From: Paenibacillus alkaliterrae
GTDB taxonomy: Bacteria; Bacillota; Bacilli; Paenibacillales; Paenibacillaceae
Assembly (NCBI RefSeq): GCF_021532375.1
Contig: NZ_JAKGAP010000023.1
Location: forward strand, 53,395 to 117,394
Length of the DNA: 64,000 nt
Direction of reading: 5' to 3'
Made by a program: the position numbers and the translations under genes
Notes under the pieces: model-generated
Databases searched by the model: none
Told to the model about the DNA's origin: nothing
Seen by the model: only the letters and a program-made list of their open reading frames with translations
In this document: piece by piece, positions 1-64,000 of the stretch
Position numbering within the stretch: position 1 is the first letter of the stretch
Layout: the number at the start of each line of letters is the position of its first letter

Positions 1-130
1 CTTATGAGCATGGGCCTCTCACAGACCTACACATGCGGTTCGTCGCATATGGTTTCAATTCAGCAATGGATTAGGCTATCCCCGTAGTCCCTACGGTTAG
101 AAGCCTGATGGCTTCGTTTCTCAGATTGAT
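1..130 (-). ncRNA. Putative omega-RNA / right end of IS605-type element
   Basis: On the minus strand, the segment downstream of and overlapping the tnpB 3' end has short self-complementary stretches: CCGTAGGGACTACGG near 85-100, and a conserved-looking GTGTAGGTCTGTGAGAGGCC near 15-35. In IS605/IS200-type elements the 3' end of tnpB and the adjacent right end encode the omega-RNA that guides TnpB. Position and palindromes fit that. The boundaries are guesses and the element may continue beyond the window edge. Confidence 0.4.
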
Positions 131-380
131 GCTTGCGTTCAGATCTCGATGGTGATGACTGCCGCAGCTTGGGCATTCCCAGCATTTAGAATTCTTTCCT
201 CGACCGCACGACTTAAATAACTCGCCTTTCCACTCATTTGAAGGCAATTGACCGCTTTGCTTCATTTCTTCGACAATGTGCCAATAAGCATCCTTTTCTA
301 GCTGCTTGGCCAACAAAAAATTAAACACAAATCGAGTGCAGCCTATCGTTTTGTTCATAAGTATTGCTTGTTCTATCATT
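71..380 (-). pseudogene. tnpB (RNA-guided nuclease) remnant, internally deleted
   Basis: Reading leftward, the first part resembles the TnpB N-terminus (EQAILMNKTIGCTRFVFN, then SNEWKGELF). It jumps directly to the TnpB C-terminus: a zinc-finger half with CWECPSCGSHHHRDLNAS, including the RuvC-III-like HRDxNAS motif, and the tail. About 250 residues between them (bridge helix, RuvC-I and RuvC-II, first zinc knuckle) are missing, as is the first stretch of the N-terminus, so it cannot be an active nuclease. It abuts the stop codon of the upstream glycosidase at 381. That suggests the element inserted at, or a deletion ended at, the 3' end of that gene. A different piece of a similar tnpB lies at 59494-59768. 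Confidence 0.75.
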
Positions 381-2033
381 CTATCCATAGGTCGGATACA
401 CGATGCCGATATCATGCAGCTGTTCAAAAGAGCCGTTGACAAAACGAAGCTGCTCATTGCCTTTCACCGTAAATGCCAGCTCCTTACCCTCATAGAGCAG
501 CTTGCCCGACACCGTACGCACGCTCATTCCAACTATACCTGTGAGACCCCCCTTACGGTCCGTAATGACACGAATGCCGTTTGGAAAGCGCATATGTTCG
601 TATCCATCGCGATAAATAATCGATTCTTCACGCGTATTGATCAGCTCGAACAAAATCTCGTCGACCGTACGTCCGTATGCTGTCTCTCCAGCTATTTCCT
701 CGCCATGATCCATCGCATACGGCAGCAGACCTGTGAACCAAAGCGTCTCCTCCGGCGTAGGCAAAATGCCGCACAAACGCTCCACAAAGTCAAGCACGCA
801 TAAAATTGCCGGCGAGTAGGTTTCCGTAAACCCCTCCTCCCCCGTCCAAGGGCTGAGAGCCTGTGCGAAGCGCGTCATCTTTGCCATAGCCGACACTAAC
901 GGATACATGACCCATGTAAGCTCCACATACCGTTGATGCTTCTCGAATGCATGCGCCGTACGGATCATGCTTAAGAAATTAGACGAACCTCCCCAGCTGT
1001 TATAGCTGGAGAAGGGATCGAATCGAGGATCATCCATAGCCAGCGAAGTGAACGGATATTTGGCGAAAAACTTTCTTGTATTCAACAAATAACGCTTCAG
1101 CACCGTGTCAAAAAATGAACGGTCACCAACCTCGCAGGCCATCACCCGCAGCAGCACATCCGACTGTACGCGTACCAGCTCGTTATTCCTGTCGCGATCG
1201 TAGAAAAAATGTTCCTCTTCGTCAAAGCAATACTCGAACAGACTAGAAAGCGATGCCTCTGCCTTCTCGCGCCATCCTTTGGCAGGAAGACCGAGCTCCT
1301 CGGCCATAGCTGCAAGGTACATTCTTTGACAATAGACGTTGGCCGTCAAATCAGGAGCCAGAAAAGGCAGGACCGGCGAATCCAGATTATACTGCGTTGC
1401 ATCATCCAGATGCGGCGTATCGGGCACATGCCAGAATCTAGGAGAGAGATCATGTCCGGTATCGAACGTGCTGAACGCTTCGACACAGCCCGTTCCACGG
1501 GTATCGCGGTAAGTCATCAGCCACTCATCGTAACGCGCCATCGCATCGTACATCGTTTGCAGAAATTCCTTGCTTCGGCCGTGCAGACTATAATGATTCC
1601 AGACACAGCGGGCAAGCGGCGTAACAAGCTGAATTTGCCGGAAAGACGGCCCATGCTCTGTCACTTTATAAGGGAGCATACCGTCCTCCCTCTGATAGAC
1701 GGCAAAGGAACGATATGTCGTTTCCGATACGGAAGGAATAAATCGGGACAGCAGCTCTGCGTTGATCGTGCCCGTACTCTCCAGCCAGCAGCCCAAATAC
1801 ACACCGCCCTCATGCAGAATAGGCTCCGGATTTTCCCCGGTAGGCACAATGCAGTCCAGCAGCTTGCGCATCGCCTCATCATACACGCTCTCCAACCGGC
1901 CTTGGGTTGCGGCAAATCTTACACCGGATTGCTTCCATTCCTTGATAACAGCATAATCAGAACCTTTTTTCCCTTGGCCGAACTTCTGCTCAATCGATAT
2001 TCCCCTCAGGCGCTTCAGCAATGCCTCGCTCAT
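381..2033 (-). CDS. MGH1-type (alpha/alpha)6-barrel glycoside hydrolase
   Basis: About 550 residues, no signal peptide, so probably cytoplasmic. The Trp/Tyr/Asp-rich helical pattern (segments such as FNTR-like FWHVPDTPH, SSYNSWGGSSNF, LSPWTGEEGFTETY) is typical of six-hairpin glycosidases related to GH37/GH63 and glycogen-debranching-type enzymes. The substrate is not readable from sequence. Start chosen at ATG 2033, which has AGGGTGG eight bases upstream. It is the last gene of a leftward block with a sugar ABC importer, so it likely hydrolyses the imported oligosaccharide. The stop codon lies exactly at the junction with a tnpB remnant, so the native C-terminus may have been altered by a few residues. 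Confidence 0.75.
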   Translation of the reverse strand: MSEALLKRLRGISIEQKFGQGKKGSDYAVIKEWKQSGVRFAATQGRLESVYDEAMRKLLDCIVPTGENPEPILHEGGVYLGCWLESTGTINAELLSRFIPSVSETTYRSFAVYQREDGMLPYKVTEHGPSFRQIQLVTPLARCVWNHYSLHGRSKEFLQTMYDAMARYDEWLMTYRDTRGTGCVEAFSTFDTGHDLSPRFWHVPDTPHLDDATQYNLDSPVLPFLAPDLTANVYCQRMYLAAMAEELGLPAKGWREKAEASLSSLFEYCFDEEEHFFYDRDRNNELVRVQSDVLLRVMACEVGDRSFFDTVLKRYLLNTRKFFAKYPFTSLAMDDPRFDPFSSYNSWGGSSNFLSMIRTAHAFEKHQRYVELTWVMYPLVSAMAKMTRFAQALSPWTGEEGFTETYSPAILCVLDFVERLCGILPTPEETLWFTGLLPYAMDHGEEIAGETAYGRTVDEILFELINTREESIIYRDGYEHMRFPNGIRVITDRKGGLTGIVGMSVRTVSGKLLYEGKELAFTVKGNEQLRFVNGSFEQLHDIGIVYPTYG

Positions 2034-2142
2034 TCGTCTAACCACCCTTTCTTTTTGAGTCGGTCATTCTATTATCGTTCCATTCTGTGCCAATCATGGA
2101 AACAGACTGCCTTGCGGCAGCCTGTTCATCAACAGATTCGGC

Positions 2143-3483
2143 TTATTGATTGCTCTCGAATATTTTAAGCGTACCGCTATAAAAATCCGTTACCGCTTGC
2201 TCCACTGTTTTGCGGCCAAATCCGATTTCCTGAACACTGGTTTCAGCGAGCTTGGAAAATTCAGCGAATCCCGGAGGATTGTAGCTGACCGCGAACGGCT
2301 CGGTTATCGTCGCTTTGGATACGCGGCTAGTATAATCGTATACGATCTGATCTACTTCGCTTGCTTCTCCTTCAAGTACAGCCCTGTTCTTGGAGGTGAC
2401 CGGAACACCCCGATCGTTACCTAAAACTTTCGCTGCTTCGGGATCATTAATAAAGAAGTTAATCAGCATTGCAACCTCCTTCGGGTGCTGCGTCTTTGCA
2501 TAACCCGAAAGTCCCTGACTCGATTCGAATACAACTCCCGTGCCCTTCGGACCCCGTGGCAGCTGCACCATTGTGAGCGGATCCTCCGTCAGACTTTGAT
2601 GCGCCGCGAGCTGATTTGACGGGATGAGGCTCATAGCAACTTTGCCCGTTACGATCAGCGATTTACTTGGATCGCTCGGCGGATTCGATACCGCAAGCTC
2701 TGGAGTGACAACGCCGCCGGAAGTCGTCATTTCTTCCCATTGTTTGAACCATCTAAGCGCGTCCGCTTCTTCGAAGCCGGGTTTGCCCTCCGCTATGTTA
2801 TAAAGCTGCTTACCGTTCTGTTTCAAGCCAATATCCATTCCGTCTACCGTGAAATTGTAAGTGCCGTACACACCGTTACCCAGCTTGTCTGCAATTTCCT
2901 TGCTGATTCGAGCATAATCCTCCCAGTTCCAGCCGTCCTGCGGCACAGGAATGCCGGCCTGCTCGAACAGCTTTTGATTCAGGACAATACCCCTTGCGTT
3001 GGCACCCGCCGAGATGTGCAGCAGCTTGCCGCCTAGTGTGCCGTATTGAATCATTGACTTATCCATATCTGACAGATCTAACTCATTGCCTACATACGGA
3101 TCAAGTTCAAGCAGGACGCCCTTGTTCGCATAGTCGACCACATTGCCGCCGAGGAAGAAAATATCGGCAGCTGTTCCGGAAGCCAGCTGAGTGTTCAGCT
3201 TATCAAAATAACCCGTTGCCGGTGCGAATTCACCTAAAATTTTAATGTGCGGATATTTCTTCTGGAACAGCTCGAGCACCTGATTTGTCCGGTCTGCCCG
3301 CTTTTGGTCACCCCACCACATAACGCGCAGCTCAACCTGCTCCTGCCCGCCGTTTTCTTCCCCGACCTGGGAGCCGCTGTTGCTGCCGCCCGAGTTCGTC
3401 TCTCCTGCGCTTGTGCCTCCGCCGCAAGCCGTAACGACCATCATCAAAACCGCTAATAGAAAAATCAATATACGTTGCTTCAT
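2143..3483 (-). CDS. Carbohydrate ABC transporter substrate-binding lipoprotein
   Basis: About 446 residues, extracellular solute-binding family 1. The N-terminus is a lipoprotein signal peptide with lipobox VVTACGG, the Cys near residue 20, followed by a Gly/Ser/Asn-rich linker. The mature start ELRVMWWGDQKRADRTNQV and a C-terminal domain with GLSGYAKT and INFFINDPEAAKVLGN are typical of sugar-binding proteins that partner MalF/MalG-type permeases. Start chosen at ATG 3483 behind GGGGG. It follows the two permeases after a 121-bp gap. That gap has a cre-like GAACCGCTTACA at 3511-3522 that is one base short of the CcpA consensus, so carbon-catabolite control is only a suggestion. Ligand unknown. 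Confidence 0.88.
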   Translation of the reverse strand: MKQRILIFLLAVLMMVVTACGGGTSAGETNSGGSNSGSQVGEENGGQEQVELRVMWWGDQKRADRTNQVLELFQKKYPHIKILGEFAPATGYFDKLNTQLASGTAADIFFLGGNVVDYANKGVLLELDPYVGNELDLSDMDKSMIQYGTLGGKLLHISAGANARGIVLNQKLFEQAGIPVPQDGWNWEDYARISKEIADKLGNGVYGTYNFTVDGMDIGLKQNGKQLYNIAEGKPGFEEADALRWFKQWEEMTTSGGVVTPELAVSNPPSDPSKSLIVTGKVAMSLIPSNQLAAHQSLTEDPLTMVQLPRGPKGTGVVFESSQGLSGYAKTQHPKEVAMLINFFINDPEAAKVLGNDRGVPVTSKNRAVLEGEASEVDQIVYDYTSRVSKATITEPFAVSYNPPGFAEFSKLAETSVQEIGFGRKTVEQAVTDFYSGTLKIFESNQ

Positions 3484-3619
3484 CCCAATTACCCCCAATT
3501 GATATATTGTGAACCGCTTACATTGTTCATCTTACTTGATAGTGTGTTCATGTAACATTTCATTATTTCGGCAGTTCATTATTAATTTTTTCGGGTAGCA
3601 CTCCGTCACTTTCCCGCGT

Positions 3620-4459
3620 TTATTTCAAGCCTGTCGTCGCGATACCTTCTAGAAAATAACGCTGGAACATGAGAAATACCGCTGTAATCGGAAGGAGCGA
3701 CAAGGTAGACATCGCAAGCAGCGCGCCCCAGTCGGATGAACCCGAAGGGTCGAACAATGCCCGTATGCCGAGCTGGACCGTGAACAGTCTTAAATCACTC
3801 AGATAGATCATTTGGCTGAAAAAATCATCCCAAGTCCAAATGAACGTAAAAATAGCGGTCGTAATCAACGCTGGGACAAGCAGCGGGAGAATCATGCGGA
3901 AATAAATTTGTTTTTGACTGCAGCCGTCAATTGTCGCACTTTCATCCAGCTCCCGCGGTATCCCCCGTATAAACTGAACCATCAGCAGGATGAAGAAAGA
4001 GTCCGTCGCCAGCCATTTCGGCAAAACAAGCGGGTAATACGTATTTATCCAGTGCAGCTCATTAAAAATTACGTATTGCGGAACAAGCGTCACATGATAA
4101 GGGAGCATAATCGTAACCAGCATTAATGAGAACCATATCTTGCTAAATTTAAATTTCAGCCTGGCGAAGGCGAAAGCAGCCAGCGAGCAGGTTATGACAT
4201 TCCCCAAAACGCTCAAAATGGAAATGATGAACGAGTTTGCGAAGAAACGACTAAACTTAATGCCTTGAAAACCTTGCCAACCGTTTACGTAGTTCTCCAG
4301 CGTGAATGTTCTTGGCCATAGACTCGGATCCGAGAAGATAAGCTGATTCGGCTTGAAGGAGCTGCTGATCAGCCAAAGGACAGGATATATCATCAGAAGG
4401 CCCAACAGAATAATCGGCACATGCTTAAGAGCTTGTCCATACCTTGCATTAATTACCAT
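3620..4459 (-). CDS. Carbohydrate ABC transporter permease (MalG/UgpE type)
   Basis: About 279 residues with six predicted membrane helices. It carries the cytoplasmic EAA loop (ELDESATIDGCSQKQIYFRM then ILPLLVPA) that docks on the ATPase. A C-terminal QRYFLEGIATTGLK end is typical of MalG-type permeases. The stop codon of the upstream permease lies immediately before it, and GGGAGG sits at that stop. The ATG at 4459 (12 bases from the Shine-Dalgarno) is preferred over the TTG at 4468, which would be only three bases away. No ATPase gene is in the cluster, so a shared MsmX-like ATPase must energise it (inference from family biology). Confidence 0.9.
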   Translation of the reverse strand: MVINARYGQALKHVPIILLGLLMIYPVLWLISSSFKPNQLIFSDPSLWPRTFTLENYVNGWQGFQGIKFSRFFANSFIISILSVLGNVITCSLAAFAFARLKFKFSKIWFSLMLVTIMLPYHVTLVPQYVIFNELHWINTYYPLVLPKWLATDSFFILLMVQFIRGIPRELDESATIDGCSQKQIYFRMILPLLVPALITTAIFTFIWTWDDFFSQMIYLSDLRLFTVQLGIRALFDPSGSSDWGALLAMSTLSLLPITAVFLMFQRYFLEGIATTGLK

Positions 4460-4468
4460 TATCCACAA

Positions 4469-5383
4469 CTACCTCCCTTCCTTATTGTCACCGTAGAACA
4501 CCCAGTACTTGGAGGTTACAAAGACGATTGCAGTGAAACCCCCAATAATTAACAGCATAATCCACGCTAACGCTGAAGCATAGCCCATATCGAAGAAGGA
4601 GAAGCCCTTCAAATATAAGTAAAGCGTGTAGAACATTGTGGCATCCAGAGGACCGCCGCGGCCGTCTCCGATAACAAATGCCGGCGTAAACGCCTGAAAC
4701 GAATGGATAATGCTCATAATTAGATTAAAGAAAATGACTGGAGATAACATAGGCAGCGTGATACTAAAAAACTGATTCCACTTCCGCGCGCCGTCCACCT
4801 GAGCCGCTTCATACAAATCAGCCGGAATTTGCTTTAGTCCTGCCAGGAAGATAACCATCGCCGAGCCGAACTGCCAGATTGATAGAGTAATGATCGTATA
4901 TACGATATAATCCGGATGCGAAATCCAGGAAGGACCCTGAATTCCCAGCCAGGACAAAACTTTGTTAACGGCGCCTGTACTGTCAAAAATTTGCCGCCAT
5001 ACGATCGCAATGGCAACGCTTCCGCCAAGCAAGGAAGGGATATAATAAATCGTTCGATAAATACCCAAAGCACGTATCCCTTTATTGAGAACTACGGCTA
5101 CCAGCAGCGCAAAGGCCAGTCTCAGCGGGACAGAAATGAATACATACTTAAAGGTAAGCAATAACGAGCCGCTGAACGTGCTGTCATTGGTTAATATTTG
5201 AACGTAATTATCCAATCCGATCCAAGTCGGCGGGGAAAGCAGGTTGTATTTGGTTAATGACAAATACAATGAGCCGAGCATCGGACCGGCTGTTAAGAAG
5301 AAAAAGCCGATCAGCCACGGCAGCAAAAAGAGATATGCGGTTTGATTCTGCTCCCGGGCCAATGATCTGCGTGATGTTCCCAT
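4469..5383 (-). CDS. Carbohydrate ABC transporter permease (MalF/UgpA type)
   Basis: 304 residues with six membrane helices and the EAA motif (LYEAAQVDGARKWNQFFSIT then LPMLSP). It has the N-terminal LFLLPWLIGFFFLTAGPM helix usual for MalF-like subunits of oligosaccharide importers. Start ATG 5383 is preceded by AAGGAGGG. It is the first transporter gene after the YesN-like response regulator (176-bp gap), and its stop abuts the second permease, indicating translational coupling. The gene order permease-permease-binding protein-glycosidase is common in Paenibacillus oligosaccharide utilisation loci. Confidence 0.9.
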   Translation of the reverse strand: MGTSRRSLAREQNQTAYLFLLPWLIGFFFLTAGPMLGSLYLSLTKYNLLSPPTWIGLDNYVQILTNDSTFSGSLLLTFKYVFISVPLRLAFALLVAVVLNKGIRALGIYRTIYYIPSLLGGSVAIAIVWRQIFDSTGAVNKVLSWLGIQGPSWISHPDYIVYTIITLSIWQFGSAMVIFLAGLKQIPADLYEAAQVDGARKWNQFFSITLPMLSPVIFFNLIMSIIHSFQAFTPAFVIGDGRGGPLDATMFYTLYLYLKGFSFFDMGYASALAWIMLLIIGGFTAIVFVTSKYWVFYGDNKEGR

Positions 5384-5559
5384 AGCAAATATCCCTCCTT
5401 ATGAATGTTGTCTGCACAAACGATCCCTATCCTGTCGGAAGCCGAGACGCACGGTATGCCGCTCATTGCCGCATGCGCCGAGCCCCTCCTGATCTGCCGC
5501 TCCTATATCGTTTGGTTCTTGTACACTTATCATACGCAGGATGAATGAAGGCGAAAATA

Positions 5560-7155
5560 TCATTTCTTCGGGAATTCGCTATCATTTTTTTCAGGTTGAC
5601 GCAGTCGGTAGTCTGAAGGCGTCATCCCATACATTCGCTTGAATTTCGAGCTGAAATAGCTTGCATTAGAGAAGCCTGTGAGCCCAGAAATATCCCATAA
5701 GCTGAGCGCCGTGCTTCGGAGCAAATGGGTTGCGTGCGCCATTCTAACCTCAGTCAAGTATTGAATGAAGGTTTTGCCTACCTTTGCTTTGAACAGCTCC
5801 GAGAAATAAGAGGGGTTATAGTTAAATTTTTCAGCGAGCATCGTCAAATTTATATCATACATATAGTTCACGTCTATGTATTGCTGTGACGCCTGTATGG
5901 AGGAATAATCTGTATCCTCCGCTCCACTTTGAAGCTTGTCATGAATCTTGACCGCAAGACTGAGCAGATAGCGGCTGGCCTTCGCCACTGTGCTCAGGTC
6001 TAATGCCGTCTCCGGACGGACCCATAGCTGCTCCCCGCCCTCAAGTGAAACATTTGATTCGTAGGCAAGCTCCTCTAGCATCAAATTGAATTGAAAGATA
6101 GTTTTGACGAATCGAATGCGGGATACGGCAAAGGCTTCCTGCAGCTCACGCTCAATCGTCTGAGCAAGCTGCTCCATTTCTCCCCGCTGTAACAGACGGT
6201 GTATCAATTTTCCGGTATCCTCAGGCAGCAAGGATGGTTCCTCTCCTATTCGATCTCCCTGCCGGAAATTTGCCTCCTCAATATTCCAAGCAAGCAAGGA
6301 GGACATATATCCATCCTTCCAATGATTAAACCCCGTAACAGACTGACCGATCCCAATCGAAGGCTCGAAACCGATATTCTCTTTGACTATGCTCTGCAAT
6401 TTGCGTTCAAACTCCTCAGGCTTTGCATCCGCATCCTGCAGCACTATGTGCATCAGTCCTGGATAGGCCGCATCGCGAAACGCCTGAGGCGAGCCGGGAA
6501 AGTCTCCCGCCAGCTCACGGCAAATTAATTCAAAGGGCAATCTGAATTTATCGGGTGATCTTTCGATGCTGTTCTCTCGCTCACGAAGTCCAGCTGTTAT
6601 AAAGCGAACACTTTGCGTATTCAACTCCTCCAACTGGAACAGTCTCGCCCGCTCGCTGAAGATATCCTCACGCTCCATTTCCCCCTTGACCGCACGCACG
6701 AGAAAATGCTCCTTCATCTCCTTGTAGTACTGGGAAAGCCGCCATTTGATATCCTCTGCCTGCTTATAGCTTTCAAATTCCTTATCCAGCTCGCTCTTCA
6801 CCTTAAAAAGCGCTTCCGTCAGTTCATCCCTCGCAACCGGTTTTAACAAATAGTCTCGCGCTTGATGGCGGACCGCCGCATGCGCGTACCCAAAATCCTC
6901 ATAGCCCGTTATAACGATAAGCCTCAGTTCCGGATAAAGCTTTCGGCACTCATTAAGAAACGACATCCCATCCATGACCGGCATATTCATATCTGTAATC
7001 ACAATATCAAACGCTTCATTCTCCAGTTGCTCCATAGCTTCCATTCCGTTTGAAGCTTCTCCTGCTATCCGAAGCCCCAGCTCATCCCAATCCGCCTTCA
7101 GCCGAAGTCCTTGACGAATTTCCGGCTCATCATCCACGATCAATACTTTGTACAT
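5560..7155 (-). CDS. YesN-like response regulator, AraC family
   Basis: 531 residues. The N-terminal receiver domain is complete: DDE acidic pair, phospho-acceptor Asp in VITDMNMPVMDGM near residue 55, Lys in YLLKPVARDEL. A long middle region follows, then a C-terminal AraC-type double helix-turn-helix (about residues 425-525) with YNPSYFSELFKAKVGKTF and GFSNASYFSSKFKRMYGMTP. Family knowledge: such regulators are phosphorylated by YesM-type kinases and activate adjacent sugar ABC operons. The start overlaps the 3' end of the kinase gene by 26 bp and follows AGGAGGAGAGGG, so the pair is translationally coupled. The target is presumably the transporter block just downstream. Confidence 0.92.
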   Translation of the reverse strand: MYKVLIVDDEPEIRQGLRLKADWDELGLRIAGEASNGMEAMEQLENEAFDIVITDMNMPVMDGMSFLNECRKLYPELRLIVITGYEDFGYAHAAVRHQARDYLLKPVARDELTEALFKVKSELDKEFESYKQAEDIKWRLSQYYKEMKEHFLVRAVKGEMEREDIFSERARLFQLEELNTQSVRFITAGLRERENSIERSPDKFRLPFELICRELAGDFPGSPQAFRDAAYPGLMHIVLQDADAKPEEFERKLQSIVKENIGFEPSIGIGQSVTGFNHWKDGYMSSLLAWNIEEANFRQGDRIGEEPSLLPEDTGKLIHRLLQRGEMEQLAQTIERELQEAFAVSRIRFVKTIFQFNLMLEELAYESNVSLEGGEQLWVRPETALDLSTVAKASRYLLSLAVKIHDKLQSGAEDTDYSSIQASQQYIDVNYMYDINLTMLAEKFNYNPSYFSELFKAKVGKTFIQYLTEVRMAHATHLLRSTALSLWDISGLTGFSNASYFSSKFKRMYGMTPSDYRLRQPEKNDSEFPKK

Positions 7156-8950
7156 GCTCCCTCTCCTCCTGCGCAGGCAATATGAGCTTGATCATCGTTC
7201 CGCCGCATTCACTTGCTTTGATTTGAATTTCGAATAAATCCCCATAATACAGACGGCATCGCGCCATCACATTGCTCAGGCCGATTTGCCGGCTCCGGCT
7301 TGTCAATATATCATCCATCCGGGCGGATGAGGAACGCTCCAACAGCTGCCTTCTTATATCCTCCGCTATACCCGGACCGTTATCCGCAATACGAAGATGG
7401 ATACGCCCTTCCATTCGTCTAACGGAAATATCCACGCATGCCTCTGCTTGATGCAGAAAGCTGTATTTGACGGCATTTTCGATCAATGGCTGCAAAATAA
7501 ATTTAATTATCGTCACATGCTCCAGCTTTCCCTCCTGCCGCAAAGAGATGTGAAGCCGGTCGCCGAAGCGGACCTGCAAGATGGACATATAATCCTTCAC
7601 ATACTTGAGCTCTTCCTCCAGAGGGACCAGATCATCGCTCATTTTAAGGGAAAACCGCATCATTTTCCCGAGCGATTCAATAACCTTTACTGTATCGTCC
7701 GTCCTCTTCTGCATGGCAAGACTGCTCATCAGCTCCAAGGTATTGAATAGGAAATGCGGATTGATTTGCATCAGCAGCGCCTTGTATTCCGCCTGCTGCC
7801 GCAGCAGCTTCAGCTCGAACTCATTCTTAATATGCTGCCTTAGCTGCCTGACCATGTTGCGGAAGGTATCGGTTACAAAAGCAACCTCGTTGCGCAAGCT
7901 GCTCCGGGGAGGCAGACGCATTTCCGCTTGGCTGAAATCCCCCCTCTGCACTTGCCGCATCGCTGATACAAGCCTCGACAGCGGTTTCGAAATGCTATGC
8001 GACAGCCAGATTGCCAGCAAAACGGACAGGACCAGCAGCAATGACGCGAACGCAACAATGCTCCTGCGCAATTGGAAGAGCTCCGAGTATAAGTCCTCCT
8101 CAGAGACAAATCCGACCAGCATCCAGTTCGTCCTCTGGAGCTTCTTGAATACTACGATATCCGTCATTCCTCTTTCATTTTCCAAATAGATGACCCCCTG
8201 CTTTCGCCAATCGCCGCGGATTTGCTCCACCGCAGGCATACGGCCTGCTCGCAAGTCGTATTCAGATTGCGACAGCAGCGGCTCACCCTCCTGATCCAGC
8301 AAATAAATCGTCCCGCTCTGGCCGAGATGAATCCGATTAAGAGGCTGGAGGAAGTAATCGCTGCTTACATTAACCTTCATGACCGTCCTTGCATGCGTAG
8401 GCTCGAATGTACCGATCGGCATAAGCATGCTAATTACAGAATGAGAATTGTTGTATCTCTCCTCAACCGGATCCTTATGACTGGACATCCAGTGCTTACC
8501 CAATGTTTTAAAGTCTTTATACCACTGTTTGTCGAGGAAGGAGGGATCTGTAATCACCTGATTATCTCCGCTGATCCACAGGCCGTTCTCCCGATAAATT
8601 GTCACCCTTGATACACTAGTATAGCTGTTCGTCGCCTGGGTAAGAAAGCTGCTTAGCTTAATATGCGAAAGCATCTTCTCCCCGGCTGGAAGATCGGGAT
8701 CAGAAACGGCCCTGTCCCAGCCTTTGGTCGTTTCGCTGTTGAATACAAGGGATGCGAGATCGTATATCTGCATCTGAACCATATCCACATAAGCACCGTA
8801 CTCCTCCATTTTCTCCAAAGCTGAGGACTCGATATAAGAACGGATAATCGATCGGGATTCATTGAACAAAACGACGGACATTGCGCCGAATGACAAGACA
8901 AACAATAGAATAAATACGGTAATCAAGCGGCTTTTGAGCGAATAAAACAT
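7130..8950 (-). CDS. YesM-like sensor histidine kinase
   Basis: About 606 residues. A membrane helix near residues 8-28 is followed by a roughly 260-residue extracytoplasmic sensor region (Cache-like) and a second helix near 295-318. After that come HAMP, a His_kinase domain with INPHFLFNTLELMSS (phospho-accepting His), and a HATPase_c domain with N-box PLIENAVKYSF and G-box ADNGPGI. This is the YesM/LytS-type class that senses extracellular sugars or their binding proteins. Start chosen at ATG 8950 with GAGGGG seven bases upstream; an ATG 21 bases earlier lacks a ribosome site. First gene of the leftward block; the 5' region carries a dispersed repeat. Confidence 0.92.
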   Translation of the reverse strand: MFYSLKSRLITVFILLFVLSFGAMSVVLFNESRSIIRSYIESSALEKMEEYGAYVDMVQMQIYDLASLVFNSETTKGWDRAVSDPDLPAGEKMLSHIKLSSFLTQATNSYTSVSRVTIYRENGLWISGDNQVITDPSFLDKQWYKDFKTLGKHWMSSHKDPVEERYNNSHSVISMLMPIGTFEPTHARTVMKVNVSSDYFLQPLNRIHLGQSGTIYLLDQEGEPLLSQSEYDLRAGRMPAVEQIRGDWRKQGVIYLENERGMTDIVVFKKLQRTNWMLVGFVSEEDLYSELFQLRRSIVAFASLLLVLSVLLAIWLSHSISKPLSRLVSAMRQVQRGDFSQAEMRLPPRSSLRNEVAFVTDTFRNMVRQLRQHIKNEFELKLLRQQAEYKALLMQINPHFLFNTLELMSSLAMQKRTDDTVKVIESLGKMMRFSLKMSDDLVPLEEELKYVKDYMSILQVRFGDRLHISLRQEGKLEHVTIIKFILQPLIENAVKYSFLHQAEACVDISVRRMEGRIHLRIADNGPGIAEDIRRQLLERSSSARMDDILTSRSRQIGLSNVMARCRLYYGDLFEIQIKASECGGTMIKLILPAQEEREHVQSIDRG

Positions 8951-9012
8951 AGCTTGTCCCCTCTTTCGCATAAGCGGTCTGCATTATTAGCATTTATATT
9001 AACATAACCTGT

Positions 9013-9058
9013 CAAGCTCCTCTCAAACCCTGTTTGGCGCGCTATAGTGGATTTATAC
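9013..9058 (+). repeat. Dispersed intergenic repeat, copy A
   Basis: About 46 bp ending in TGGCGCGCTATAGTGGATTT. A near-identical stretch occurs at 44835-44880 (TGGCGCGCTATAATGGATTT), also intergenic. The core CTATAATGGATTTCTAC recurs inside the 51-bp tandem repeats at 20641. All copies are non-coding. This copy lies in the upstream region of the YesM-like kinase gene. Confidence 0.6.
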
Positions 9059-9100
9059 AGGCTGCGAGGGAGATATTACTGGACAACTATTCAAAAACGA

Positions 9101-9131
9101 CAAAAAGCCGCCGAGCATCGCTCGACAGCCT
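9101..9131 (-). terminator. Intrinsic terminator after trpD2-like gene
   Basis: On the minus strand, GGCTGTCGAGC pairs with GCTCGGCGGCT around a GAT loop, followed by TTTTTG. It lies 27 bp past the stop of the TrpD2-like gene and separates the nitrogen block from the YesM operon. Confidence 0.7.
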
Positions 9132-9157
9132 CCAAAGTTTATATATTCCGTACCCGG

Positions 9158-10204
9158 CTAGTTGGGGCAAGACAGCACGCCTTCGCTTCGCATGACGTTT
9201 TGCCATTTGCGGTAGAGCTCCCACGGAGCGCCGCTATCGAGCATGTCTTTGCACGTGTACAGCCCCTCCTCGATGGAATCGACCTTCTCCGCCAGCCGCA
9301 GCCTAACCGCGGCATTCAAGAGTAATTGATTAACGAACGCGAGATGTCCCCGACCCTGCAGAACGGCCTCCGATACCCGCAATTGCTCGGAAGGCGTCCA
9401 CTCCATTTCAGGTACTGGCATTTCCAGGCCATAGGTGTCCGGATCAATGATATGGAGCCGGGATTCCCCCTCCTCCACGATATAGGTGCGGGTCGGCCGT
9501 TCGATAAATAAATCCTCGGAGCCCTCCGTTCCCTGAACGATCAATGCCTTCCGATACTGCAGACGATCGGCCAATTTCGCCATGCGTTCAAAAACGGTAT
9601 TATGATACACGCCGAATATCAAATACGGCGAATGAGAATAATCGATTAGCTTCTCGGCAGTGTTAAGCACCGTCCGCATGCCCAGCTCCGTCCGTATGGA
9701 GCGCAGCGCCTTGAGAGGCGGGCACCATTCCTCAGCTGGTACATACAGCACGCCCGTATCCGTTGCCGCCTTGATGATTTGCCCGCGCGTCAGAAGATGG
9801 GCGGAAATGCCTGCCTGATGCAGCAAATCCTGCAGCGATACGCCCCATTTCGGAGGCAGCGACGCCGCTCCGTGGAGCGTGACCGGCAAACCTGCGGCCG
9901 CAAGAAGAAACGACGTCGGAAATGTTGCGAAAAATGATTTTTTCCGGCCGTCATACGGTCCTGCGCAGTCCAGCCCTTGATGTATGGGCGCCCGGTATGC
10001 ATGCTTGCGGCAAACGGCCACGAATGCTTCAAGCTCCTCGGCGCTTTCCATTTTTATTCGTTCCGCAATGAAAAAAGCGCCTATTTGTGCCGGGGTAGCT
10101 TTTAATTCCAGAATAGCATCCGCTGCCAGCAGCGCTTCATCATAACTCAGGTCGCGAGCCCCGCGTTTACCACGGCCGACTTCCTTCAATAGGTTCGTAA
10201 TCAT
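9158..10204 (-). CDS. TrpD2/YbiB-like glycosyltransferase-family-3 protein
   Basis: 348 residues, related to anthranilate phosphoribosyltransferase (TrpD). An N-terminal helical domain (residues 1-65) precedes the barrel-like domain. The phosphoribosyl-binding Gly-rich loop of TrpD is altered here: DCAGPYDGRKKSFFATFP replaces the usual GTGGD-type segment. That is characteristic of TrpD2/YbiB proteins, which bind nucleic acid rather than make tryptophan. There is no trp gene nearby; it sits 12 bp downstream of an ANTAR regulator and beside nirBD. Such TrpD-like genes are commonly found with nitrate/nitrite assimilation genes in Bacillales, so a role linked to nitrogen assimilation is inferred. 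Start ATG 10204 follows AAGGGGG. Confidence 0.7.
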   Translation of the reverse strand: MITNLLKEVGRGKRGARDLSYDEALLAADAILELKATPAQIGAFFIAERIKMESAEELEAFVAVCRKHAYRAPIHQGLDCAGPYDGRKKSFFATFPTSFLLAAAGLPVTLHGAASLPPKWGVSLQDLLHQAGISAHLLTRGQIIKAATDTGVLYVPAEEWCPPLKALRSIRTELGMRTVLNTAEKLIDYSHSPYLIFGVYHNTVFERMAKLADRLQYRKALIVQGTEGSEDLFIERPTRTYIVEEGESRLHIIDPDTYGLEMPVPEMEWTPSEQLRVSEAVLQGRGHLAFVNQLLLNAAVRLRLAEKVDSIEEGLYTCKDMLDSGAPWELYRKWQNVMRSEGVLSCPN

Positions 10205-10216
10205 CGTAAGGCCCCC

Positions 10217-10831
10217 TTATTTTTGCTCCTGAAGGATCTGATACACCTTAACAATCGATGTCGCGACATCGACCATGCGCTTGCGTTCGTTCATGGCTTG
10301 CTTGCGGAGCAGGTCGTAGGCTTCCGCCTCGGATATATTTTTAATTTTGCACAAAATCCCCTTCGCCATATCGATCCATTTCCGCTCCTCGAGCCTGCCC
10401 TCCAGCTGCTTGCGCTCATTCAGCCATTGCTGTCTCTGAAAGCACTGCTTGGATGCGAAATGCAGCGCCCAATGAAGCTCCTGTTCACTCATGGAAGGCG
10501 TCAAAATGCCATCGATCGGCACATCATCTTCACAGAAAGCAGCTGATAAAGAAGCGGCCGACGCACTGCACCACCAAATCATCGGAGCCGTCTTCTGCTT
10601 GAGAAGCCTCGTTGCCAGACCTTTAACTTCATTTAACGGGACATGAAAGATGACCGCATCGGCGCTGCTCATTTGCAGCTCAGCCGTCTTCTCATCTTTA
10701 GCGCGAAGAACCTGATAACCGTAAGTCTCAAGAATATACTTTGGTGTCTCTTTCTTTGAAAGCTGCTCCGACCGAGGGTCCGCGATTGCTGCCTTATCCG
10801 CCCGATGATCGACTACTAACATAGAACGCAT
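10217..10831 (-). CDS. ANTAR-domain response regulator (NasT-like antiterminator)
   Basis: About 204 residues. The N-terminal two-thirds is a degenerate receiver-like domain with no convincing phospho-acceptor Asp pocket. The C-terminal region (about 135-200) is an ANTAR three-helix domain: MAKGILCKIKNISEAEAYDL then LLRKQAM. Family knowledge: ANTAR proteins bind paired hexaloop hairpins in leader RNA and prevent terminator formation, classically at nitrate/nitrite assimilation operons. It is divergent from nirB, whose leader carries a matching hairpin/terminator arrangement (11020-11122). Start chosen at ATG 10831, nine bases after AGGAGGGGGG. Conditions sensed are unknown; no cognate kinase is next to it. 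Confidence 0.82.
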   Translation of the reverse strand: MRSMLVVDHRADKAAIADPRSEQLSKKETPKYILETYGYQVLRAKDEKTAELQMSSADAVIFHVPLNEVKGLATRLLKQKTAPMIWWCSASAASLSAAFCEDDVPIDGILTPSMSEQELHWALHFASKQCFQRQQWLNERKQLEGRLEERKWIDMAKGILCKIKNISEAEAYDLLRKQAMNERKRMVDVATSIVKVYQILQEQK

Positions 10832-10964
10832 ATAGAAGCTCCCCCCTCCTATTCGACTTTTGAGAAACCACAACACAAGTCGATACCCTTGTTACTATAT
10901 ATAACATAAAAACAGCGAAATTGTCACTATCTAAGTTTTTTCACCCATTTTGATGTCAAGTATA

Positions 10965-10994
10965 TTGACATGAGTTCAAAATTCATTGTATAGT
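10965..10994 (+). promoter_or_regulatory. SigA-type promoter of nirBD-cobA
   Basis: Perfect -35 TTGACA at 10965-10970, 18-bp spacer, -10 TATAGT at 10989-10994. Transcription would begin near 11001, giving a leader of about 155 nt before nirB that contains the hairpins and terminator described next. Confidence 0.65.
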
Positions 10995-11019
10995 TACCTT
11001 AACAATCATTATATTATTT

Positions 11020-11122
11020 CACGGATACAACGGTGTGTTCGTTCGAAGCGGCAAAGAAGCCTGCTTTTGCTTGCGCGGGAGATGTACGTTTTCCCCTGAA
11101 GCGAAGCAGGCTTTTATTATTT
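11020..11122 (+). promoter_or_regulatory. ANTAR-type antitermination leader of nirB
   Basis: A hairpin with stem GAAGCGGC (11045-11052) and GCC-U-GCTTT (11059-11067) displays the six-base loop AAAGAA (A at 1, G at 4), the loop signature recognised by ANTAR proteins. Its 3' arm is the 5' arm of a strong terminator: AGCCTGCTT (11058-11066) pairs with AAGCAGGCT (11104-11112), followed by TTTATTATTTT. Upstream, CACGG-ATACAA-CGGTG (11020-11035) could be the first hexaloop hairpin, though its loop lacks G at position 4 and one pair is mismatched. The two structures are mutually exclusive, which is the expected switch. Confidence 0.7.
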
Positions 11123-11156
11123 TCCCACAGACAGAGTTTGAGAGGAGAGCAATACA

Positions 11157-13598
11157 ATGACTACATCTAAAAAGAAGTTAGTCCTAATCGGGAACGGCAT
11201 GGCGGGGGTTCGTGCGGTTGAGCATCTTCTAAAGCTTTCTCCCGACAGCTACGACATTACCATCTTCGGCGCCGAGCCTCATCCCAACTATAACCGAATC
11301 ATGCTCTCATCCGTCCTGGCGGGCGGCGCAGATATGCAAGAAATCGTGATTAACGACTGGAACTGGTACAAAGAAAATAACATTACGCTGCATGTAGGCC
11401 ACAAAGTAACGAAAATCGATACAGAGAGCAAAAAAGTTACTTCGCATTTGGGCATTGAAGTCGATTACGATGCAGTCATTATCGCGACCGGCTCTAATCC
11501 GTTTATGCTGCCGCTTCCAGGAGCGGACAAGGAAGGCGTCATCGCCTTCCGCGACATCCACGATTGCGAAGTCATGATCGATGCCTCCAAGAAGTATAAG
11601 AAGGCCGTCGTTATCGGCGGCGGCTTGCTCGGCCTGGAAGCCGCTAGAGGTCTTCTCCACCTGGGCATGGAAGTAAACGTCGTCCATATTTTCAACTACT
11701 TAATGGAACGGCAATTGGACGAACAGGCGGCGAAGATGCTGCAGCGCGAACTGGAAGCGCAAGGCATGCAATTTCTGTTACAGAAGAGTACTTCTTCCAT
11801 TAAGGGCAAACGCCGCGCAGCCGGTCTGGTCTTCGCCGATGGCAGCGAAGTTGATGGCGATTTGATTGTTATGGCCGTCGGCATAAAGCCAAACATTGAA
11901 CTTGCGAAAGCATCCGGCATCGAAGTAAACCGCGGTATCGTCGTCGACGATTTCATGCAGACGAGCGTTCCTGGCGTTTATGCCGTCGGTGAATGCGCCG
12001 AGCATCGCGGTATCGCATACGGCCTCGTGGCACCGCTATACGAGCAAGGTGCGGTGCTGGCAAAGCATTTGGCCGGCGTCGAAACGGCAGGCTACGCAGG
12101 ATCGGTCACCTCCACGAAGCTGAAGGTATCCGGCGTAGACGTGTTCTCGGCCGGACGCTTCGACGAAGCTCCAGGAACGCGCGCGCTCAAGATTCAGGAC
12201 GATATGGCGGGTACGTACAAGAAAATTGTGGTTCAGGACGGCAAGCTGATTGGCGCAGTATTGTTTGGAGACACATCAGACGGCTCGGAATTGTTCGCTT
12301 CCATTAAGAAAGGCGAATCCGTTGCCGGACGCGAGAAGGAAATATTGCTCGGCATTTCGTCCGACCTGCTCGGTCAATCCGGCGGCGGCAGCAGCCGTCT
12401 CGAATCGATGGCGGATGACGAGATCATTTGCGGCTGTAACGGCGTATCGAAAGGCACGATTGCCGATGCCATTCAGAATAAAGGCTGCAATACGGTAGGC
12501 GCTATCAAGTCCTGTACGAAAGCATCCGCATCCTGCGGCGGCTGCAAGCCTCAAGTCGAAGGCCTGCTTCACCTATATGCAGGCGATGCGGTAGGCGACG
12601 TGAAAGAAGGCATCTGCGGCTGTACGACGTTAAGCAGAGATGAAATCGTCGCAGAAATAACGCGCATGAAGCTTATGAGCACCAAAGAGGTTATGAACGT
12701 ACTCGACTGGAGCAATCCGGAGGGCTGCTCCAAATGCCGTCCTGCGCTTAACTACTACCTCGGCATGCTTTATCCGGAGGAGTATGTAGACGAGAACGAA
12801 TCCCGTATCACCAACGAGCGTTACCATGCGAATATTCAGAAGGACGGCACGTTTTCTGTTGTGCCCCGTATATACGGCGGCGTAACCTCCCCTGCCGATT
12901 TGAAAAAAATCGCCGAGGTTGCCGAGAAATTCGAAGTTCCTATGGTTAAATTCACAGGAGGTCAGCGTCTCGACCTGCTTGGCGTGAAGAAAGAGGATCT
13001 TCCGAAAATTTGGGAAGAGCTCGACATGCCTTCCGGCCATGCGTATGGAAAAACGCTGAGAACCGTTAAAACCTGCGTCGGCAATACGTTCTGCCGCTTC
13101 GGCACGCAGGATTCGATCGGCATGGGCATTCGGATGGAGAAAGCGTTCGAACGTCTCAATACACCTGCCAAAGTAAAGCTTGCCGTATCCGGATGTCCGC
13201 GTAACTGTGCGGAAGCGACAATCAAGGACTTCGGCGTGGTAGCCATTGACGGAGGCTGGGAGCTTCATGTGGCCGGTAACGGCGGCGTAAAGGTTCGCGC
13301 AACCGACCTGCTGTGCATCGTCAAAACCGAGGACGAGGTGATGGAATGGTCTTCGGCCTTCCTGCAATATTATCGCGAGAACGCGCAATGGAACGAGCGT
13401 ACCGCTCAGTGGGTTGAACGGGTCGGACTGGAATCCGTTAAGAAAGCTTTGGAGAACCGCGAGGATCGTCTTGCGCTAATGGGACGCATCGAGAAAACGC
13501 TCAGTCTTACAACTGATCCATGGAAGCAAATTGTAGAGAAGGACGAATTACGCAAAAATTTCGAGCAATTGTCCGGTGCCCAGCCCGTGCAACTATAG
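11157..13598 (+). CDS. nirB: Assimilatory nitrite reductase [NAD(P)H], large subunit
   Basis: 813 residues. It reduces nitrite to ammonium with NAD(P)H in the cytoplasm. Domain order visible: FAD/NAD(P)-binding oxidoreductase (GNGMAGVRAVEHLL at the start, second Rossmann motif VIGGGLLGLEAARGL near 145); two BFD-like [2Fe-2S] domains (CGCNGVSKGTI near 425 ending CGGCKP, and GICGCTTLS near 485 with GCSKCRPALN); then the ferredoxin-like and sirohaem/[4Fe-4S] halves with ligands in CVGNTFCRFG (about 639) and SGCPRNCAEA (about 678). All cluster cysteines are present. Start ATG follows GAGAGGAGAG. Heads the operon nirB-nirD-cobA; no nitrate reductase or transporter is in the window. Expression is probably gated by the ANTAR leader. 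Confidence 0.96.
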   Translation: MTTSKKKLVLIGNGMAGVRAVEHLLKLSPDSYDITIFGAEPHPNYNRIMLSSVLAGGADMQEIVINDWNWYKENNITLHVGHKVTKIDTESKKVTSHLGIEVDYDAVIIATGSNPFMLPLPGADKEGVIAFRDIHDCEVMIDASKKYKKAVVIGGGLLGLEAARGLLHLGMEVNVVHIFNYLMERQLDEQAAKMLQRELEAQGMQFLLQKSTSSIKGKRRAAGLVFADGSEVDGDLIVMAVGIKPNIELAKASGIEVNRGIVVDDFMQTSVPGVYAVGECAEHRGIAYGLVAPLYEQGAVLAKHLAGVETAGYAGSVTSTKLKVSGVDVFSAGRFDEAPGTRALKIQDDMAGTYKKIVVQDGKLIGAVLFGDTSDGSELFASIKKGESVAGREKEILLGISSDLLGQSGGGSSRLESMADDEIICGCNGVSKGTIADAIQNKGCNTVGAIKSCTKASASCGGCKPQVEGLLHLYAGDAVGDVKEGICGCTTLSRDEIVAEITRMKLMSTKEVMNVLDWSNPEGCSKCRPALNYYLGMLYPEEYVDENESRITNERYHANIQKDGTFSVVPRIYGGVTSPADLKKIAEVAEKFEVPMVKFTGGQRLDLLGVKKEDLPKIWEELDMPSGHAYGKTLRTVKTCVGNTFCRFGTQDSIGMGIRMEKAFERLNTPAKVKLAVSGCPRNCAEATIKDFGVVAIDGGWELHVAGNGGVKVRATDLLCIVKTEDEVMEWSSAFLQYYRENAQWNERTAQWVERVGLESVKKALENREDRLALMGRIEKTLSLTTDPWKQIVEKDELRKNFEQLSGAQPVQL

Positions 13599-13652
13599 AG
13601 CTTATGCTTACGAAGCAAATTTTCCACAAACCTTTTCAGGAGGGGTCCACCT

Positions 13653-13967
13653 ATGACAACTAAGCTGCTTGTAGCCAACCTATCAGATATTGATGTAAAG
13701 GGCTCGCGCCGCATCATAGTAAAAGATATCGAAATCGCGGTATTCCGCTTATCGGATGACAGCGTGCTTGCCGTTGAAAACCGCTGTCCTCATAAGGGAG
13801 GCTCCCTATCGGAAGGAATGGTGTGCGGCACAGCCGTACACTGCCCTCTCCATGATTGGAAGATCGATCTGCGCAGCGGCCGCGTACATGAGCCTGACGA
13901 TGGCTGCGTAACGACCTTCGAAACCGAGATCGACCGCGCCAGCGGTTCCATCTATTTAACGATTTAA
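13653..13967 (+). CDS. nirD: Nitrite reductase small subunit, Rieske-like
   Basis: 104 residues. Rieske fold with both ligand motifs: CPHKGG (CxH) near residue 46 and CPLHDW (CxxH) near 64. NirD partners NirB in nitrite reduction. Strong ribosome site CAGGAGGGG before ATG 13653, 54 bp after nirB. Confidence 0.93.
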   Translation: MTTKLLVANLSDIDVKGSRRIIVKDIEIAVFRLSDDSVLAVENRCPHKGGSLSEGMVCGTAVHCPLHDWKIDLRSGRVHEPDDGCVTTFETEIDRASGSIYLTI

Positions 13968-14025
13968 AGTTTCGCTGGAGTTTGACGATAATAAAGGTGG
14001 CCATGACCGCCGAAGGGAGCAGCCA

Positions 14026-14802
14026 ATGAGAAAATCAGCGACAGGTATGGTCTATATTGTCGGAGCAGGCCCGGGAGATCCCGAGCTTATCACGGTTAAA
14101 GCGATGCGCCGCATTCAGCTCGCCGACGTCATTTTGTACGACCGGCTTGTAAGCGAAGAATTACTCGGCTATGCCCGCTCAGACGCAGAGCTGGTCTACT
14201 GCGGCAAAGCGCCTGGCGCTCATGCCATGCCACAGCACCTTATCAATAAAGCGCTCGTCGATTATGCTCTGGAAGGAAAGCTGGTCGTCCGCTTGAAGGG
14301 CGGCGACCCCTTCGTCTTCGGTAGAGGCGGCGAGGAAGCGTTAGAGCTTGCAGCCTGGGGAATACCTTACGAGATTGTACCGGGCATTACATCGGCAATC
14401 GGCGCAGCTGCCGCCGCGGGCATCCCACTTACTCATCGTAATTACGCCGCTTCCTTCGCCTGCGTGACCGGCAATCGCTGCCATGGCGACAATTCGCCGA
14501 TACGATGGGATTTGCTTGCCCACAGCGTCGATACATTGGCCATTTACATGGGCGTCAGCCAGCTTCCTGCTATTCGCGAAGAGCTGCTGCAACACGGCAA
14601 AGCCGCTGCGACGCCGGTTGCCCTCATCGAGCGCGGCACGACCTCGCGGCAGCGGACCATCGTCGGTACGCTCGCGGACATCCATACGCTTGCCGTCACG
14701 ATGAAGCTCAGCAACCCGGCGCTCATCATTATCGGAGAAGTCGTTCGTGTACGCGATCAGCTCCTCCATGCCGAGCAGCAAGCAATCGCATTAATTGGTT
14801 AG
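14026..14802 (+). CDS. cobA: Uroporphyrinogen-III C-methyltransferase (SUMT)
   Basis: 258 residues. It makes precorrin-2 from uroporphyrinogen III with two SAM, the first committed step to sirohaem, the NirB cofactor. Family motifs are all present: VGAGPGDPELIT at the N-terminus, VRLKGGDPFVFGRGGEEA near residue 87, and GITSAIGAAAAAGIPLTHR near 123. Single-domain form without the CysG dehydrogenase/ferrochelatase part, so those steps must be encoded elsewhere. Starts 58 bp after nirD behind AAGGGAG and ends the nir operon just before a strong terminator. In Bacillus nas operons the equivalent gene is called nasF. Confidence 0.93.
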   Translation: MRKSATGMVYIVGAGPGDPELITVKAMRRIQLADVILYDRLVSEELLGYARSDAELVYCGKAPGAHAMPQHLINKALVDYALEGKLVVRLKGGDPFVFGRGGEEALELAAWGIPYEIVPGITSAIGAAAAAGIPLTHRNYAASFACVTGNRCHGDNSPIRWDLLAHSVDTLAIYMGVSQLPAIREELLQHGKAAATPVALIERGTTSRQRTIVGTLADIHTLAVTMKLSNPALIIIGEVVRVRDQLLHAEQQAIALIG

Positions 14803-14826
14803 CATTCATACATGGGATGAAGCTTT

Positions 14827-14858
14827 CAGGCTGTCGGATCTTCCGGCAGCCTGTTTTT
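14827..14858 (+). terminator. Intrinsic terminator of the nirB-nirD-cobA operon
   Basis: CAGGCTG and CGGA pair with TCCG and CAGCCTG around a short loop, followed by TTTTT; 24 bp after the cobA stop. Confidence 0.85.
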
Positions 14859-14972
14859 GCCGGCATCCGGTTTTTTTCACAGACATCCTTATCGCACCCT
14901 AACACCTCTGCGCAATAACCTCCGAGCCTCACGTGCTTTCCCCAGTCATAAAACTATGTTACCCTTTTAATT

Positions 14973-15926
14973 ATGAAAACAACAATGAACATACCATTAT
15001 ATATTTATACCTATGGCTGCCGCGAGGAGGAGGCTGAACTTTGCCGCCTCGAAATGCGTTCTTTTTTCGGCGTGGATTCCCCCTCCAATATCATGATAAG
15101 CGAAGCGGCCATTCATCCTGACCGCAGCCCATTCATGAGGGAAAGACTGGAGGTCCTTTACGTTGGCGATACCTTGAACGAAATTTGGGAACAAGTAAAG
15201 CAGGTTCAGTTAGACGATGCGACCTTTAAAGTGATTTTCGTGAAAACCAATGATTTGACTCCGGATCATAAAATTGATTTCGACACGGCACGCGCTATCG
15301 AACGGGATATTGGGGAATATATCGAGGGTGAAGCCGATGTGCGAAATCCCGATTTCGTGTTTGGGATCATTACGCTCGGCGGCCGCTGGTATTTTGGCCA
15401 TTATATCAAAAGCAAAGCCGTTTGGCTGAAGCATTCCGAAAAACCGCGCAGCTATTCCATAGCGCTTAGCACGAGAGTAGCCCGCGCAGCGGCAAACATC
15501 GCCGTTCCGGGCCTAAGCGGCGTGAAAGCAATTGATCCGTGCTGCGGCATCGGGACCGTGCTCGTCGAAGCGCTTTCTATGGGCATCGACATCGTCGGCC
15601 GCGATATTAATCCTTTTATTACCCGGGGAGCCCGGGAGAACATCAAACATTTCGACCTGGAAACCGAGGTGGTATGCGGAGATATTGCCGACGTCTCCGG
15701 CCATTACGATGTAGCGATTCTCGATATGCCTTATAACCACTTCTCGAGAACGACGCCCGAAGAACAGCTGTCTTTAATTCAGCACGCCCGCCGCATCGCA
15801 AGCAAAGTCGTCATCATCGCGGTTGATCCAATGGACGACATGCTCGCAAGCGCGGGTTTCACGATCCAAGACCGCTGTACGACCAGAAAGGGCAATTTCA
15901 AAAGACAAATTCTAGTTTGCTCATAA
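14973..15926 (+). CDS. TRM11-like SAM-dependent RNA methyltransferase
   Basis: 317 residues. The N-terminal half looks like a THUMP-type RNA-binding region (GEADVRNPDFVFGIITLGGR). The C-terminal half is a Rossmann methyltransferase with motif I IDPCCGIGTVLVEAL near residue 188 and the acidic tip GRDINPF. The catalytic motif IV reads LDMPYNHFSR, i.e. DMPY instead of the (D/N)PPY usual in N2-guanine methyltransferases. Probably modifies tRNA guanosine, but the substrate is inferred from the family. No clear ribosome site before ATG 14973, so translation may start weakly or at the ATG 12 bases downstream. Stop codon sits inside the shared terminator. Confidence 0.72.
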   Translation: MKTTMNIPLYIYTYGCREEEAELCRLEMRSFFGVDSPSNIMISEAAIHPDRSPFMRERLEVLYVGDTLNEIWEQVKQVQLDDATFKVIFVKTNDLTPDHKIDFDTARAIERDIGEYIEGEADVRNPDFVFGIITLGGRWYFGHYIKSKAVWLKHSEKPRSYSIALSTRVARAAANIAVPGLSGVKAIDPCCGIGTVLVEALSMGIDIVGRDINPFITRGARENIKHFDLETEVVCGDIADVSGHYDVAILDMPYNHFSRTTPEEQLSLIQHARRIASKVVIIAVDPMDDMLASAGFTIQDRCTTRKGNFKRQILVCS

Positions 15927-15946
15927 TCGCAGCGGGAGCTGCGATT
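15925..15946. terminator. Bidirectional terminator between convergent genes
   Basis: AATCGCAGC-GGGA-GCTGCGATT, with A/T tracts on both sides. It overlaps the stop codons of both the methyltransferase gene (15926) and the convergent esterase gene (15945). Confidence 0.7.
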
Positions 15947-16739
15947 ATTTAAACCCGTTCAGGGCAAGCCAGGACGCGCATGCGCTTATCCAGCTATTCG
16001 TGTGCGCTTCATCCTCGGCGAGTCCCAAGCCGTGACGGCCCTTCGCATAGACATGAAGATCAAACAATACGTTATGTTTGCTAAGCGCTGATGCAAATAT
16101 CAGGCTGTTCTCCACCGACACGGCTGCGTCGTCCGATGTATGCCACAGAAACGTTGGCGGCGTATCCTCCGTCACGTTCAACTCGTTGCTGAGCTGCTCT
16201 ACCTTCCGCAGCTCCGGTTCCTTGCCTAACAAGTTTTCGCGCGAACCTGCATGCGCAAACGGGTCAGTCAGCGTAATGACGGGATAACACAGCACGAGCA
16301 GATCCGGTCGGCTCGAATGGCGTTCTACCTCATCCTCGGCCTCCTTGTTTCCTTTGTCATAGCTTGTCCCCGCATTCGCCGTCAAATGTCCGCCAGCCGA
16401 AAATCCGAGCAAGCCCAATTTAGCCGGATCGATTCCGAATGTTTTGGCTTCATGCCGAACCGTACGAATCGCTCTCTGCACATCAATCAGCGCGCACGGA
16501 TATTGATACGGCGCTACCCGATAACGGAGAACAAACGCAGAAATGCCTAACCTGTTCAACCACTGGGCAATCGGCTCCCCTTCATGAAACGCGCGTGTCC
16601 CATACCCGCCTCCAGGACATACGATTACTGCCGGACGGTCACCCCCATCCACGAGGTACGGCGTAATAGCCGGACAATCCTCCTCCGAATCCCCCTTGGC
16701 ATAGGGCGCTCCGGCAGGCCATAACAAAAACTCACTCAT
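15945..16739 (-). CDS. Alpha/beta hydrolase, carbohydrate esterase-like
   Basis: 264 residues, BD-FAE/acetyl-xylan-esterase-like alpha/beta hydrolase without signal peptide. Oxyanion segment PGGGYGTRAFHEGEP near residue 45; nucleophile elbow GFSAGGH near 115; catalytic Asp in HTSDDAAV and His in GRHGLGLAEDE. Probably deacetylates imported sugars or short esters in the cytoplasm; the exact substrate cannot be read. Start ATG follows AAAGGGGG. Single gene between a shared terminator and the coiled-coil gene's terminator. Confidence 0.83.
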   Translation of the reverse strand: MSEFLLWPAGAPYAKGDSEEDCPAITPYLVDGGDRPAVIVCPGGGYGTRAFHEGEPIAQWLNRLGISAFVLRYRVAPYQYPCALIDVQRAIRTVRHEAKTFGIDPAKLGLLGFSAGGHLTANAGTSYDKGNKEAEDEVERHSSRPDLLVLCYPVITLTDPFAHAGSRENLLGKEPELRKVEQLSNELNVTEDTPPTFLWHTSDDAAVSVENSLIFASALSKHNVLFDLHVYAKGRHGLGLAEDEAHTNSWISACASWLALNGFK

Positions 16740-16845
16740 GCTTCTTTTCCCCCTTTAAAAGCTGAATATAAATGCGTATCTTTCCCCATTATATAGCTAT
16801 AGCCGTTTGGAGAAAATAATGGACTTGAATGTTTTCAATACCAAA

Positions 16846-16874
16846 AAGAGCCTGCGGAGTGATCCGGGGCTCTT
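16846..16874 (-). terminator. Intrinsic terminator after the coiled-coil gene
   Basis: Minus strand AAGAGCC...GGCTCTT with about 15 bases between, followed by TTTTGG; 60 bp past the stop at 16935. Confidence 0.65.
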
Positions 16875-16934
16875 ATTGGCTTCACTTATTCCATTTACAT
16901 TTCAGCTCATTTATCCCTTAAGAACCAAAATAGT

Positions 16935-17210
16935 TTATTGAAGAGGATTGTTTTGATAAGTCATTGCACTAGCTTGTGCCTGTTGAAGTTTTTGTTGTGC
17001 CTGTTGAACATCATGTTGTTCCTTCCTAACTTGTTGTTGTGCTTGCAGTACTTGTTGGATATTCGTTTGCAACTGTTGTTCTGCTTCTAATAATTCTTGA
17101 TTTTCTACTTGTAACAGTTGATGTGCATTTAGAACGTCTTGCTGCGCTTGTAGTAATTGTTGATTTTCCTGAACATTAGCAGCTATCTGTTGCAGATTTC
17201 GATTAACCAT
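16935..17210 (-). CDS. Small Gln-rich coiled-coil protein, function unknown
   Basis: 91 residues from ATG 17210, which has GGAGG eight bases upstream. Almost the whole protein is a heptad-like helix built of Q, L, A, E and N (segments QQLLQAQQDVLNAHQLLQVE, LQQVLQAQQQVRKEQ-like). It has no Cys, Trp or catalytic motif, and a short disordered tail. It is expected to be a rod-like oligomer. The coding DNA is visibly more A/T-rich than its neighbours, and the monotonous Gln codons resemble a repeat-expanded gene. Monocistronic with its own terminator. I do not recognise a family; spore-coat or phage-tail-chaperone ideas would be guesses. Confidence 0.7.
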   Translation of the reverse strand: MVNRNLQQIAANVQENQQLLQAQQDVLNAHQLLQVENQELLEAEQQLQTNIQQVLQAQQQVRKEQHDVQQAQQKLQQAQASAMTYQNNPLQ

Positions 17211-17323
17211 AAGGCGATCCTCCAAAAATTATTTTTTAGTCCTTAATTGACCAATAATTATTGTGCACTTAATTACATTTTTCTATACGATATTGATTAT
17301 GCTGCAAATCGCGCAGGCCGCAT

Positions 17324-17785
17324 TTATCGCTTTGCCGTAAGCGCTCCGATGAAGCCTAAGCAAGCGCCGAGCAGCGAGCCTGCAATAACTTCACGCGGTT
17401 GGTGGCCCAAGCTTTCTTTCAGCTTCTCGCGCCTCCGCTTGTGATAGATGCCGGGATGCTCGCCTGACAGCCTCTCGACATCCTCATCCAAATTATTGAC
17501 CTGTATGGCAATTTCGCCTGCATGCCTGCGGATATTCATCGCATCGTACATGACAATAATGCCAAGCATGGCCGAAATCGCAAATTCCGGCGTCTTCACG
17601 CCGTATTTGGTTGCGGTATACACGGCAAGTGCCGATACCCCGCTCGAATGCGAGCTTGGCATACCGCCTGACCCGATTATTTTGCGGAAATCCCATCTCC
17701 CCGTATTTGCATAATGCATGGGCAGCTTCAGCAGTTGCGCCGCAGCTACGGCCGTTAGTGCCGTACCCAGTCCTCTGTTTGCCAC
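17324..17785 (-). CDS. Divergent PAP2-family membrane protein (YuiD-like)
   Basis: 153 residues. N-terminal membrane helix, then KIIGSGGMPSSHSSGVSALA near residue 35, the SxxH-type phosphatase motif of the divergent PAP2 family, then further helices and a C-terminal hydrophobic segment. B. subtilis YuiD is the best-known member. Likely acts on a lipid phosphate at the membrane, but the substrate is unknown. Stands alone between two other leftward genes. Confidence 0.82.
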   Translation of the reverse strand: MANRGLGTALTAVAAAQLLKLPMHYANTGRWDFRKIIGSGGMPSSHSSGVSALAVYTATKYGVKTPEFAISAMLGIIVMYDAMNIRRHAGEIAIQVNNLDEDVERLSGEHPGIYHKRRREKLKESLGHQPREVIAGSLLGACLGFIGALTAKR

Positions 17786-17858
17786 AACAGCTCAACCTCC
17801 CGTTATCACTCTCCCGTCATTTTGCCCACTCGTTACAAAAATCATGCCGTTAGCCGAT

Positions 17859-19376
17859 TTAGTGCGCAGACACTCGCTTGCTTGCCAATCCGCTTTCCGT
17901 TTCCGGCGGAACCGACCGTTTAAGCAAAAACGAAGCCGCCCATGCAATAGCTACCAGCCCGAAAGCCAACAGGAACGCGCTTTTCATTCCCGCAATCAGA
18001 GATAGTATTTGAAGAGTTGACTCATCGTTCGTACCAGCCGCATTTTCTAAAAAACGTCTCGAGCTGTTTGTCATGATGGTCACAAGGAGTGCTGTCCCGA
18101 CGGCACCCGCCACCTGCTGAAGCGTGCTGATTATGGCCGTGCCGTGCGCATATAACCGAGGCGGAAGCTCGTTCAATGCGTTGGTCATGACAGGCATCAT
18201 CAGCATCGAAATGCCCAGCATCAAAAGCGTATTCAAAATCATAATCGTGCTGTACGACGTGGACAATGTAATATAAGCAAATTGCCACAGCGTATTGCCC
18301 ATCAGCCCTAATCCGATAACGGCAAGCCACTTGGCGCCAAATTTATCAAATAAGCGGCCTGTAATCGGCGACATAATCCCCATTACGATACCGCCGGGCA
18401 GCATGACAAGCCCTGCCTCCAACGGACTGTAGCTTAAAGCGTTCTGGAGAAAAATCGGCAGCAGCATCATAGCGGAGAACATCGCCATCATGACGATCAT
18501 CATAATCAGCGTCGACAGCCTGAACACGTTATATTTAAACGTTCTTAGATCCAGCAACGGCTGCGATATCGTTAATTGCCTCCATGTAAACAGCCCTAGC
18601 GCAACGACGCCAATAGCAGTGGGAACAAGGACATCGACGCTCGACCAGCCTCCATGTCCTTCACCGGCACTGCTGAAGCCATATACGATTCCGCCGAATC
18701 CACAGGTCGATAGAAGAAGCGAAATCAGGTCAATTTTAGGGTTCGTCGTTTCTGTCACATTTTTAAGCTTATAGAAGGCAAAAATAATAACAAACAGAGC
18801 GATCGGCAAAACGCTGTAAAAGAGAAACCGCCAGCTCAAGTGTTCCACGATAATCCCGGACAAAGTAGGTCCGATCGCGGGCGCAAAGGTGATTACGATG
18901 CCAATTGTCCCCATAGCCGAGCCTCGTTTTTCAATCGATACAATGGCGAAAATCACATTGGTCATCAAAGGAAAGAGAAGACCGGTTCCCGCTGCCTGAA
19001 GCACCCTTCCGATTAAAAGCACGGCGAACCCTGGTGCTACAGCCGCTATGAAAGTACCTGCCGTAAACAAGATCATGGCCGCCAGGAACAAGCTTCTTGT
19101 TGTGAACCGCTGCATTAAAAAAGCTGTGATTGGTATAAGAACCCCAATGACCAGCAGATATCCGGTTGTCAGCCACTGCGCGGTGCTTGGCGCGATCCCG
19201 ATGTCTGCCATAATTTTCGACAAGGCTACATTAAGGAGCGTTTCATTCAAAATGGCTACGAACACACCCAATATCATGACCATAATGACTGAAAAGTTGC
19301 CTTTGCTTCCAAATGTCCCTCCGTTCTGCTTTGATGCGTTATGCTGTTCCACATTCCTTCTCCTCTCATCTTTCAA
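17859..19376 (-). CDS. MFS multidrug transporter, DHA2 (EmrB/QacA) family
   Basis: About 505 residues with 14 predicted membrane helices. Family features: LNETLLNVALSKIMADIGI in helix 1, TAQWLTTGYLLVIG for the helix 1-2 region, and the antiporter motif C-like APAIGPTLSGIIVEHLSWR. A proton-driven drug or metabolite exporter in the cytoplasmic membrane. The annotated start is a TTG with GGAG seven bases upstream; a GTG eight codons later (19352), behind AGGAG, is equally good. No adjacent TetR or MarR regulator. Confidence 0.88.
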   Translation of the reverse strand: MKDERRRNVEQHNASKQNGGTFGSKGNFSVIMVMILGVFVAILNETLLNVALSKIMADIGIAPSTAQWLTTGYLLVIGVLIPITAFLMQRFTTRSLFLAAMILFTAGTFIAAVAPGFAVLLIGRVLQAAGTGLLFPLMTNVIFAIVSIEKRGSAMGTIGIVITFAPAIGPTLSGIIVEHLSWRFLFYSVLPIALFVIIFAFYKLKNVTETTNPKIDLISLLLSTCGFGGIVYGFSSAGEGHGGWSSVDVLVPTAIGVVALGLFTWRQLTISQPLLDLRTFKYNVFRLSTLIMMIVMMAMFSAMMLLPIFLQNALSYSPLEAGLVMLPGGIVMGIMSPITGRLFDKFGAKWLAVIGLGLMGNTLWQFAYITLSTSYSTIMILNTLLMLGISMLMMPVMTNALNELPPRLYAHGTAIISTLQQVAGAVGTALLVTIMTNSSRRFLENAAGTNDESTLQILSLIAGMKSAFLLAFGLVAIAWAASFLLKRSVPPETESGLASKRVSAH

Positions 19377-19527
19377 ATCCCATACTCCTTTATATCTCTC
19401 CTTGGCGTATTTTTAGCTGATTCCTATTTTAACATGCAACCTGTAAAGCGATTTCTTCTCGATTGCTAATTTATATAAGCCTAGCCAAATCAGATAACTC
19501 TATATGTGATCTCTAATACAACGCTGC

Positions 19528-20382
19528 TCATTTCATATAAACGAATCTCTCTCCGGGGGCGAACATATGGAACTTCTTTGCCGGATGATGGCGGTATAAA
19601 TAATCAACGAAATATGCCGGGTTCTCATCGTTATGCGGAAATAAGCCGTAATGCATCGGGATAAGCAGATCGGCGTTTATTTGTACGGCAATTTCAACAG
19701 CTTCGCGGTAATTGGTGTTGCCTACGATGCCCTGTTCATTCCGCGCAAAATCCCGCCCGTTAATAGGCAGCATCGCAATATCGATTTGCCTGCTTTGCAG
19801 CCAGATGACGAGCTCAGGGAAGCCGATTGTGTCTCCCGCGTGGTACAAATGAATGTCGCCGAAGTTCGCGGCATAGCCAAGAAACTTATGCTCGCCCGCC
19901 TCATCCTGCTCGAACTGCTCATGCTTAGCCGCAAACGCCTCAAGCTTAATGCCGTCATCCAGCTCCAGCGACTGCCCGTGTGAAATACCGATTAGCTGCT
20001 CATCGCGAAACCCCCATTCCTTCATTAAGGGGAAATGCGCCCGCGGCACAATAAAGCGAGTTTTGGACGATTGTCCGATGGATTGCAGCGTCTGCTTATC
20101 CATATGGTCCTCATGATGATGCGAGCATACGACATAATCGACGTCCAGGCAATCCGAAGGCTGCAGCGGCGATTCGAAAGCTCTCGACCATGGAGCCCCG
20201 GCCAGCTCGTATACCCAGTTCGTCAAATAGGGATCGAATAGGAATGTCTTCCTTTTCCATTTCACGAGAAAGCCCTCTTGCCCCAAAGCCCATAGCGCCA
20301 AAGCTTGCTCCGGCAAATCAGTCTGTTCGATTTGCTTCACAAGCGCAGCTCCGCTTTTATATACATTCCATTGTTCACCCAT
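19528..20382 (-). CDS. UlaG-like MBL-fold metallohydrolase
   Basis: About 284 residues, cytoplasmic. Metallo-beta-lactamase fold with the metal motif SHHHEDHMD (HxHxDH-type) near residue 95, the second-metal region YHAGDTIGFPE near 180, and HYGLFPHNDENP near 245. This pattern is that of L-ascorbate-6-phosphate lactonase (UlaG) and its relatives, which hydrolyse sugar-phosphate lactones. No ula genes surround it, so the true substrate is open. Start chosen at the second of two consecutive ATGs (20382), seven bases after GGAGG. Confidence 0.78.
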   Translation of the reverse strand: MGEQWNVYKSGAALVKQIEQTDLPEQALALWALGQEGFLVKWKRKTFLFDPYLTNWVYELAGAPWSRAFESPLQPSDCLDVDYVVCSHHHEDHMDKQTLQSIGQSSKTRFIVPRAHFPLMKEWGFRDEQLIGISHGQSLELDDGIKLEAFAAKHEQFEQDEAGEHKFLGYAANFGDIHLYHAGDTIGFPELVIWLQSRQIDIAMLPINGRDFARNEQGIVGNTNYREAVEIAVQINADLLIPMHYGLFPHNDENPAYFVDYLYRHHPAKKFHMFAPGERFVYMK

Positions 20383-20427
20383 CATTGATCCTCCATGTTT
20401 ATCATTCGTAAATTTTTCGTAAACCAT

Positions 20428-20640
20428 AGCTTATAGCTGAACAGACTTAAAAAAATACATGTAATCGCAGCAGAGCTGGTAAAAGTGAATTAGGGCTCAC
20501 GTATCGGCCTCCGTCCCTCTATTCCTCCATTATATCTTTTTTGCTTTACCTGACAAAATAAAACAAACGATCTGCCACCACTGGATAGGTCATATTTGCG
20601 GGTTAAGATAAACGATAGTACCCTCTGTGATGCCTTTATT
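20428..20640. other. Intergenic stretch without a recognisable gene
   Basis: 213 bp upstream of the UlaG-like gene. No open frame with a ribosome site is seen. It presumably holds the promoter of that gene and leads into the tandem repeat at 20641. Confidence 0.5.
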
Positions 20641-20815
20641 GCACTATAATGGATTTCTACACTAACTTTCTACTCCCGAGGCCTAAATGCTTCTCTATAT
20701 TGGAGTTCTCCACTAACTATCTACTCCCGCGGCCCTAATGCTGCTCTATAATGGATTTCTCCACTAACTTTGCTCCTGCGGCACTTAATTGAGACGCTAT
20801 CTTGGATTACTCCAG
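20641..20815 (+). repeat. 51-bp degenerate tandem repeat, about 3.4 copies
   Basis: Units begin at CTATAATGG (20644), CTATATTGG (20695), CTATAATGG (20746) and CTATCTTGG (20797), an exact 51-bp period each time. Shared features per unit are GGATTTCTCCACTAACT and CTACTCCCGCGGC followed by AATGCT. The units are diverged from each other and non-coding. Their CTATAATGGATTT core also occurs at 9041 and 44863, so this is a local expansion of a dispersed intergenic repeat. Confidence 0.85.
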
Positions 20816-20860
20816 AAAAACAGCCCTGCCACAAAGCAGCATCTGCCTTGTAACAGGGCT
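20816..20860 (-). terminator. Intrinsic terminator after the L-galactose operon
   Basis: Minus strand AGCCCTG...CAGGGCT with additional inner pairing of ACAAGGCAG and CTGCTTTGT, followed by TTTTT; 25 bp past the lgoD-like stop. Confidence 0.8.
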
Positions 20861-20885
20861 TTCCATCCCGAAAAATAATACTGGA

Positions 20886-21899
20886 CTATAATTCCACCAT
20901 AGCCTTAATGACCTTCGATTCCGGTTTAAGCCAGCTGTCAAAATGGCCGATCATCTCCGTAAACGGAACGCGGTGCGTAATGAAGCTGTCCACATCGATG
21001 CTTCCGCTTTGCACGGCCGCCTGAACGGCGGCAAAATCCGCGATTGTCGCGTTGCGGCTTCCCATCAGCGTCATTTCCCGTTTGTGGAACTCGGGGTCAT
21101 TGAAGGACAAATCGGCTTTGACCAAGCCGACATAAACAAGCCTGCCGCCATGCGCGACGAGACCAAAGGCATCCGTCATGGACCGGGCATTGCCCGTCGC
21201 ATCGAACACGACCGTCGGAAACTCGCCGTTCGTCAGTTCGGCTAGTCTCTCCTTCGCGCCATTCAGCGCATGGACCGTCTCATCAACCTTCGCCCACTGC
21301 CGGCAAAAGACGAGGCGCTCCTCTTGTATATCCATCGCGATAACGCGCGCGCCGCGATGCTTGGCGAACGCCATGACTCCAAGCCCGATCGGTCCCGAGC
21401 CGATGACGAGCGCCGTCTCACCCGCGCGAAGCTCGGCGCGGCGTACCGCATGCGCTCCGATGCTCAGCGGCTCCAGCACAGCCGCTTGATCTAAAGTAAG
21501 CCCGTTCGTCACAAGCAGATGCGTGACGGGTACAGCCAGCAGCTCCCGCATGCCGCCGTCAATATGAACTCCAAGCACCTTCATGTCCGTGCAGCAATTG
21601 GTCTTCCCGTGTCGGCAGGCGATGCAATCGCCGCAATGCATATAAGGAATGATGCTCACCTGATCGCCAATCCGGATAGGGCTAGAAGAATCATTCACCT
21701 GCTCCACAATACCGGCGAGCTCATGTCCGAGCACCCGCGGATAGGAGAAAAACGGCTGATTTCCCTTATACGCATGCAAATCGGTGCCGCAGATGCCGAT
21801 TCTGCGTATTCGGACGACAGCCGTCTCCGGCTGAAGAGCTGGCTCCTCCTGCTCAATCAGCCGAAGCTGATCGGCTTGCTCACAAACGATTGTTTTCAC
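20886..21899 (-). CDS. lgoD: L-galactonate 5-dehydrogenase, zinc MDR family (LgoD/YjjN-like)
   Basis: 337 residues, medium-chain zinc alcohol dehydrogenase. Catalytic-zinc residues GICGTD and GHE; structural-zinc cysteines in CGDCIACRHGKTNCC; Rossmann GSGPIGLG near 167. Diagnostic segments match what I recall of E. coli YjjN/LgoD: GNQPFFSYPRVLGHE, NCC...GVHxDGG, and DPEFHKREMTLMGSRNAT. It oxidises L-galactonate at C5 to D-tagaturonate with NAD. Start is GTG 21899 behind AAGGAGG. It is the last gene of a five-gene operon whose other enzymes supply L-galactonate and consume tagaturonate, which supports the assignment. Confidence 0.85.
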   Translation of the reverse strand: MKTIVCEQADQLRLIEQEEPALQPETAVVRIRRIGICGTDLHAYKGNQPFFSYPRVLGHELAGIVEQVNDSSSPIRIGDQVSIIPYMHCGDCIACRHGKTNCCTDMKVLGVHIDGGMRELLAVPVTHLLVTNGLTLDQAAVLEPLSIGAHAVRRAELRAGETALVIGSGPIGLGVMAFAKHRGARVIAMDIQEERLVFCRQWAKVDETVHALNGAKERLAELTNGEFPTVVFDATGNARSMTDAFGLVAHGGRLVYVGLVKADLSFNDPEFHKREMTLMGSRNATIADFAAVQAAVQSGSIDVDSFITHRVPFTEMIGHFDSWLKPESKVIKAMVEL

Positions 21900-21966
21900 T
21901 CTGCAGTTCCTCCTTGTAACGATAACATTAATAACATCCTAACGATGCTTCTCTTCCGAGTACTCT

Positions 21967-22911
21967 CTAGACGATAATATTCTCATTATACTCCGGCCTT
22001 CCGCTCTCCCAGCTCCGATTATGAATCGGCTCCAATATAGCCAGCACTTCGCCCAGCAGCTCTTCGTCAAGCGATTCATCCGTCCATTCGATGTTTTTAC
22101 GAATATTAGCCGGATTTGCCGTACTGACGAGGGTCGTCGGAATCCGCTCATTCGCTGTCGCGTATTGAACCGCAAGCTTCGTAATGTCCGCGCCCTTCGC
22201 GGCGCAATGCTCGGCAGCCTTCTTGCAGATGGCCCGGATCCCGGCACCGGCAGGGTGCCAATCCGCAGCGGGACGCGTGCTCAGCAGTCCCATGGAGAGC
22301 GGCGAAGCGCTTACCAGCCCGACCTGCTTCTGCTCCAGCAGCGGTACAATGTCGAGCAAGGACGTATCGTTTAACGAGTAGTGACAGTAGGACAAGACGA
22401 CATCCAGCTCCCGGTACGCCAGCGACCTCTCAAACACCGCGAGTGGAAGCCCGGAAACGCCGGAGAAGCGGATTTTCCCTTGCTGCTTCAGCTTATCCAG
22501 AGCAGGAAATGCGCCCTCAGCCACCTGCTCGAAAGGAACAAATTCAATATCATGCAAAAATAATAAATCGATATAGTCCGTTTTCAGCCGCTGCAAACTT
22601 TCGTCCACGCTCCGCAAAATGCGCTGCTCGGAGAAATCGAACTCATCCGCGCCATATCGGCCAGCCTTCGTCGATAAAATAAACTTTTCCCTAGGCATCC
22701 CTGCAATCGCCTTGCCCAGCACCGTCTCTGCCTTCGTTAAGCCGTAATACGGCGACACATCGATCAGATTTATCCCCATATCGACCGCCGAGTGCACCGT
22801 TCTCACGCTCTCCGCCTCGTCCGTCTCCCGGAATACCGAGCCAAGCGACGACGCGCCAAAGCTGAGCGCCGACACATCCAATCCCGTCTTTCCAAGCTTC
22901 CGGTATTTCAC
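21967..22911 (-). CDS. L-galactose dehydrogenase, aldo/keto reductase family
   Basis: 314 residues. AKR fold with catalytic tetrad D in INLIDVSPYYG, Y in the same motif, K in ILSTKAGRYG, H in LLFLHDIEF. It shares distinctive stretches with plant L-galactose dehydrogenase as I remember it: FGASSLGSVF, SYCHYSLNDTSLLD, SASPLSMGLL, DWHPA and ILEPIHN. Predicted to oxidise L-galactose (possibly L-fucose) to the 1,4/1,5-lactone with NAD(P). Begins with GTG behind AGGAG. Sits between uxaA (60 bp) and the lgoD-like gene (67 bp) in one operon. Confidence 0.82.
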   Translation of the reverse strand: MKYRKLGKTGLDVSALSFGASSLGSVFRETDEAESVRTVHSAVDMGINLIDVSPYYGLTKAETVLGKAIAGMPREKFILSTKAGRYGADEFDFSEQRILRSVDESLQRLKTDYIDLLFLHDIEFVPFEQVAEGAFPALDKLKQQGKIRFSGVSGLPLAVFERSLAYRELDVVLSYCHYSLNDTSLLDIVPLLEQKQVGLVSASPLSMGLLSTRPAADWHPAGAGIRAICKKAAEHCAAKGADITKLAVQYATANERIPTTLVSTANPANIRKNIEWTDESLDEELLGEVLAILEPIHNRSWESGRPEYNENIIV

Positions 22912-22971
22912 CTTGCGACCACTCCTATTTGTTGATTCTCAAAATCCATAGCTCAACGATTGCCCGCATTC

Positions 22972-24480
22972 TTACAAAATAACGCCGTCCTTGAAAATCG
23001 CGATCTCCTTGAAGCCGTTGCGCTCATTGTTCGTCCGCGTCTCGCCGGAGGCGAGGCTGATCAGCTGCTCCCACAGCTCATCCGTCAGCGTCTCCATGCT
23101 TTTGTCCTCGAGCAGCTGCCCGGCGTTGAAGTCGATCCAGTTTTTCTTGCGGTCTGCCAGCTCGCTGTTCGTCGCGATCTTGACCGTCGGAACAGGCCCT
23201 CCGAACGGCGTTCCCCGGCCCGTAGTGAATAACACGATATGTGCTCCGCCTGCAGACAGCGCCGTTACCGAAACGAGATCATTGCCCGGCGCCTCAAGCA
23301 AATTCAGCCCGCTGCTCGTAATCCGCTCCCCGTAAGGAACGACGTCCTGCACGATCGCATGGCCGCCCTTCTGCGTACAGCCGAGCGACTTTTCCTCCAG
23401 CGTACTAATGCCGCCCGCCTTATTGCCCGGCGATGGATTCTCATATATCTCCTGATCATGCTTGATAAAATATTGCTTGAAATCATTGATAAGACTCACG
23501 ATTTTACCGAAAACCTGCTCATCCGCCGCACGATTCATCAGAATCGTCTCCGCTCCGAACATTTCCGGCACCTCGGTCAAAATAGCCGTTCCGCCAGCCG
23601 CGATCAACCGGTCGGATACCGCGCCAACCAGCGGATTTGCCGTAATGCCGGACAAGCCGTCCGATCCTCCGCACTTAAGCCCGAGCTTCAGCTTCGACAC
23701 CGGCACCGGCTCTCGCTTAAACCGCTCCGCATAGCCGACAAGCTCACCGATCAGCTCCAGCGCTTCTTCGATCTCGTCCTCGGCCTCCTGCGACTTCAGA
23801 AACTTGATCCGCTCCGGGCTATGCTCGCCGATTGCCCGCTTGAACGCATCGATCTGATTGTTCTCGCAGCCAAGGCCAATGACGAGCACGCCTGCCGCAT
23901 TCGGATGATTGACGAGCGAAGCCAGCAGCTTCTGCGTATGAACAAGATCATCGCCAAGCTGCGAGCAGCCGAACGGATGCGCGAAATGGTAGACGCCGTC
24001 GACGCGGCCCTCATATAAGGCATGTGCTTTTCTCGCTACGATTTCGCATGTTTTGTTAATGCAGCCAACCGTGTTAATGATCCAAATTTCGTTGCGGATG
24101 CCGACCTCGCCATTGTCGCGGACGAAGCCTTGAAAGGTGCGGGCTTCATCCCTTGCAGCTCTTGTTTCCCGCCGCTCCTGCTTGCCAGGCTCGTACGAAT
24201 AATCGAGAAAGCCCTTAAGCCCCGTGCCCATATTATGCGTATGCACCCAACTGCCGGGCGCAAGGTCCTCCTTCGCCACGCCGATCGAATAGCCGAACTT
24301 CAGGACATGCTCGCCTGCGCAAACCTTACGCGTTAAAATTTTGTGCCCCTTCGGCACGTCGTCCAGCAGCTCCAGCTCATTCACGCCATCCGCCTCAAGC
24401 AACAGCTTTTCCCCTTTGGCAAAAGGCTGCAACGCGATAATGACGTGATCATCCTCATGCAATCTGACCCAGCTATTCAT
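22972..24480 (-). CDS. uxaA: Altronate dehydratase
   Basis: 502 residues, full-length UxaA/GarD family. N-terminal SAF-like domain (residues 1-95, with GYSIGVAKEDLAPGSWVHTH), then the large dehydratase domain with conserved GCSQLGDD, GLGCENNQ, LKCGGSDGLSGITANPL, GCTQKGGHA and FTTGRGTPFGGPVPT. Converts D-altronate to 2-keto-3-deoxy-D-gluconate. The start overlaps the end of uxaB by 8 bp, indicating coupled translation. KDG kinase and aldolase are not in the window. Confidence 0.94.
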   Translation of the reverse strand: MNSWVRLHEDDHVIIALQPFAKGEKLLLEADGVNELELLDDVPKGHKILTRKVCAGEHVLKFGYSIGVAKEDLAPGSWVHTHNMGTGLKGFLDYSYEPGKQERRETRAARDEARTFQGFVRDNGEVGIRNEIWIINTVGCINKTCEIVARKAHALYEGRVDGVYHFAHPFGCSQLGDDLVHTQKLLASLVNHPNAAGVLVIGLGCENNQIDAFKRAIGEHSPERIKFLKSQEAEDEIEEALELIGELVGYAERFKREPVPVSKLKLGLKCGGSDGLSGITANPLVGAVSDRLIAAGGTAILTEVPEMFGAETILMNRAADEQVFGKIVSLINDFKQYFIKHDQEIYENPSPGNKAGGISTLEEKSLGCTQKGGHAIVQDVVPYGERITSSGLNLLEAPGNDLVSVTALSAGGAHIVLFTTGRGTPFGGPVPTVKIATNSELADRKKNWIDFNAGQLLEDKSMETLTDELWEQLISLASGETRTNNERNGFKEIAIFKDGVIL

Positions 24481-25969
24481 TCGTCCCGCGCTCCATTTCC
24501 GCTATGCTTGCGCTGAGCGCGGCCGCTAATACCGGCCGCTCCGCTGCCAAATCTAGACCCCAGACGGCCTCCAGGCCAAGCAGCTTCTTCACCGTTTTTT
24601 CAAGCGGCCATTGCCGCTCCTCCGCCTCCGACCAAACGGCAGCCATCATTTCCAGCATTCCTGCGTCGTCGCGAACCAAGTACGATGCGCCGCGAAGCGT
24701 CATGCCTTCATATCCGGCTTCTGTACGCTTCACCTTGTAATACCGCAGAAGCCCTGCAAAGCCCTGCGCCAATCCTGCCGGCACTGCCACATAGCTCTCA
24801 GCATAATGAAGCAGCGACGGCAGCAGCCGCACCTTGAATTTACTCAAGCTGTTCATCGCTATGTCTGCTAAACGGTGACGAATGAACGGGTTCAAGAATC
24901 GCTCGTATACATCGCCTGCATACTCCCGCAGCTCCTGATCGGCGATCGGAAGTGAAGGAATAATCTCCTTCTCCACCGTATCTCTCACCAGTCGCCCTAA
25001 TGCCGGATGCTCCATCGCTTCCCGTACTTGCTCGATCCCGTGCAGCAGACCGAGCGGCGTCATCAGCGTGTGCGCTCCGTTCAAGATGCGCACCTTCCGC
25101 AGCTGAAACGGCTTTAAATCGTTAACCCAATGCACATTCATGCCCGCGCTGCGCAGCGGCAGAACAGCCTCGAGCTCCGGCTCCCCCTCAATCGCCCACA
25201 GATGGTATGGCTCCGCCGTACTCAGCATCGGATCGGAATAGCCCCATTCGCCGAACCACGCCTCGGCCTGCTCCGCATCCGGATAGCCCGTAACGATCCG
25301 GTCTACGAGCGAATTGAGAAACCGGTTATGTTCCACAACCCACTGCTTAAATGCCTCAGGGAAACCCCAATCCTCGCTGTATTGCAGCACGCAGCTGCGA
25401 AGCTCGTCGCCATTGCGCTCGAGCAGCTCGCATGGCAAGCACACGAGCCCGCGCTTCGGATCCCCTTCAAAAAACGTAAACCTGCGATAAAGCAGCTGAG
25501 TCAGCTTGCCGGGAAACGACTGAATCGGCTGGCCCTCTGCCAGCGCCTCCGGCCGATACACAAGGCCCGCTTCCGTCGTATTGGATACGACGACCTGCAA
25601 ATCCGGGTTTTCGGCCAGTGCCAGATAAGCCTCCCAATTCGAATAAGGATCGAACGCCTCTCCGAAAACCGAAATAACCTCCGTCCGCTGCACGCTTTCG
25701 CCATTTTCCAAACCTCTTATAACCAGCGTATACAAGCCGTCCTGGCTTGCCAGCGCATCGATCTTCGGCTTGCCGCCCTGCCGTGGCTGCGTCACCGCTA
25801 TACTGCCCTTATATAGTCCCTGCTTGCGGCATTCATGAAGCATCCAATCGAAGAAGCCGCGCAGGAAGTTGCCCTCGCCAATCTGCAGCACCGTGACGGG
25901 CGCCTGCTTCATTTCTTCATAATAGCGAAGCTGCTTTTCATTTAATTGACTGCGATTCAGTGTGGTCAT
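24473..25969 (-). CDS. uxaB: Tagaturonate reductase (altronate oxidoreductase)
   Basis: 498 residues, mannitol-dehydrogenase superfamily. N-terminal Rossmann region with VTVLQIGEGNFLRGFFDWML, middle segment QVVVSNTTEAGL, and catalytic-domain motif VRILNGAHTLMTPLGLLHG (Lys/Asn/His region of polyol dehydrogenases). Reduces D-tagaturonate to D-altronate with NADH. Overlaps the lactonase gene by 4 bp upstream and uxaA by 8 bp downstream. Usually found in galacturonate pathways with uxaC. The lack of uxaC here, and the presence of lgoD- and L-galactose-dehydrogenase-like genes, point to an L-galactose route instead. Confidence 0.92.
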   Translation of the reverse strand: MTTLNRSQLNEKQLRYYEEMKQAPVTVLQIGEGNFLRGFFDWMLHECRKQGLYKGSIAVTQPRQGGKPKIDALASQDGLYTLVIRGLENGESVQRTEVISVFGEAFDPYSNWEAYLALAENPDLQVVVSNTTEAGLVYRPEALAEGQPIQSFPGKLTQLLYRRFTFFEGDPKRGLVCLPCELLERNGDELRSCVLQYSEDWGFPEAFKQWVVEHNRFLNSLVDRIVTGYPDAEQAEAWFGEWGYSDPMLSTAEPYHLWAIEGEPELEAVLPLRSAGMNVHWVNDLKPFQLRKVRILNGAHTLMTPLGLLHGIEQVREAMEHPALGRLVRDTVEKEIIPSLPIADQELREYAGDVYERFLNPFIRHRLADIAMNSLSKFKVRLLPSLLHYAESYVAVPAGLAQGFAGLLRYYKVKRTEAGYEGMTLRGASYLVRDDAGMLEMMAAVWSEAEERQWPLEKTVKKLLGLEAVWGLDLAAERPVLAAALSASIAEMERGTNE

Positions 25970-26796
25970 AGTTTATAAAACTCCTTCGCGTTAAGTCCGA
26001 ATAATCGTTCACGGTCCGTCTCCGTCCATGTTTCAGGCAGTGCGCTCTCCAATATATCAACGACCTCATCATAGCTGGCTGCGAGCAGACATACCGGCCA
26101 GTCGCTGCCGAACATAACGCGTCCCGGTCCAAAGACCGAAATCATATGCCGGATATAGGCGACGAAGTCCGAACGCTTCCAGCTGTCATGCTCCGCCTCT
26201 GTCACCATTCCAGAGAGCTTGCAATAGATATGGGGATGCGCCGCGATGAGGCTCATTTGGCTTTTCCAAGGTTCCATCACCCCGTCCCGAATGCGCGGCT
26301 TCGCAATATGATCGATAACCGCATGCAAGTCAGGCACCCTGTCAAGCAGCTCTATCACCGTCTCAAGCTGATGGGACACGACGAGCAAATCGACGGGCGT
26401 GCCCTGATCCGCAAAATAAGTGAGCGCTTCCACGAAGGCCGGCCCCAGCACCGCGTTCGCATCCGGCATCTCTTGAATCATGACGCGAAAGCCGACAAGC
26501 TTCGGATGCTTCGCGAACCGCTCATACTGAATCCGGTAATATGGATCGGCCAGATCAAGCCATGCTACAACGCCTTTAATCGACGGTTCATTCTCGCTTA
26601 GCTTTAACAAATAATCGGTTTCCGCCTGCGTCGCCGCCGCTTGCACGACGATCGAGCCATCCAGCTTATGTTTATCCAAATGAACCTTCAAATCCCCAGG
26701 CAAAAAATCCCGATACAGCACCGGAATATCCGGCGTAATCCAGCCGTAGTCTCCCCGTTCAATGCTCCAATAATGCTGATGCGCATCCAGTCTCAT
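25966..26796 (-). CDS. Sugar lactonase, amidohydrolase family (COG3618 type)
   Basis: About 276 residues from ATG 26796 (AAGAGG eight bases upstream). The start reads MRLDAHQHYW, the HxH metal motif of amidohydrolase_2 proteins. It continues with GVVAWLDLADP, HAVIDHIAKPRIRDG, YCKLSGMVTEA and FGSDWPVCLLAASY, the pattern of L-rhamnono-, L-fucono- and L-galactono-lactonases of COG3618. Predicted to open L-galactonolactone to L-galactonate. First gene of the operon; the regulator is transcribed divergently 150 bp away. Confidence 0.84.
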   Translation of the reverse strand: MRLDAHQHYWSIERGDYGWITPDIPVLYRDFLPGDLKVHLDKHKLDGSIVVQAAATQAETDYLLKLSENEPSIKGVVAWLDLADPYYRIQYERFAKHPKLVGFRVMIQEMPDANAVLGPAFVEALTYFADQGTPVDLLVVSHQLETVIELLDRVPDLHAVIDHIAKPRIRDGVMEPWKSQMSLIAAHPHIYCKLSGMVTEAEHDSWKRSDFVAYIRHMISVFGPGRVMFGSDWPVCLLAASYDEVVDILESALPETWTETDRERLFGLNAKEFYKL

Positions 26797-26945
26797 CTCG
26801 ATCGCCTCTTTCCTGGCAGATAACTTATCCTCTTCATTATAAAAAACAATATCGATGCCTGAAATAATCAATAGCGGCTTATTTGTACTCTTTTTTGATA
26901 TTTGCTACAATCAGGCTGACTAACTTCGAAAATGAGGTGCAGCTT

Positions 26946-27803
26946 ATGAATCCCTATCGCAAAAGATTCGATGCTCAGACCGTTTTTCCGTTCGAGTGTG
27001 TCTACCGTGATACGAAAAGCGCGCAAAACGAGCTGCCCGACCATCTGCATGATTGGTATGAGCTTGTCTATTTATATAGCGGAAAAGGTACTTTTTTCAT
27101 CGATCAGACGATTTATGCCGCCGCACCCGGCGACGTCTTCATGATTCCAGGCAACACGATTCATCGTTCGTTTCCCGATCCGGACGATCCGAAGACGTCG
27201 ACGGCTCTTTTCTTCAGCGCCTCTCTCGTTCACAGCCCGCCGCTTGGCGACTCGTTCTCGTATTTGCGCTGCTTTGAACAAGCGAAGCGCCGGAAAGCGT
27301 ACAAGCTGTCGGCGACCGAAGCCGAGAAGCAGCAGCTCATAGCCTTGATCGAACGCATCCATGCGGAGGAAATTGACAAGCAGCCGGGCTATCGTCAAGC
27401 TGTGCTTCTTCATTTGCAGCAAATTTTACTGCTTCTAGGCCGTACAGTCCATCCAACGGAGTCTGCGCAAGCGGTCCCGGCCGCCCTTCCCGGATGGATG
27501 ACCAGCATACTGACCTATATCGACGAGCATCCAGGCAATCCTCTGGGCCTATCCCAGCTTGCGAAGCTAGCTTCCGTCACGCCCGCCCACTTCTCCCGCG
27601 TCTTCAAAAAGCTGACCGGCCTGAACGTCACCGAATACGTTACGACCAAACGGATCATTCGCGCGAAGGAGCTGCTTATCGAAACCGATACCAATATCGC
27701 GGACATCGCCGAGCGATGCGGCTTCGAGAGCCTGCCCCATTTTCACCGCATGTTCAAGAAGCTGACCGGCATAACCCCCGCGCATTACAAGAAAAGCGAA
27801 TAA
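26946..27803 (+). CDS. AraC-family regulator of the L-galactose operon
   Basis: About 285 residues from ATG 26946 behind GAGGTG. An N-terminal cupin-like sugar-sensing domain (HLHDWYELVYLYSGKGTFFI; PGDVFMIPGNTIHRS) is followed by an AraC double helix-turn-helix (about 190-285): LGLSQLAKLASVTPAHFSRV and IAERCGFESLPHFHRMFKKL. Divergent from the lactonase-uxaB-uxaA-dehydrogenase operon with a 149-bp shared intergenic region, so it probably activates that operon when L-galactose or an intermediate is present. The inducer is inferred. Confidence 0.88.
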   Translation: MNPYRKRFDAQTVFPFECVYRDTKSAQNELPDHLHDWYELVYLYSGKGTFFIDQTIYAAAPGDVFMIPGNTIHRSFPDPDDPKTSTALFFSASLVHSPPLGDSFSYLRCFEQAKRRKAYKLSATEAEKQQLIALIERIHAEEIDKQPGYRQAVLLHLQQILLLLGRTVHPTESAQAVPAALPGWMTSILTYIDEHPGNPLGLSQLAKLASVTPAHFSRVFKKLTGLNVTEYVTTKRIIRAKELLIETDTNIADIAERCGFESLPHFHRMFKKLTGITPAHYKKSE

Positions 27804-27901
27804 ATTGATAGAATTGCCGGATATCATTTGCGGATACAGACTCTATGAATCTCTCATATGCTATATAGCAAAGACAAACTTGCTAGCAAGGGAGGTTCAC
27901 A

Positions 27902-28063
27902 ATGGTACGTTCAAACGTCAAAACTTTAAAGTACCGCGTCGGCAAAAACAAATACCTGGTCATTAACATTTACCAATCGTCAGAGGCAAGCACCTTACAG
28001 GGTAACGTGCTGGCAAGCAACGCGGCCACCGTGCAAATTTTCAAGAAATCCAACCGCCGCTAA
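27902..28063 (+). CDS. Small basic protein, unknown function (53 aa)
   Basis: Starts ATG 27902 behind GGGAGG and ends TAA. The product begins MVRSNVKTLKYRVGKNKYLV and ends KKSNRR. It is basic, without Cys, and predicted beta-rich with clustered Lys/Arg at both ends. The ribosome site and the partner gene 59 bp downstream support it being real. No family recognised. Basic charge suggests nucleic-acid or cell-wall binding, but that is a guess. Confidence 0.6.
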   Translation: MVRSNVKTLKYRVGKNKYLVINIYQSSEASTLQGNVLASNAATVQIFKKSNRR

Positions 28064-28122
28064 CCTTTTCCCCATACGCGCATCAGTCCTGAAGTACGAG
28101 TACGCTTGAAGGGGGTGAGATT

Positions 28123-28308
28123 ATGGCACGTAAACATTACAATTTCGGCAAACATTCCAAAAAATCCAACGCTGTCAAATGGAAAAACAGTAAAACCCGC
28201 GTAAACGTAAAACAAAAAGCTAATGCATTCGTCTTTTTTGGCGGCAATGCAATTGCTGTCAACGCTTCAGACATCGGAGTCGTACGCACTCGTCCTGGTA
28301 ATGAGTAA
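28123..28308 (+). CDS. Small basic protein, unknown function (61 aa)
   Basis: Starts ATG 28123 seven bases after GGGGGTGA. Highly basic N-terminal half (HYNFGKHSKKSNAVKWKNSK), then a hydrophobic, Gly/Ala-rich strand-like C-terminal half (FVFFGGNAIAVNASDIGVV). It follows the 53-residue basic gene in the same direction and is itself followed by a terminator, so the two form a small operon. No relatives recognised. They could be secreted or DNA-associated peptides; nothing in the sequence decides this. Confidence 0.65.
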   Translation: MARKHYNFGKHSKKSNAVKWKNSKTRVNVKQKANAFVFFGGNAIAVNASDIGVVRTRPGNE

Positions 28309-28328
28309 TTAGACGTTCAGCGCAAAAA

Positions 28329-28367
28329 GGGCTATCGGGAAGGCTTTCTGCCTTACGGATAGCCTTT
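28329..28367 (+). terminator. Intrinsic terminator of the small-protein pair
   Basis: GGCTATC (28330-28336) pairs with GATAGCC (28358-28364), with inner AAGGC/GCCTT pairing, then TTT. Confidence 0.75.
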
Positions 28368-28380
28368 ATGTATTTCAAAC

Positions 28381-28526
28381 GGCTGCTGATTGAACTAATC
28401 AATCACGCGAGATCGCGGCTGCACCAGCAGCATGAACAGTAAAAACGCCAGCTAATTGGTCTCAGACACGCTCATCTTCTTACGATTACCATGATAAGCT
28501 CTCTTTTTAATCTACTTTTTTTCAAT
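28381..28526. other. Intergenic region with possible membrane-protein tail remnant
   Basis: Between the terminator and the beta-propeller gene. On the minus strand a short frame reads LAFLLFMLLVQPRSRVID then stop (about 28399-28455), like the last helix and tail of a transporter. It has no start or upstream part. Treated as possible debris only. Confidence 0.25.
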
Positions 28527-29408
28527 CTAGTTCTTCAACTTATAGCTGACAAAAGCCAGCTGACGGCTGTCGGGCGACCAGGAATTGACGTTAATCGTGC
28601 CTTGACCCCCAAACAGCTTGGCCAAAGTCCGATATTGGCCGCCATTGCTTGCCATCAGACGAATTTCGACGTCCTTATTCGCGGGATGGTCGTTTGGGGT
28701 GACATCTCCCTTGCGATAGGTGAGATATGCGATCGCTTCCCCATCCGGGGACACATGCGGGAACCAATTATTGCTCTCATCGAATGTCATTTGTGTCTGT
28801 TCACTGCCGTCGGCGTTCATCCGCCAAACCTGCATCAAGCCCGTTCTCGTCGAGTTGAACCAAATATGCCCGCCGGCCGGCGAGTATTCCGGCCCGTCGT
28901 CCAGACCCGGCGAATCGGTCAACTGCGTCTCAACCCCGCCGTCAACCGGAATGGTGTAAATGTTGTACTGTCCGTTCCGTTCCGCGCAATAGGACAATGT
29001 ACCGCCATCCGGCGACCAGCCGTGAAGATAGCTGGGCGCCAGCGCCGTAATCAAGATCGGTTGTCCTCCTGCGAGCGGAAATACATAGATTCGTGACTGG
29101 CCGTCCTCATGCGTGTGGTGGCTGACCGCGATCTGCGTATTGTCCGGAGACAGCACATGGTCATTATTGCATTGGTTTGCGTATCCCGAGCCGATCACTG
29201 TGCTTTCCCGAGTGACAAGATCAAAGGAATATAGGAGACCCCCGCTGTTATAAATGAGACGTTTCCCGTCTTTGGTCCAGTTTGGCGCCTCGATCAAACA
29301 GTCGAACTCGGCCAGAACGCTGCGTTCGCCGGTATTTACATCCACCGTTTCAAGGAAGCTGATAACGTTCCGATTTTCAATCGTTCGCGGTTCTTGTAGG
29401 GTATTCAT
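28527..29408 (-). CDS. Cytoplasmic TolB-like PD40 beta-propeller protein
   Basis: 293 residues without a signal peptide. Repeated blade motifs of the PD40 type: [80 protein letters not shown], so six blades. Such propellers occur as TolB-like sensors and in oligogalacturonate-lyase-like enzymes. Here it is the last gene of a carbohydrate ABC/VOC block and may be a sugar-acting enzyme or binding protein. It follows the SDR::VOC remnant by 14 bp. Confidence 0.75.
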
Positions 29409-29422
29409 TTATCTACCGTCCT

Positions 29423-29854
29423 TTAACTGTTTACTTGTGGCGAGCGCGGATCGAGCTGCATGAATTCGATCGGAAAGCCGTCGGGATCCTTTGTCCAGCA
29501 CTGGTAATTGAGGTCTTTGCCTAATTCTACGGCATTGCCATCGGGATCATGAATCCAGCAATTATAGTTCAAGTCCTTGCCATGGCCAGGTTTGTCATCC
29601 GTCATGAGCCCGTTCGCGTGAAACCGCTTGGCAAGCTCCTCAATGTTATCGGTCTCGAAGCAGAAGTGGTGATACCCGATGAGGTCGGGCGCGTACCGGT
29701 TCTCCGGCACTTTGACCCCGTCGTGAAACAATTCCAGAAACTGCCCATCCGACACCTTTAAATAAACAATCCATGGCTTATCGTTATCATCATGAATGTC
29801 GAATGCTTTGGTCAGTCCTGCGATGTCGCAGTAGAAGTGCAGGGATTTTTCCAT
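29423..29854 (-). pseudogene. VOC-family protein, 5'-truncated and internally duplicated
   Basis: The frame encodes a glyoxalase/VOC domain (LHFYCDIAGLTKAFD, GYHHFCFETDNIEELA, DPDGNAVEL). The family N-terminus GGIAHNAIRVTD lies in the same frame upstream of ATG 29854 but has no start codon, because the upstream DNA has become SDR-derived sequence. The C-terminal strand is present twice: GKDLNYNCWIHDPDGNAVEL followed directly by GKDLNYQCWTKDPDGFPIEF. The two DNA copies differ at many positions, so they came from recombination with a homologue rather than a recent slip. Could still be translated from ATG 29854, but the fold would be incomplete. Confidence 0.6.
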
Positions 29855-30141
29855 ATCTGTAACACGTATGGCATTGTGGGCAATACCTCCGGAACGATTC
29901 TGCGTTCGATCTGGTCGACGATGCCGCGGGCGCTGCTGCGCGGATCGGTCGGCGCAGCATCCTTCTCCGTTAACAGCGGCAGAAAATGCTTGACCACGCG
30001 CATTGGCCCATAGAGATTAAGCCTATCATTCGCTTTTCCCGGATTACGCACACCGGCGATTACGGCATTACCGCGTTCAAGCGCTTCGGCGGTTATCTCA
30101 TAGCCTAGCCCTCGATTGGCGCCTGTTATGAGCAGGTTCAT
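29812..30141 (-). pseudogene. Short-chain dehydrogenase remnant with in-frame internal deletions
   Basis: Begins as a normal SDR (MNLLITGANRGLGYEITAEA, with the TGxxxGxG cofactor motif). It skips to a mid-protein segment NLYGPMRVVKHFLPLLTEKD, then to a typical SDR C-terminal segment APTDPRSSARGIVDQIERR, before running out of frame into the VOC gene. The catalytic Ser-Tyr-Lys region is gone, so it is inactive. Only about 75 of roughly 240 SDR residues remain, yet the reading frame is kept through both joints. Confidence 0.65.
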
Positions 30142-30180
30142 GATGTTTCCTCCTTTTATGGGTAGGGATCAACGAATGGT

Positions 30181-30660
30181 TCAGTCCTGTTTTGGACCGA
30201 GTTCCTGAAGCCCCAAGATAACGCCCAGCGCCTGCTCCGAGTCAAAATAGCTATAGCGTCCCGAGCCGTACTCTCCTTTGTGAATAAGCGGAAGCCCCTG
30301 CTGCTCCGCGAAATCGATATGCTGCTCAAAGCCATTAACCGTAAACGTGATAAAGTGCACGCCCTGCCCATGCTTCTGCTTAAATTCGCTCCAGGGACTG
30401 GGCTCATCAAGCGGTTCCAGCAGTTCTACCGTCACGGGGCCCATCTGCAAATTTGCAAATTTCGTCCGGGTGTCACGGCGCTCACCGCGGTACCAAGTAT
30501 AATTGTCATCCGTTTGCTGCGACGGCGGATCATCAAGCGTTGGCACCTGAATTTCCGGCATCGGCAGGTTGAACATGGCACAATAACGTTTGGCCGCTTC
30601 TTCGATGTTGTCAACGATGAGCCCAATTTTAGTCAGGTTAGCATTATCAATATGATTCAT
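30181..30660 (-). CDS. VOC-family (glyoxalase-like) protein
   Basis: About 159 residues from ATG 30660. Single VOC domain resembling methylmalonyl-CoA-epimerase/lactoylglutathione-lyase-like proteins: LTKIGLIVDNIEEAAKRYC, VTVELLEPLDEPSPW, GVHFITFTVNGFEQH, GSGRYSYFDSEQALGV. Putative metal ligands are His and Glu in GVHFI and VELLEP. It is paralogous to the next gene upstream (similar length and motifs), and the two are consecutive in the ABC operon. Members of this superfamily act as epimerases or lyases on keto-sugars or acyl-CoAs; the reaction here is unknown. 39 bp separate it from the SDR remnant. Confidence 0.78.
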   Translation of the reverse strand: MNHIDNANLTKIGLIVDNIEEAAKRYCAMFNLPMPEIQVPTLDDPPSQQTDDNYTWYRGERRDTRTKFANLQMGPVTVELLEPLDEPSPWSEFKQKHGQGVHFITFTVNGFEQHIDFAEQQGLPLIHKGEYGSGRYSYFDSEQALGVILGLQELGPKQD

Positions 30661-30685
30661 AAGTCCACGTCCTTTGTTAATCGAT

Positions 30686-31141
30686 TTATTTGTTGTCGTT
30701 TTCGAGCAGTTCAATCAGAACCTTCAACTCTTTAAAAGTATCGATATAAGCGTACCGGCCACCGGTATATTCGCCTTTCTGCTGCAGCGGGAACCCTTTG
30801 CTCTCCAGCAGGGTAATCTTCTCCTTCATGCCTTCAATGACGAACGCAATATGATGCGGCCCTTCGCCATGCTCGTTCAGATAATCACGCCAAGTGCTTG
30901 GATGCTGGTCAGGCTCAATCAGCTCCAGCTGCAGCGAACCCATATTGAAGAATGCGAGCTTCGCGCGGGCTTCGCTGGCAGCACCGTTATATTCGGTTTG
31001 CGCTTTGTCAACCGTATCGGTGATAATCGCTTCCGGCTTGGCGACGCCGAAGAAATCCGCGTATGCCTGGCTTACTTTGTCGATATCGTTGACGAGTATC
31101 CCGATTTGCGTGATGAAGTTATTGTTTAATAGACCTGTCAT
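30686..31141 (-). CDS. VOC-family (glyoxalase-like) protein, paralogue
   Basis: About 151 residues from ATG 31141 (AAAGG nine bases upstream). Shares with its downstream neighbour the pattern ITQIGILVNDIDKVSQAYA, LQLELIEPDQHPSTW, GPHHIAFVIEGMKEK, GGRYAYIDTFKELKV. Probable metal ligands in the HHIAF and ELIEP strands. Tandem VOC paralogues next to an importer suggest a heteromeric enzyme or two successive steps on an imported compound (inference). Confidence 0.78.
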   Translation of the reverse strand: MTGLLNNNFITQIGILVNDIDKVSQAYADFFGVAKPEAIITDTVDKAQTEYNGAASEARAKLAFFNMGSLQLELIEPDQHPSTWRDYLNEHGEGPHHIAFVIEGMKEKITLLESKGFPLQQKGEYTGGRYAYIDTFKELKVLIELLENDNK

Positions 31142-31178
31142 AGTTGATAACATCCTTTCGGCTTATAGCCTTTATATA

Positions 31179-32051
31179 TTAGTCGTTGTTGCCCCAGCGG
31201 CCCGAAACCTTGAACAGAATCAATGTGAAGATAAGCGCGATGAGCAGCAGTACCCAGGCCATGGCCGAGGCATAGCCCATCTTCGCGTATTGGAAGGCAT
31301 TCTGGTACAGGTACAGGGAATAAAACATGGTCGACCCGTCCGGTCCGCCCTGCGTAATGATGAACGACTCCGCGAATGATTGAAAGGTGCCGATGATGCC
31401 GGTGATCACATTAAACAGAATGACCGGACGCAGCATGGGCAGTGTGATGGAGAACATTTTCTGCAGCGAATTTGCTCCGTCGATCGAAGCAGCTTCATAC
31501 AAAGATTCCGGTATACCCTGCAACCCTGCGAGATAAATAATAATCGAACCGCCGGCACCCCATAGTGCCATGAGAATAAAAGCGGGTTTCGCCCACACCG
31601 GACTGGAGAACCATCCGGGGCCATCTATGCCGATCCAGCCGAGTATAGTGTTCACAATACCGGAATCCGGCTGCAGTACCCAAACCCATAGAATCGAAAG
31701 AATGACGAACGGAACCAGTGTCGGCAGAAAGAAGACGACACGGAAGAAAGCCATGCCTTTTATTTTCTTGTTGTTAAGGAGAATCGAGATAAACACGGTA
31801 CAGGCCGTAATGACGGTGAGGCCGACAAAAACCATAAACAGGGTGTTCTTCAGCACTTTATAGAACAGATTATCACCGGTAAAGAGTGTTTTATAGTTCT
31901 CCAATCCGACAAATACCGGTGGATTGATGATATCATAGTCAGTTAGCGAATAATAAAACGAGCTGACAAGAGGGTATAGAGTAAAGCATAGAAATCCGAC
32001 AATCCAAGGAGAAATAAAGAGCAATCCGTTTAGTAAATCTTTTCTGGCCAT
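31179..32051 (-). CDS. Carbohydrate ABC transporter permease (MalF type)
   Basis: About 290 residues, six membrane helices. EAA loop LYEAASIDGANSLQKMFSIT then LPMLRPVI near residue 185; N-terminal LFISPWIVGFLCFTLYPLVS typical of MalF/UgpA. Together with the next gene upstream it forms the channel of an importer. Its cognate binding protein gene (33047-33937) is broken, so uptake may be defective unless another binding protein serves. Start at the second Met (MARKDLL) is as likely as the first (32057). Confidence 0.9.
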   Translation of the reverse strand: MARKDLLNGLLFISPWIVGFLCFTLYPLVSSFYYSLTDYDIINPPVFVGLENYKTLFTGDNLFYKVLKNTLFMVFVGLTVITACTVFISILLNNKKIKGMAFFRVVFFLPTLVPFVILSILWVWVLQPDSGIVNTILGWIGIDGPGWFSSPVWAKPAFILMALWGAGGSIIIYLAGLQGIPESLYEAASIDGANSLQKMFSITLPMLRPVILFNVITGIIGTFQSFAESFIITQGGPDGSTMFYSLYLYQNAFQYAKMGYASAMAWVLLLIALIFTLILFKVSGRWGNND

Positions 32052-32069
32052 ATTCATCTGCGTACACCC

Positions 32070-32966
32070 CTAACCTTTGATCCCCGAAAAGGCGATCCCT
32101 TGAATGAAATACTTCTGGAGGATAAAGAAGATAATCAATACCGGCAGTGTCATGCTGACGCCTATTGCCATCAGCAGCGGCCAGCGCGGGTCATTTACGG
32201 ACATGATCTGCTGAATGCCAAGCGATAGCGTATAAAGCTTGTTATCGCTCAAGAACACAAGCGGCCCGATGAAATCTCCCCAGGAGTAAATGAAGGAGAA
32301 GATCATGACCGTGGTGATGACCGGCAAAGATAATGGCAGTATGATCTGCCAATAAATCCGAAACTCGCTTGCCCCATCGACCTTTGCGGATTGGGACAGC
32401 TCCTTGGGAATGCCTACGAGAAATTGGCGCAACAGAAAGATAAAGAATGGATTTCCAAAAAATACGGGAACAATGAGCGGCAGAAACGTTCCGATCCAGC
32501 CCAGCTTCTGGAACATGAGAAAGAGCGGAATCATCGTAACCTGAAACGGCAGCATCATCGTAGCCAGCACTAGGACGAAAACACCGTCCCGGCCCTTCCA
32601 GTCCACACGCGAAAAACCATAGGCAATTAACGTGTTGGATATAACGGCACCTATAATGCCGAAGCCTGCAATGGTCAGTGTGTTGCGCAAATAAAGCAGA
32701 AATGGAAACTCACCGAAGGCTGTCGCAAAGTTGGACCACTGCGGTTTACTTGGAATCCAAACCGGCGGATTGGCGAACAATTCCGTACTGCTCTTTAGTG
32801 AACCGGACAGCAGCCATAGAAATGGCAGGATAAAAGCCAGCGCTGTCAGTCCCAGAATGACATAGACGGCAGCCAGCTCCAATCGTTCCATCAGCTTCTT
32901 GGACCGGTGCTTCGCAGGCACAACCGGTGACGTCTTCAGGGTTGAAGTAGAATTAATCAAGTACAT
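32070..32966 (-). CDS. Carbohydrate ABC transporter permease (MalG type)
   Basis: 298 residues, six membrane helices. EAA loop LSQSAKVDGASEFRIYWQI then ILPLSLPV; C-terminus QKYFIQGIAFSGIKG as in MalG/UgpE proteins. Twelve bases separate it from the MalF-type gene. It lies directly downstream of the truncated binding-protein gene; the order binding protein-MalG-MalF is the reverse of the usual MalF-MalG. No ATPase gene accompanies it. Confidence 0.9.
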   Translation of the reverse strand: MYLINSTSTLKTSPVVPAKHRSKKLMERLELAAVYVILGLTALAFILPFLWLLSGSLKSSTELFANPPVWIPSKPQWSNFATAFGEFPFLLYLRNTLTIAGFGIIGAVISNTLIAYGFSRVDWKGRDGVFVLVLATMMLPFQVTMIPLFLMFQKLGWIGTFLPLIVPVFFGNPFFIFLLRQFLVGIPKELSQSAKVDGASEFRIYWQIILPLSLPVITTVMIFSFIYSWGDFIGPLVFLSDNKLYTLSLGIQQIMSVNDPRWPLLMAIGVSMTLPVLIIFFILQKYFIQGIAFSGIKG

Positions 32967-33046
32967 TCACCACCTTGTATATTTACGAACGAGGGCTGAG
33001 AGAAGCTCTAGCGATCCCTAACGGCGAGTACGGGATCGCACAGCCT

Positions 33047-33937
33047 TCATGTCAAACTTATTTCTTTTTGTCCAATGCCGCCTTTTGGAATCATGAAGAC
33101 ATTGGTGCCAAACGTCGTAGCTTTCTCGCGTCCGCCTGCCGGGAACGGGATGGCCGCTACGCGGTATTCCTGGTTTGGCGCATAAATTTTAAGGGCATTG
33201 GCGAACCAGTTACCATTCACGGTCATAGTAACTTTACCCGTGAAGAATGGGTGATCCGGGGAGAAAGCGCCTCCAAATCCGGACGTAAACGATTTGATAT
33301 TCTCCGGGTTGTACTTCTGGGCGTACTTGTTCATCCACTTGTACATATTAACCAGGTGATCGTCATTAAGCTTTACGGCGCCTGATTCATCATCAATGAA
33401 ATTGGCTCCGAAAATCCAGCCCCACAAAAACGCATCATCGCCGGCATCGATCCACGGAATGAAGCCCAAACGCTCAACGTTGTTACCGTTTATCTTCGTA
33501 AGCTTCTCGGCTGCGGCATCGAGCTCTTCGATCGTCTTAGGCGGGTTATCCGGATCCAAACCGGCTTCTTTAAACATAGCCACATTGTAATAGAGCAGGT
33601 TGACATTGGAATCTTGCGGGTACAGGTACGTTTTGTCTTTATGTTTCATTAGCGGCATGAAAGACGGTAGAACGTCAGACTCATTGAAGTCCATTGCAGC
33701 AAGATATTCATCCATCGGTTCGAGCGCTCCTTGTGCCGCTAATGAGTAAGCGCTTGCATACTCGTTACTGATAACAACATCGGGTGGATTCTTGCCGGAT
33801 ATAACAGATACGAGCTTGCCATTGGACAGGCCGCCATCCGGCGGCACATAAGTGGCTTTGATCTTATAACCCGGGTTCTTCGTTTCGAATTCCCCCATCC
33901 GCCATAGCTGTATTCGTAAATCTCTTTTTTGAACCCC
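33047..33937 (-). pseudogene. Sugar-binding lipoprotein gene, truncated at both ends
   Basis: The body is a clear extracellular sugar-binding protein (VPPDGGLSNGKLVSVISGKN, PPDVVISNEYASAYSLAAQG, LLYYNVAMFKEAGLDPDNPP, FTGKVTMTVNGNWFANALK). However, there is no signal peptide. A short in-frame piece DLRIQLWR, as at a mature binding-protein start, runs straight into GEFETKNPGYKIKATY, so the signal sequence and start have been deleted. A good ribosome site AAAGGGGTGG near 33960 now precedes ATG-TAG. The 3' end stops after FGTNVFMIPKGG, about 130 residues short of the family. Only about 280 of roughly 430 residues remain, so it is non-functional. Confidence 0.8.
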
Positions 33938-33977
33938 GGTGTGAACTACATATCCCCACCCCTTTCAATGCAATAAT

Positions 33978-33991
33978 GAACACGTATTTAT
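33978..33991. promoter_or_regulatory. LacI-type operator-like site O1
   Basis: GAACACGTATTTAT. One of five matches to a shared 14-bp motif (RWAYRCRYGTTTAT) found upstream of the binding-protein pseudogene, the lacI gene and the distant dehydrogenase gene. Lies between the lacI stop and the transporter operon. Confidence 0.55.
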
Positions 33992-34039
33992 TATTCTAAA
34001 AAAACCTTATATATCAGCATTATCAAATTACATATTCAT

Positions 34040-34053
34040 GAACACGTGTTTAT
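34040..34053. promoter_or_regulatory. LacI-type operator-like site O2
   Basis: GAACACGTGTTTAT, centred on the palindrome AACACGTGTT, the best-conserved copy. 62 bp (about six helical turns) from O1, a spacing suitable for cooperative binding or looping upstream of the ABC/VOC operon. Confidence 0.6.
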
Positions 34054-34069
34054 AATTGGATAAAAAAAT

Positions 34070-35095
34070 TTATACCCTTCTACACGATTCCCGGACCACA
34101 AGACTGCAATCAAGCGTGATTTGTTTTACATCGGCAGTCGGCTGCTCGATTTTGGCGATTAGGATAGAGGTCAGCCGCTTAAGCATGCCGCTGAAATCGA
34201 CCCGGATTGTCGTCAGGGCGGGATGGTGTTTATCACTGAGCGGATGATCATCAAATCCGATGATGGACATGTCTGCCGGTACCTGCAGTCCATGTTCCTT
34301 CAATGCCCGAATCGCACCGAACGCCACGCTATCGTTGGCAGCTATGATTGCCGTAGGTCGTTCTCCTTGCGTGCGAAGAAAAGAATAGATCGCCTCATAC
34401 CCGCTTTCTTCATGAAAGCTGCCCGCTAGCACCCAATCTTGATTGACGTGTAAGCCGCACAATTGCATGGCCTTCAAGAAGCCCTCATATTTTGTCGGGC
34501 CGGATAGGCGGTTCATATCCCCGTTAATAACACCGATCTTGGAGTGGCCAAGTCCCGCCAAATAAGCTACAGCCTGCTTCATTCCGGAATCGTTGTTAAA
34601 ATTGGCGACAATCCGGTTAAATTGCTGAATCTCCGGTTGTTCCTGATCCACGACGCCAACGATGAAGCCTTCGGAAATAAGCTCCTCGATGATAGGCTCA
34701 TGTTTGGCAGCTCCAATGAAAATTCCCCCGTCAATCCGGCGCTGGAAAAAAATCTCCTTTACGTTGTTGATCGTTTCAGTATCGTTTGCGTCGCGAATGA
34801 TATGTGTCAGCACGTAGTAACCATAAGCGGATGCATCTTCAATGACACTTACGATCAGCATGTTTGTCAGAATATCGCTGGATACATGTCCCGGCGCAAT
34901 CAGGAACAGCCCGATTGTACGCGCCCGTTTCCCTGCAAGCACCTGCGCAGAAACGTTAGGGAAATAATTATACTGCTGGATGACTTTCATGACTTTCTCA
35001 CGCGTCTTAGGCGGAACGTTGGCGTAATTGTTGATGACTCTGCTGACCGTACTTCTGGATACGCCGGCCAGACGGGCGATCTCTATACTATTCAT
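34070..35095 (-). CDS. LacI-family transcriptional regulator
   Basis: About 341 residues from ATG 35095 (AAGAAGG five bases before; a GTG start 15 bases upstream is possible). N-terminal LacI helix-turn-helix SIEIARLAGVSRSTVSRVIN and hinge VLAGKRARTIG, then a periplasmic-binding-like sugar domain (GIFIGAAKHEPIIEE, IIAANDSVAFGAI, MSIIGFDDHPLSD). Probably represses the transporter/VOC operon downstream and the isomerase/dehydrogenase genes on its other side through the 14-bp motif, of which one copy lies in its own promoter (35132). The effector sugar is unknown. Confidence 0.9.
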   Translation of the reverse strand: MNSIEIARLAGVSRSTVSRVINNYANVPPKTREKVMKVIQQYNYFPNVSAQVLAGKRARTIGLFLIAPGHVSSDILTNMLIVSVIEDASAYGYYVLTHIIRDANDTETINNVKEIFFQRRIDGGIFIGAAKHEPIIEELISEGFIVGVVDQEQPEIQQFNRIVANFNNDSGMKQAVAYLAGLGHSKIGVINGDMNRLSGPTKYEGFLKAMQLCGLHVNQDWVLAGSFHEESGYEAIYSFLRTQGERPTAIIAANDSVAFGAIRALKEHGLQVPADMSIIGFDDHPLSDKHHPALTTIRVDFSGMLKRLTSILIAKIEQPTADVKQITLDCSLVVRESCRRV

Positions 35096-35131
35096 ATCTG
35101 CCTTCTTCACTTGCTGCTCAGCCTCTTTCGT

Positions 35132-35145
35132 AAACGCGTGTTTAT
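35132..35145. promoter_or_regulatory. LacI-type operator-like site O3 (autoregulatory)
   Basis: AAACGCGTGTTTAT, 37 bp upstream of the lacI start. Matches the motif at O1/O2, with the palindromic centre AAACGCGTGTTT; suggests autoregulation. Confidence 0.6.
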
Positions 35146-35237
35146 GGTTACATCATACACAATGCATGAAATCGCTGTCAATCCTTTTTACAGCATTGCC
35201 AATTGGAGGCCAGGTATTTCTAGAAAACAAAAATCCG

Positions 35238-35624
35238 GAGAGTTGGTCAAACGCGCTTAAACAAGCGGTCGGTCCGATAGGCTGTCTCCCGTTCCCCGGC
35301 GCCGACCATATGGCCGATGATGATCTGCCCGCCCCTCCCAATCGAAATGGCCAGGTAAGACGGACATTGCATACCTTATAATTGCCGCATAAGTTCAGCA
35401 TATTCATGCCGATCGTGACCATCATCGTGTGTCTTGTAAACCCGTGTGACTGGATGATCGTTGTTACGGCAGTCAGTACGCCCTGAATGACGAGCCCGGC
35501 ACCAGCGATACGGAGGAAGCGTGTCAGAGTTGCGCAGGAACATCTGCAGCGCCGATTCAACGAAGATCGGCCAGGTCAGCGCAAAAAGAGATAATTTTGG
35601 GGTCATCCTGCTCTCTGTCGTCAT
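35238..35624 (-). pseudogene. MATE-family efflux pump remnant
   Basis: Pieces of one MATE transporter survive in different frames. A start MTTESRMTPKLSLFALTWPI (ATG 35624, five bases after the stop of the upstream isomerase gene) continues into VESALQMFLRNSDT. A mid-protein piece follows, RIAGAGLVIQGVLTAVTTII then QSHGFTRHTMMVTIGMN (about 35380-35530). Then comes GQIIIGHMVGAGERETAYRT (about 35270-35345). Large internal parts are missing and frames differ, so it is dead. The intact ancestor was probably the last gene of the isomerase operon. Confidence 0.7.
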
Positions 35625-35628
35625 AGGC

Positions 35629-36468
35629 TTAACCGGCAGCGGTGACCGAGTAGGAGGCTTTGGCTTTCTCCAGCCCATGCTTCGCTATTTCAAGCGCGGT
35701 GCGGCCGTTGAAATCCGGGGTGAACAGCTCCAGAGACAAATAGCCGTCATAGCCTGAAGCGTGCAGAAGCTGTGCAATGCGGGCGGACGGGGCGATGCCG
35801 TCGCCCGGGAATACGCGGTCCTCGTCGGCGATCATGGCGCGCGCCGGCTCGGCCGGATAATCGTTAACGTGTACGATCCCGATCCGGTCGCCCCGGAGGA
35901 AGCCTATCCCTTCGATTTCGCTTTCGCCGGTGTACATGTGAAACGGATCTAGCAGCAGCCTGGCGTCTTTGACGCCGCTTTGCATAGCGACATAGACCGC
36001 TTCGCTCAGCCGGTTCAGCTTGCTGGCCCGGCCCCAGAACTCGAGATACGGCTCGAGGCCGATCCCTCGTGACAGCTTCGCCAGCTTCGCGAACTGTTCG
36101 GCCATATCGTCAAGCGATACGCCCGCAACGCTGCCGAACGGCGGAGCGGCAGCGGCAGCGCAGCCGAGCTCGGCGAGCAGCTCCAGCTCTCGCTTGGCAT
36201 GCTCGAAGCCCTTGCGGCGGGCGGCCTCTTCCGAGTCGGCCCAGCTCCAGAAGGCGATCGCGTTCACCACAGCGATGCCAGAAGCTTCGATATGGCGCCG
36301 CAGCTCCGGCAGCTTGCCGCCGCCAGCCAGATAAGCGTCGATGTCGCGCACCCATAGCTCTATGCCGGCATAGCCCGCTTCCGCCGCGACAGCGATTTGT
36401 TCCTCGACGCCAAGCTTATAAGGAAACAGCGTCGAGGCGTTGAGGGACAGCTTGAATGGAAATGTCAT
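35629..36468 (-). CDS. Sugar phosphate isomerase/epimerase-like TIM barrel
   Basis: About 279 residues from ATG 36468 (AGAAGG upstream). AP-endonuclease-2-like TIM barrel: KLSLNASTLFPYKLGVEEQI, GYAGIELWVRDIDAYLAG, and metal-ligand regions EPYLEFW, LLLDPFHMYTGE, VHVNDYPAEPARAM and GYLSLELFTPD (Glu, Asp, His, Glu). Members isomerise keto-sugars or cleave 3-keto-glycosides. Next to a Gfo/Idh/MocA dehydrogenase, so a 3-keto-sugar substrate is plausible. Possible signs of change: the MATE remnant follows it directly. Confidence 0.83.
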   Translation of the reverse strand: MTFPFKLSLNASTLFPYKLGVEEQIAVAAEAGYAGIELWVRDIDAYLAGGGKLPELRRHIEASGIAVVNAIAFWSWADSEEAARRKGFEHAKRELELLAELGCAAAAAPPFGSVAGVSLDDMAEQFAKLAKLSRGIGLEPYLEFWGRASKLNRLSEAVYVAMQSGVKDARLLLDPFHMYTGESEIEGIGFLRGDRIGIVHVNDYPAEPARAMIADEDRVFPGDGIAPSARIAQLLHASGYDGYLSLELFTPDFNGRTALEIAKHGLEKAKASYSVTAAG

Positions 36469-36676
36469 GATTGAACGCCTTCTCTCTATAATAAATTGCA
36501 TTTGAATGACAGTTTTAGGGACAGCCTCTTTCATTGGGAAGGAGCTGCTGCCTGGAGCAAGTGGGCATAACGGCCTGGATATCCTAGTCACAATTGGATT
36601 TTATGCGCTAGCGTCGCATGAAACCTGACAGGATAGCCGGCAAGAACAAGCTGTCGGCGAGGGGCACCGCCCGCCG

Positions 36677-37732
36677 TTAAGACGTCACCTCTACCGTACG
36701 CTGCTCCCTCGCGCTCTGCAAGCCGAGCTCGATGAGCCGTACGGCCATTCGTGCATCCTCCGGCTTCACCGCAAGCTCCGCCGTCCCGGCGATCGCTCCA
36801 GCTACGTTACGGAAATATTCCTGATAATTGCCGGGAACCGTCTGAATCCGGCCGCTGAAGTGCAAGCCGCCTATCGCCGCTTCGAGCGTGCCCCAGCTGT
36901 TCTCCGGCTCAGCGCCCCATCCCGATATTCCCGGCGTGAGTCCGGCTTTCAGTGCATTTTCCTGCGGATCCTCGCCGAATTTCACGAACGTACCGTTGGT
37001 GCCGTGCAGCGTATAACGCGGTCCCGGCTGCCTTGCCAGCAGCATCGAACGAAGTGCCAGCCGCAAGCCGTTCTCATAGGTCAACGTTACATCGAAGGCG
37101 TCGTCGGATAAGGCACCGTTGCGAATCGTACGAATATCCGCCTTGATTGAACGGGGCGTTCCAAACAAAGAGAGCGACTGGTCAAGGAGATGTACGCCTA
37201 GATCATAAAATACGCCTGTACCCGGGCCGCCGCCTTCGCGCCAGCGCTCCGGGTCAGCTATCGGACTGAACCGTTCCCAACGGAATTCAGCGTCAGTCAG
37301 CCGACCAAGAATGCCCTGCCGGACAACCTGACTCAGCGTGAGAAAGTCGCCATCCCAGCGGCGGTTGTGAAAGACGCTGAGCACAAGCCTTTTCTCGCGG
37401 GCCAGCTCAATAAGCTCATCCGCTTCGGCAGTCGTCGTCGTGAACGGCTTCTCGACAACAACGTGTTTGCCGGCCAGCAGCGCGGCCTTAGCGAATGAAT
37501 AATGGTCCGTACTGGGCGTCGTAACGACAACAAGGTCGATCGACGGATCGGCATAGAGCGCCTCCGTATCCCGGAGGATCCGCACCCAAGGATACCGTTC
37601 CTTTGCGGTATCCCCTTTTCGCTGCACGACGGCGGCAAGCTTCAGCTCCGGCACCGAAGCGATGACAGGCGCATGAAAGGTGCGGCCGGCGAAGCCGTAA
37701 CCGATCAGCCCGACGTTGATTGCTTTTTCCAT
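36677..37732 (-). CDS. Gfo/Idh/MocA-family oxidoreductase
   Basis: About 351 residues from ATG 37732. N-terminal Rossmann domain with NVGLIGYGFAGRTFHAPVI, catalytic-Lys motif VVVEKPFTTT near residue 95, and a C-terminal alpha/beta domain with GVFYDLGVHLLDQSLSLFG, the HxxD-type substrate region. NAD(P)-dependent oxidation or reduction of a sugar, substrate undetermined; resembles the YdgJ/YvaA subgroup. Lies between a broken AraC gene and the isomerase-like gene, separated from the latter by 208 bp, so possibly separate transcription. Confidence 0.87.
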   Translation of the reverse strand: MEKAINVGLIGYGFAGRTFHAPVIASVPELKLAAVVQRKGDTAKERYPWVRILRDTEALYADPSIDLVVVTTPSTDHYSFAKAALLAGKHVVVEKPFTTTTAEADELIELAREKRLVLSVFHNRRWDGDFLTLSQVVRQGILGRLTDAEFRWERFSPIADPERWREGGGPGTGVFYDLGVHLLDQSLSLFGTPRSIKADIRTIRNGALSDDAFDVTLTYENGLRLALRSMLLARQPGPRYTLHGTNGTFVKFGEDPQENALKAGLTPGISGWGAEPENSWGTLEAAIGGLHFSGRIQTVPGNYQEYFRNVAGAIAGTAELAVKPEDARMAVRLIELGLQSAREQRTVEVTS

Positions 37733-37868
37733 GAGTTTACAATCCCCTTCCGCACTGCTTCTATATGATTCATAGACCTCATCCCTCAATGCGCCCAGAA
37801 ATTAAACAAAATTCGGTTCGGCGGGTACTGCGAATCGCCGTCACTGACTGGATTGAGATCTTTGCAGA

Positions 37869-38540
37869 TCATGCGCGGTCGATCCTCCTCTGATTAATCG
37901 CTTCGCGCGGCGTCCGTCCAAGATGCTTCACAAATGATCGCGAGAAATGCTCGTGCGTCCAGCCGACCGTCTGCGCCAGCGTCTCCACAGAAAGCGGCTC
38001 ATCCAGGTACTTCTCGATATAATCGAGCGCCTTCACCAGCTGCGGCGGAATCCGGCTCGTCTGCGAAGCCGGCGGACTGTCCACGACTAGACCGTTGATC
38101 TCATGCAGAAGCGCAAGAAGAAGCATGCTCCCCCTCTGCTGCGTCCGGTCCGGCATTGAATACGCTATGTATAGAATCTGCTTCATCATGCCGGCCAGCA
38201 GCTCGCTGCACTCGGACACGCACGACGGTCCGCCTTGCTTAAGAATGCCCAGATCGGGCATCCTGGCCGGGCTCCGCTCAAATCCGAAATGCAGGAACAG
38301 ATGCCTGGCCGGCTGATACGGATCGTATTCGTAGTGATGCCGCTCGCCAGGACGGGTAATGATGAAGCTGGGGTTGCGCAGGACATATGCCTCGTCCTCC
38401 ACGCGGTAAACGCTCCCCGACCCTTCCGGAAAAAACAGCAGCTCGTAATCGTCGAGAATCCGCGGACCGAGTCCGGTCCCGGGTTTCTTCACGACATCAC
38501 CAGCAACGTGGATAATCGGCAAATGATCATTGGAATTCAC
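37869..38540 (-). pseudogene. AraC-family regulator, C-terminally truncated
   Basis: 223 residues: a cupin-like N-terminal domain (ELLFFPEGSGSVYRVEDEA, FIITRPGERHHYEYDP) and only the first helix-turn-helix (LSVETLAQTVGWTHEHFSRS) with HLGRTPREAINQRRIDRA before a stop. The AraC family needs a second helix-turn-helix of about 40 residues. In another frame just downstream, MICKDLNPVSDGDSQYPPNR continues the expected pattern partially, so a frameshift plus deletion removed it. DNA binding would be weak or lost. Confidence 0.65.
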
Positions 38541-38564
38541 GGGAACCGTCCTCCCTGTCCGTGG

Positions 38565-39335
38565 CTACGGCCGCATGATGCCGAGCTTCATCAGATTCTC
38601 ATAGCTGATCCGCAGGCTTTCGAACGGATCGCGCCTGCACTGGTCCTGCTCCACGACGAGCCATTGAACGCCGATCTCCTCCGCCGCGGCGGCGATCTCC
38701 CTGAAGTCGAGCACACCCTCGCCGATCTCGGCAAAAAATTGCTCTTCCCCCTTCTCCACATCCTTGATGTGCAGCATCGGCGCACGGCCTTTAAGCTTCC
38801 GAAGGTAGGCTGCCGGATCTTCGCCGCCCTTCTTGATCCAATAGGTGTCGAGCTCGGTCTGTACCCATTCCGGATCCGTTTCGCGAAGCAGGATATCAAG
38901 TGCATATTCGCCGCCGAATTTCTCGAACTCCCAATCATGATTATGGTACAGGAAGGCAATACCCCGTCCCTTGAACACCTCGCCGACCGCGTTCATTTTC
39001 TTCGCCTTCTCCAGAACGTCCTCGAGGGAGGAGAAGCGCAGAGAGATGGCGACGAAACGTCCGCCATCTACTTCGTCAATGTAATCGGCAATCGCATTGG
39101 CGTCGAAGTCGAACGTATCGAAACCGGCATGCGTGCCGACAACTTTCAGTCCCAGCCGATCGAGCAGCGCTTTCTGGCGCGCAACCGTAATGCCTTGTGG
39201 CGGACGGCCAAGCTCGATCCCTTTGTAGCCGATCGCGGCTACCCTCTCCAGCGCGCCCTCATAATCCTGAGACAGCGCCTCGCGAATCGTATAGGGCTGC
39301 ACAGCAACCGGAAATTGTTTCATAGATGGATTCAC
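38565..39335 (-). CDS. Sugar phosphate isomerase/epimerase-like TIM barrel
   Basis: 256 residues. Xylose-isomerase-like barrel with a well-preserved metal site: YHNHDWEF near residue 140, TELDTYWIKKGG near 160, LHIKDVEKGEE near 190 and WLVVEQDQCRRDPFESL near 225. The EQDQC-x-RDP signature is frequent in proteins paired with Gfo/Idh/MocA dehydrogenases in keto-sugar pathways. It probably isomerises or eliminates from a 3-keto-sugar (inference). Sits 65 bp downstream of a Gfo/Idh/MocA gene in the same direction, likely one operon under the LacI motif upstream. Confidence 0.86.
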   Translation of the reverse strand: MNPSMKQFPVAVQPYTIREALSQDYEGALERVAAIGYKGIELGRPPQGITVARQKALLDRLGLKVVGTHAGFDTFDFDANAIADYIDEVDGGRFVAISLRFSSLEDVLEKAKKMNAVGEVFKGRGIAFLYHNHDWEFEKFGGEYALDILLRETDPEWVQTELDTYWIKKGGEDPAAYLRKLKGRAPMLHIKDVEKGEEQFFAEIGEGVLDFREIAAAAEEIGVQWLVVEQDQCRRDPFESLRISYENLMKLGIMRP

Positions 39336-39400
39336 CCGACCCTTTCAATAAAATGATACTGCGTTTCGCAGCTATATATTAGGGCTTTACCGGCTTACGG

Positions 39401-40522
39401 TTACGCGTCAAGCATGTTGTATTTGAGGCCAAGCGGGAGCGGCTTCGGGCGGTCGACGGTGGAATGAAGATGAACGTGCTTCTCCGTCTCGGAAGCTTCG
39501 AAAATGCCGAGCGAAATGTCGAGCACATGGCATGCAAGTCGTCCGCTTGCGCGGTTTGAGCGGCCGGACTGGATGGCATAGGCCATATCGGCAACGCCCA
39601 TGCCTCGGCATTCCTCGGCGAAAGGATGAGAATGCGGAATATCCTTCATCTCGCCGCTGGCAAACTTGATCGATATCGCGCCGCCGAAAAAGTTCGGATC
39701 CGGTACGATTAAGTTGCCCTCGGTGCCGTACACCTCAAGGCGAGGCGCATAACCGAAACTTTCCTTGGCCGCCTGCAGGCTCGCTACGGCACCATTTGCG
39801 AAATCCAGCACGGCCGTTACGTTCGTCGGCGCTTCCACCGGAACGGTCTGACCGTAAGCGTGCGACTTCGGATTATTGATCGTAATTTCCTTGTTCAGCT
39901 GCTGGGCAGAACCGGTGACGCGGCGAACCGGACCAAGAAGTGCGACCAGCGCGGTCAGGTAATATGGCCCCATATCCATAACGGGATCGCCGCCGAGCTT
40001 CAAGAAGTTCTGAAAGTTCGGATGCATGCCGCCCGACGCGTTGCCCATGATGATCGTACCGCTGGCTGCGTACGGCGTGCCAATCCAGCCGTCGTCGATC
40101 AGCTTAATGCATGTCTGAATTCCTGCGCCAAGGAATGTATCGGGAGCGCAGCCCACAAGCAAACCCTTCTGCTCGGCCAGAGCGAGCACCTCTTCAGCAT
40201 CCGCTCGGGTCAGCGCGAACGGTTTCTCCGTATAAACGTGCTTGCCTGCGTGCAGCGCTTTCAAATTTAGCGGCGCGTGCGCCGCCGGCGCGGTCAGATT
40301 GAGAACGATTTCAATTTCCGGATCGCCCAGAAGTTCGTCCACCGTGTACACATTCGGGATGTTATACTCCTCTGCCCGCTTCCGGGCGAGCTCCGGAACC
40401 AGGTCGGCAACCGCCGTGACCTCCAGAATGTTATCGAACATTCCCGTGCAGTTTTTCAAATAAATATTGCTGATCACGCCCGCTCCAATGATTCCGATCT
40501 TAATTTTACGAATAAGGATCAT
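39401..40522 (-). CDS. Gfo/Idh/MocA-family oxidoreductase
   Basis: 373 residues. Rossmann start KIKIGIIGAGVISNIYL, catalytic Lys in VYTEKPFALTRADAEEV, C-terminal substrate domain with GGDPVMDMGPYYLTALVALL. NAD(P)-dependent sugar dehydrogenase of unknown substrate. The ATG at 40522 sits directly behind AGAGAGG with almost no spacing, so the true start may be a few codons downstream at a non-ATG codon. First gene of an operon with the isomerase-like gene. Its promoter region originally held two operator motifs, now split by the 3.5-kb insertion, so its regulation or expression has probably changed. Confidence 0.87.
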   Translation of the reverse strand: MILIRKIKIGIIGAGVISNIYLKNCTGMFDNILEVTAVADLVPELARKRAEEYNIPNVYTVDELLGDPEIEIVLNLTAPAAHAPLNLKALHAGKHVYTEKPFALTRADAEEVLALAEQKGLLVGCAPDTFLGAGIQTCIKLIDDGWIGTPYAASGTIIMGNASGGMHPNFQNFLKLGGDPVMDMGPYYLTALVALLGPVRRVTGSAQQLNKEITINNPKSHAYGQTVPVEAPTNVTAVLDFANGAVASLQAAKESFGYAPRLEVYGTEGNLIVPDPNFFGGAISIKFASGEMKDIPHSHPFAEECRGMGVADMAYAIQSGRSNRASGRLACHVLDISLGIFEASETEKHVHLHSTVDRPKPLPLGLKYNMLDA

Positions 40523-40634
40523 CCTCTCTGTTTGTTAATAGACTTGCATGCTCCTATTATGTCGCACGAACGAGCCGATCTCAATGGATGATCTCGAATA
40601 AAAACTGGACAAATTTGATATCACAGTTGGAATG

Positions 40635-40648
40635 TACACGCGTTTATA
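40635..40648. promoter_or_regulatory. LacI-type operator-like site O4
   Basis: GTACACGCGTTTAT, 12 of 14 matches to O2. Located 113 bp upstream of the dehydrogenase start and immediately next to the left target-site duplication of the IS4-family element. Confidence 0.5.
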
Positions 40649-40657
40649 TCCTAAATC
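40649..40657. repeat. Target-site duplication, left (ATCCTAAAT)
   Basis: Nine bases ATCCTAAAT directly before the element end CAGTAGCGTTGCAT; repeated at 44175-44183 directly after the other end. Confidence 0.75.
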
Positions 40658-40747
40658 AGTAGCGTTGCATAAACACTAACACGTGTTTTTTTCTGAATTA
40701 TCTGAATATAAACAGTCAAGGACAACGGCCAAAAACTCAAGGGGCCT

Positions 40748-41847
40748 CTAGCTCGCTTTAAGCTTTATCCAAGATGTCCACAACAGTGTTCTCAGGTTAT
40801 CCATCAGTTCCGTCAGCGATTTATTTCCAGCGATCTCAAGTTTCATCAGGAGCAACAAGCAGTAAGCGATCAGACAAATCCAGATTTGATTCATGACAGC
40901 ATTCTCTTCTGTGCCGTAATGCAGGTTAATTTCAAATTCTGTTTGACCCACCGGAAGAAAATCTCGATTTGCCAGCGACTCCGATACAAGTCACCTAGCT
41001 CTTCGGCTGTGATTTCAAAGCGGTTCGTGATGATCCGAACCGGATTGCCCTTGCTACCCGTTATCTCAATCATGCGAAGCGCATTCTTCATACGCTTATT
41101 GCCTTTGCCTAAGATGACTTTCATATCGCGAGTAATTTTCGAGTCTTCAAGTACAGGAAACTCACTTACTTCCTCGATAATGGCGTTGTTCTTAAGCCGA
41201 GATACGAAAGGAATGCCGCGCACACAATAATCATCGTACTTCGTGTAGTCAAGGTAACCGCGATCCATTAAATAAGTAGCGTCCGCTTCGTCAATCAGCA
41301 CGTCCATCTGTGTATGATCCGCTGGCTTTGCAGGAGTAATGACCGCTTTGTCCGGATAAACCATGCCTGGCTCCGCAAACGTAACACGAAGATGTAGTTT
41401 CACACCGGCTTTTGTTTTGCGGAACGTCGCCCACTTATACTTGTTTAGACAAAGGCTGATGGTGGTGGAGTCGATCACTTTCACCGGACCTACGCGAGCA
41501 GTTGCTGGGGTCTGAAGGCGATGCAGTTGCGAGATGAGATCGCACAGAATGTTTTGCAACACTTCGGGATCCAGCTTGTTGTTTTTCCGTGAAAGCTGAG
41601 CGGCGCTTATCGAGTTGATGCCAATCGCTTGCTGAAACTCCTCGTCGGCCTGAATCTCTCTCATAATCGATCGTAGCCCTTTGCGTTTCTGAAGTTGGGC
41701 TTCCACGAACAGGAGCAAAAATACCATCGTGCTCAGTTTTTTCGTGTAGCGGTCGAGCGTGCTGAAGTTCTGCCAATCTTGAATAATTTCTGAATTTATT
41801 GGTGCAACCCATTTACCAAATGACGTAAGTAGAGTATCCTTGTCCAT
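40748..41847 (-). pseudogene. IS4-family DDE transposase, frameshifted near its C-terminus
   Basis: Main frame 40891-41847 (318 residues, MDKDTLLTSFGKWVAPINSE) has the DDE features: Asp in KVIDSTTISL, Asp in LMDRGYLDYTKYD, and the Y-(2)-R-(3)-E-(6)-K signature in YRSRWQIEIFFRWVKQ. Right after KQNLK it shifts frame and stops. The family continuation NLHYGTEENAVMNQIWICLI is in the overlapping frame, down to 40748. One base is missing in an A-run (TTGAAATTAACC), so about 65 C-terminal residues are lost. Either this copy is dead and was mobilised in trans, or the shift arose after insertion. Programmed frameshifting is not known to me for this IS group. Confidence 0.82.
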
Positions 41848-41900
41848 GTGTGATCTCCTAATTAGGGATTTGGACAGGGACTACCTGTACCTCTAATTTT

Positions 41901-42006
41901 AGGAGATTTTTTTCTACAGCGAACAACACAAATTTTACATATTTAGCACAATTTAACTTCATCTAATTCGCTTCAAACCTATGTTAGGTTTAATGCAACG
42001 CTACTG
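41901..42006. repeat. IS right-end sequence, inner copy
   Basis: 106 bp from AGGAGATTTTTTTCTACAGC to ATGCAACGCTACTG. Repeated at 44069-44174 with a single visible difference (ACAGCGAAC versus ACAGCCAAC). Marks the normal right end of the 1.35-kb IS. Confidence 0.85.
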
Positions 42007-42092
42007 TTGCATGCTATTTGTTATGGCAAAAACCTTTTGGCTACCAGAAAACATGCAGTTTTTTCAGTCTTTATTTTCATCGAACACTTGAA

Positions 42093-42533
42093 TTAAAATT
42101 GGTACAATGATACGCATTTTATTTCTTTGAGAATTTCGAGTCGTTGATCGTTTGTTATAAACAAATCCGCATTGGCTACAAGCGCCGTGGCTACTATCAA
42201 TGCATCTGGTGTTTTGATATTGTATTTTCCTCGAAGATAGGCAGCCCGTTCGGCGACCACGTTATCGATTGGTAAGATGGTAAGATTGGGAAAGTGAGCG
42301 AAAAGCAATTTGTATTGCTTCTCCAGAGTCAGGTTTCCTTCACGTATTGGTTTAACCAAGATTTCAGTCAGAGAGACGGAAGAAGCCACCGCGGCGACAA
42401 GTCCATCTTCTATCTGTTCCAAAATCGCTTTAGCTTTCTCACCAAAATCTGGATGTTGTTCAAATACATAAATGAACAGATTCGTATCTAACGCGATTTT
42501 CTTACTACCATGAAGAAAGTTTGGCGCTACCAT
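42093..42533 (-). CDS. PIN-domain toxin (VapC-like ribonuclease)
   Basis: 146 residues, PIN-domain fold. Acidic active-site residues: Asp in IALDTNLFIYVF near residue 16, Glu in VSLTEILVKP near 55, Asp in IKTPDALIVATAL near 110, and Asp in ADLFITNDQRL near 128. As a toxin it would cleave RNA until bound by its antitoxin. Its start overlaps the antitoxin end by 7 bp, the standard antitoxin-first order. Carried between the two IS right ends as part of Tn3-derived cargo; toxin-antitoxin modules are known passengers of Tn3 elements. Confidence 0.85.
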   Translation of the reverse strand: MVAPNFLHGSKKIALDTNLFIYVFEQHPDFGEKAKAILEQIEDGLVAAVASSVSLTEILVKPIREGNLTLEKQYKLLFAHFPNLTILPIDNVVAERAAYLRGKYNIKTPDALIVATALVANADLFITNDQRLEILKEIKCVSLYQF

Positions 42534-42778
42534 TCAGTACGCTCCTTCCGAATGTAATCGTCCGCTGTTTCCTGTTCCCAGATGTCTTTGCCAAGACCCC
42601 ATAGTTTGTCAGAGAAAGATTTTGGTTTCGGCATAACAATGATTTCTTGACGAATTTCATCGTACTGCCAGAGTAATGAATCGCCAACATTAAGTTTTGC
42701 CCTCGTTCTTATTTCTTCGGGTATTGTTATCTGATATCTCGTGCGAATTTCGCTTTCAGATTTGAAAACATAATCCAT
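42527..42778 (-). CDS. AbrB/MazE-like antitoxin
   Basis: About 83 residues from ATG 42778 (AAGGAG nine bases upstream). N-terminal swapped-hairpin AbrB DNA-binding domain: RTRYQITIPEEIRTRAKLNV then GDSLLW. C-terminal acidic tail (DIWEQETADDYIRKERTEW) would wrap the toxin. Expected to bind its own promoter and autoregulate the pair. Directly upstream of, and overlapping, the PIN toxin gene. Confidence 0.83.
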   Translation of the reverse strand: MDYVFKSESEIRTRYQITIPEEIRTRAKLNVGDSLLWQYDEIRQEIIVMPKPKSFSDKLWGLGKDIWEQETADDYIRKERTEW

Positions 42779-42871
42779 ACTGACCATCTCCTTGACACTT
42801 CGTATATAAACAAATTATATCATACAAAAACTCAAATCGTCTAATCTTCTTAGGTTTTATCACAAATGAAT

Positions 42872-42989
42872 CCAATCACACACAATTACATTGTGTATGA
42901 TTGGTAAAATGGCGAAAACCCGCGCCACTGCTGGACTTTTAAAGATATTTATTTTTTAAGAGATGGGCGTACCTCTATCAATCACACAT
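42872..42989 (+). promoter_or_regulatory. Putative internal recombination site (IRS-like) of TnpI-like recombinase
   Basis: Near-perfect inverted repeat CCAATCACACACAAT (42872-42886) / ATTGTGTATGATTGG (42890-42904), plus a further direct copy CAATCACACAT at 42979-42989, ending 50 bp before the recombinase start. This core-plus-accessory arrangement just upstream of the gene matches the layout of the internal resolution site of TnpI-type Tn3 elements such as Tn4430 (family knowledge). Direct binding is inferred. Confidence 0.6.
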
Positions 42990-43038
42990 ATTATAGGATA
43001 AAATAAATTTAAGTATTATACATAAAGGATGATGTTTT

Positions 43039-43617
43039 ATGGAATTTGTACAACCGATACGTGACAAAAAACAGATTGATGCCATGAAAAAGATTTTGAA
43101 AGCGACAAGTGTTCGTGACTTTTGTTTGTTCACGTTGGGAATTAATTGCGGACTTCGGATTAGTGATCTGCTGGGCTTATTCATTAGTGATGTGATCGAC
43201 GAAAAAGGAAAGGTCTTGGATCGAATTTCCATTCGTGAACAAAAAACGGGTAAAACGAAGGACTTTCCAATCAGTAATGTCGCGGCAAAGGCTATCAAGG
43301 AATATTTGGCCAAGCGAGGAAGCTTCAATCAAAACGAACCATTGTTTCTTTCTCGAAAGGCAACAAATGGTCTAGCACCGTTACAGAGATGGCAAGCTTA
43401 CACCGTCATCAATGCAGCAGCGCGTGCGGTTGGGATCAAAGATAAGATTGGGACGCATACACTTCGAAAGACTTTTGGGTATCATGCCTTTCAACAAAGT
43501 GTGGATATTACGATCATTCAGAAGCTGCTTAACCATTCATCACCCCGCGTCACTTTGGCATATATCGGGATCACTCAAGATGATCTGGATAAGGTTGTAC
43601 TTAACTTGAATTTATAG
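43039..43617 (+). CDS. Tyrosine recombinase (TnpI-like cointegrate resolvase)
   Basis: 192 residues, essentially the catalytic domain alone. All catalytic residues are visible: Arg in INCGLRISDLLGL, Lys in REQKTGKTKDF, HTLR with the second Arg in GTHTLRKTFGYH, His in LLNHSSPRVT, and nucleophile Tyr in LAYIGIT. The missing N-terminal core-binding domain makes it shorter than XerC/XerD. It sits directly behind an inverted-repeat site and in front of a tnpA fragment, as in Tn3-family elements that use a tyrosine resolvase. Start ATG 43039 follows AAAGGATGATG. Confidence 0.85.
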   Translation: MEFVQPIRDKKQIDAMKKILKATSVRDFCLFTLGINCGLRISDLLGLFISDVIDEKGKVLDRISIREQKTGKTKDFPISNVAAKAIKEYLAKRGSFNQNEPLFLSRKATNGLAPLQRWQAYTVINAAARAVGIKDKIGTHTLRKTFGYHAFQQSVDITIIQKLLNHSSPRVTLAYIGITQDDLDKVVLNLNL

Positions 43618-43619
43618 AG

Positions 43620-44068
43620 TTTGAAGCTCTAATACGGCAAGTCTAGCATTTGATTCTTATCATTTAATAGAGCTAATCGAGAACAAATTCGATGAAACCC
43701 GACTCGGCTTTGCTGCTTTGCTTAAATTTTTCCAGCATGAAGCTCGGTTTCCTAAGCAAAAATTCGAAATCCCCAGAACCATACTTGCCTACATTGCCAA
43801 ACAACTTTCGTTAGACCCGAATTTATATGCCAAATATGATTGGGAAGGCCGTTCTATTAAACGACACCGAGTCCAGATTCGCGAATTCTTTGGTTTTCGG
43901 GAAATAACGGTCCAAGATGTGGAAGAGATGACCCAGTGGTTAAGTGAGTATGTCCTTTATCACGATCAAGATCCAACACATATCGAGACGTTTGTTCATA
44001 ATCGGTTTCGTGAATTGAAATTAGAACCACCATCTACGGATCGAATCGACCGATTAATCCGCTCCGCC
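43620..44068 (+). pseudogene. 5' fragment of Tn3-family transposase (tnpA)
   Basis: The frame encodes FDETRLGFAALLKFFQHEAR, FEIPRTILAYIAKQLSLDPN, KRHRVQIREFFGFREIT and LEPPSTDRIDRLIRSA, which is the N-terminal DUF4158 region of Tn3-family TnpA. The first residues lack a start codon, and the frame is cut at 44069 by the second IS right end, so the whole catalytic DDE part is missing. The ATG at 43718 is only an internal Met. Evidence that the cargo came from a Tn3-type transposon. Confidence 0.8.
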
Positions 44069-44174
44069 AGGAGATTTTTTTCTACAGCCAACAACACAAA
44101 TTTTACATATTTAGCACAATTTAACTTCATCTAATTCGCTTCAAACCTATGTTAGGTTTAATGCAACGCTACTG
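44069..44174. repeat. IS right-end sequence, outer copy
   Basis: Second copy of the 106-bp IS right end; interrupts tnpA and is followed by the right target duplication ATCCTAAAT (44175-44183). Confidence 0.85.
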
Positions 44175-44183
44175 ATCCTAAAT
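44175..44183. repeat. Target-site duplication, right (ATCCTAAAT)
   Basis: Identical to 40649-40657. Removing the element and one copy restores an uninterrupted promoter region with operators O4 and O5 five bases apart. Confidence 0.75.
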
Positions 44184-44193
44184 ACATGTTTAT
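44180..44193. promoter_or_regulatory. LacI-type operator-like site O5
   Basis: AAATACATGTTTAT, 11 of 14 matches to O2. Overlaps the right target duplication and was adjacent to O4 before the transposon arrived. Confidence 0.45.
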
Positions 44194-44248
44194 CAATGAA
44201 AAAACACGACTTATTTGACATTGCGAAACGAATGATAAACACCGCTTA

Positions 44249-44782
44249 TTAAGTACTTTGGCAGAAAATAAAATACACAGAGTCATCGATAATGTCTTTT
44301 ACGGTCTCAGCTGGTTGTTTTAGAGTATTGTCATAGATATATCGTTCATTTGATGGAGACGCTTCCATCTTGCTCATTAAAAACAATGAACGTTCTAAAG
44401 AATGAATATCGCCTCTTATACGTAGACGTTCGATTATTTTATCTTTATCGGCCCTTAATACCACATATTTTAGACTGACATTTAAATCTGAAATATGTTT
44501 ACAAAACCAATCGAGCTCATCTTCCACTACAAAATCAATGACTACATTTAAGTCATGTTGAATGAAATTTCTCGTTAAAGCAAGGATGTTATTCCATGTT
44601 AAGCTCAAACGTTCCTCCCATGAAGGCTGAGATTCGCCCTTAAACATATGAAGCAGATCATCGCCCTCAATCAGAACGCATTGCTTAATTTTTTGCGCAA
44701 GTTCTTTCGAAGCTGTCGATTTCCCCACACCGAGCGGACCAGAGATAAGATAGATGATGAGTTTATTGTTTTCATCCCGCAA
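44249..44782 (-). CDS. P-loop kinase-like protein (AAA_33 / adenylate-kinase-like)
   Basis: 177 residues. Walker A GPLGVGKST near residue 15, acidic strand VLIEGDDLLHMF, a Walker-B-like VVIDFVVEDEL near 85, and a lid-like Arg-rich segment IIERLRIRGD near 115. Typical of small-molecule kinases or kinase-like NTPases of the zeta-toxin/chloramphenicol-phosphotransferase/gluconate-kinase type; the substrate is unreadable. Before the insertion this gene lay just upstream of the operator pair and the dehydrogenase gene. It has no close partners now. Confidence 0.7.
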   Translation of the reverse strand: MRDENNKLIIYLISGPLGVGKSTASKELAQKIKQCVLIEGDDLLHMFKGESQPSWEERLSLTWNNILALTRNFIQHDLNVVIDFVVEDELDWFCKHISDLNVSLKYVVLRADKDKIIERLRIRGDIHSLERSLFLMSKMEASPSNERYIYDNTLKQPAETVKDIIDDSVYFIFCQST

Positions 44783-44834
44783 ATTTAAACACCCTCCCCT
44801 ATATGTTTCGTAACTCTAGAAATCATGACTTATG

Positions 44835-44880
44835 CAGCTCGTTCCAAGCCCTGTTTTGGCGCGCTATAATGGATTTGTAC
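44835..44880 (+). repeat. Dispersed intergenic repeat, copy B
   Basis: Contains TGGCGCGCTATAATGGATTT preceded by CCAAGCCCTG; about 80 percent identical by eye to 9013-9058 and sharing the core of the 51-bp tandem units at 20641. Confidence 0.6.
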
Positions 44881-44887
44881 ATCAACT

Positions 44888-45029
44888 TCATTCGGTTACG
44901 GAAAGGTATTTCATTGCCATCTCTTTAGCCTTCGCTATTCCATCATCAGTAAAATAAACCGATCTAGCCCTACTCCGATGGTGTTTGCCATTGTCTTCAG
45001 CTTCAGTCCATTCGTTAACACAATAACGA
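44888..45029 (-). pseudogene. C-terminal fragment of a small winged-helix-like protein (DUF6429-like?)
   Basis: Open frame ending SRARSVYFTDDGIAKAKEMA then MKYLSVTE, reminiscent of the C-terminus of DUF6429-type proteins (R-x-K-S-V-Y-x-T-x-E-G). No start or upstream domain: it runs backward into the 3' end of the EamA gene. Probably a leftover tail; identification tentative. Confidence 0.3.
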
Positions 45030-45965
45030 TTAGCCTCCAAACAAACGCATAAGCAATATTCCGATAAATGCCAGCGCAATGCCCGTTATCTCGATTTTCG
45101 TAAACTTCTCCTTCACCACAAAGCGTGTGTAAAGCAGCACGATCAGTACGTTAAGCGCTGTGACGGCGGATACTAGTCCGGCTTTGCCAAGGTCGAAGGC
45201 GGTCACGATCAGCATCATGCCAAACGCGTTTGTCGTACCGATGGCAAGACCTGCGAGGAAGGTACGCTTCGCGCTCCATACCGCGCCCGCTCTCCCCTCG
45301 ACATCAGTTGAATGCAAGGAAACCAGCACTTCCCCGCCTGCTTGGCCGGCGGCAGCTGCCACTCGCTTCGCGAGCTCCTTCTGCAGGTCCCTCAACCACC
45401 AGACTCCGAAGCAGATTGCTCCCGTCACGAACATAAAAAACATCGTCGGAAACAACTCCGCCTCCTTAATCGTCGACCACTTCCCCGAAAGGTCATTGGC
45501 CGCGAACAGCAGCATCGCGATCAAGCCCCACTGTGCGCCTTGCAGGTTTTGCAGCGAAATGTCATTGGAAAGCCGGACAAGCAAAGCCCCTCCAACAATG
45601 ACAAGAAATGCGACGAGCTGCATCGCATGCAGCTTCTCTCCCCACAGTCCGTAGGCGATAATAACGACAACTACCGAAGGCAGTGCCGTAAGGATCGCAA
45701 CCAGCGAAGCCTTGCCGACAGCAAACCCTTTGAACATGCTTGCATTCGCTCCGAATGAAAACAATCCCATCTGGATACCGATCAGCGCAGAAAGCGTCCA
45801 ATTCGAGGAGAAGGCCAGCGCGCATAGCCCGTTAACAATTGCGCCCATACTAAATGTGCCGCAAAGCAGCAAATTGCGGTTTATCGGCTTTTGACTCGTC
45901 CAATGATACAGAATTCCGCGTAAGCCGAAGCATAGAGCAGCAAATACCGAGTACGTCAACCACAT
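45030..45965 (-). CDS. EamA/DMT-family membrane transporter
   Basis: About 311 residues from ATG 45965 behind AAGGGGG. Ten predicted membrane helices in two EamA repeats (first LTYSVFAALCFGLRGILYHW; second around TFLAGLAIGTTNAFGMMLIV) with a hydrophilic linker of about 40 residues (KELAKRVAAAAGQAGGEV). Drug/metabolite transporter superfamily; the substrate cannot be inferred and no linked enzyme gene suggests one. Divergent from the dioxygenase-like gene. Confidence 0.85.
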   Translation of the reverse strand: MWLTYSVFAALCFGLRGILYHWTSQKPINRNLLLCGTFSMGAIVNGLCALAFSSNWTLSALIGIQMGLFSFGANASMFKGFAVGKASLVAILTALPSVVVVIIAYGLWGEKLHAMQLVAFLVIVGGALLVRLSNDISLQNLQGAQWGLIAMLLFAANDLSGKWSTIKEAELFPTMFFMFVTGAICFGVWWLRDLQKELAKRVAAAAGQAGGEVLVSLHSTDVEGRAGAVWSAKRTFLAGLAIGTTNAFGMMLIVTAFDLGKAGLVSAVTALNVLIVLLYTRFVVKEKFTKIEITGIALAFIGILLMRLFGG

Positions 45966-46240
45966 GAGAGCCATCCCCCTTTCCTGCGTCATGCCTTCCA
46001 GCATGGTGAACATAATGTACCTATCATAACAAGCGGAAGCCCGTTTGTCTGTAAGGTACAACGGGGAAAATTTATGCTTACTTTTAATTATCTGCTTTAT
46101 TTTTTATTGCTAATGCGCTAAAATAAGCATGAAAGAAAGCCACAGGCGAGCGGCGTTTTCAACCGCTCAAAAAGGGCACCCTTTGGGTGTATAACTTTCA
46201 ACGTGCATGTGTCTTCATTATAGGAGAGGAAGTGATCGCG

Positions 46241-47113
46241 ATGTCATCTTTTTTGGATGAGAATATAACGCTGGGCGAAGTTAAATTGAAGGTTAGTCAG
46301 TTGGACAGATCGATTAAGTTCTATGAAGAGGTTGTCGGGCTGAGGCTGCTGCGTCATGATGCGGAGAAGCGCGTTGCTTCATTTACCGCGGATGGCCGGC
46401 AACCGCTGCTCGTCCTGGAGGAAATACCGAATGCGGCCGTGCCGCAAAGACAGTCCTATGCGGGGCTTTACCATTTTGCGAAATTGCTCCCTGACCGCCG
46501 TTCCCTCTCGCTTGCTTTGCATAATTTGATTCGGTCGGGCATCCATATCGGGCAAGCCGATCATCTGGTCAGCGAAGCGCTCTATATTGCCGACCCGGAC
46601 AATAACGGAATAGAAATCTATGCCGACCGTCCGCGGGAGCAGTGGAGACGCGATGCTGCCGGCAGCTACGTGATGGCATCCGACCCGCTTGCATGGGAGA
46701 GCTTGCTTGCGGAAAGCGAGGGCGCGAAATGGAGCGGCCTTCCGGAGGAATCCGTCATTGGACATATCCATTTGCATGTCGGCGATTTAAGGCTGTCGAG
46801 AGCCTTCTACGAAGGGAAGCTCGGCTTTGACGTTGTCGGCGATTATGCGCAAATGTCTGCTGTGTTCGTATCCGCAGGCGGATATCACCACCACATCGGC
46901 ATGAACATTTGGGCGGGAGCAGGCGCGACTCTGCCTCCGGCGAATACGGTCGGACTTTCCTGCTTCACGATTGTGTTCCCTGCCGCGGCCGCGCGTGAAT
47001 CGGTTCTTGCCCATTTGCGCAGCGAAGGGATTTCATCCGCCGAACAAGACAGCGCGTACGTTATTCATGATCCTTCCGGGATTGCCATCCGTCTCGCCGT
47101 GGGAGCCGCTTAA
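46241..47113 (+). CDS. Two-domain VOC protein, catechol-2,3-dioxygenase-like (CatE-like)
   Basis: About 290 residues from ATG 46241 (GGAGAGGAAGTG upstream). Two VOC modules: residues about 8-130 (LGEVKLKVSQLDRSIKFYEE, DPDNNGIEIYADRPREQW) and about 165-285 (IGHIHLHVGDLRLSRAFYEG, HHIGMNIWAG, VIHDPSGIAIRL). The metal ligands His, His and Glu of extradiol dioxygenases have candidates in the second module (HIHLHV, YHHHIG). Bacillales CatE/YfiE proteins share this layout, but ring cleavage is not proven here. Convergent with and overlapping the AraC gene by 4 bp. Confidence 0.8.
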   Translation: MSSFLDENITLGEVKLKVSQLDRSIKFYEEVVGLRLLRHDAEKRVASFTADGRQPLLVLEEIPNAAVPQRQSYAGLYHFAKLLPDRRSLSLALHNLIRSGIHIGQADHLVSEALYIADPDNNGIEIYADRPREQWRRDAAGSYVMASDPLAWESLLAESEGAKWSGLPEESVIGHIHLHVGDLRLSRAFYEGKLGFDVVGDYAQMSAVFVSAGGYHHHIGMNIWAGAGATLPPANTVGLSCFTIVFPAAAARESVLAHLRSEGISSAEQDSAYVIHDPSGIAIRLAVGAA

Positions 47114-47964
47114 TCAAGCTGCGCACCATGACCGTAGATGGTTCGATACATTTTCGGCGATACGCCTTCCACGGAACGAAATACCTTTATAAAATAACTC
47201 GCTTGCGCGAACCCGCACCGAGCCGCCACCTCTGTCACGGATAATGCCGTTGTCGCTAGCATCAGCTTGGCCGCTACGATTCGGCATTCCGTGACATAGT
47301 GATTCGGCGTTTTCCCCATAACTTGCTGAAACAGCCTCAGAAAGTGATAGCTGCTATAGCCGGCAAGTGCTGCCATTCGCGAGAGGCTCCATGCCTCCTC
47401 GCAGCGAAGCCGAATTTGGTCGGCAGCCATCCGAATCGCATTTTGCTTCTCCAGCGCAGACGATCCCTCCAGCCGTTCCGAATGCTGCACCAGCTCCGCT
47501 AATATTTCATACAGCAGCGCGGACAGCTTGGGCTCGTTACTCGTCTCGAACGGGCTGCATAGCGCATACATCTCCTCCGTCAGCTCCATAAAACGCTCCC
47601 GATTAGCGAAAGTAAACAGCCAGCATCCGAAATCATCGGCCTCCCGAAGCATCGGAAGCGGGATCTGCGTCTCAAAATGGATCCACCGCACATCCCACGG
47701 ATAATGCTCACTCGAGCTATATTGCTGATAGGCATGCTTCGGAAACAGAAAGCCGTCTCCAGCCTTCAGTTGCAATTTCTCCCCTCCAATGCCATTCATC
47801 ACGTAACCGCTGCCCTCAAAAATAAGATGAAGATTATAATGCTTCAGCTGCCCGCGCTCTCTCCGCTCGGCATGCTGCGGAAAATCTTTGTATCGGCCGA
47901 ATAAATCCGGGTAGCATACATACTGGGAAAATGATGGTTTCGGTACAATATAGTGCTGGCGCAT
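47110..47964 (-). CDS. AraC-family regulator, likely of the GH42 gene
   Basis: 284 residues. Cupin-like N-terminal domain (LHLIFEGSGYVMNGIGGEKL, GDGFLFPKHAYQQYSS) and a complete C-terminal double helix-turn-helix (LSRMAALAGYSSYHFLRLFQ; VAARCGFAQASYFIKVFRSV). Divergently transcribed from the beta-galactosidase gene with a 158-bp shared control region, so it probably activates that gene in response to a galactoside. The inducer is inferred. Confidence 0.88.
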   Translation of the reverse strand: MRQHYIVPKPSFSQYVCYPDLFGRYKDFPQHAERRERGQLKHYNLHLIFEGSGYVMNGIGGEKLQLKAGDGFLFPKHAYQQYSSSEHYPWDVRWIHFETQIPLPMLREADDFGCWLFTFANRERFMELTEEMYALCSPFETSNEPKLSALLYEILAELVQHSERLEGSSALEKQNAIRMAADQIRLRCEEAWSLSRMAALAGYSSYHFLRLFQQVMGKTPNHYVTECRIVAAKLMLATTALSVTEVAARCGFAQASYFIKVFRSVEGVSPKMYRTIYGHGAQLD

Positions 47965-48122
47965 CTTGTGCAGCCTCCTGAATCAAGTTCGCAATATTGT
48001 ATCATAAATCGCAGGATATTGTCATTTACGTCAACACCTATAGATTTTAAAATAAAGAAAGCTCATTCTTATTCGCAATATATTTATATTTTAAAGCTAA
48101 AACCCATTAGGAGGAACATACA

Positions 48123-50171
48123 ATGAAACATACGGATGCGCTCAAACCATTTCGCCTTGGCGTCTGTTATTATCCGGAGCATTAGGAGCTATGGGACGAT
48201 GATTTCCGCCGCATGCGGGAGCTCGGCTTCTCGGTCGTTCGCGTAGCCGAATTTGCATGGTCGATATTCGAACCGACGGAGGGCGTGTTTCAGTTCGGAC
48301 TGTTCGACCGCGCGCTTGAGCTTGCGCATAAGCATGGACTAAAGGTCATTATCGGCACGCCGACCGCAACGCCTCCAGCTTGGCTCACCCATAAGTATCC
48401 CGAAGTGCTGAATGTTACGCAAGAAGGAGTAACGCTGCACCATGGCCTCCGCCGCCACTATAATTATAGCAGTCAAAAGTACCGCGAGCTTTCCGCTATC
48501 ATCACCCGCCGGATGGCTGAGCACTATAAGGATCATCCTGCCGTTATCGGCTGGCAAATCGACAATGAGTTCAACTGTGAAATCAACGAGTTTTACGCAC
48601 CTGCCGATCATGATGCATTCCGTGAATGGTGCATAACGAAATACGGCACGCTGGACAAGCTGAACGAAGCATGGGGCACCGTTTTTTGGAGTCAGACCTA
48701 TTCCGAGTGGGAGCAAGTATGCTTGCCGCGTCCCACGCCCGGCAAAAAGCAGCCCAATCCGCATCAGGCGCTGGACGAGAAGCGGTTTATATCCGACAAC
48801 ACCATATCTTACGCGAAGGTTCAGACCGATATTTTGCGGGAGGTCGCTCCTCATCAGTGGCTAACGACTAACGGGCTGTTCGGCCATTTGGACAGCCACC
48901 GCATGCAGGACGATTTGCTGGATTTCTTCAGCTATGATTCGTATCCGCAGTTTTCAACGATATATTATGACAAGAACGAGGAAAACCCGCTCGCAGATAG
49001 AGGCTGGAGCCAAACGCTCAGCGCGGTTCGCTCGATCTCTCCTAACTTCTGCATCATGGAGCAGCAAGCAGGGCCTGGCGGCTGGGTGAACCGAATGGAT
49101 ATGCCATCGCCTAAGCCTGGACAAATGAGGCTGTGGACGTACCAATCGATCGCGCACGGCGCGAATATGGTGGTGTATTTCCGCTGGAGAACGGCAACCT
49201 TCGGCAACGAAATTTATTGGCATGGGATTAACGACTATCACAATAAGCTGAACCGCCGCGTTCACGAGGCCGGTCGAATCGGTGCAGAGCTTGCTCAAGC
49301 GGGAAGCCGTATTGCTTCGACCCGTTATACTGCGGACATCGCAATGCTGCGTGATTACGATAATGAGTGGGACGGGGAATATGATGTATGGCATGGCCCG
49401 TTCTCGCGGCAAAGCGGCAAGGCATGGTTCAAGGCGCTGACTCGAAGGCACATTCCCAGCGATACTGTCTATGTTCGCACTGGTACGACCATCGAGGATT
49501 TGAAGCGCTATAAAGTGCTTATCTATCCGCATCCTGCCATTATGCGCGATGAAACGGCTGCGCTTCTGGAGCAATACACGCGAGAAGGCGGCATCATAAT
49601 CTTCGGATGCCGTACCGGCTATAAGGACGAGCGCGGACATTGCTACATGCGTCCATTCCCGGGTGCAGCGGCTGCGCTGACCGGCATTTCCGTCGAAGAG
49701 TTCACGATGGTGAAAGGAACGCGGGAGGCTGTTTCCATGAAATGGAGCGGCGGCAAGGAAGCGCTGACAGGCGCGGATTCGTTTAATGACGTCCTGCTGC
49801 CGGAGAGCGATTCGGTCGTAGTCGTCGCTCATTACGCCTCTGACTATTATGCCGGCAAGCCTGCCGTTACGAAGAACAAGTTCGGCGAAGGAGAAGCTTG
49901 GTATTTCGGCGCCGTGTTCAACGAGTCTTCAGCCGGACAAATCATCGAGCGGCTCGGCCTTGTCTCGCCGGCAGCTGACTGGCTCGCACTGCCGGAGCAG
50001 GTCGAGCTCAGCATCCGTCAGGATGCTTCCGGTCCGCTCCACTTCCTGCTCAACTACAGCGAGCAGCCGGCGCTAATCACGCTCAGCGAAGAGAAAACCG
50101 ATCTCCTCACCGGCAAGAAGCTTAGCGGTACCGTAGACCTCGAGGGCTACGGCGTCCTCGTGCTAAGCTGA
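48123..50171 (+). pseudogene. GH42 beta-galactosidase with in-frame amber codon 21
   Basis: From ATG 48123, eight bases after AGGAGG, the frame reads RLGVCYYPEH, then TAG at 48183-48185, then ELWDDDFRRMRELGFSVVRV to a normal end at 50171 (682 codons). GH42 enzymes have Trp here (YYPEHW), so a single TGG-to-TAG change fits. Everything else is intact: acid/base Glu in GWQIDNEFNCE near 148, nucleophile Glu in CIMEQQAGPGGW near 311, a trimerisation-like domain and a C-terminal beta domain. Without readthrough, translation could restart only at ATG 48213, losing the first barrel strand. Sequencing error is possible. Confidence 0.85.
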
Positions 50172-50196
50172 CTGAAGCGAACAATAAATAAATTCA

Positions 50197-50233
50197 AAGA
50201 CGTCTGCATACGGATATCAGACGTCTTTTTTTT
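50197..50233 (+). terminator. Intrinsic terminator after the GH42 gene
   Basis: AAGACGTCTG pairs with CAGACGTCTT, 11-base loop, then a run of eight T; 26 bp past the stop. Confidence 0.9.
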
Positions 50234-50411
50234 GTGAGTCCAGCATTAGAGCTGTCTCTAGGATTCAAGCTCCGAGCTCCCTAGTAACTTCGTGCAGAAG
50301 GCTCCGCATCGGCGCAGATTAACTTACCCGCTTAGACCTTTTGAATTTTAAAAGCTAATTTCCACTTCGCCGTGCTGCCGCAGTATCCGCCCCACGACCA
50401 TAACAACTCCT
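50234..50411. other. Intergenic region between GH42 and czcD genes
   Basis: No credible gene. A 17-codon minus-strand frame (MVVGRILRQHGEVEISF, about 50349-50402) has AGGAG five bases before its ATG, just after the czcD stop. It is too short to call. Confidence 0.3.
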
Positions 50412-51440
50412 TTATACCTTCAACTCCGCATGCTTGAGCTCCGATTTCTCGATCTGGATCGTTGAATGCTCGATATGAAAATCGGTGGAGATTTGCCGGA
50501 TCGCTTCCTGTAGCACCGCCTGGCAATCTGCACGATCCTCCACAATAAGATGGCAGCTTAAGGAATCGAGCCCTGACGTAATGGTCCAGATATGAAGGTC
50601 ATGCACATCCTTTACCCCTTCGATTCGAAGCAGCACTGTTTTTACTTGTTCGGCATCCACGCTCGGCGGAGTACCTTCCATCAGAATGTGTACCGTCGAT
50701 TTGATAATACCCCATGCGCTTTTTAAAATTAGCAGCGCGACGACAACACTAATAATTGGATCAGCAATATACCAAGAAAATAAGGACATCAGAATCCCCG
50801 CAATGATCGCGCCCACGGAGCCTAATGCATCGCCGAGAACATGGAGATACGCGCTGCGAACGTTCAGGTTATCCTTCACATCGGCTTTCCGTATAAGAAA
50901 CCACGCACTCGCGAGATTCGCGAACAGCCCTATAAGCGCAATGATTATCATCGTTCCGCTTGCCACTGTCGGCGGCTCCATAAATCGTTTGGCTGCCTCG
51001 ACTATAATAAAAGCAGCAATTACGAATAACGTAACTCCATTCAGTAATGCGGCCAAAATTTCAAAGCGATGAAAGCCGTAGGTTCTAATAGATGAAGCCG
51101 GCCTTACGGCGATCCACATCGCGACTAAGCTTAACGCCAGAGCGGCCGCATCGCTAAGCATGTGACCGGAGTCCGACAGCAGCGCCAATGAATTCGTCAT
51201 TAACCCTCCGACAAATTCCAAGAACATAATGCCTGTCGTGATGATAAGGGCAATTAGCAAGCCCGCTTTATTATTCGGCCCATGATGGTGATGGTGTCCA
51301 TGATGTCCATGGGAATGACCATGATGGTGGCTGTGGGAGTGTTTGCCCTTATTATCCCCATGGCCGCACGATCCGGAATGCCCGTGCGAATGTTCAGTAT
51401 TATCATGCTCAGCGTCTTGCTTACGCCCTGATTTACTCAT
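50412..51440 (-). CDS. czcD: CDF-family cation efflux protein (Zn/Cd/Co)
   Basis: 342 residues, cytoplasmic membrane. A histidine-rich N-terminus (HSHSHHHGHSHGHHGHHHHH) probably buffers metal. Six helices follow, with site-A ligands in SLALLSDSGHMLSDAAAL (HxxxD) and in LHVLGDALGSVG, and a C-terminal cytoplasmic metallochaperone-like domain (VLLRIEGVKDVHDLHIWTIT). Exports zinc and related divalent cations in exchange for protons. No linked ArsR/SmtB repressor was seen. Stop at 50412. Confidence 0.93.
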   Translation of the reverse strand: MSKSGRKQDAEHDNTEHSHGHSGSCGHGDNKGKHSHSHHHGHSHGHHGHHHHHGPNNKAGLLIALIITTGIMFLEFVGGLMTNSLALLSDSGHMLSDAAALALSLVAMWIAVRPASSIRTYGFHRFEILAALLNGVTLFVIAAFIIVEAAKRFMEPPTVASGTMIIIALIGLFANLASAWFLIRKADVKDNLNVRSAYLHVLGDALGSVGAIIAGILMSLFSWYIADPIISVVVALLILKSAWGIIKSTVHILMEGTPPSVDAEQVKTVLLRIEGVKDVHDLHIWTITSGLDSLSCHLIVEDRADCQAVLQEAIRQISTDFHIEHSTIQIEKSELKHAELKV

Positions 51441-51610
51441 CCAAATCTCCCCCAGTTCGAAACCTCCAAATTAATAATCACCCATAATGCGTTGGACATT
51501 ATTCTATATCTGAATATATATGAATACATGCTCATATGTATTATATGTAAAATACCACCTTCTTGCAACGACTTATTGAATTCTAACCTGCCTATCAAAG
51601 AAGCACCCGA

Positions 51611-52549
51611 TTACTTGCCGCCTTGTTCCGGCTGATGCACCGGCTGCTCCGTAACGACCGAGCCGTCATCTAGACGCAGCCACGACTCGAACTCCCGCTC
51701 TCCGGCATGCATACGGATGACTCGGGCCCCGCGCGGGAACTCATCCCGGCCGTACGTGTTGTACCCGGTTGCCCGCCCGTAGCACAGTTTAATGCCATGC
51801 AGAGTGCCGCAGTAATCGTTCACGTGATCATGTCCCGCAAACGTCCCTATAACGTCGCCCATCTCAACCATAGCCGAGAAAAAGCCGGTGTTGATTTTCG
51901 GGCAGCATACGTCTTCCAGCTTGTTGCCGCAGCAAACTTCGCGCTGCCATACTTCGTCGTATTCCGGAAGCGGTATGTGGAAGAAGGCAAGCGCCGGCAG
52001 CGGATTTCCTCCGTTCTGCTCAGTGAGCTCGCGGGATTGCTGCATGTACCAGTTAATCTGGCCGCGTTCGATCCAGCCGTATCCATTCACATGCGGGAGC
52101 GTCGACACGCTGCCCGAATCAAGGAAATATAGAGCAGCGGCAGTCCGACCGTTTGCGTCGGCCACCTTCAGCACATAATTGCCGGCACCGCCGATATTTG
52201 CAGGACCGCTCTCTGCCAGCACGTTCTTGCATTCGGTCACCGCTTGCATCAGTTCTTGTCTCGTAATCTTTTCTTCGGTATCGTGATTGCCGTACACGAC
52301 AGCCCACGGAATTCCACTCTGCTCTACGGCCGCGGCAATTTCACGAAATGCGGCGATCGGGTCGGGGCAGCGGTTCGCTTCCACAACGTCGCCGGTAAAT
52401 ACGATGAGATCAGGTTTTTCCATTTCCATTACACGTACGATCAAGTCGCGGGTACGCAGATCTTTCTCATTTCCTTCAATAAAGTGAACATCGGTAAACT
52501 GTACGATCGTAAATGTATGATCCGGACGAAAAGTCAATGTCTGTTTCAT
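51611..52549 (-). CDS. Calcineurin-like metallophosphoesterase
   Basis: About 312 residues from ATG 52549. All metallophosphatase motifs in order: QFTDVHF (DxH), VFTGDVV (GDxx), VVYGNHD (GNHD), LAFFHIPLPEY, and FAGHDHVNDY (GHDH). Resembles purple-acid-phosphatase/YkuE-like phosphodiesterases; cytoplasmic, with no signal peptide. Last gene of a DeoR-PHP phosphatase-phosphoesterase operon, so it likely acts on a sugar- or nucleoside-phosphate in the same pathway. Separated by a few bases from the PHP gene. Confidence 0.87.
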   Translation of the reverse strand: MKQTLTFRPDHTFTIVQFTDVHFIEGNEKDLRTRDLIVRVMEMEKPDLIVFTGDVVEANRCPDPIAAFREIAAAVEQSGIPWAVVYGNHDTEEKITRQELMQAVTECKNVLAESGPANIGGAGNYVLKVADANGRTAAALYFLDSGSVSTLPHVNGYGWIERGQINWYMQQSRELTEQNGGNPLPALAFFHIPLPEYDEVWQREVCCGNKLEDVCCPKINTGFFSAMVEMGDVIGTFAGHDHVNDYCGTLHGIKLCYGRATGYNTYGRDEFPRGARVIRMHAGEREFESWLRLDDGSVVTEQPVHQPEQGGK

Positions 52550-52565
52550 AATAACGGGATCCACC

Positions 52566-53567
52566 TCAATCTTTCAAAGGAGTAGTCATTCGCCGGCCTT
52601 CCTTAAAGTAAACAATCTCCGTATAGCCTGCGCGGTCAAGAAGAGCAGCCGCATCATCCAGCATCGTTCCGATATCGTCGGGAAAATGGGAATCGGAGCT
52701 GAGCGTGATCGGTACGCCATGCCGCTGCAGCACTTGCAAAAAGGCCGGGCTCGGGCAGGCTTCTTTTACCGGGTACCGGTAAGCAAGCCCCGTGTTCAGT
52801 TCTGTAGCCACATCCGCCTTTTTCAAAGCTGCGGCTGCGTCTTCGTACATCGGCAGAAGGACGCTCTCGTCCGGACGGTAATTGAACACCTTCAAATTGT
52901 CCAGATGGGCGATCATATCGAACAAACCGCTCGCTGCCGCGCCTTTCACCGTTTCAAACAACTGATTGTATAAAGCGGGCAAATCTTTCTCTGCGAACAA
53001 ATGCTGCGTTTCCGGATTATCGAAGCCCCAACCGTCCAGAAAATGTACGGAGCCGATTACATAATCGAGCTCATAGCGCGACAAAAGCTCGCCCAGCTCC
53101 TCTTCGCCGCCCGGGAAATAATCCGCTTCCACGCCGAGTGAGACCGGATAGCCGTCCTGCTGCGCTTTGCGCACCGCTTGAATGAAAGGCTCAATCGACG
53201 TCACGCATACCCGGTCAAGCCAATACTGCTGCATGCGTCCTAACGGCGACTCGTTCAAAATCATATGTTTTTCATAATAAGGGCGGAATTCCGTAAACCG
53301 GTACAAGTGGTCGACCATGCCGAAATGCCCGATCCCCCGTTCCTTGCCAAGCTCGAAGTAGTACGCCAGCCATTCCGGGCTAAAACATCCTCTTTCCACC
53401 CGCTCCCGCAGCAGCTCAGTCAACTGACCGATCCACTCCAGCGAATGGGAAGACCGGTCCAGCCTGCCGCTGCCGCGATGAACGTTCTCCAAAGCCCGGG
53501 CCGTACGCTGCAGCCATCCGGTCGAATACGGTCCCTCTTCCAAATGAAAATGAAAATCGACTTTCAT
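52566..53567 (-). CDS. PHP-domain phosphatase (HisJ-like)
   Basis: 333 residues. PHP metal motifs: VDFHFHLEEG (HxH) at the start, GVEADYFPG (Glu), SVHFLDGWGFD, MIAHLDNLKVF and TLSSDSHFPDDIG (D-x-H). Related to histidinol-phosphate phosphatase HisJ, but no his genes are nearby and the operon is DeoR-controlled, so histidine biosynthesis is unlikely to be its job. Fifteen bases after the DeoR gene. Confidence 0.82.
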   Translation of the reverse strand: MKVDFHFHLEEGPYSTGWLQRTARALENVHRGSGRLDRSSHSLEWIGQLTELLRERVERGCFSPEWLAYYFELGKERGIGHFGMVDHLYRFTEFRPYYEKHMILNESPLGRMQQYWLDRVCVTSIEPFIQAVRKAQQDGYPVSLGVEADYFPGGEEELGELLSRYELDYVIGSVHFLDGWGFDNPETQHLFAEKDLPALYNQLFETVKGAAASGLFDMIAHLDNLKVFNYRPDESVLLPMYEDAAAALKKADVATELNTGLAYRYPVKEACPSPAFLQVLQRHGVPITLSSDSHFPDDIGTMLDDAAALLDRAGYTEIVYFKEGRRMTTPLKD

Positions 53568-53582
53568 GTTGTGTTTCTCCTC

Positions 53583-54353
53583 CTACTCGGCTATTAACAG
53601 CTCAATCTCTCTCTCTTTTAAATGTTCGACCCATTCCGCCGGACAGCCTCGGTCCGAAATGATCATCGACACATCCTGCAGAGAAGAAATGCGGGCAAAC
53701 GTCGTTTTGCCGAATTTCGAGTGATCCGCCAGCACGATCGCTTCCTCCGCCCGCTCCATCATTTTGCGCGACATGCCCGCTTCGTTCAGATCGTAGTCCG
53801 TAATGCCTTCTACAAGGGAAATACCGCCCACGGAAATGAAAACTTTGTGCACCTTGAACTGCTGCAACATGCTTTCCGCCAGCGTGCCCGTTGTGGACTG
53901 CTGAATCGAATTGACCTCTCCTCCGGCAAAAATAATCCGGCCTTTGAAAACTTCCATCGCGAGCAGCAGCGCAGGAACGGAGTGGGTAACGATCGTAATA
54001 TCGCTGCGGTCGCGCAAATAACGAATCACTTCCACCGTCGTCGTCCCGTTATCGATCATAATCGTCTCGCCGTCCTTCACAAGCGAAGCGGCCAACTGGC
54101 CGATGGACGACTTTTCCGCCGGATTCATTTGCGTCCTATGCAAAAAAGGCGGCTCCGAGCTGTCCATGCCCGCCGAAACGGCGCCGCCGTACACCTTTTT
54201 GAGGCGCCCTTCCTTTTCCAGCCGGTCCAAATCGCGCCGGATCGTTTCCGGAGATACGTTCAGATCCGTGGACAAGGCGACAACCTGTACCCTCTCCTCC
54301 CGGGCGAGCCGCTCCAAAATCGTTTTTTTCCGTTCCTCGAACGTCAGCGACAT
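53583..54353 (-). CDS. DeoR-family transcriptional regulator
   Basis: About 256 residues from ATG 54353 (AGGTGG eight bases upstream). Helix-turn-helix RVQVVALSTDLNVSPETIRR then DLDRLEKEGRLKKVYGGA; C-terminal sugar-phosphate sensor with MIDNGTTTVEVIRYL, IIFAGGEVN and DHSKFGKTTFA. Binds DNA near its own promoter and releases with a sugar phosphate. First gene of the operon with the PHP and metallophosphoesterase genes, which it probably controls. Short A/T-rich repeats TTTATTGTTGAAT/TTTATTGTTGATT at 54365-54465 upstream could be its operators. Confidence 0.88.
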   Translation of the reverse strand: MSLTFEERKKTILERLAREERVQVVALSTDLNVSPETIRRDLDRLEKEGRLKKVYGGAVSAGMDSSEPPFLHRTQMNPAEKSSIGQLAASLVKDGETIMIDNGTTTVEVIRYLRDRSDITIVTHSVPALLLAMEVFKGRIIFAGGEVNSIQQSTTGTLAESMLQQFKVHKVFISVGGISLVEGITDYDLNEAGMSRKMMERAEEAIVLADHSKFGKTTFARISSLQDVSMIISDRGCPAEWVEHLKEREIELLIAE

Positions 54354-54363
54354 CACAGCCACC

Positions 54364-54465
54364 ACCTTTATTGTTGAATTTTATGACCAATTTTGTTGTT
54401 TGTTGTTTATTTTATGACCGAATCCTGTTTGTGTCAAGTTAATTTTACCATCTTTATTGTTGATT
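54364..54465. promoter_or_regulatory. Repeated TTATTGTTGA-type motif, candidate DeoR operators
   Basis: Upstream of the DeoR gene, TTTATTGTTGAATTTTATGACC, ATTTTGTTGTTTGTTGTTTA-type and TTTATTGTTGATTCGTGACC segments repeat (about 54367, 54395 and 54453). Direct repeats with TGACC tails are typical of DeoR-family sites. Inference from position and repetition. Confidence 0.4.
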
Positions 54466-54519
54466 CGTGACCGTTGTTATGGACCCCTTCAGGGCAATAC
54501 TTATCAATCGGTTAAACGT

Positions 54520-54572
54520 AAAAAATAGGACATCGTTCACTGACGCAAGCGCAATTCAGTAAACGATGTCCT
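54520..54572 (-). terminator. Intrinsic terminator of the glp operon
   Basis: Minus strand AGGACATCGTTTACTGA pairs with TCAGTGAACGATGTCCT, followed by ATTTTTT; 12 bp past the glpD stop. One of the strongest hairpins in the window. Confidence 0.9.
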
Positions 54573-54583
54573 TCTTTATAATT

Positions 54584-56248
54584 CTAGCCTCTTAGCGGCT
54601 CAACCGCCTCCGCCAGCTTCTGTTCGAGCTCCGCCGCATAAGCAGTCCGCTGCTCTTCGCTCCAGGCGAGCTTGCTTGCCATAGCTGCGATGACCGGGGC
54701 TTTCCACCGCTGTACCTCCGCAATGCGGAAGAACAAATCGCCGGTCCTGCGGATGAAGAAGTCTGCCGGCTTCACAGTCATTTCATTCTCAATCGAATAT
54801 TGAAGCTGTACCGCCGCCACAAGCGGCAATCCAAATGCTGCAGTCCATTCCGATCCGCTCTCCGCAAGCGCGAACAGCTTATCTGCGTTAGAGCCATACC
54901 GCCTTGCAAGAAAAGCCGCATCTTCTTTCGTAAAGCCTAAGCGAACGCCTTCGGCCGTCCTCTTCTGCACGAACGCTTCAAACGCACCTGACCCGCCGAC
55001 ATCTCCACCCGACATCGGAATGGTTTTTGTGCTGCTGTTAGCGTAACGAACACCCGATCCGCCTTGCTGCAGTAAATCGTCCACTTTATCGATAACGGTC
55101 TCCGCCATTTTTCGATAGCCCGTCAGCTTGCCGCCTGCAATGGAAATAAGTCCGGATTGCGATACAAAAATTTCGTCCCGGCGCGAAACTTCCGAAGGCG
55201 ACTTGCCTTCCTGCTGAATAAGCGGCCGAAGTCCGGCCCAGCTCGATTCCACATCGCCTTCGGCAAGCCTCAGCTCAGGGAACATGAAGTTAACTGACTT
55301 CAGCAAATAAGTGCGATCCTCCAGCGTCATAACCGGATTGACCGTGTCCCCGTTATAATTCGTATCAGTCGTACCGAAATAGGTTTTGCCTTCGCGTGGA
55401 ATCGCGAATACCATGCGCCCGTCCGGCGTATCGAAATAAACGGCTTGGCGCAGCGGGAACCTGATTTGGTCAAACACAAGGTGAACGCCCTTCGTCAGCC
55501 TCAGCGTTTTGCCTTTTTGGGAGCCGTCCATCTTGCGCAGCTCGTCCACCCATGGACCTGTCGCATTAATGATTTTTGCCGCCTTAATCTCATATTCCGA
55601 TCCGCTAATCATATCCCGAACGAGAGCGCCCATAATCTTACCGTTCTCATCGTAACGCAGCGTTTCCACCTTGGCATAGTTGACGGCGAGCGCTCCCGTT
55701 TCCACCGCCTTCTTCATGACTTCAATGGTCAGCCTGGCATCGTCCGTCCGATATTCAACATAGTAGCCGCCCCCCTTAAGTCCCTCGCGCTTCAATAATG
55801 GCTCTTTCGTTAGCGTATCTGCCACGCTCAGCATTTTGCGCCGTTCTTTTCTTTTCACCCCTGCCAAAAAGTCGTACACCCGCAAGCCAATCGAAGTCGA
55901 AAACTTTCCGAAAGTACCCCCCTTATAAAGCGGAAGCAACATCCATTCCGGCGTCGTGACATGCGGTCCATTCTCATAAACGATCGCCCGCTCTTTGCCG
56001 ACCTCTGCAACGACGCCGATTTCAAGCTGCTTCAAATAACGCAGGCCGCCGTGTACAAGCTTCGTCGAACGGCTTGAAGTCCCCGCGGCAAAATCCTGCA
56101 TCTCCACGAGCCCAACCTTCATCCCGCGCGATGCGGCATCCAAAGCGATACCCGCCCCCGTAATTCCACCCCCGATGACTAATACATCTATCGGCGAAAT
56201 CTGCATCGCGGCAAGCAGCTCCACCCGATTTCCAGCTCCAAACCCCAT
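54584..56248 (-). CDS. glpD: Glycerol-3-phosphate dehydrogenase, FAD-dependent
   Basis: About 554 residues from ATG 56248 (AAGGAGAG five bases upstream). FAD-binding IDVLVIGGGITGAGIALDAA near residue 15, GTSSRSTKLVHGGLRYLKQL near 55, and C-terminal DAO_C domain. Oxidises glycerol-3-phosphate to dihydroxyacetone phosphate and feeds electrons to menaquinone at the membrane. Third gene of glpP-glpK-glpD. It has its own 172-bp leader containing a terminator that GlpP should override. Confidence 0.95.
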   Translation of the reverse strand: MGFGAGNRVELLAAMQISPIDVLVIGGGITGAGIALDAASRGMKVGLVEMQDFAAGTSSRSTKLVHGGLRYLKQLEIGVVAEVGKERAIVYENGPHVTTPEWMLLPLYKGGTFGKFSTSIGLRVYDFLAGVKRKERRKMLSVADTLTKEPLLKREGLKGGGYYVEYRTDDARLTIEVMKKAVETGALAVNYAKVETLRYDENGKIMGALVRDMISGSEYEIKAAKIINATGPWVDELRKMDGSQKGKTLRLTKGVHLVFDQIRFPLRQAVYFDTPDGRMVFAIPREGKTYFGTTDTNYNGDTVNPVMTLEDRTYLLKSVNFMFPELRLAEGDVESSWAGLRPLIQQEGKSPSEVSRRDEIFVSQSGLISIAGGKLTGYRKMAETVIDKVDDLLQQGGSGVRYANSSTKTIPMSGGDVGGSGAFEAFVQKRTAEGVRLGFTKEDAAFLARRYGSNADKLFALAESGSEWTAAFGLPLVAAVQLQYSIENEMTVKPADFFIRRTGDLFFRIAEVQRWKAPVIAAMASKLAWSEEQRTAYAAELEQKLAEAVEPLRG

Positions 56249-56312
56249 AACTTCTCTCCTTATATTCCCTGTCATATTTATAGCCTCCCAGCCCTCTATT
56301 CATCATAATATA

Positions 56313-56375
56313 CAAAAAACCACTCAAACCGCTTCCTTCTCCCCAAATCGGGATCGAAAGCGGTCTTCGTGGTTT
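56313..56375 (-). promoter_or_regulatory. glpD leader terminator, GlpP antitermination target
   Basis: Between glpK and glpD, the minus strand has AAACCACGAAGACCGCTTTC pairing with GAAGCGGTTTGAGTGGTTT, followed by TTTTTTG. In Bacillus, GlpP bound to glycerol-3-phosphate prevents termination in the glpD leader. The arrangement and the glpP gene two genes upstream support the same control here. Confidence 0.75.
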
Positions 56376-56420
56376 CTCCTAATCTCCAACCGTTATTAAC
56401 TTGTCGTCAGTATATCATAA

Positions 56421-57938
<1,518 letters not shown>

Positions 57939-58493
57939 CTAAGACAGCCACAACTCCTTGCGCGATGTCGTGATGGCCGAAGCTCCCGCATCGAGCGCCT
58001 GTCTGACGTGGTCCTGCGTCCGAATGAGTCCTCCCGCGATAATCGGAATTCCGCTCCGTTCCTTTACCTCCCGTATGATGTCCGGGATAACGCCCGGAAG
58101 CACCTCGATATAATCGGGACGGTTCTTGTCCAGAACCGTGTAGCTTCTCTCCAGCGCATCCGAGTCAATCAGAAACAAGCGCTGGATGGCGATAAGTCCG
58201 TTCTGCTTCGTTCTTCCGATCACGCTGGCGCGGGTAGAAATAATGCCCGCAGGCCGAATCGATTGGCATAGAAACTCAGCCGCGTATTCGTCATTTTTCA
58301 AGCCGTCGATCAGATCCGCGTGAAGCAGCACCTTTTTGCCATGCTGACCGGCTAAGTCCACGATGTTCTTCAGCTGACCCAAATGCCCGCCGAGCAGCAC
58401 CATATATGAAAAAGGGGAGGTCAGCACCGCCTCCACATCCTTAACCTTATGCACAGCCGGCAATACGTTTTGCCCGTTCAATAATAACGACAA
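57939..58493 (-). CDS. glpP: Glycerol-3-phosphate-responsive antiterminator
   Basis: About 184 residues, starting at TTG 58493 eight bases after GGAGG. GlpP family: LLNGQNVLPAVHKVKDVEAV, KKVLLHADLIDGLKNDEYA, ISTRASVIGRTKQNGLIAIQ, and the C-terminal barrel strand IPIIAGGLIRTQDHVRQALD. Binds glycerol-3-phosphate and leader RNA to allow transcription of glpD (and glpK). Its gene heads the operon, consistent with the hairpin before glpD. Lies 77 bp downstream of a LacI-family gene. Confidence 0.92.
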   Translation of the reverse strand: MSLLLNGQNVLPAVHKVKDVEAVLTSPFSYMVLLGGHLGQLKNIVDLAGQHGKKVLLHADLIDGLKNDEYAAEFLCQSIRPAGIISTRASVIGRTKQNGLIAIQRLFLIDSDALERSYTVLDKNRPDYIEVLPGVIPDIIREVKERSGIPIIAGGLIRTQDHVRQALDAGASAITTSRKELWLS

Positions 58494-58570
58494 GTTTGCC
58501 ACCTCCGTGCGTATACTAACGCTCCACTTGAATACTTCAGCTCTCCGCAATAGCAATGGCTTGTTTATTT

Positions 58571-59768
<1,198 letters not shown>

Positions 59769-59877
59769 ATCCTTCCGTCTTGTCCCTCTATAAAATATAC
59801 CACTATTAAATAGAAAATATAATATATTGATAGTTTTTTAGCTATAGCCTATCTTCTCTTTGCCAAAAGTCTTCATA

Positions 59878-60021
59878 TCAAGACGTCAGCGATTTATCAT
59901 TCTGAAATTGTAACAATCTCGCGCCAGAATATGTACTTCCACTCCCAACTTCTTGCTTCTCTACTACTACCGTATTTAATCCCTGCTCCATTAAGGCATG
60001 TGAAATTAGTGTTTCTGCCAA
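59878..60021 (-). pseudogene. Fragment of an FAD-dependent oxidoreductase
   Basis: Short frame reading LISHALMEQGLNTVVVEKQE then VGSGSTYSGARLLQFQNDKS. It resembles the region just after the FAD-binding Rossmann motif of DAO-family oxidoreductases (VVVEKxExGSGST). The GxGxxG motif and the rest of the protein are gone. No ribosome site. Part of a debris patch between the two tnpB/AraC fragments. Confidence 0.5.
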
Positions 60022-60068
60022 TTTAATTTAGTCGTAAGTTGACGGTTCAGATGTCCAACAATTGACCG

Positions 60069-60179
60069 ATATAATGACCATGATGTTAATCTGGGAAAGG
60101 AAAAGACGCCTCCAAAAATCGTGTTACTGCGCTAACAGTATCACTGGAGACGTCTTCCCAACATTCATGGTCATTGTAT
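60069..60179. repeat. 111-bp imperfect palindrome (MITE-like)
   Basis: Outer arms AATGACCATGATGTT (left) and AACATTCATGGTCATT (right); inner arms AAGACGCCTCCA and TGGAGACGTCTT; core GTGTTACTG/CAGTATCAC around a six-base loop. Nearly the whole segment folds on itself with a few bulges. No coding capacity. Lies just before the AraC fragment. Confidence 0.7.
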
Positions 60180-60187
60180 GGAATGTG

Positions 60188-60358
60188 CGCATGATCCGGT
60201 TGTCCGCCGCAGTAGAGCAGATGAAATATACTTCGATGACGCTCGACCAGATTGCCGAAAGCTGTGGCTTCGGCGCTTATCCGTATTTCCATAGGGTATT
60301 CAAAAAGAAGTACGAAATGGCGCCCGGAGCGTACCGGAGTCTGGAGCAGATGGTTTAG
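60188..60358 (+). pseudogene. C-terminal fragment of an AraC-family regulator
   Basis: Reads RMIRLSAAVEQMKYTSMTLD then QIAESCGFGAYPYFHRVFKK and MAPGAYRS, the second helix-turn-helix of an AraC protein. The sensor domain and first helix-turn-helix are absent, replaced upstream by the 111-bp palindrome. Not functional. Confidence 0.8.
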
Positions 60359-60379
60359 GCCCTTCCTCGATGTTTTGAA

Positions 60380-61255
60380 TCAACCTTTTCGTTGTAAGTC
60401 GCGAAGCTCACGCCACCCGATGATTTTGATTTTCTCTTCGTGAATGACTGCTTTAATATCCTCATCCTGAAATAAATCAAATTCATAACGGCGTGACTGC
60501 CATGTATCCGTTATGGCTTTCAATTCATCCGTATCCAATGAGGGGTGAAACACCATCTCCGTTATACCCGCCTTTATACCGCGAAGCAGTTGAATTGTGT
60601 TTTGCTTGACCGATGAATAATTTTCTCCTTCCTGAAGCATGAAAGGCAGCACCACGATCTCATCGACGATTCTCACACCTTTTCTCTCCGCAAGCTCTAC
60701 GATTATCCCGTCTTCTTCGCTGCTAAAGAAAGGAAGAGGAATCTTGGAGAATCGGTACGGAAGACCATATTCCGCGCATACATCCATTACGATCTCCATA
60801 AAGTGCCTTCCGGTAAAAATGCCCTGAAGTGAGCCCATATGATTATCCAGATTCGTAGGATCTATACCTAAACGCCGGGCAATTTCGATTTGCGCAATGA
60901 TTTCATGCTTCACCTGTTCGAAGTCTGCTTTCGTCTCCACAGTTAGAGTACCGGGAGGAAAATGGCCGAAATCATTTACCAACGTATCTACATTCCCTCG
61001 GCTGACCGGCCCCCATTTGTAGTTTTCCCATTCGCTCGTAAATGTCAGGTGTACGCCGACCTCGAAATAAGAATTACGGCTTGCGATCAAGGCCGCTTCC
61101 AATGTCCAAGGACAGGTCATCATCATTGAGGCCGATGAAATAGCTCCTTCCCGCAACAAATGACTAATCGCTTGATTTGTGGAATGGCACATCCCGAAAT
61201 CGTCAGCGTTTAAGATTAACAGTCGATCATCTGGGGAGTAAGGTAATTTAACCAT
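60380..61255 (-). CDS. ChbG/HpnK (YdjC)-family carbohydrate deacetylase
   Basis: About 291 residues. Start ATG 61255 is five bases after the stop of the upstream glycosidase and reuses its GGAGA ribosome site, so translation is coupled. YdjC-fold motifs: LLILNADDFGMCHSTNQAI (metal-binding DD), FEVGVHLTF (His), TNLDNHMGS (His). Members remove N- or O-acetyl groups from oligosaccharides such as diacetylchitobiose. Its pairing with a GH106-like enzyme suggests deacetylation of an acetylated, possibly rhamnose-containing, oligosaccharide (inference). Confidence 0.83.
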   Translation of the reverse strand: MVKLPYSPDDRLLILNADDFGMCHSTNQAISHLLREGAISSASMMMTCPWTLEAALIASRNSYFEVGVHLTFTSEWENYKWGPVSRGNVDTLVNDFGHFPPGTLTVETKADFEQVKHEIIAQIEIARRLGIDPTNLDNHMGSLQGIFTGRHFMEIVMDVCAEYGLPYRFSKIPLPFFSSEEDGIIVELAERKGVRIVDEIVVLPFMLQEGENYSSVKQNTIQLLRGIKAGITEMVFHPSLDTDELKAITDTWQSRRYEFDLFQDEDIKAVIHEEKIKIIGWRELRDLQRKG

Positions 61256-61260
61256 ATCTT

Positions 61261-63897
61261 TTAGTTTTCTCCTCTCCATAAACGAACGGGTCCCAAAAGT
61301 CCGCTCGACTCTTGTTGGGAAATATGGGAAAGGAAATCGCGCTGCTCCTTCACCAGGGTATTCGTCACCTCAATGGTCAACGTATTCGTTCCTGTATGAA
61401 CGAAGTCTCCGATGTCCAACCGGTACGGCGGACAAATGCAAATGCCCGCCGATTGTCCGTTCACCCGCACCTCAGCGGTTTCAAAGACTTCTCCAAGATC
61501 AAGGAAGACACGGTCCGCCTGCTGCATCCAATCGAAGTTCATTTCATACCGGAACGTTCCCGAGAAGGTTGGCAATTTACCCGGCAGACTCATATCAGAC
61601 AGTCCTTCAGCCTCCCCCCACGTTTCGAAGGACGGATATTGCTCCGAAGTCGCCGTTGCAATCGTCCACGGTCCCTCGATTACCGTTTCATTCATTGATT
61701 CTTCGCTCCGTTTCGATGCCGGAATGTCCAGCATCCCCGTTCCCGTCAGGACGATCACCGATTCGTAGGGGCTGAGCCGCAAGGACATGCTCGTACCGTC
61801 CCCGCTTTCCACACCACCTGACTCTGAAAGGACATTGCGGAAGGCATCGTACAACAATACGCGTCCTTTGACCGGAAGAACGACTTCTGTTGCAATGCTT
61901 TGAAACGGGTGTTCGTTGGTGAACATATGAACGCCAAGATCGGAATACTCAACATGATAATGGCGCAAGTAAGGCTGCTCACCCTTGACCCTAATGTCTT
62001 GAAGCCCTTTCTCCTTGAGAAATTCCGCCAAGTTACCGAGCGGAACTACCTTTATGCTTACATGAGCGTCAAGCCGTCCAAGCGCTTCGCCCACCTCGTC
62101 TCCCTCACTCGATCGAACCGGTAAGCCGTCCACAAACACGATAAGGAGTCCATGCTCCGCCAATTCCGCCAAGCGGTTAAGCAGCTTGGACGGCAACGCT
62201 TCACTGTAAGGCACGATCAAGCAATCAAACGTTTCCTCTTGCACCCTCAGCTTGCCGCTTTCGACGGAAACCGATTCCGTAAGTGTATCGGCAGGCAGGA
62301 CGTCGCAATCGATCTGACTGCGCATCAATTCCTTTACAGGCTTGTGGAAATACATATAGCTGCCGGACCACTCAGCCTCAGCGTGATACAGTACTGCAGC
62401 CGTCGCAATATGCAATCCGCCCGAGAGAAGGTGGCTGATCCGGTTAGTGTACAGGTTCAGCTCCCTGTAATACCGATATTGTGGATTTTTCCCCCGCGCA
62501 TACATATGTGGTGGACAATCTGGATCCGGAAATTCCTTCGCGGAGAACGCATGCGGGACAAAGTGATTGACCCCGCGCACAAGCATGTGGTCGGTAAGCC
62601 ATTTCATAAGCTTGAGTCCCTCTGCCCATCCGTAAGCCCCGAACACTTCGGCCATCGTGCGGCCCTTCTTCTTCGGATCGATGTGGCCGAGCGAAACGGC
62701 CATCTTGGCTAGGCCATAGTGGAAAAATTCGCTGTCTGTTTCCCCGGCCACCCAAGTGAACGGAACTTCGTCGAAACCCGGAACGATCTGCCACAGCACC
62801 ACGTCAAGCCCAGACATGTCTTGGCCCCACAATGCGCGGAAGAAGTGACCTGCGCCGCTGCCTAACCGGGCATGCACGTTGTTGTCTTCGAGAACGTGCC
62901 CGATATATTCTATACGGCGCTCGCGGCACCAGTCGCCGATTTGATTAGTGAAACGCTCGGCATACAGCTTGCTGACGATAGTCATAAAAGTGAAGCGAGC
63001 AACCGCTGTTTGATTACCGCCTTCATGCCAAAGCAAAGGCAGATACAGCCGGTAATCAGAACCTAGCGCTTGCTTCAGCAGACCGGGCAGCTCCCGGCTC
63101 CATGGCAGCACAACGCGTTTCTTGCCGGGCTTCGAGTTGAAATCAAACGTATCCTTGTCGTTATAGAAGCCGGGTTCATCAGAGAAAAATCCCGCCAATG
63201 TATGCCCGAAATCGTTTCGATAGCGCTCATAAAATGCTTCATAGACGGTATCGATCAGAACGCGGACGGACTCGGCGACAAGCGGGTTGATATAATCGTC
63301 CTGCCCAGCGCTGCCGCCGAGTCCGGTTTCGATCAGTATGAAAATGCGCCAGTACCCTTCCGGGATATCCCAGCGAAGGATGCCATTATCAACGCGTGAA
63401 GTTAAATCGATCATTTCTCCAGTCAGTTCTCCGTTTCGCGAATCGCGTCTCGCCGCGATAACTCCCAGGATATTGCCGCCTTTGGAAAGAGCGGGAGCAA
63501 AAGGGCTATCAGGAACGTCTACAAAAAAAGACCCGTTCTTCATCGGACCTACAGCGTCAATATGGTTTTCGTGCAGAAACAGTCGGCGGAGCTCATCGGG
63601 AGCATCCTTGAGCCTCCCTGCTGCACGGCCTGTCGGAAAGTGGTCATCATCGAGCACCCAGACCCGCATGCCGCGCTGCCGCGCTTCTTCCATAATTGCA
63701 TCCATGTCCTGCCACCATTTTGGTCCCAAATAATCTGAATGAGGCCGGGCTTCGACACAAACGGCCCGGATGCCTGATTCGTAAATGCGCGCCATTTCCT
63801 CCCGCAGGACACTTTCGTCTTCCCCATGCTGCCAAAATAACGGGAAAATATAATTCGCTTCTTTGCCTTCCAGCACTTCTTCAATACGTATATTCAT
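61261..63897 (-). CDS. Large glycoside hydrolase, GH106-like (alpha-L-rhamnosidase-like)
   Basis: 878 residues, no signal peptide. N-terminal TIM-barrel-like catalytic region (FPLFWQHGEDESVLREEMAR, AVCVEARPHSDYLGPKWWQD, VWVLDDDHFPTGRAAG, GFFSDEPGFYN near 240, EYIGHVLEDNN near 335). A middle beta domain and a C-terminal galactose-binding-like domain follow (VFLDLGEVFETAEVRVNGQS, LTIEVTNTLV). Sequence style fits the GH106/GH2-related alpha-L-rhamnosidase group; substrate not proven. Candidate acid residues are the Glu in SDEP and HVLED. First gene of a two-gene operon with the YdjC-type deacetylase; promoter lies at 63898-64000. Confidence 0.75.
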   Translation of the reverse strand: MNIRIEEVLEGKEANYIFPLFWQHGEDESVLREEMARIYESGIRAVCVEARPHSDYLGPKWWQDMDAIMEEARQRGMRVWVLDDDHFPTGRAAGRLKDAPDELRRLFLHENHIDAVGPMKNGSFFVDVPDSPFAPALSKGGNILGVIAARRDSRNGELTGEMIDLTSRVDNGILRWDIPEGYWRIFILIETGLGGSAGQDDYINPLVAESVRVLIDTVYEAFYERYRNDFGHTLAGFFSDEPGFYNDKDTFDFNSKPGKKRVVLPWSRELPGLLKQALGSDYRLYLPLLWHEGGNQTAVARFTFMTIVSKLYAERFTNQIGDWCRERRIEYIGHVLEDNNVHARLGSGAGHFFRALWGQDMSGLDVVLWQIVPGFDEVPFTWVAGETDSEFFHYGLAKMAVSLGHIDPKKKGRTMAEVFGAYGWAEGLKLMKWLTDHMLVRGVNHFVPHAFSAKEFPDPDCPPHMYARGKNPQYRYYRELNLYTNRISHLLSGGLHIATAAVLYHAEAEWSGSYMYFHKPVKELMRSQIDCDVLPADTLTESVSVESGKLRVQEETFDCLIVPYSEALPSKLLNRLAELAEHGLLIVFVDGLPVRSSEGDEVGEALGRLDAHVSIKVVPLGNLAEFLKEKGLQDIRVKGEQPYLRHYHVEYSDLGVHMFTNEHPFQSIATEVVLPVKGRVLLYDAFRNVLSESGGVESGDGTSMSLRLSPYESVIVLTGTGMLDIPASKRSEESMNETVIEGPWTIATATSEQYPSFETWGEAEGLSDMSLPGKLPTFSGTFRYEMNFDWMQQADRVFLDLGEVFETAEVRVNGQSAGICICPPYRLDIGDFVHTGTNTLTIEVTNTLVKEQRDFLSHISQQESSGLLGPVRLWRGEN

Positions 63898-64000
63898 GTT
63901 GTTGTCACTCCCACTATAAAGTAATGTTTTCTCCTGATTTCTCGCTCATTCTCAATATTTCAACTTTGACTGATTAAGAGGTTCAGGTGGAGAATGTAGT
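63898..64000. other. Upstream region of the GH106-like gene, window edge
   Basis: 103 bp with no gene seen; presumably the control region of the leftward operon. Confidence 0.4.

Follow-up and report, generated by a model that had tools for sequence, protein, structure and literature searches.

Five enzyme genes and a divergent regulator gene of Paenibacillus alkaliterrae very probably form a cluster that breaks L-galactose down into KDG, and the AraC-family regulator likely activates its transcription. In the 64,000-nucleotide stretch of DNA that we analysed (the window), the enzyme genes are tightly packed at positions 20886–26871 on the minus strand, with gaps of −4, −8, 60 and 67 bp in the direction of transcription. 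They may be co-transcribed in the order lactonase, UxaB, UxaA, aldo/keto reductase (AKR) and zinc dehydrogenase; the AraC gene lies beside them and faces the opposite way. All six genes were found at the positions and on the strands given in the preliminary description, and family scans agreed with the earlier annotation. No transporter gene was found within the cluster. In the predicted route, the AKR would oxidize L-galactose to L-galactonolactone, a COG3618-type lactonase would open the ring to give L-galactonate, an LgoD-like zinc dehydrogenase would oxidize L-galactonate at C5 to D-tagaturonate, UxaB would reduce this product to D-altronate and UxaA would convert D-altronate to KDG. This pathway, proposed from the gene content, is supported both by comparison with reference proteins and by related loci, the substrate specificities being predicted.

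The AKR (21967–22911, minus strand) is a predicted L-galactose 1-dehydrogenase. Each of its top five hits in the PDB carries the name L-galactose dehydrogenase (E values of 4e-102 to 1.3e-83), and a wide gap separates them from the next match (E = 9.3e-30). By motif, residues D51, Y56, K82 and H120 correspond to the tetrad given for the enzyme from spinach (PMC10069634). These matches and the motif place it in the L-galactose dehydrogenase family that serves the bacterial L-galactose pathway via D-tagaturonate. The enzyme assignments made earlier withstood comparison with named references, that of the lactonase least firmly. This COG3618-type amidohydrolase (25966–26871, minus strand), a predicted L-galactonolactonase, has its best family match to the L-fucono-1,5-lactonase model NF052480, at 246 bits and thus below the cut-off of 400; its best PDB match is 4dlf, named Amidohydrolase 2 (E = 1.3e-47), and residues H31xH33, H188 and D257 are present. 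The TTG starts that the ORF finder chose for the lactonase and AraC genes are probably too far upstream, with ATG codons at 26796 and 26946, respectively, as the likely starts; for the lactonase, this follows from the family match, which begins at residue 26.

The remaining three reactions are also those of the E. coli L-galactonate pathway (LgoD, UxaB and UxaA), to whose enzymes the cluster proteins are 42%, 38% and 52% identical, respectively. For the zinc dehydrogenase (20886–21899, minus strand), a predicted L-galactonate 5-dehydrogenase, the identity to LgoD extends over 339 amino acids, compared with 33% over 319 amino acids to RspB, and the stretches GNQPFFSYPRVLGHE and DPEFHK are common to it and LgoD; zinc-ligand motifs lie at residues 35–42, 58–60 and 89–103. 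Its best family model is the zinc oxidoreductase PRK10083 of NCBIfam, at 213 bits and under the cut-off of 376. The closest solved structure is that of RspB (4ilk, E = 9e-48), which counts against the L-galactose reading, but we rejected an RspB-type identity given the higher identity to LgoD, and the protein classes as LgoD-type. UxaB (24473–25969, minus strand), the predicted D-tagaturonate reductase, matches the tagaturonate reductase model NF002969 at 574.6 bits (cut-off 359). UxaA (22972–24480, minus strand), the predicted D-altronate dehydratase, carries Pfam GD_AH domains; galactarate dehydratase was rejected as its identity, the protein being just 30% identical to GarD. The genome thus encodes both a predicted tagaturonate reductase and a predicted altronate dehydratase. 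E. coli differs from the cluster in having lgoD, uxaB and uxaA at three sites apart from one another, and no L-galactose dehydrogenase or sugar lactonase is listed in the stretches examined around them.

A close AKR homologue was present in 214 of 394 genomes of the family. Among the best 80 of 279 named AKR loci, 72 had a match to the zinc enzyme, 68 to the lactonase and 63 to the AraC regulator (each at least 90 bits), UxaB occurred in 28 and a GH95 glycosidase in 22; loci cut by contig ends were kept in these counts and scored as lacking whatever could not be seen. A few of these matches are distant relatives, with lactonases at 37–39% identity and one AraC protein at 26%. The AraC gene, where matched, was mostly but not always divergent beside the module, gene orders differed in several Bacillaceae loci, and the AKR stood alone of the enzyme set in 5 of the best 80 loci. 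Because the module genes recur together in most of the best 80 loci, the arrangement is not due to chance. A search for the five-gene set among relatives, as the preliminary description advised, thus recovered the AKR, zinc enzyme and lactonase core but placed UxaB in the cluster in a minority of loci, and many relatives keep the core together without uxaBA. UxaB was encoded elsewhere in the genome for 24 of 26 related loci that lack it in the cluster, and in a raw count that ignores kinship it was found in 208 of the 214 genomes with a close AKR (no match in the other 6) versus 96 of the 180 without. As the core recurs in many relatives, this group probably shares widely in an L-galactose route so far known from distantly related bacteria, and a large Gram-positive group would then possess it.

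GH95 comprises alpha-L-fucosidases and alpha-L-galactosidases, with fucosidases in the majority. Among 17 of the loci with a GH95 gene, at least eight had it less than 100 bp away from one of the module genes; it lay on the opposite strand in 3 of all 22 such loci, and in others it was several kb away. When one of these GH95 proteins was compared with the PDB, an entry named alpha-L-fucosidase scored higher (722 bits) than the L-galactosidase 4ufc (627 bits), and the best match was an entry named only BH0842 protein. A subsite threonine, present in 26 of 26 motif matches, was dropped as support for L-galactosidase activity because two papers report that this residue does not decide specificity. 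The family does include a demonstrated alpha-L-galactosidase (PMC4491172), and, should the L-galactose reading be correct, the linked GH95 enzymes would be a place to seek new ones.

If the neighbouring GH95 enzymes are fucosidases, as they may be, they would suit a different reading, in which the module really acts on L-fucose or D-arabinose, two sugars with the C2–C4 stereochemistry of L-galactose, and the lactonase and AKR work as they would in L-fucose breakdown. The best family of the lactonase points the same way, and a Paraburkholderia AKR belonging to the same superfamily uses D-arabinose and L-fucose as well as L-galactose (PMC6336799), which counts against the L-galactose reading. 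However, UxaB, UxaA and the C5 dehydrogenase suit L-galactonate rather than a 6-deoxy or five-carbon acid, a second dehydratase is absent from the cluster, and LguA, which its authors group with the plant L-galactose dehydrogenases, is inactive on both L-fucose and D-arabinose (PMC12632266). We therefore consider this substrate improbable.

The pathway predicted here, from L-galactose through D-tagaturonate to KDG, is itself already known: PMC12632266 describes it for Luteolibacter and cites it for Phocaeicola (Bacteroides) vulgatus, and the Paenibacillus operon adds another case. The P. vulgatus pathway (BVU_0219, BVU_0220 and BVU_0222) was reported by Hobbs et al. in 2014. It comprises, like the cluster by prediction, an L-galactose dehydrogenase, a lactonase and an L-galactonate dehydrogenase that lead to D-tagaturonate. 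The P. vulgatus lactonase is BVU_0220, of the COG3618 family, and hexuronate genes reportedly supply the downstream steps there. Unlike the P. vulgatus system as described, the Paenibacillus cluster contains uxaB and uxaA within the run, adjoins a divergent AraC gene and belongs to a Gram-positive bacterium. In Halomonas, a proteobacterium, predicted loci for L-fucose, L-fuconate and L-galactonate place lgoD with uxaA and with uxaB or uxaF in one locus, and the route is predicted to start with L-galactonate entering through a TRAP transporter (PMC5507952). Few bacteria have been shown to use L-galactose in the open-access literature searched, in which we recognised no earlier report of its catabolism in Gram-positive bacteria. 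L-galactose is found in the side chains of corn-fibre xylan (PMC7176698). Other plant polymers and those of red algae contain it as well.

In Luteolibacter sp. LG18, gene disruption showed a role in L-galactose use for lguR-lguABCDEF, which has a divergent activator gene (PMC12632266). By gene descriptions, this locus and the Paenibacillus cluster have in common an L-galactose dehydrogenase, an altronate dehydratase, a tagaturonate reductase, an L-galactonate dehydrogenase and a divergent regulator gene, the lgu activator being annotated as HTH-type Btr. Genes for a KDPG aldolase and a fructokinase-like protein occur in the lgu locus but not in the cluster, no lactonase is listed for the lgu locus, and its gene order differs. 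It also serves L-glucose through LguG, a 5-keto-L-gluconate 4-epimerase. A dual L-glucose and L-galactose route of this kind, with the epimerase encoded elsewhere, would fit the resemblance of the gene set to lguA, B, C and D plus regulator and the acceptance of L-glucose and L-gluconate by LguA and LguD (PMC12632266). We regard it as quite improbable all the same, as LguA prefers L-galactose 40-fold (PMC12632266) and the cluster lacks the epimerase.

The AraC-family regulator (26883–27803, plus strand) has Pfam AraC_binding and HTH_18 domains. Between its gene and that of the lactonase lies a recurrent operator-like motif, ATATCAAAA-N5-TA-N6-WGC (26877–26901, minus strand), which we read by eye from intergenic regions. 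Within two mismatches, it was found in 22 of 27 held-out divergons not identical to a named locus (mean of 0.43 in shuffles), regions that come from relatives, some of them alike, and are not independent; of the five misses, one was L069, and the others (L073–L076) were loci of a single type that have a distant lactonase downstream. Its only zero-mismatch site in the genome is at this operon; with one mismatch there were eight other, weak places, and a reversed control pattern gave 4 in all. Together with the five enzymes and the regulator, the motif would provide a set for assay if the L-galactose reading holds. A TATAAT (26836–26841, minus strand) that recurs in the intergenic regions of close relatives is likely the −10 element from which the operon is transcribed; the promoter scan listed nothing sigma-70-like where the operon starts, and its 6 sites across the region compare with 6.2 in shuffles. 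Past the last gene, a probable intrinsic terminator (20822–20860, minus strand) comprises an 18-pair stem and a GTTTTT tail, terminator-like sites across the region showing no clear excess (11 versus 8.8 in shuffles, s.d. 2.8).

The uxaC gene, said to be missing, is indeed absent from the cluster but not from the genome, where the single UxaC match lies on another contig (G000:C72), unlinked to the operon; the 20 kb read around it held no UxaA or UxaB match. The canonical grouping of uxaC with uxaA and uxaB is thus not found, and we rejected a simple galacturonate operon, as had been argued before. Nor was there support for uxaC belonging to the regulon of the operon, because the operator-like motif is present at the operon and, in the genome scan, absent within one mismatch from the uxaC contig. 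It is highly improbable that the cluster chiefly serves hexuronate breakdown, with the distant UxaC feeding the local UxaB and UxaA and the other three genes in accessory roles: the genome's uxaC and the location of its UxaB would allow this, but the uxaC contig lacks the motif and many relatives retain the other three genes together without uxaBA. By eye, no KDG kinase gene adjoined either of the two KDPG aldolase genes in the genome (about 3.6 kb read for each). Apart from a second, partial match (51.5 bits, below the cut-off), the genome search recovered no UxaB besides the one in the predicted L-galactose operon, and D-galacturonate use may therefore depend on the operon. A bolder extension, possible if rather doubtful, is that a dedicated L-galactose regulon is widespread in the Paenibacillaceae and that in genomes like this one the operon has captured the only tagaturonate reductase, which would place D-galacturonate use under an L-galactose-responsive AraC regulator.

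Five enzyme genes lie on the minus strand and are read in the order COG3618-type lactonase (25966-26871), UxaB (24473-25969), UxaA (22972-24480), aldo/keto reductase (AKR; 21967-22911) and LgoD-type zinc dehydrogenase (20886-21899), with an AraC-family gene (26883-27803) running in the opposite direction. The COG3618 label comes from the preliminary description and the literature rather than from a COG library match. Along the minus strand, the genes at the first two junctions overlap, by 4 bp (lactonase-UxaB) and 8 bp (UxaB-UxaA), gaps of 60 and 67 bp separate UxaA from AKR and AKR from the zinc dehydrogenase, and a stem of 18 pairs ending in a T-rich tail lies 3' of the last gene. Gene content, strands and family matches bear out the previously proposed five-gene L-galactose operon with a divergent AraC gene. 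The ORF-finder starts of the lactonase and AraC genes are probably too far upstream, in the case of the lactonase because its family match begins only at residue 26. By eye, a pair of small open frames, each some 50-60 codons long, was seen on the plus strand directly 3' of the AraC gene (27903-28310), and, in translations, a transposase-like ORF near an integrase-like ORF (40891-43617).

Among solved structures, each of the top five AKR matches carries the name L-galactose dehydrogenase, with E from 4e-102 to 1.3e-83; the sixth is far weaker (E 9.3e-30). Paired by motif, AKR residues D51, Y56, K82 and H120 correspond to the tetrad reported for spinach L-galactose dehydrogenase in PMC10069634. 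Across most of its length, the zinc dehydrogenase shares 42% identity with E. coli LgoD and 33% with RspB; the latter is its top solved structure. UxaA shares 52% identity with E. coli UxaA and 30% with GarD; UxaB matches its E. coli counterpart at 38% identity and scores above the NCBIfam curated cut-off of the tagaturonate reductase model. For the lactonase, the nearest family model is L-fucono-1,5-lactonase, with a score below the model cut-off, and 4dlf (named Amidohydrolase 2) is the top PDB match by a wide margin. These comparisons with reference proteins and solved structures uphold the earlier prediction of L-galactose catabolism at the level of sequence. With the steps ordered by established knowledge of the enzyme families, the predicted chain would run from L-galactose through L-galactonolactone, L-galactonate, D-tagaturonate and D-altronate to KDG. 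The pathway itself is known: PMC12632266 cites a published L-galactose-to-KDG route in Phocaeicola vulgatus and describes one in Luteolibacter LG18 backed by gene disruption. The operon is a further instance, common in Paenibacillaceae.

The motif ATATCAAAA-N5-TA-N6-WGC is located between the AraC and lactonase genes. In 27 divergons, none identical to a named locus, it was found in full in 9, within one mismatch in 19 and within two in 22, against shuffle expectations of 0.00, 0.03 and 0.43, respectively. The sole full match in the genome is at this operon, and we infer that the motif is a candidate operator bound by AraC. A TATAAT (26836-26841) lies 35 bp closer to the lactonase than the motif; the promoter scan did not call a site at this position, indicating that a good -35 is missing, as expected of an activator-dependent promoter. 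Four loci in relatives (L073, L074, L075 and L076) have AraC, AKR and zinc dehydrogenase in that order, then a distantly related lactonase (38-40% identity) downstream, and lack the operator-like motif.

The earlier claim that uxaC is absent holds for the cluster but not for the genome, which carries the gene on a different contig; the 20 kb read around it there contains neither a UxaA nor a UxaB match. The operon's UxaB is the only full UxaB found in the genome (a second match is a 51.5-bit partial), so D-tagaturonate from D-galacturonate would need to go via this enzyme, unless an unrelated reductase serves. Coupling of the operon to galacturonate use is possible and worth testing. UxuA is also present, and D-glucuronate may thus be the main substrate of UxaC. 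The genome has two KDPG aldolase genes, neither with a KDG kinase visible by eye next to it in the roughly 3.6 kb read for each, and the cluster contains no transporter gene. On contig C2 of the same genome, a second divergon (L078, 9685-12235) has an AraC paralogue, approximately 50% identical to that of the operon, facing a UxaA/GarD-type dehydratase ORF of 386 aa (38% identical to the operon's UxaA) that is preceded by a 107 aa ORF. Its intergenic region holds a motif-like site with three mismatches, a level reached by 8 of 40 shuffles, and the dehydratase substrate might be another L-sugar acid.

A search of relatives found AKR (E 1e-40 or better) in 229 of 394 same-family genomes; 214 of these were counted as close, at E 1e-100 or better, and the other 15 as weak. 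When the class was sampled evenly, AKR at E 1e-90 turned up in 30 of 398 genomes, 26 of them from the same family. Among the best 80 of 279 named loci with AKR, the zinc enzyme was matched in 72, lactonase in 68, AraC in 63, UxaB in 28, UxaA in 27 and GH95 in 22; AKR was alone of the enzyme set in 5. Within 56 foreign AKR stretches of the family, hand-picked from the match list with the closest included, UxaB was in the cluster in 30 (three without UxaA) and absent from 26, two of which end near AKR at a contig or stretch end; these counts and those from the 80 loci are not independent, because many genomes are common to both sets. Hand comparison located UxaB elsewhere in the genome for 24 of the 26. 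Across the 394 genomes, UxaB occurs in 208 of 214 with close AKR compared with 96 of 180 without, in raw counts that ignore kinship. The uxaBA label requires 10 changes on the AKR tree (81 rows), at least 6 of them forced by well-supported branches; thus, uxaBA probably joined or left the module of AKR, zinc enzyme and lactonase several times. Module gene order is rearranged in several Bacillaceae loci, which argues for linkage by function.

Pfam confirmed the GH95 assignment in all four proteins tested. At least 8 of 17 loci have the GH95 gene less than 100 bp away from a gene of the module, and in others it is several kb off; it is on the opposite strand in 3 of the 22 GH95-bearing loci among the best 80 of 279. 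Alpha-L-fucosidases are the more frequent GH95 activity, and alpha-L-galactosidases also occur within the family (PMC4491172 and PMC7176698). As GH95 holds both activities, these neighbours support a terminal L-galactose or L-fucose source alike, without deciding which. The operon's own genome has three full GH95 matches, all on contigs other than that of the operon. Aquibacillus albus DSM 23711 carries two loci (L149 and L152), each with AKR, lactonase, zinc dehydrogenase and GH95.
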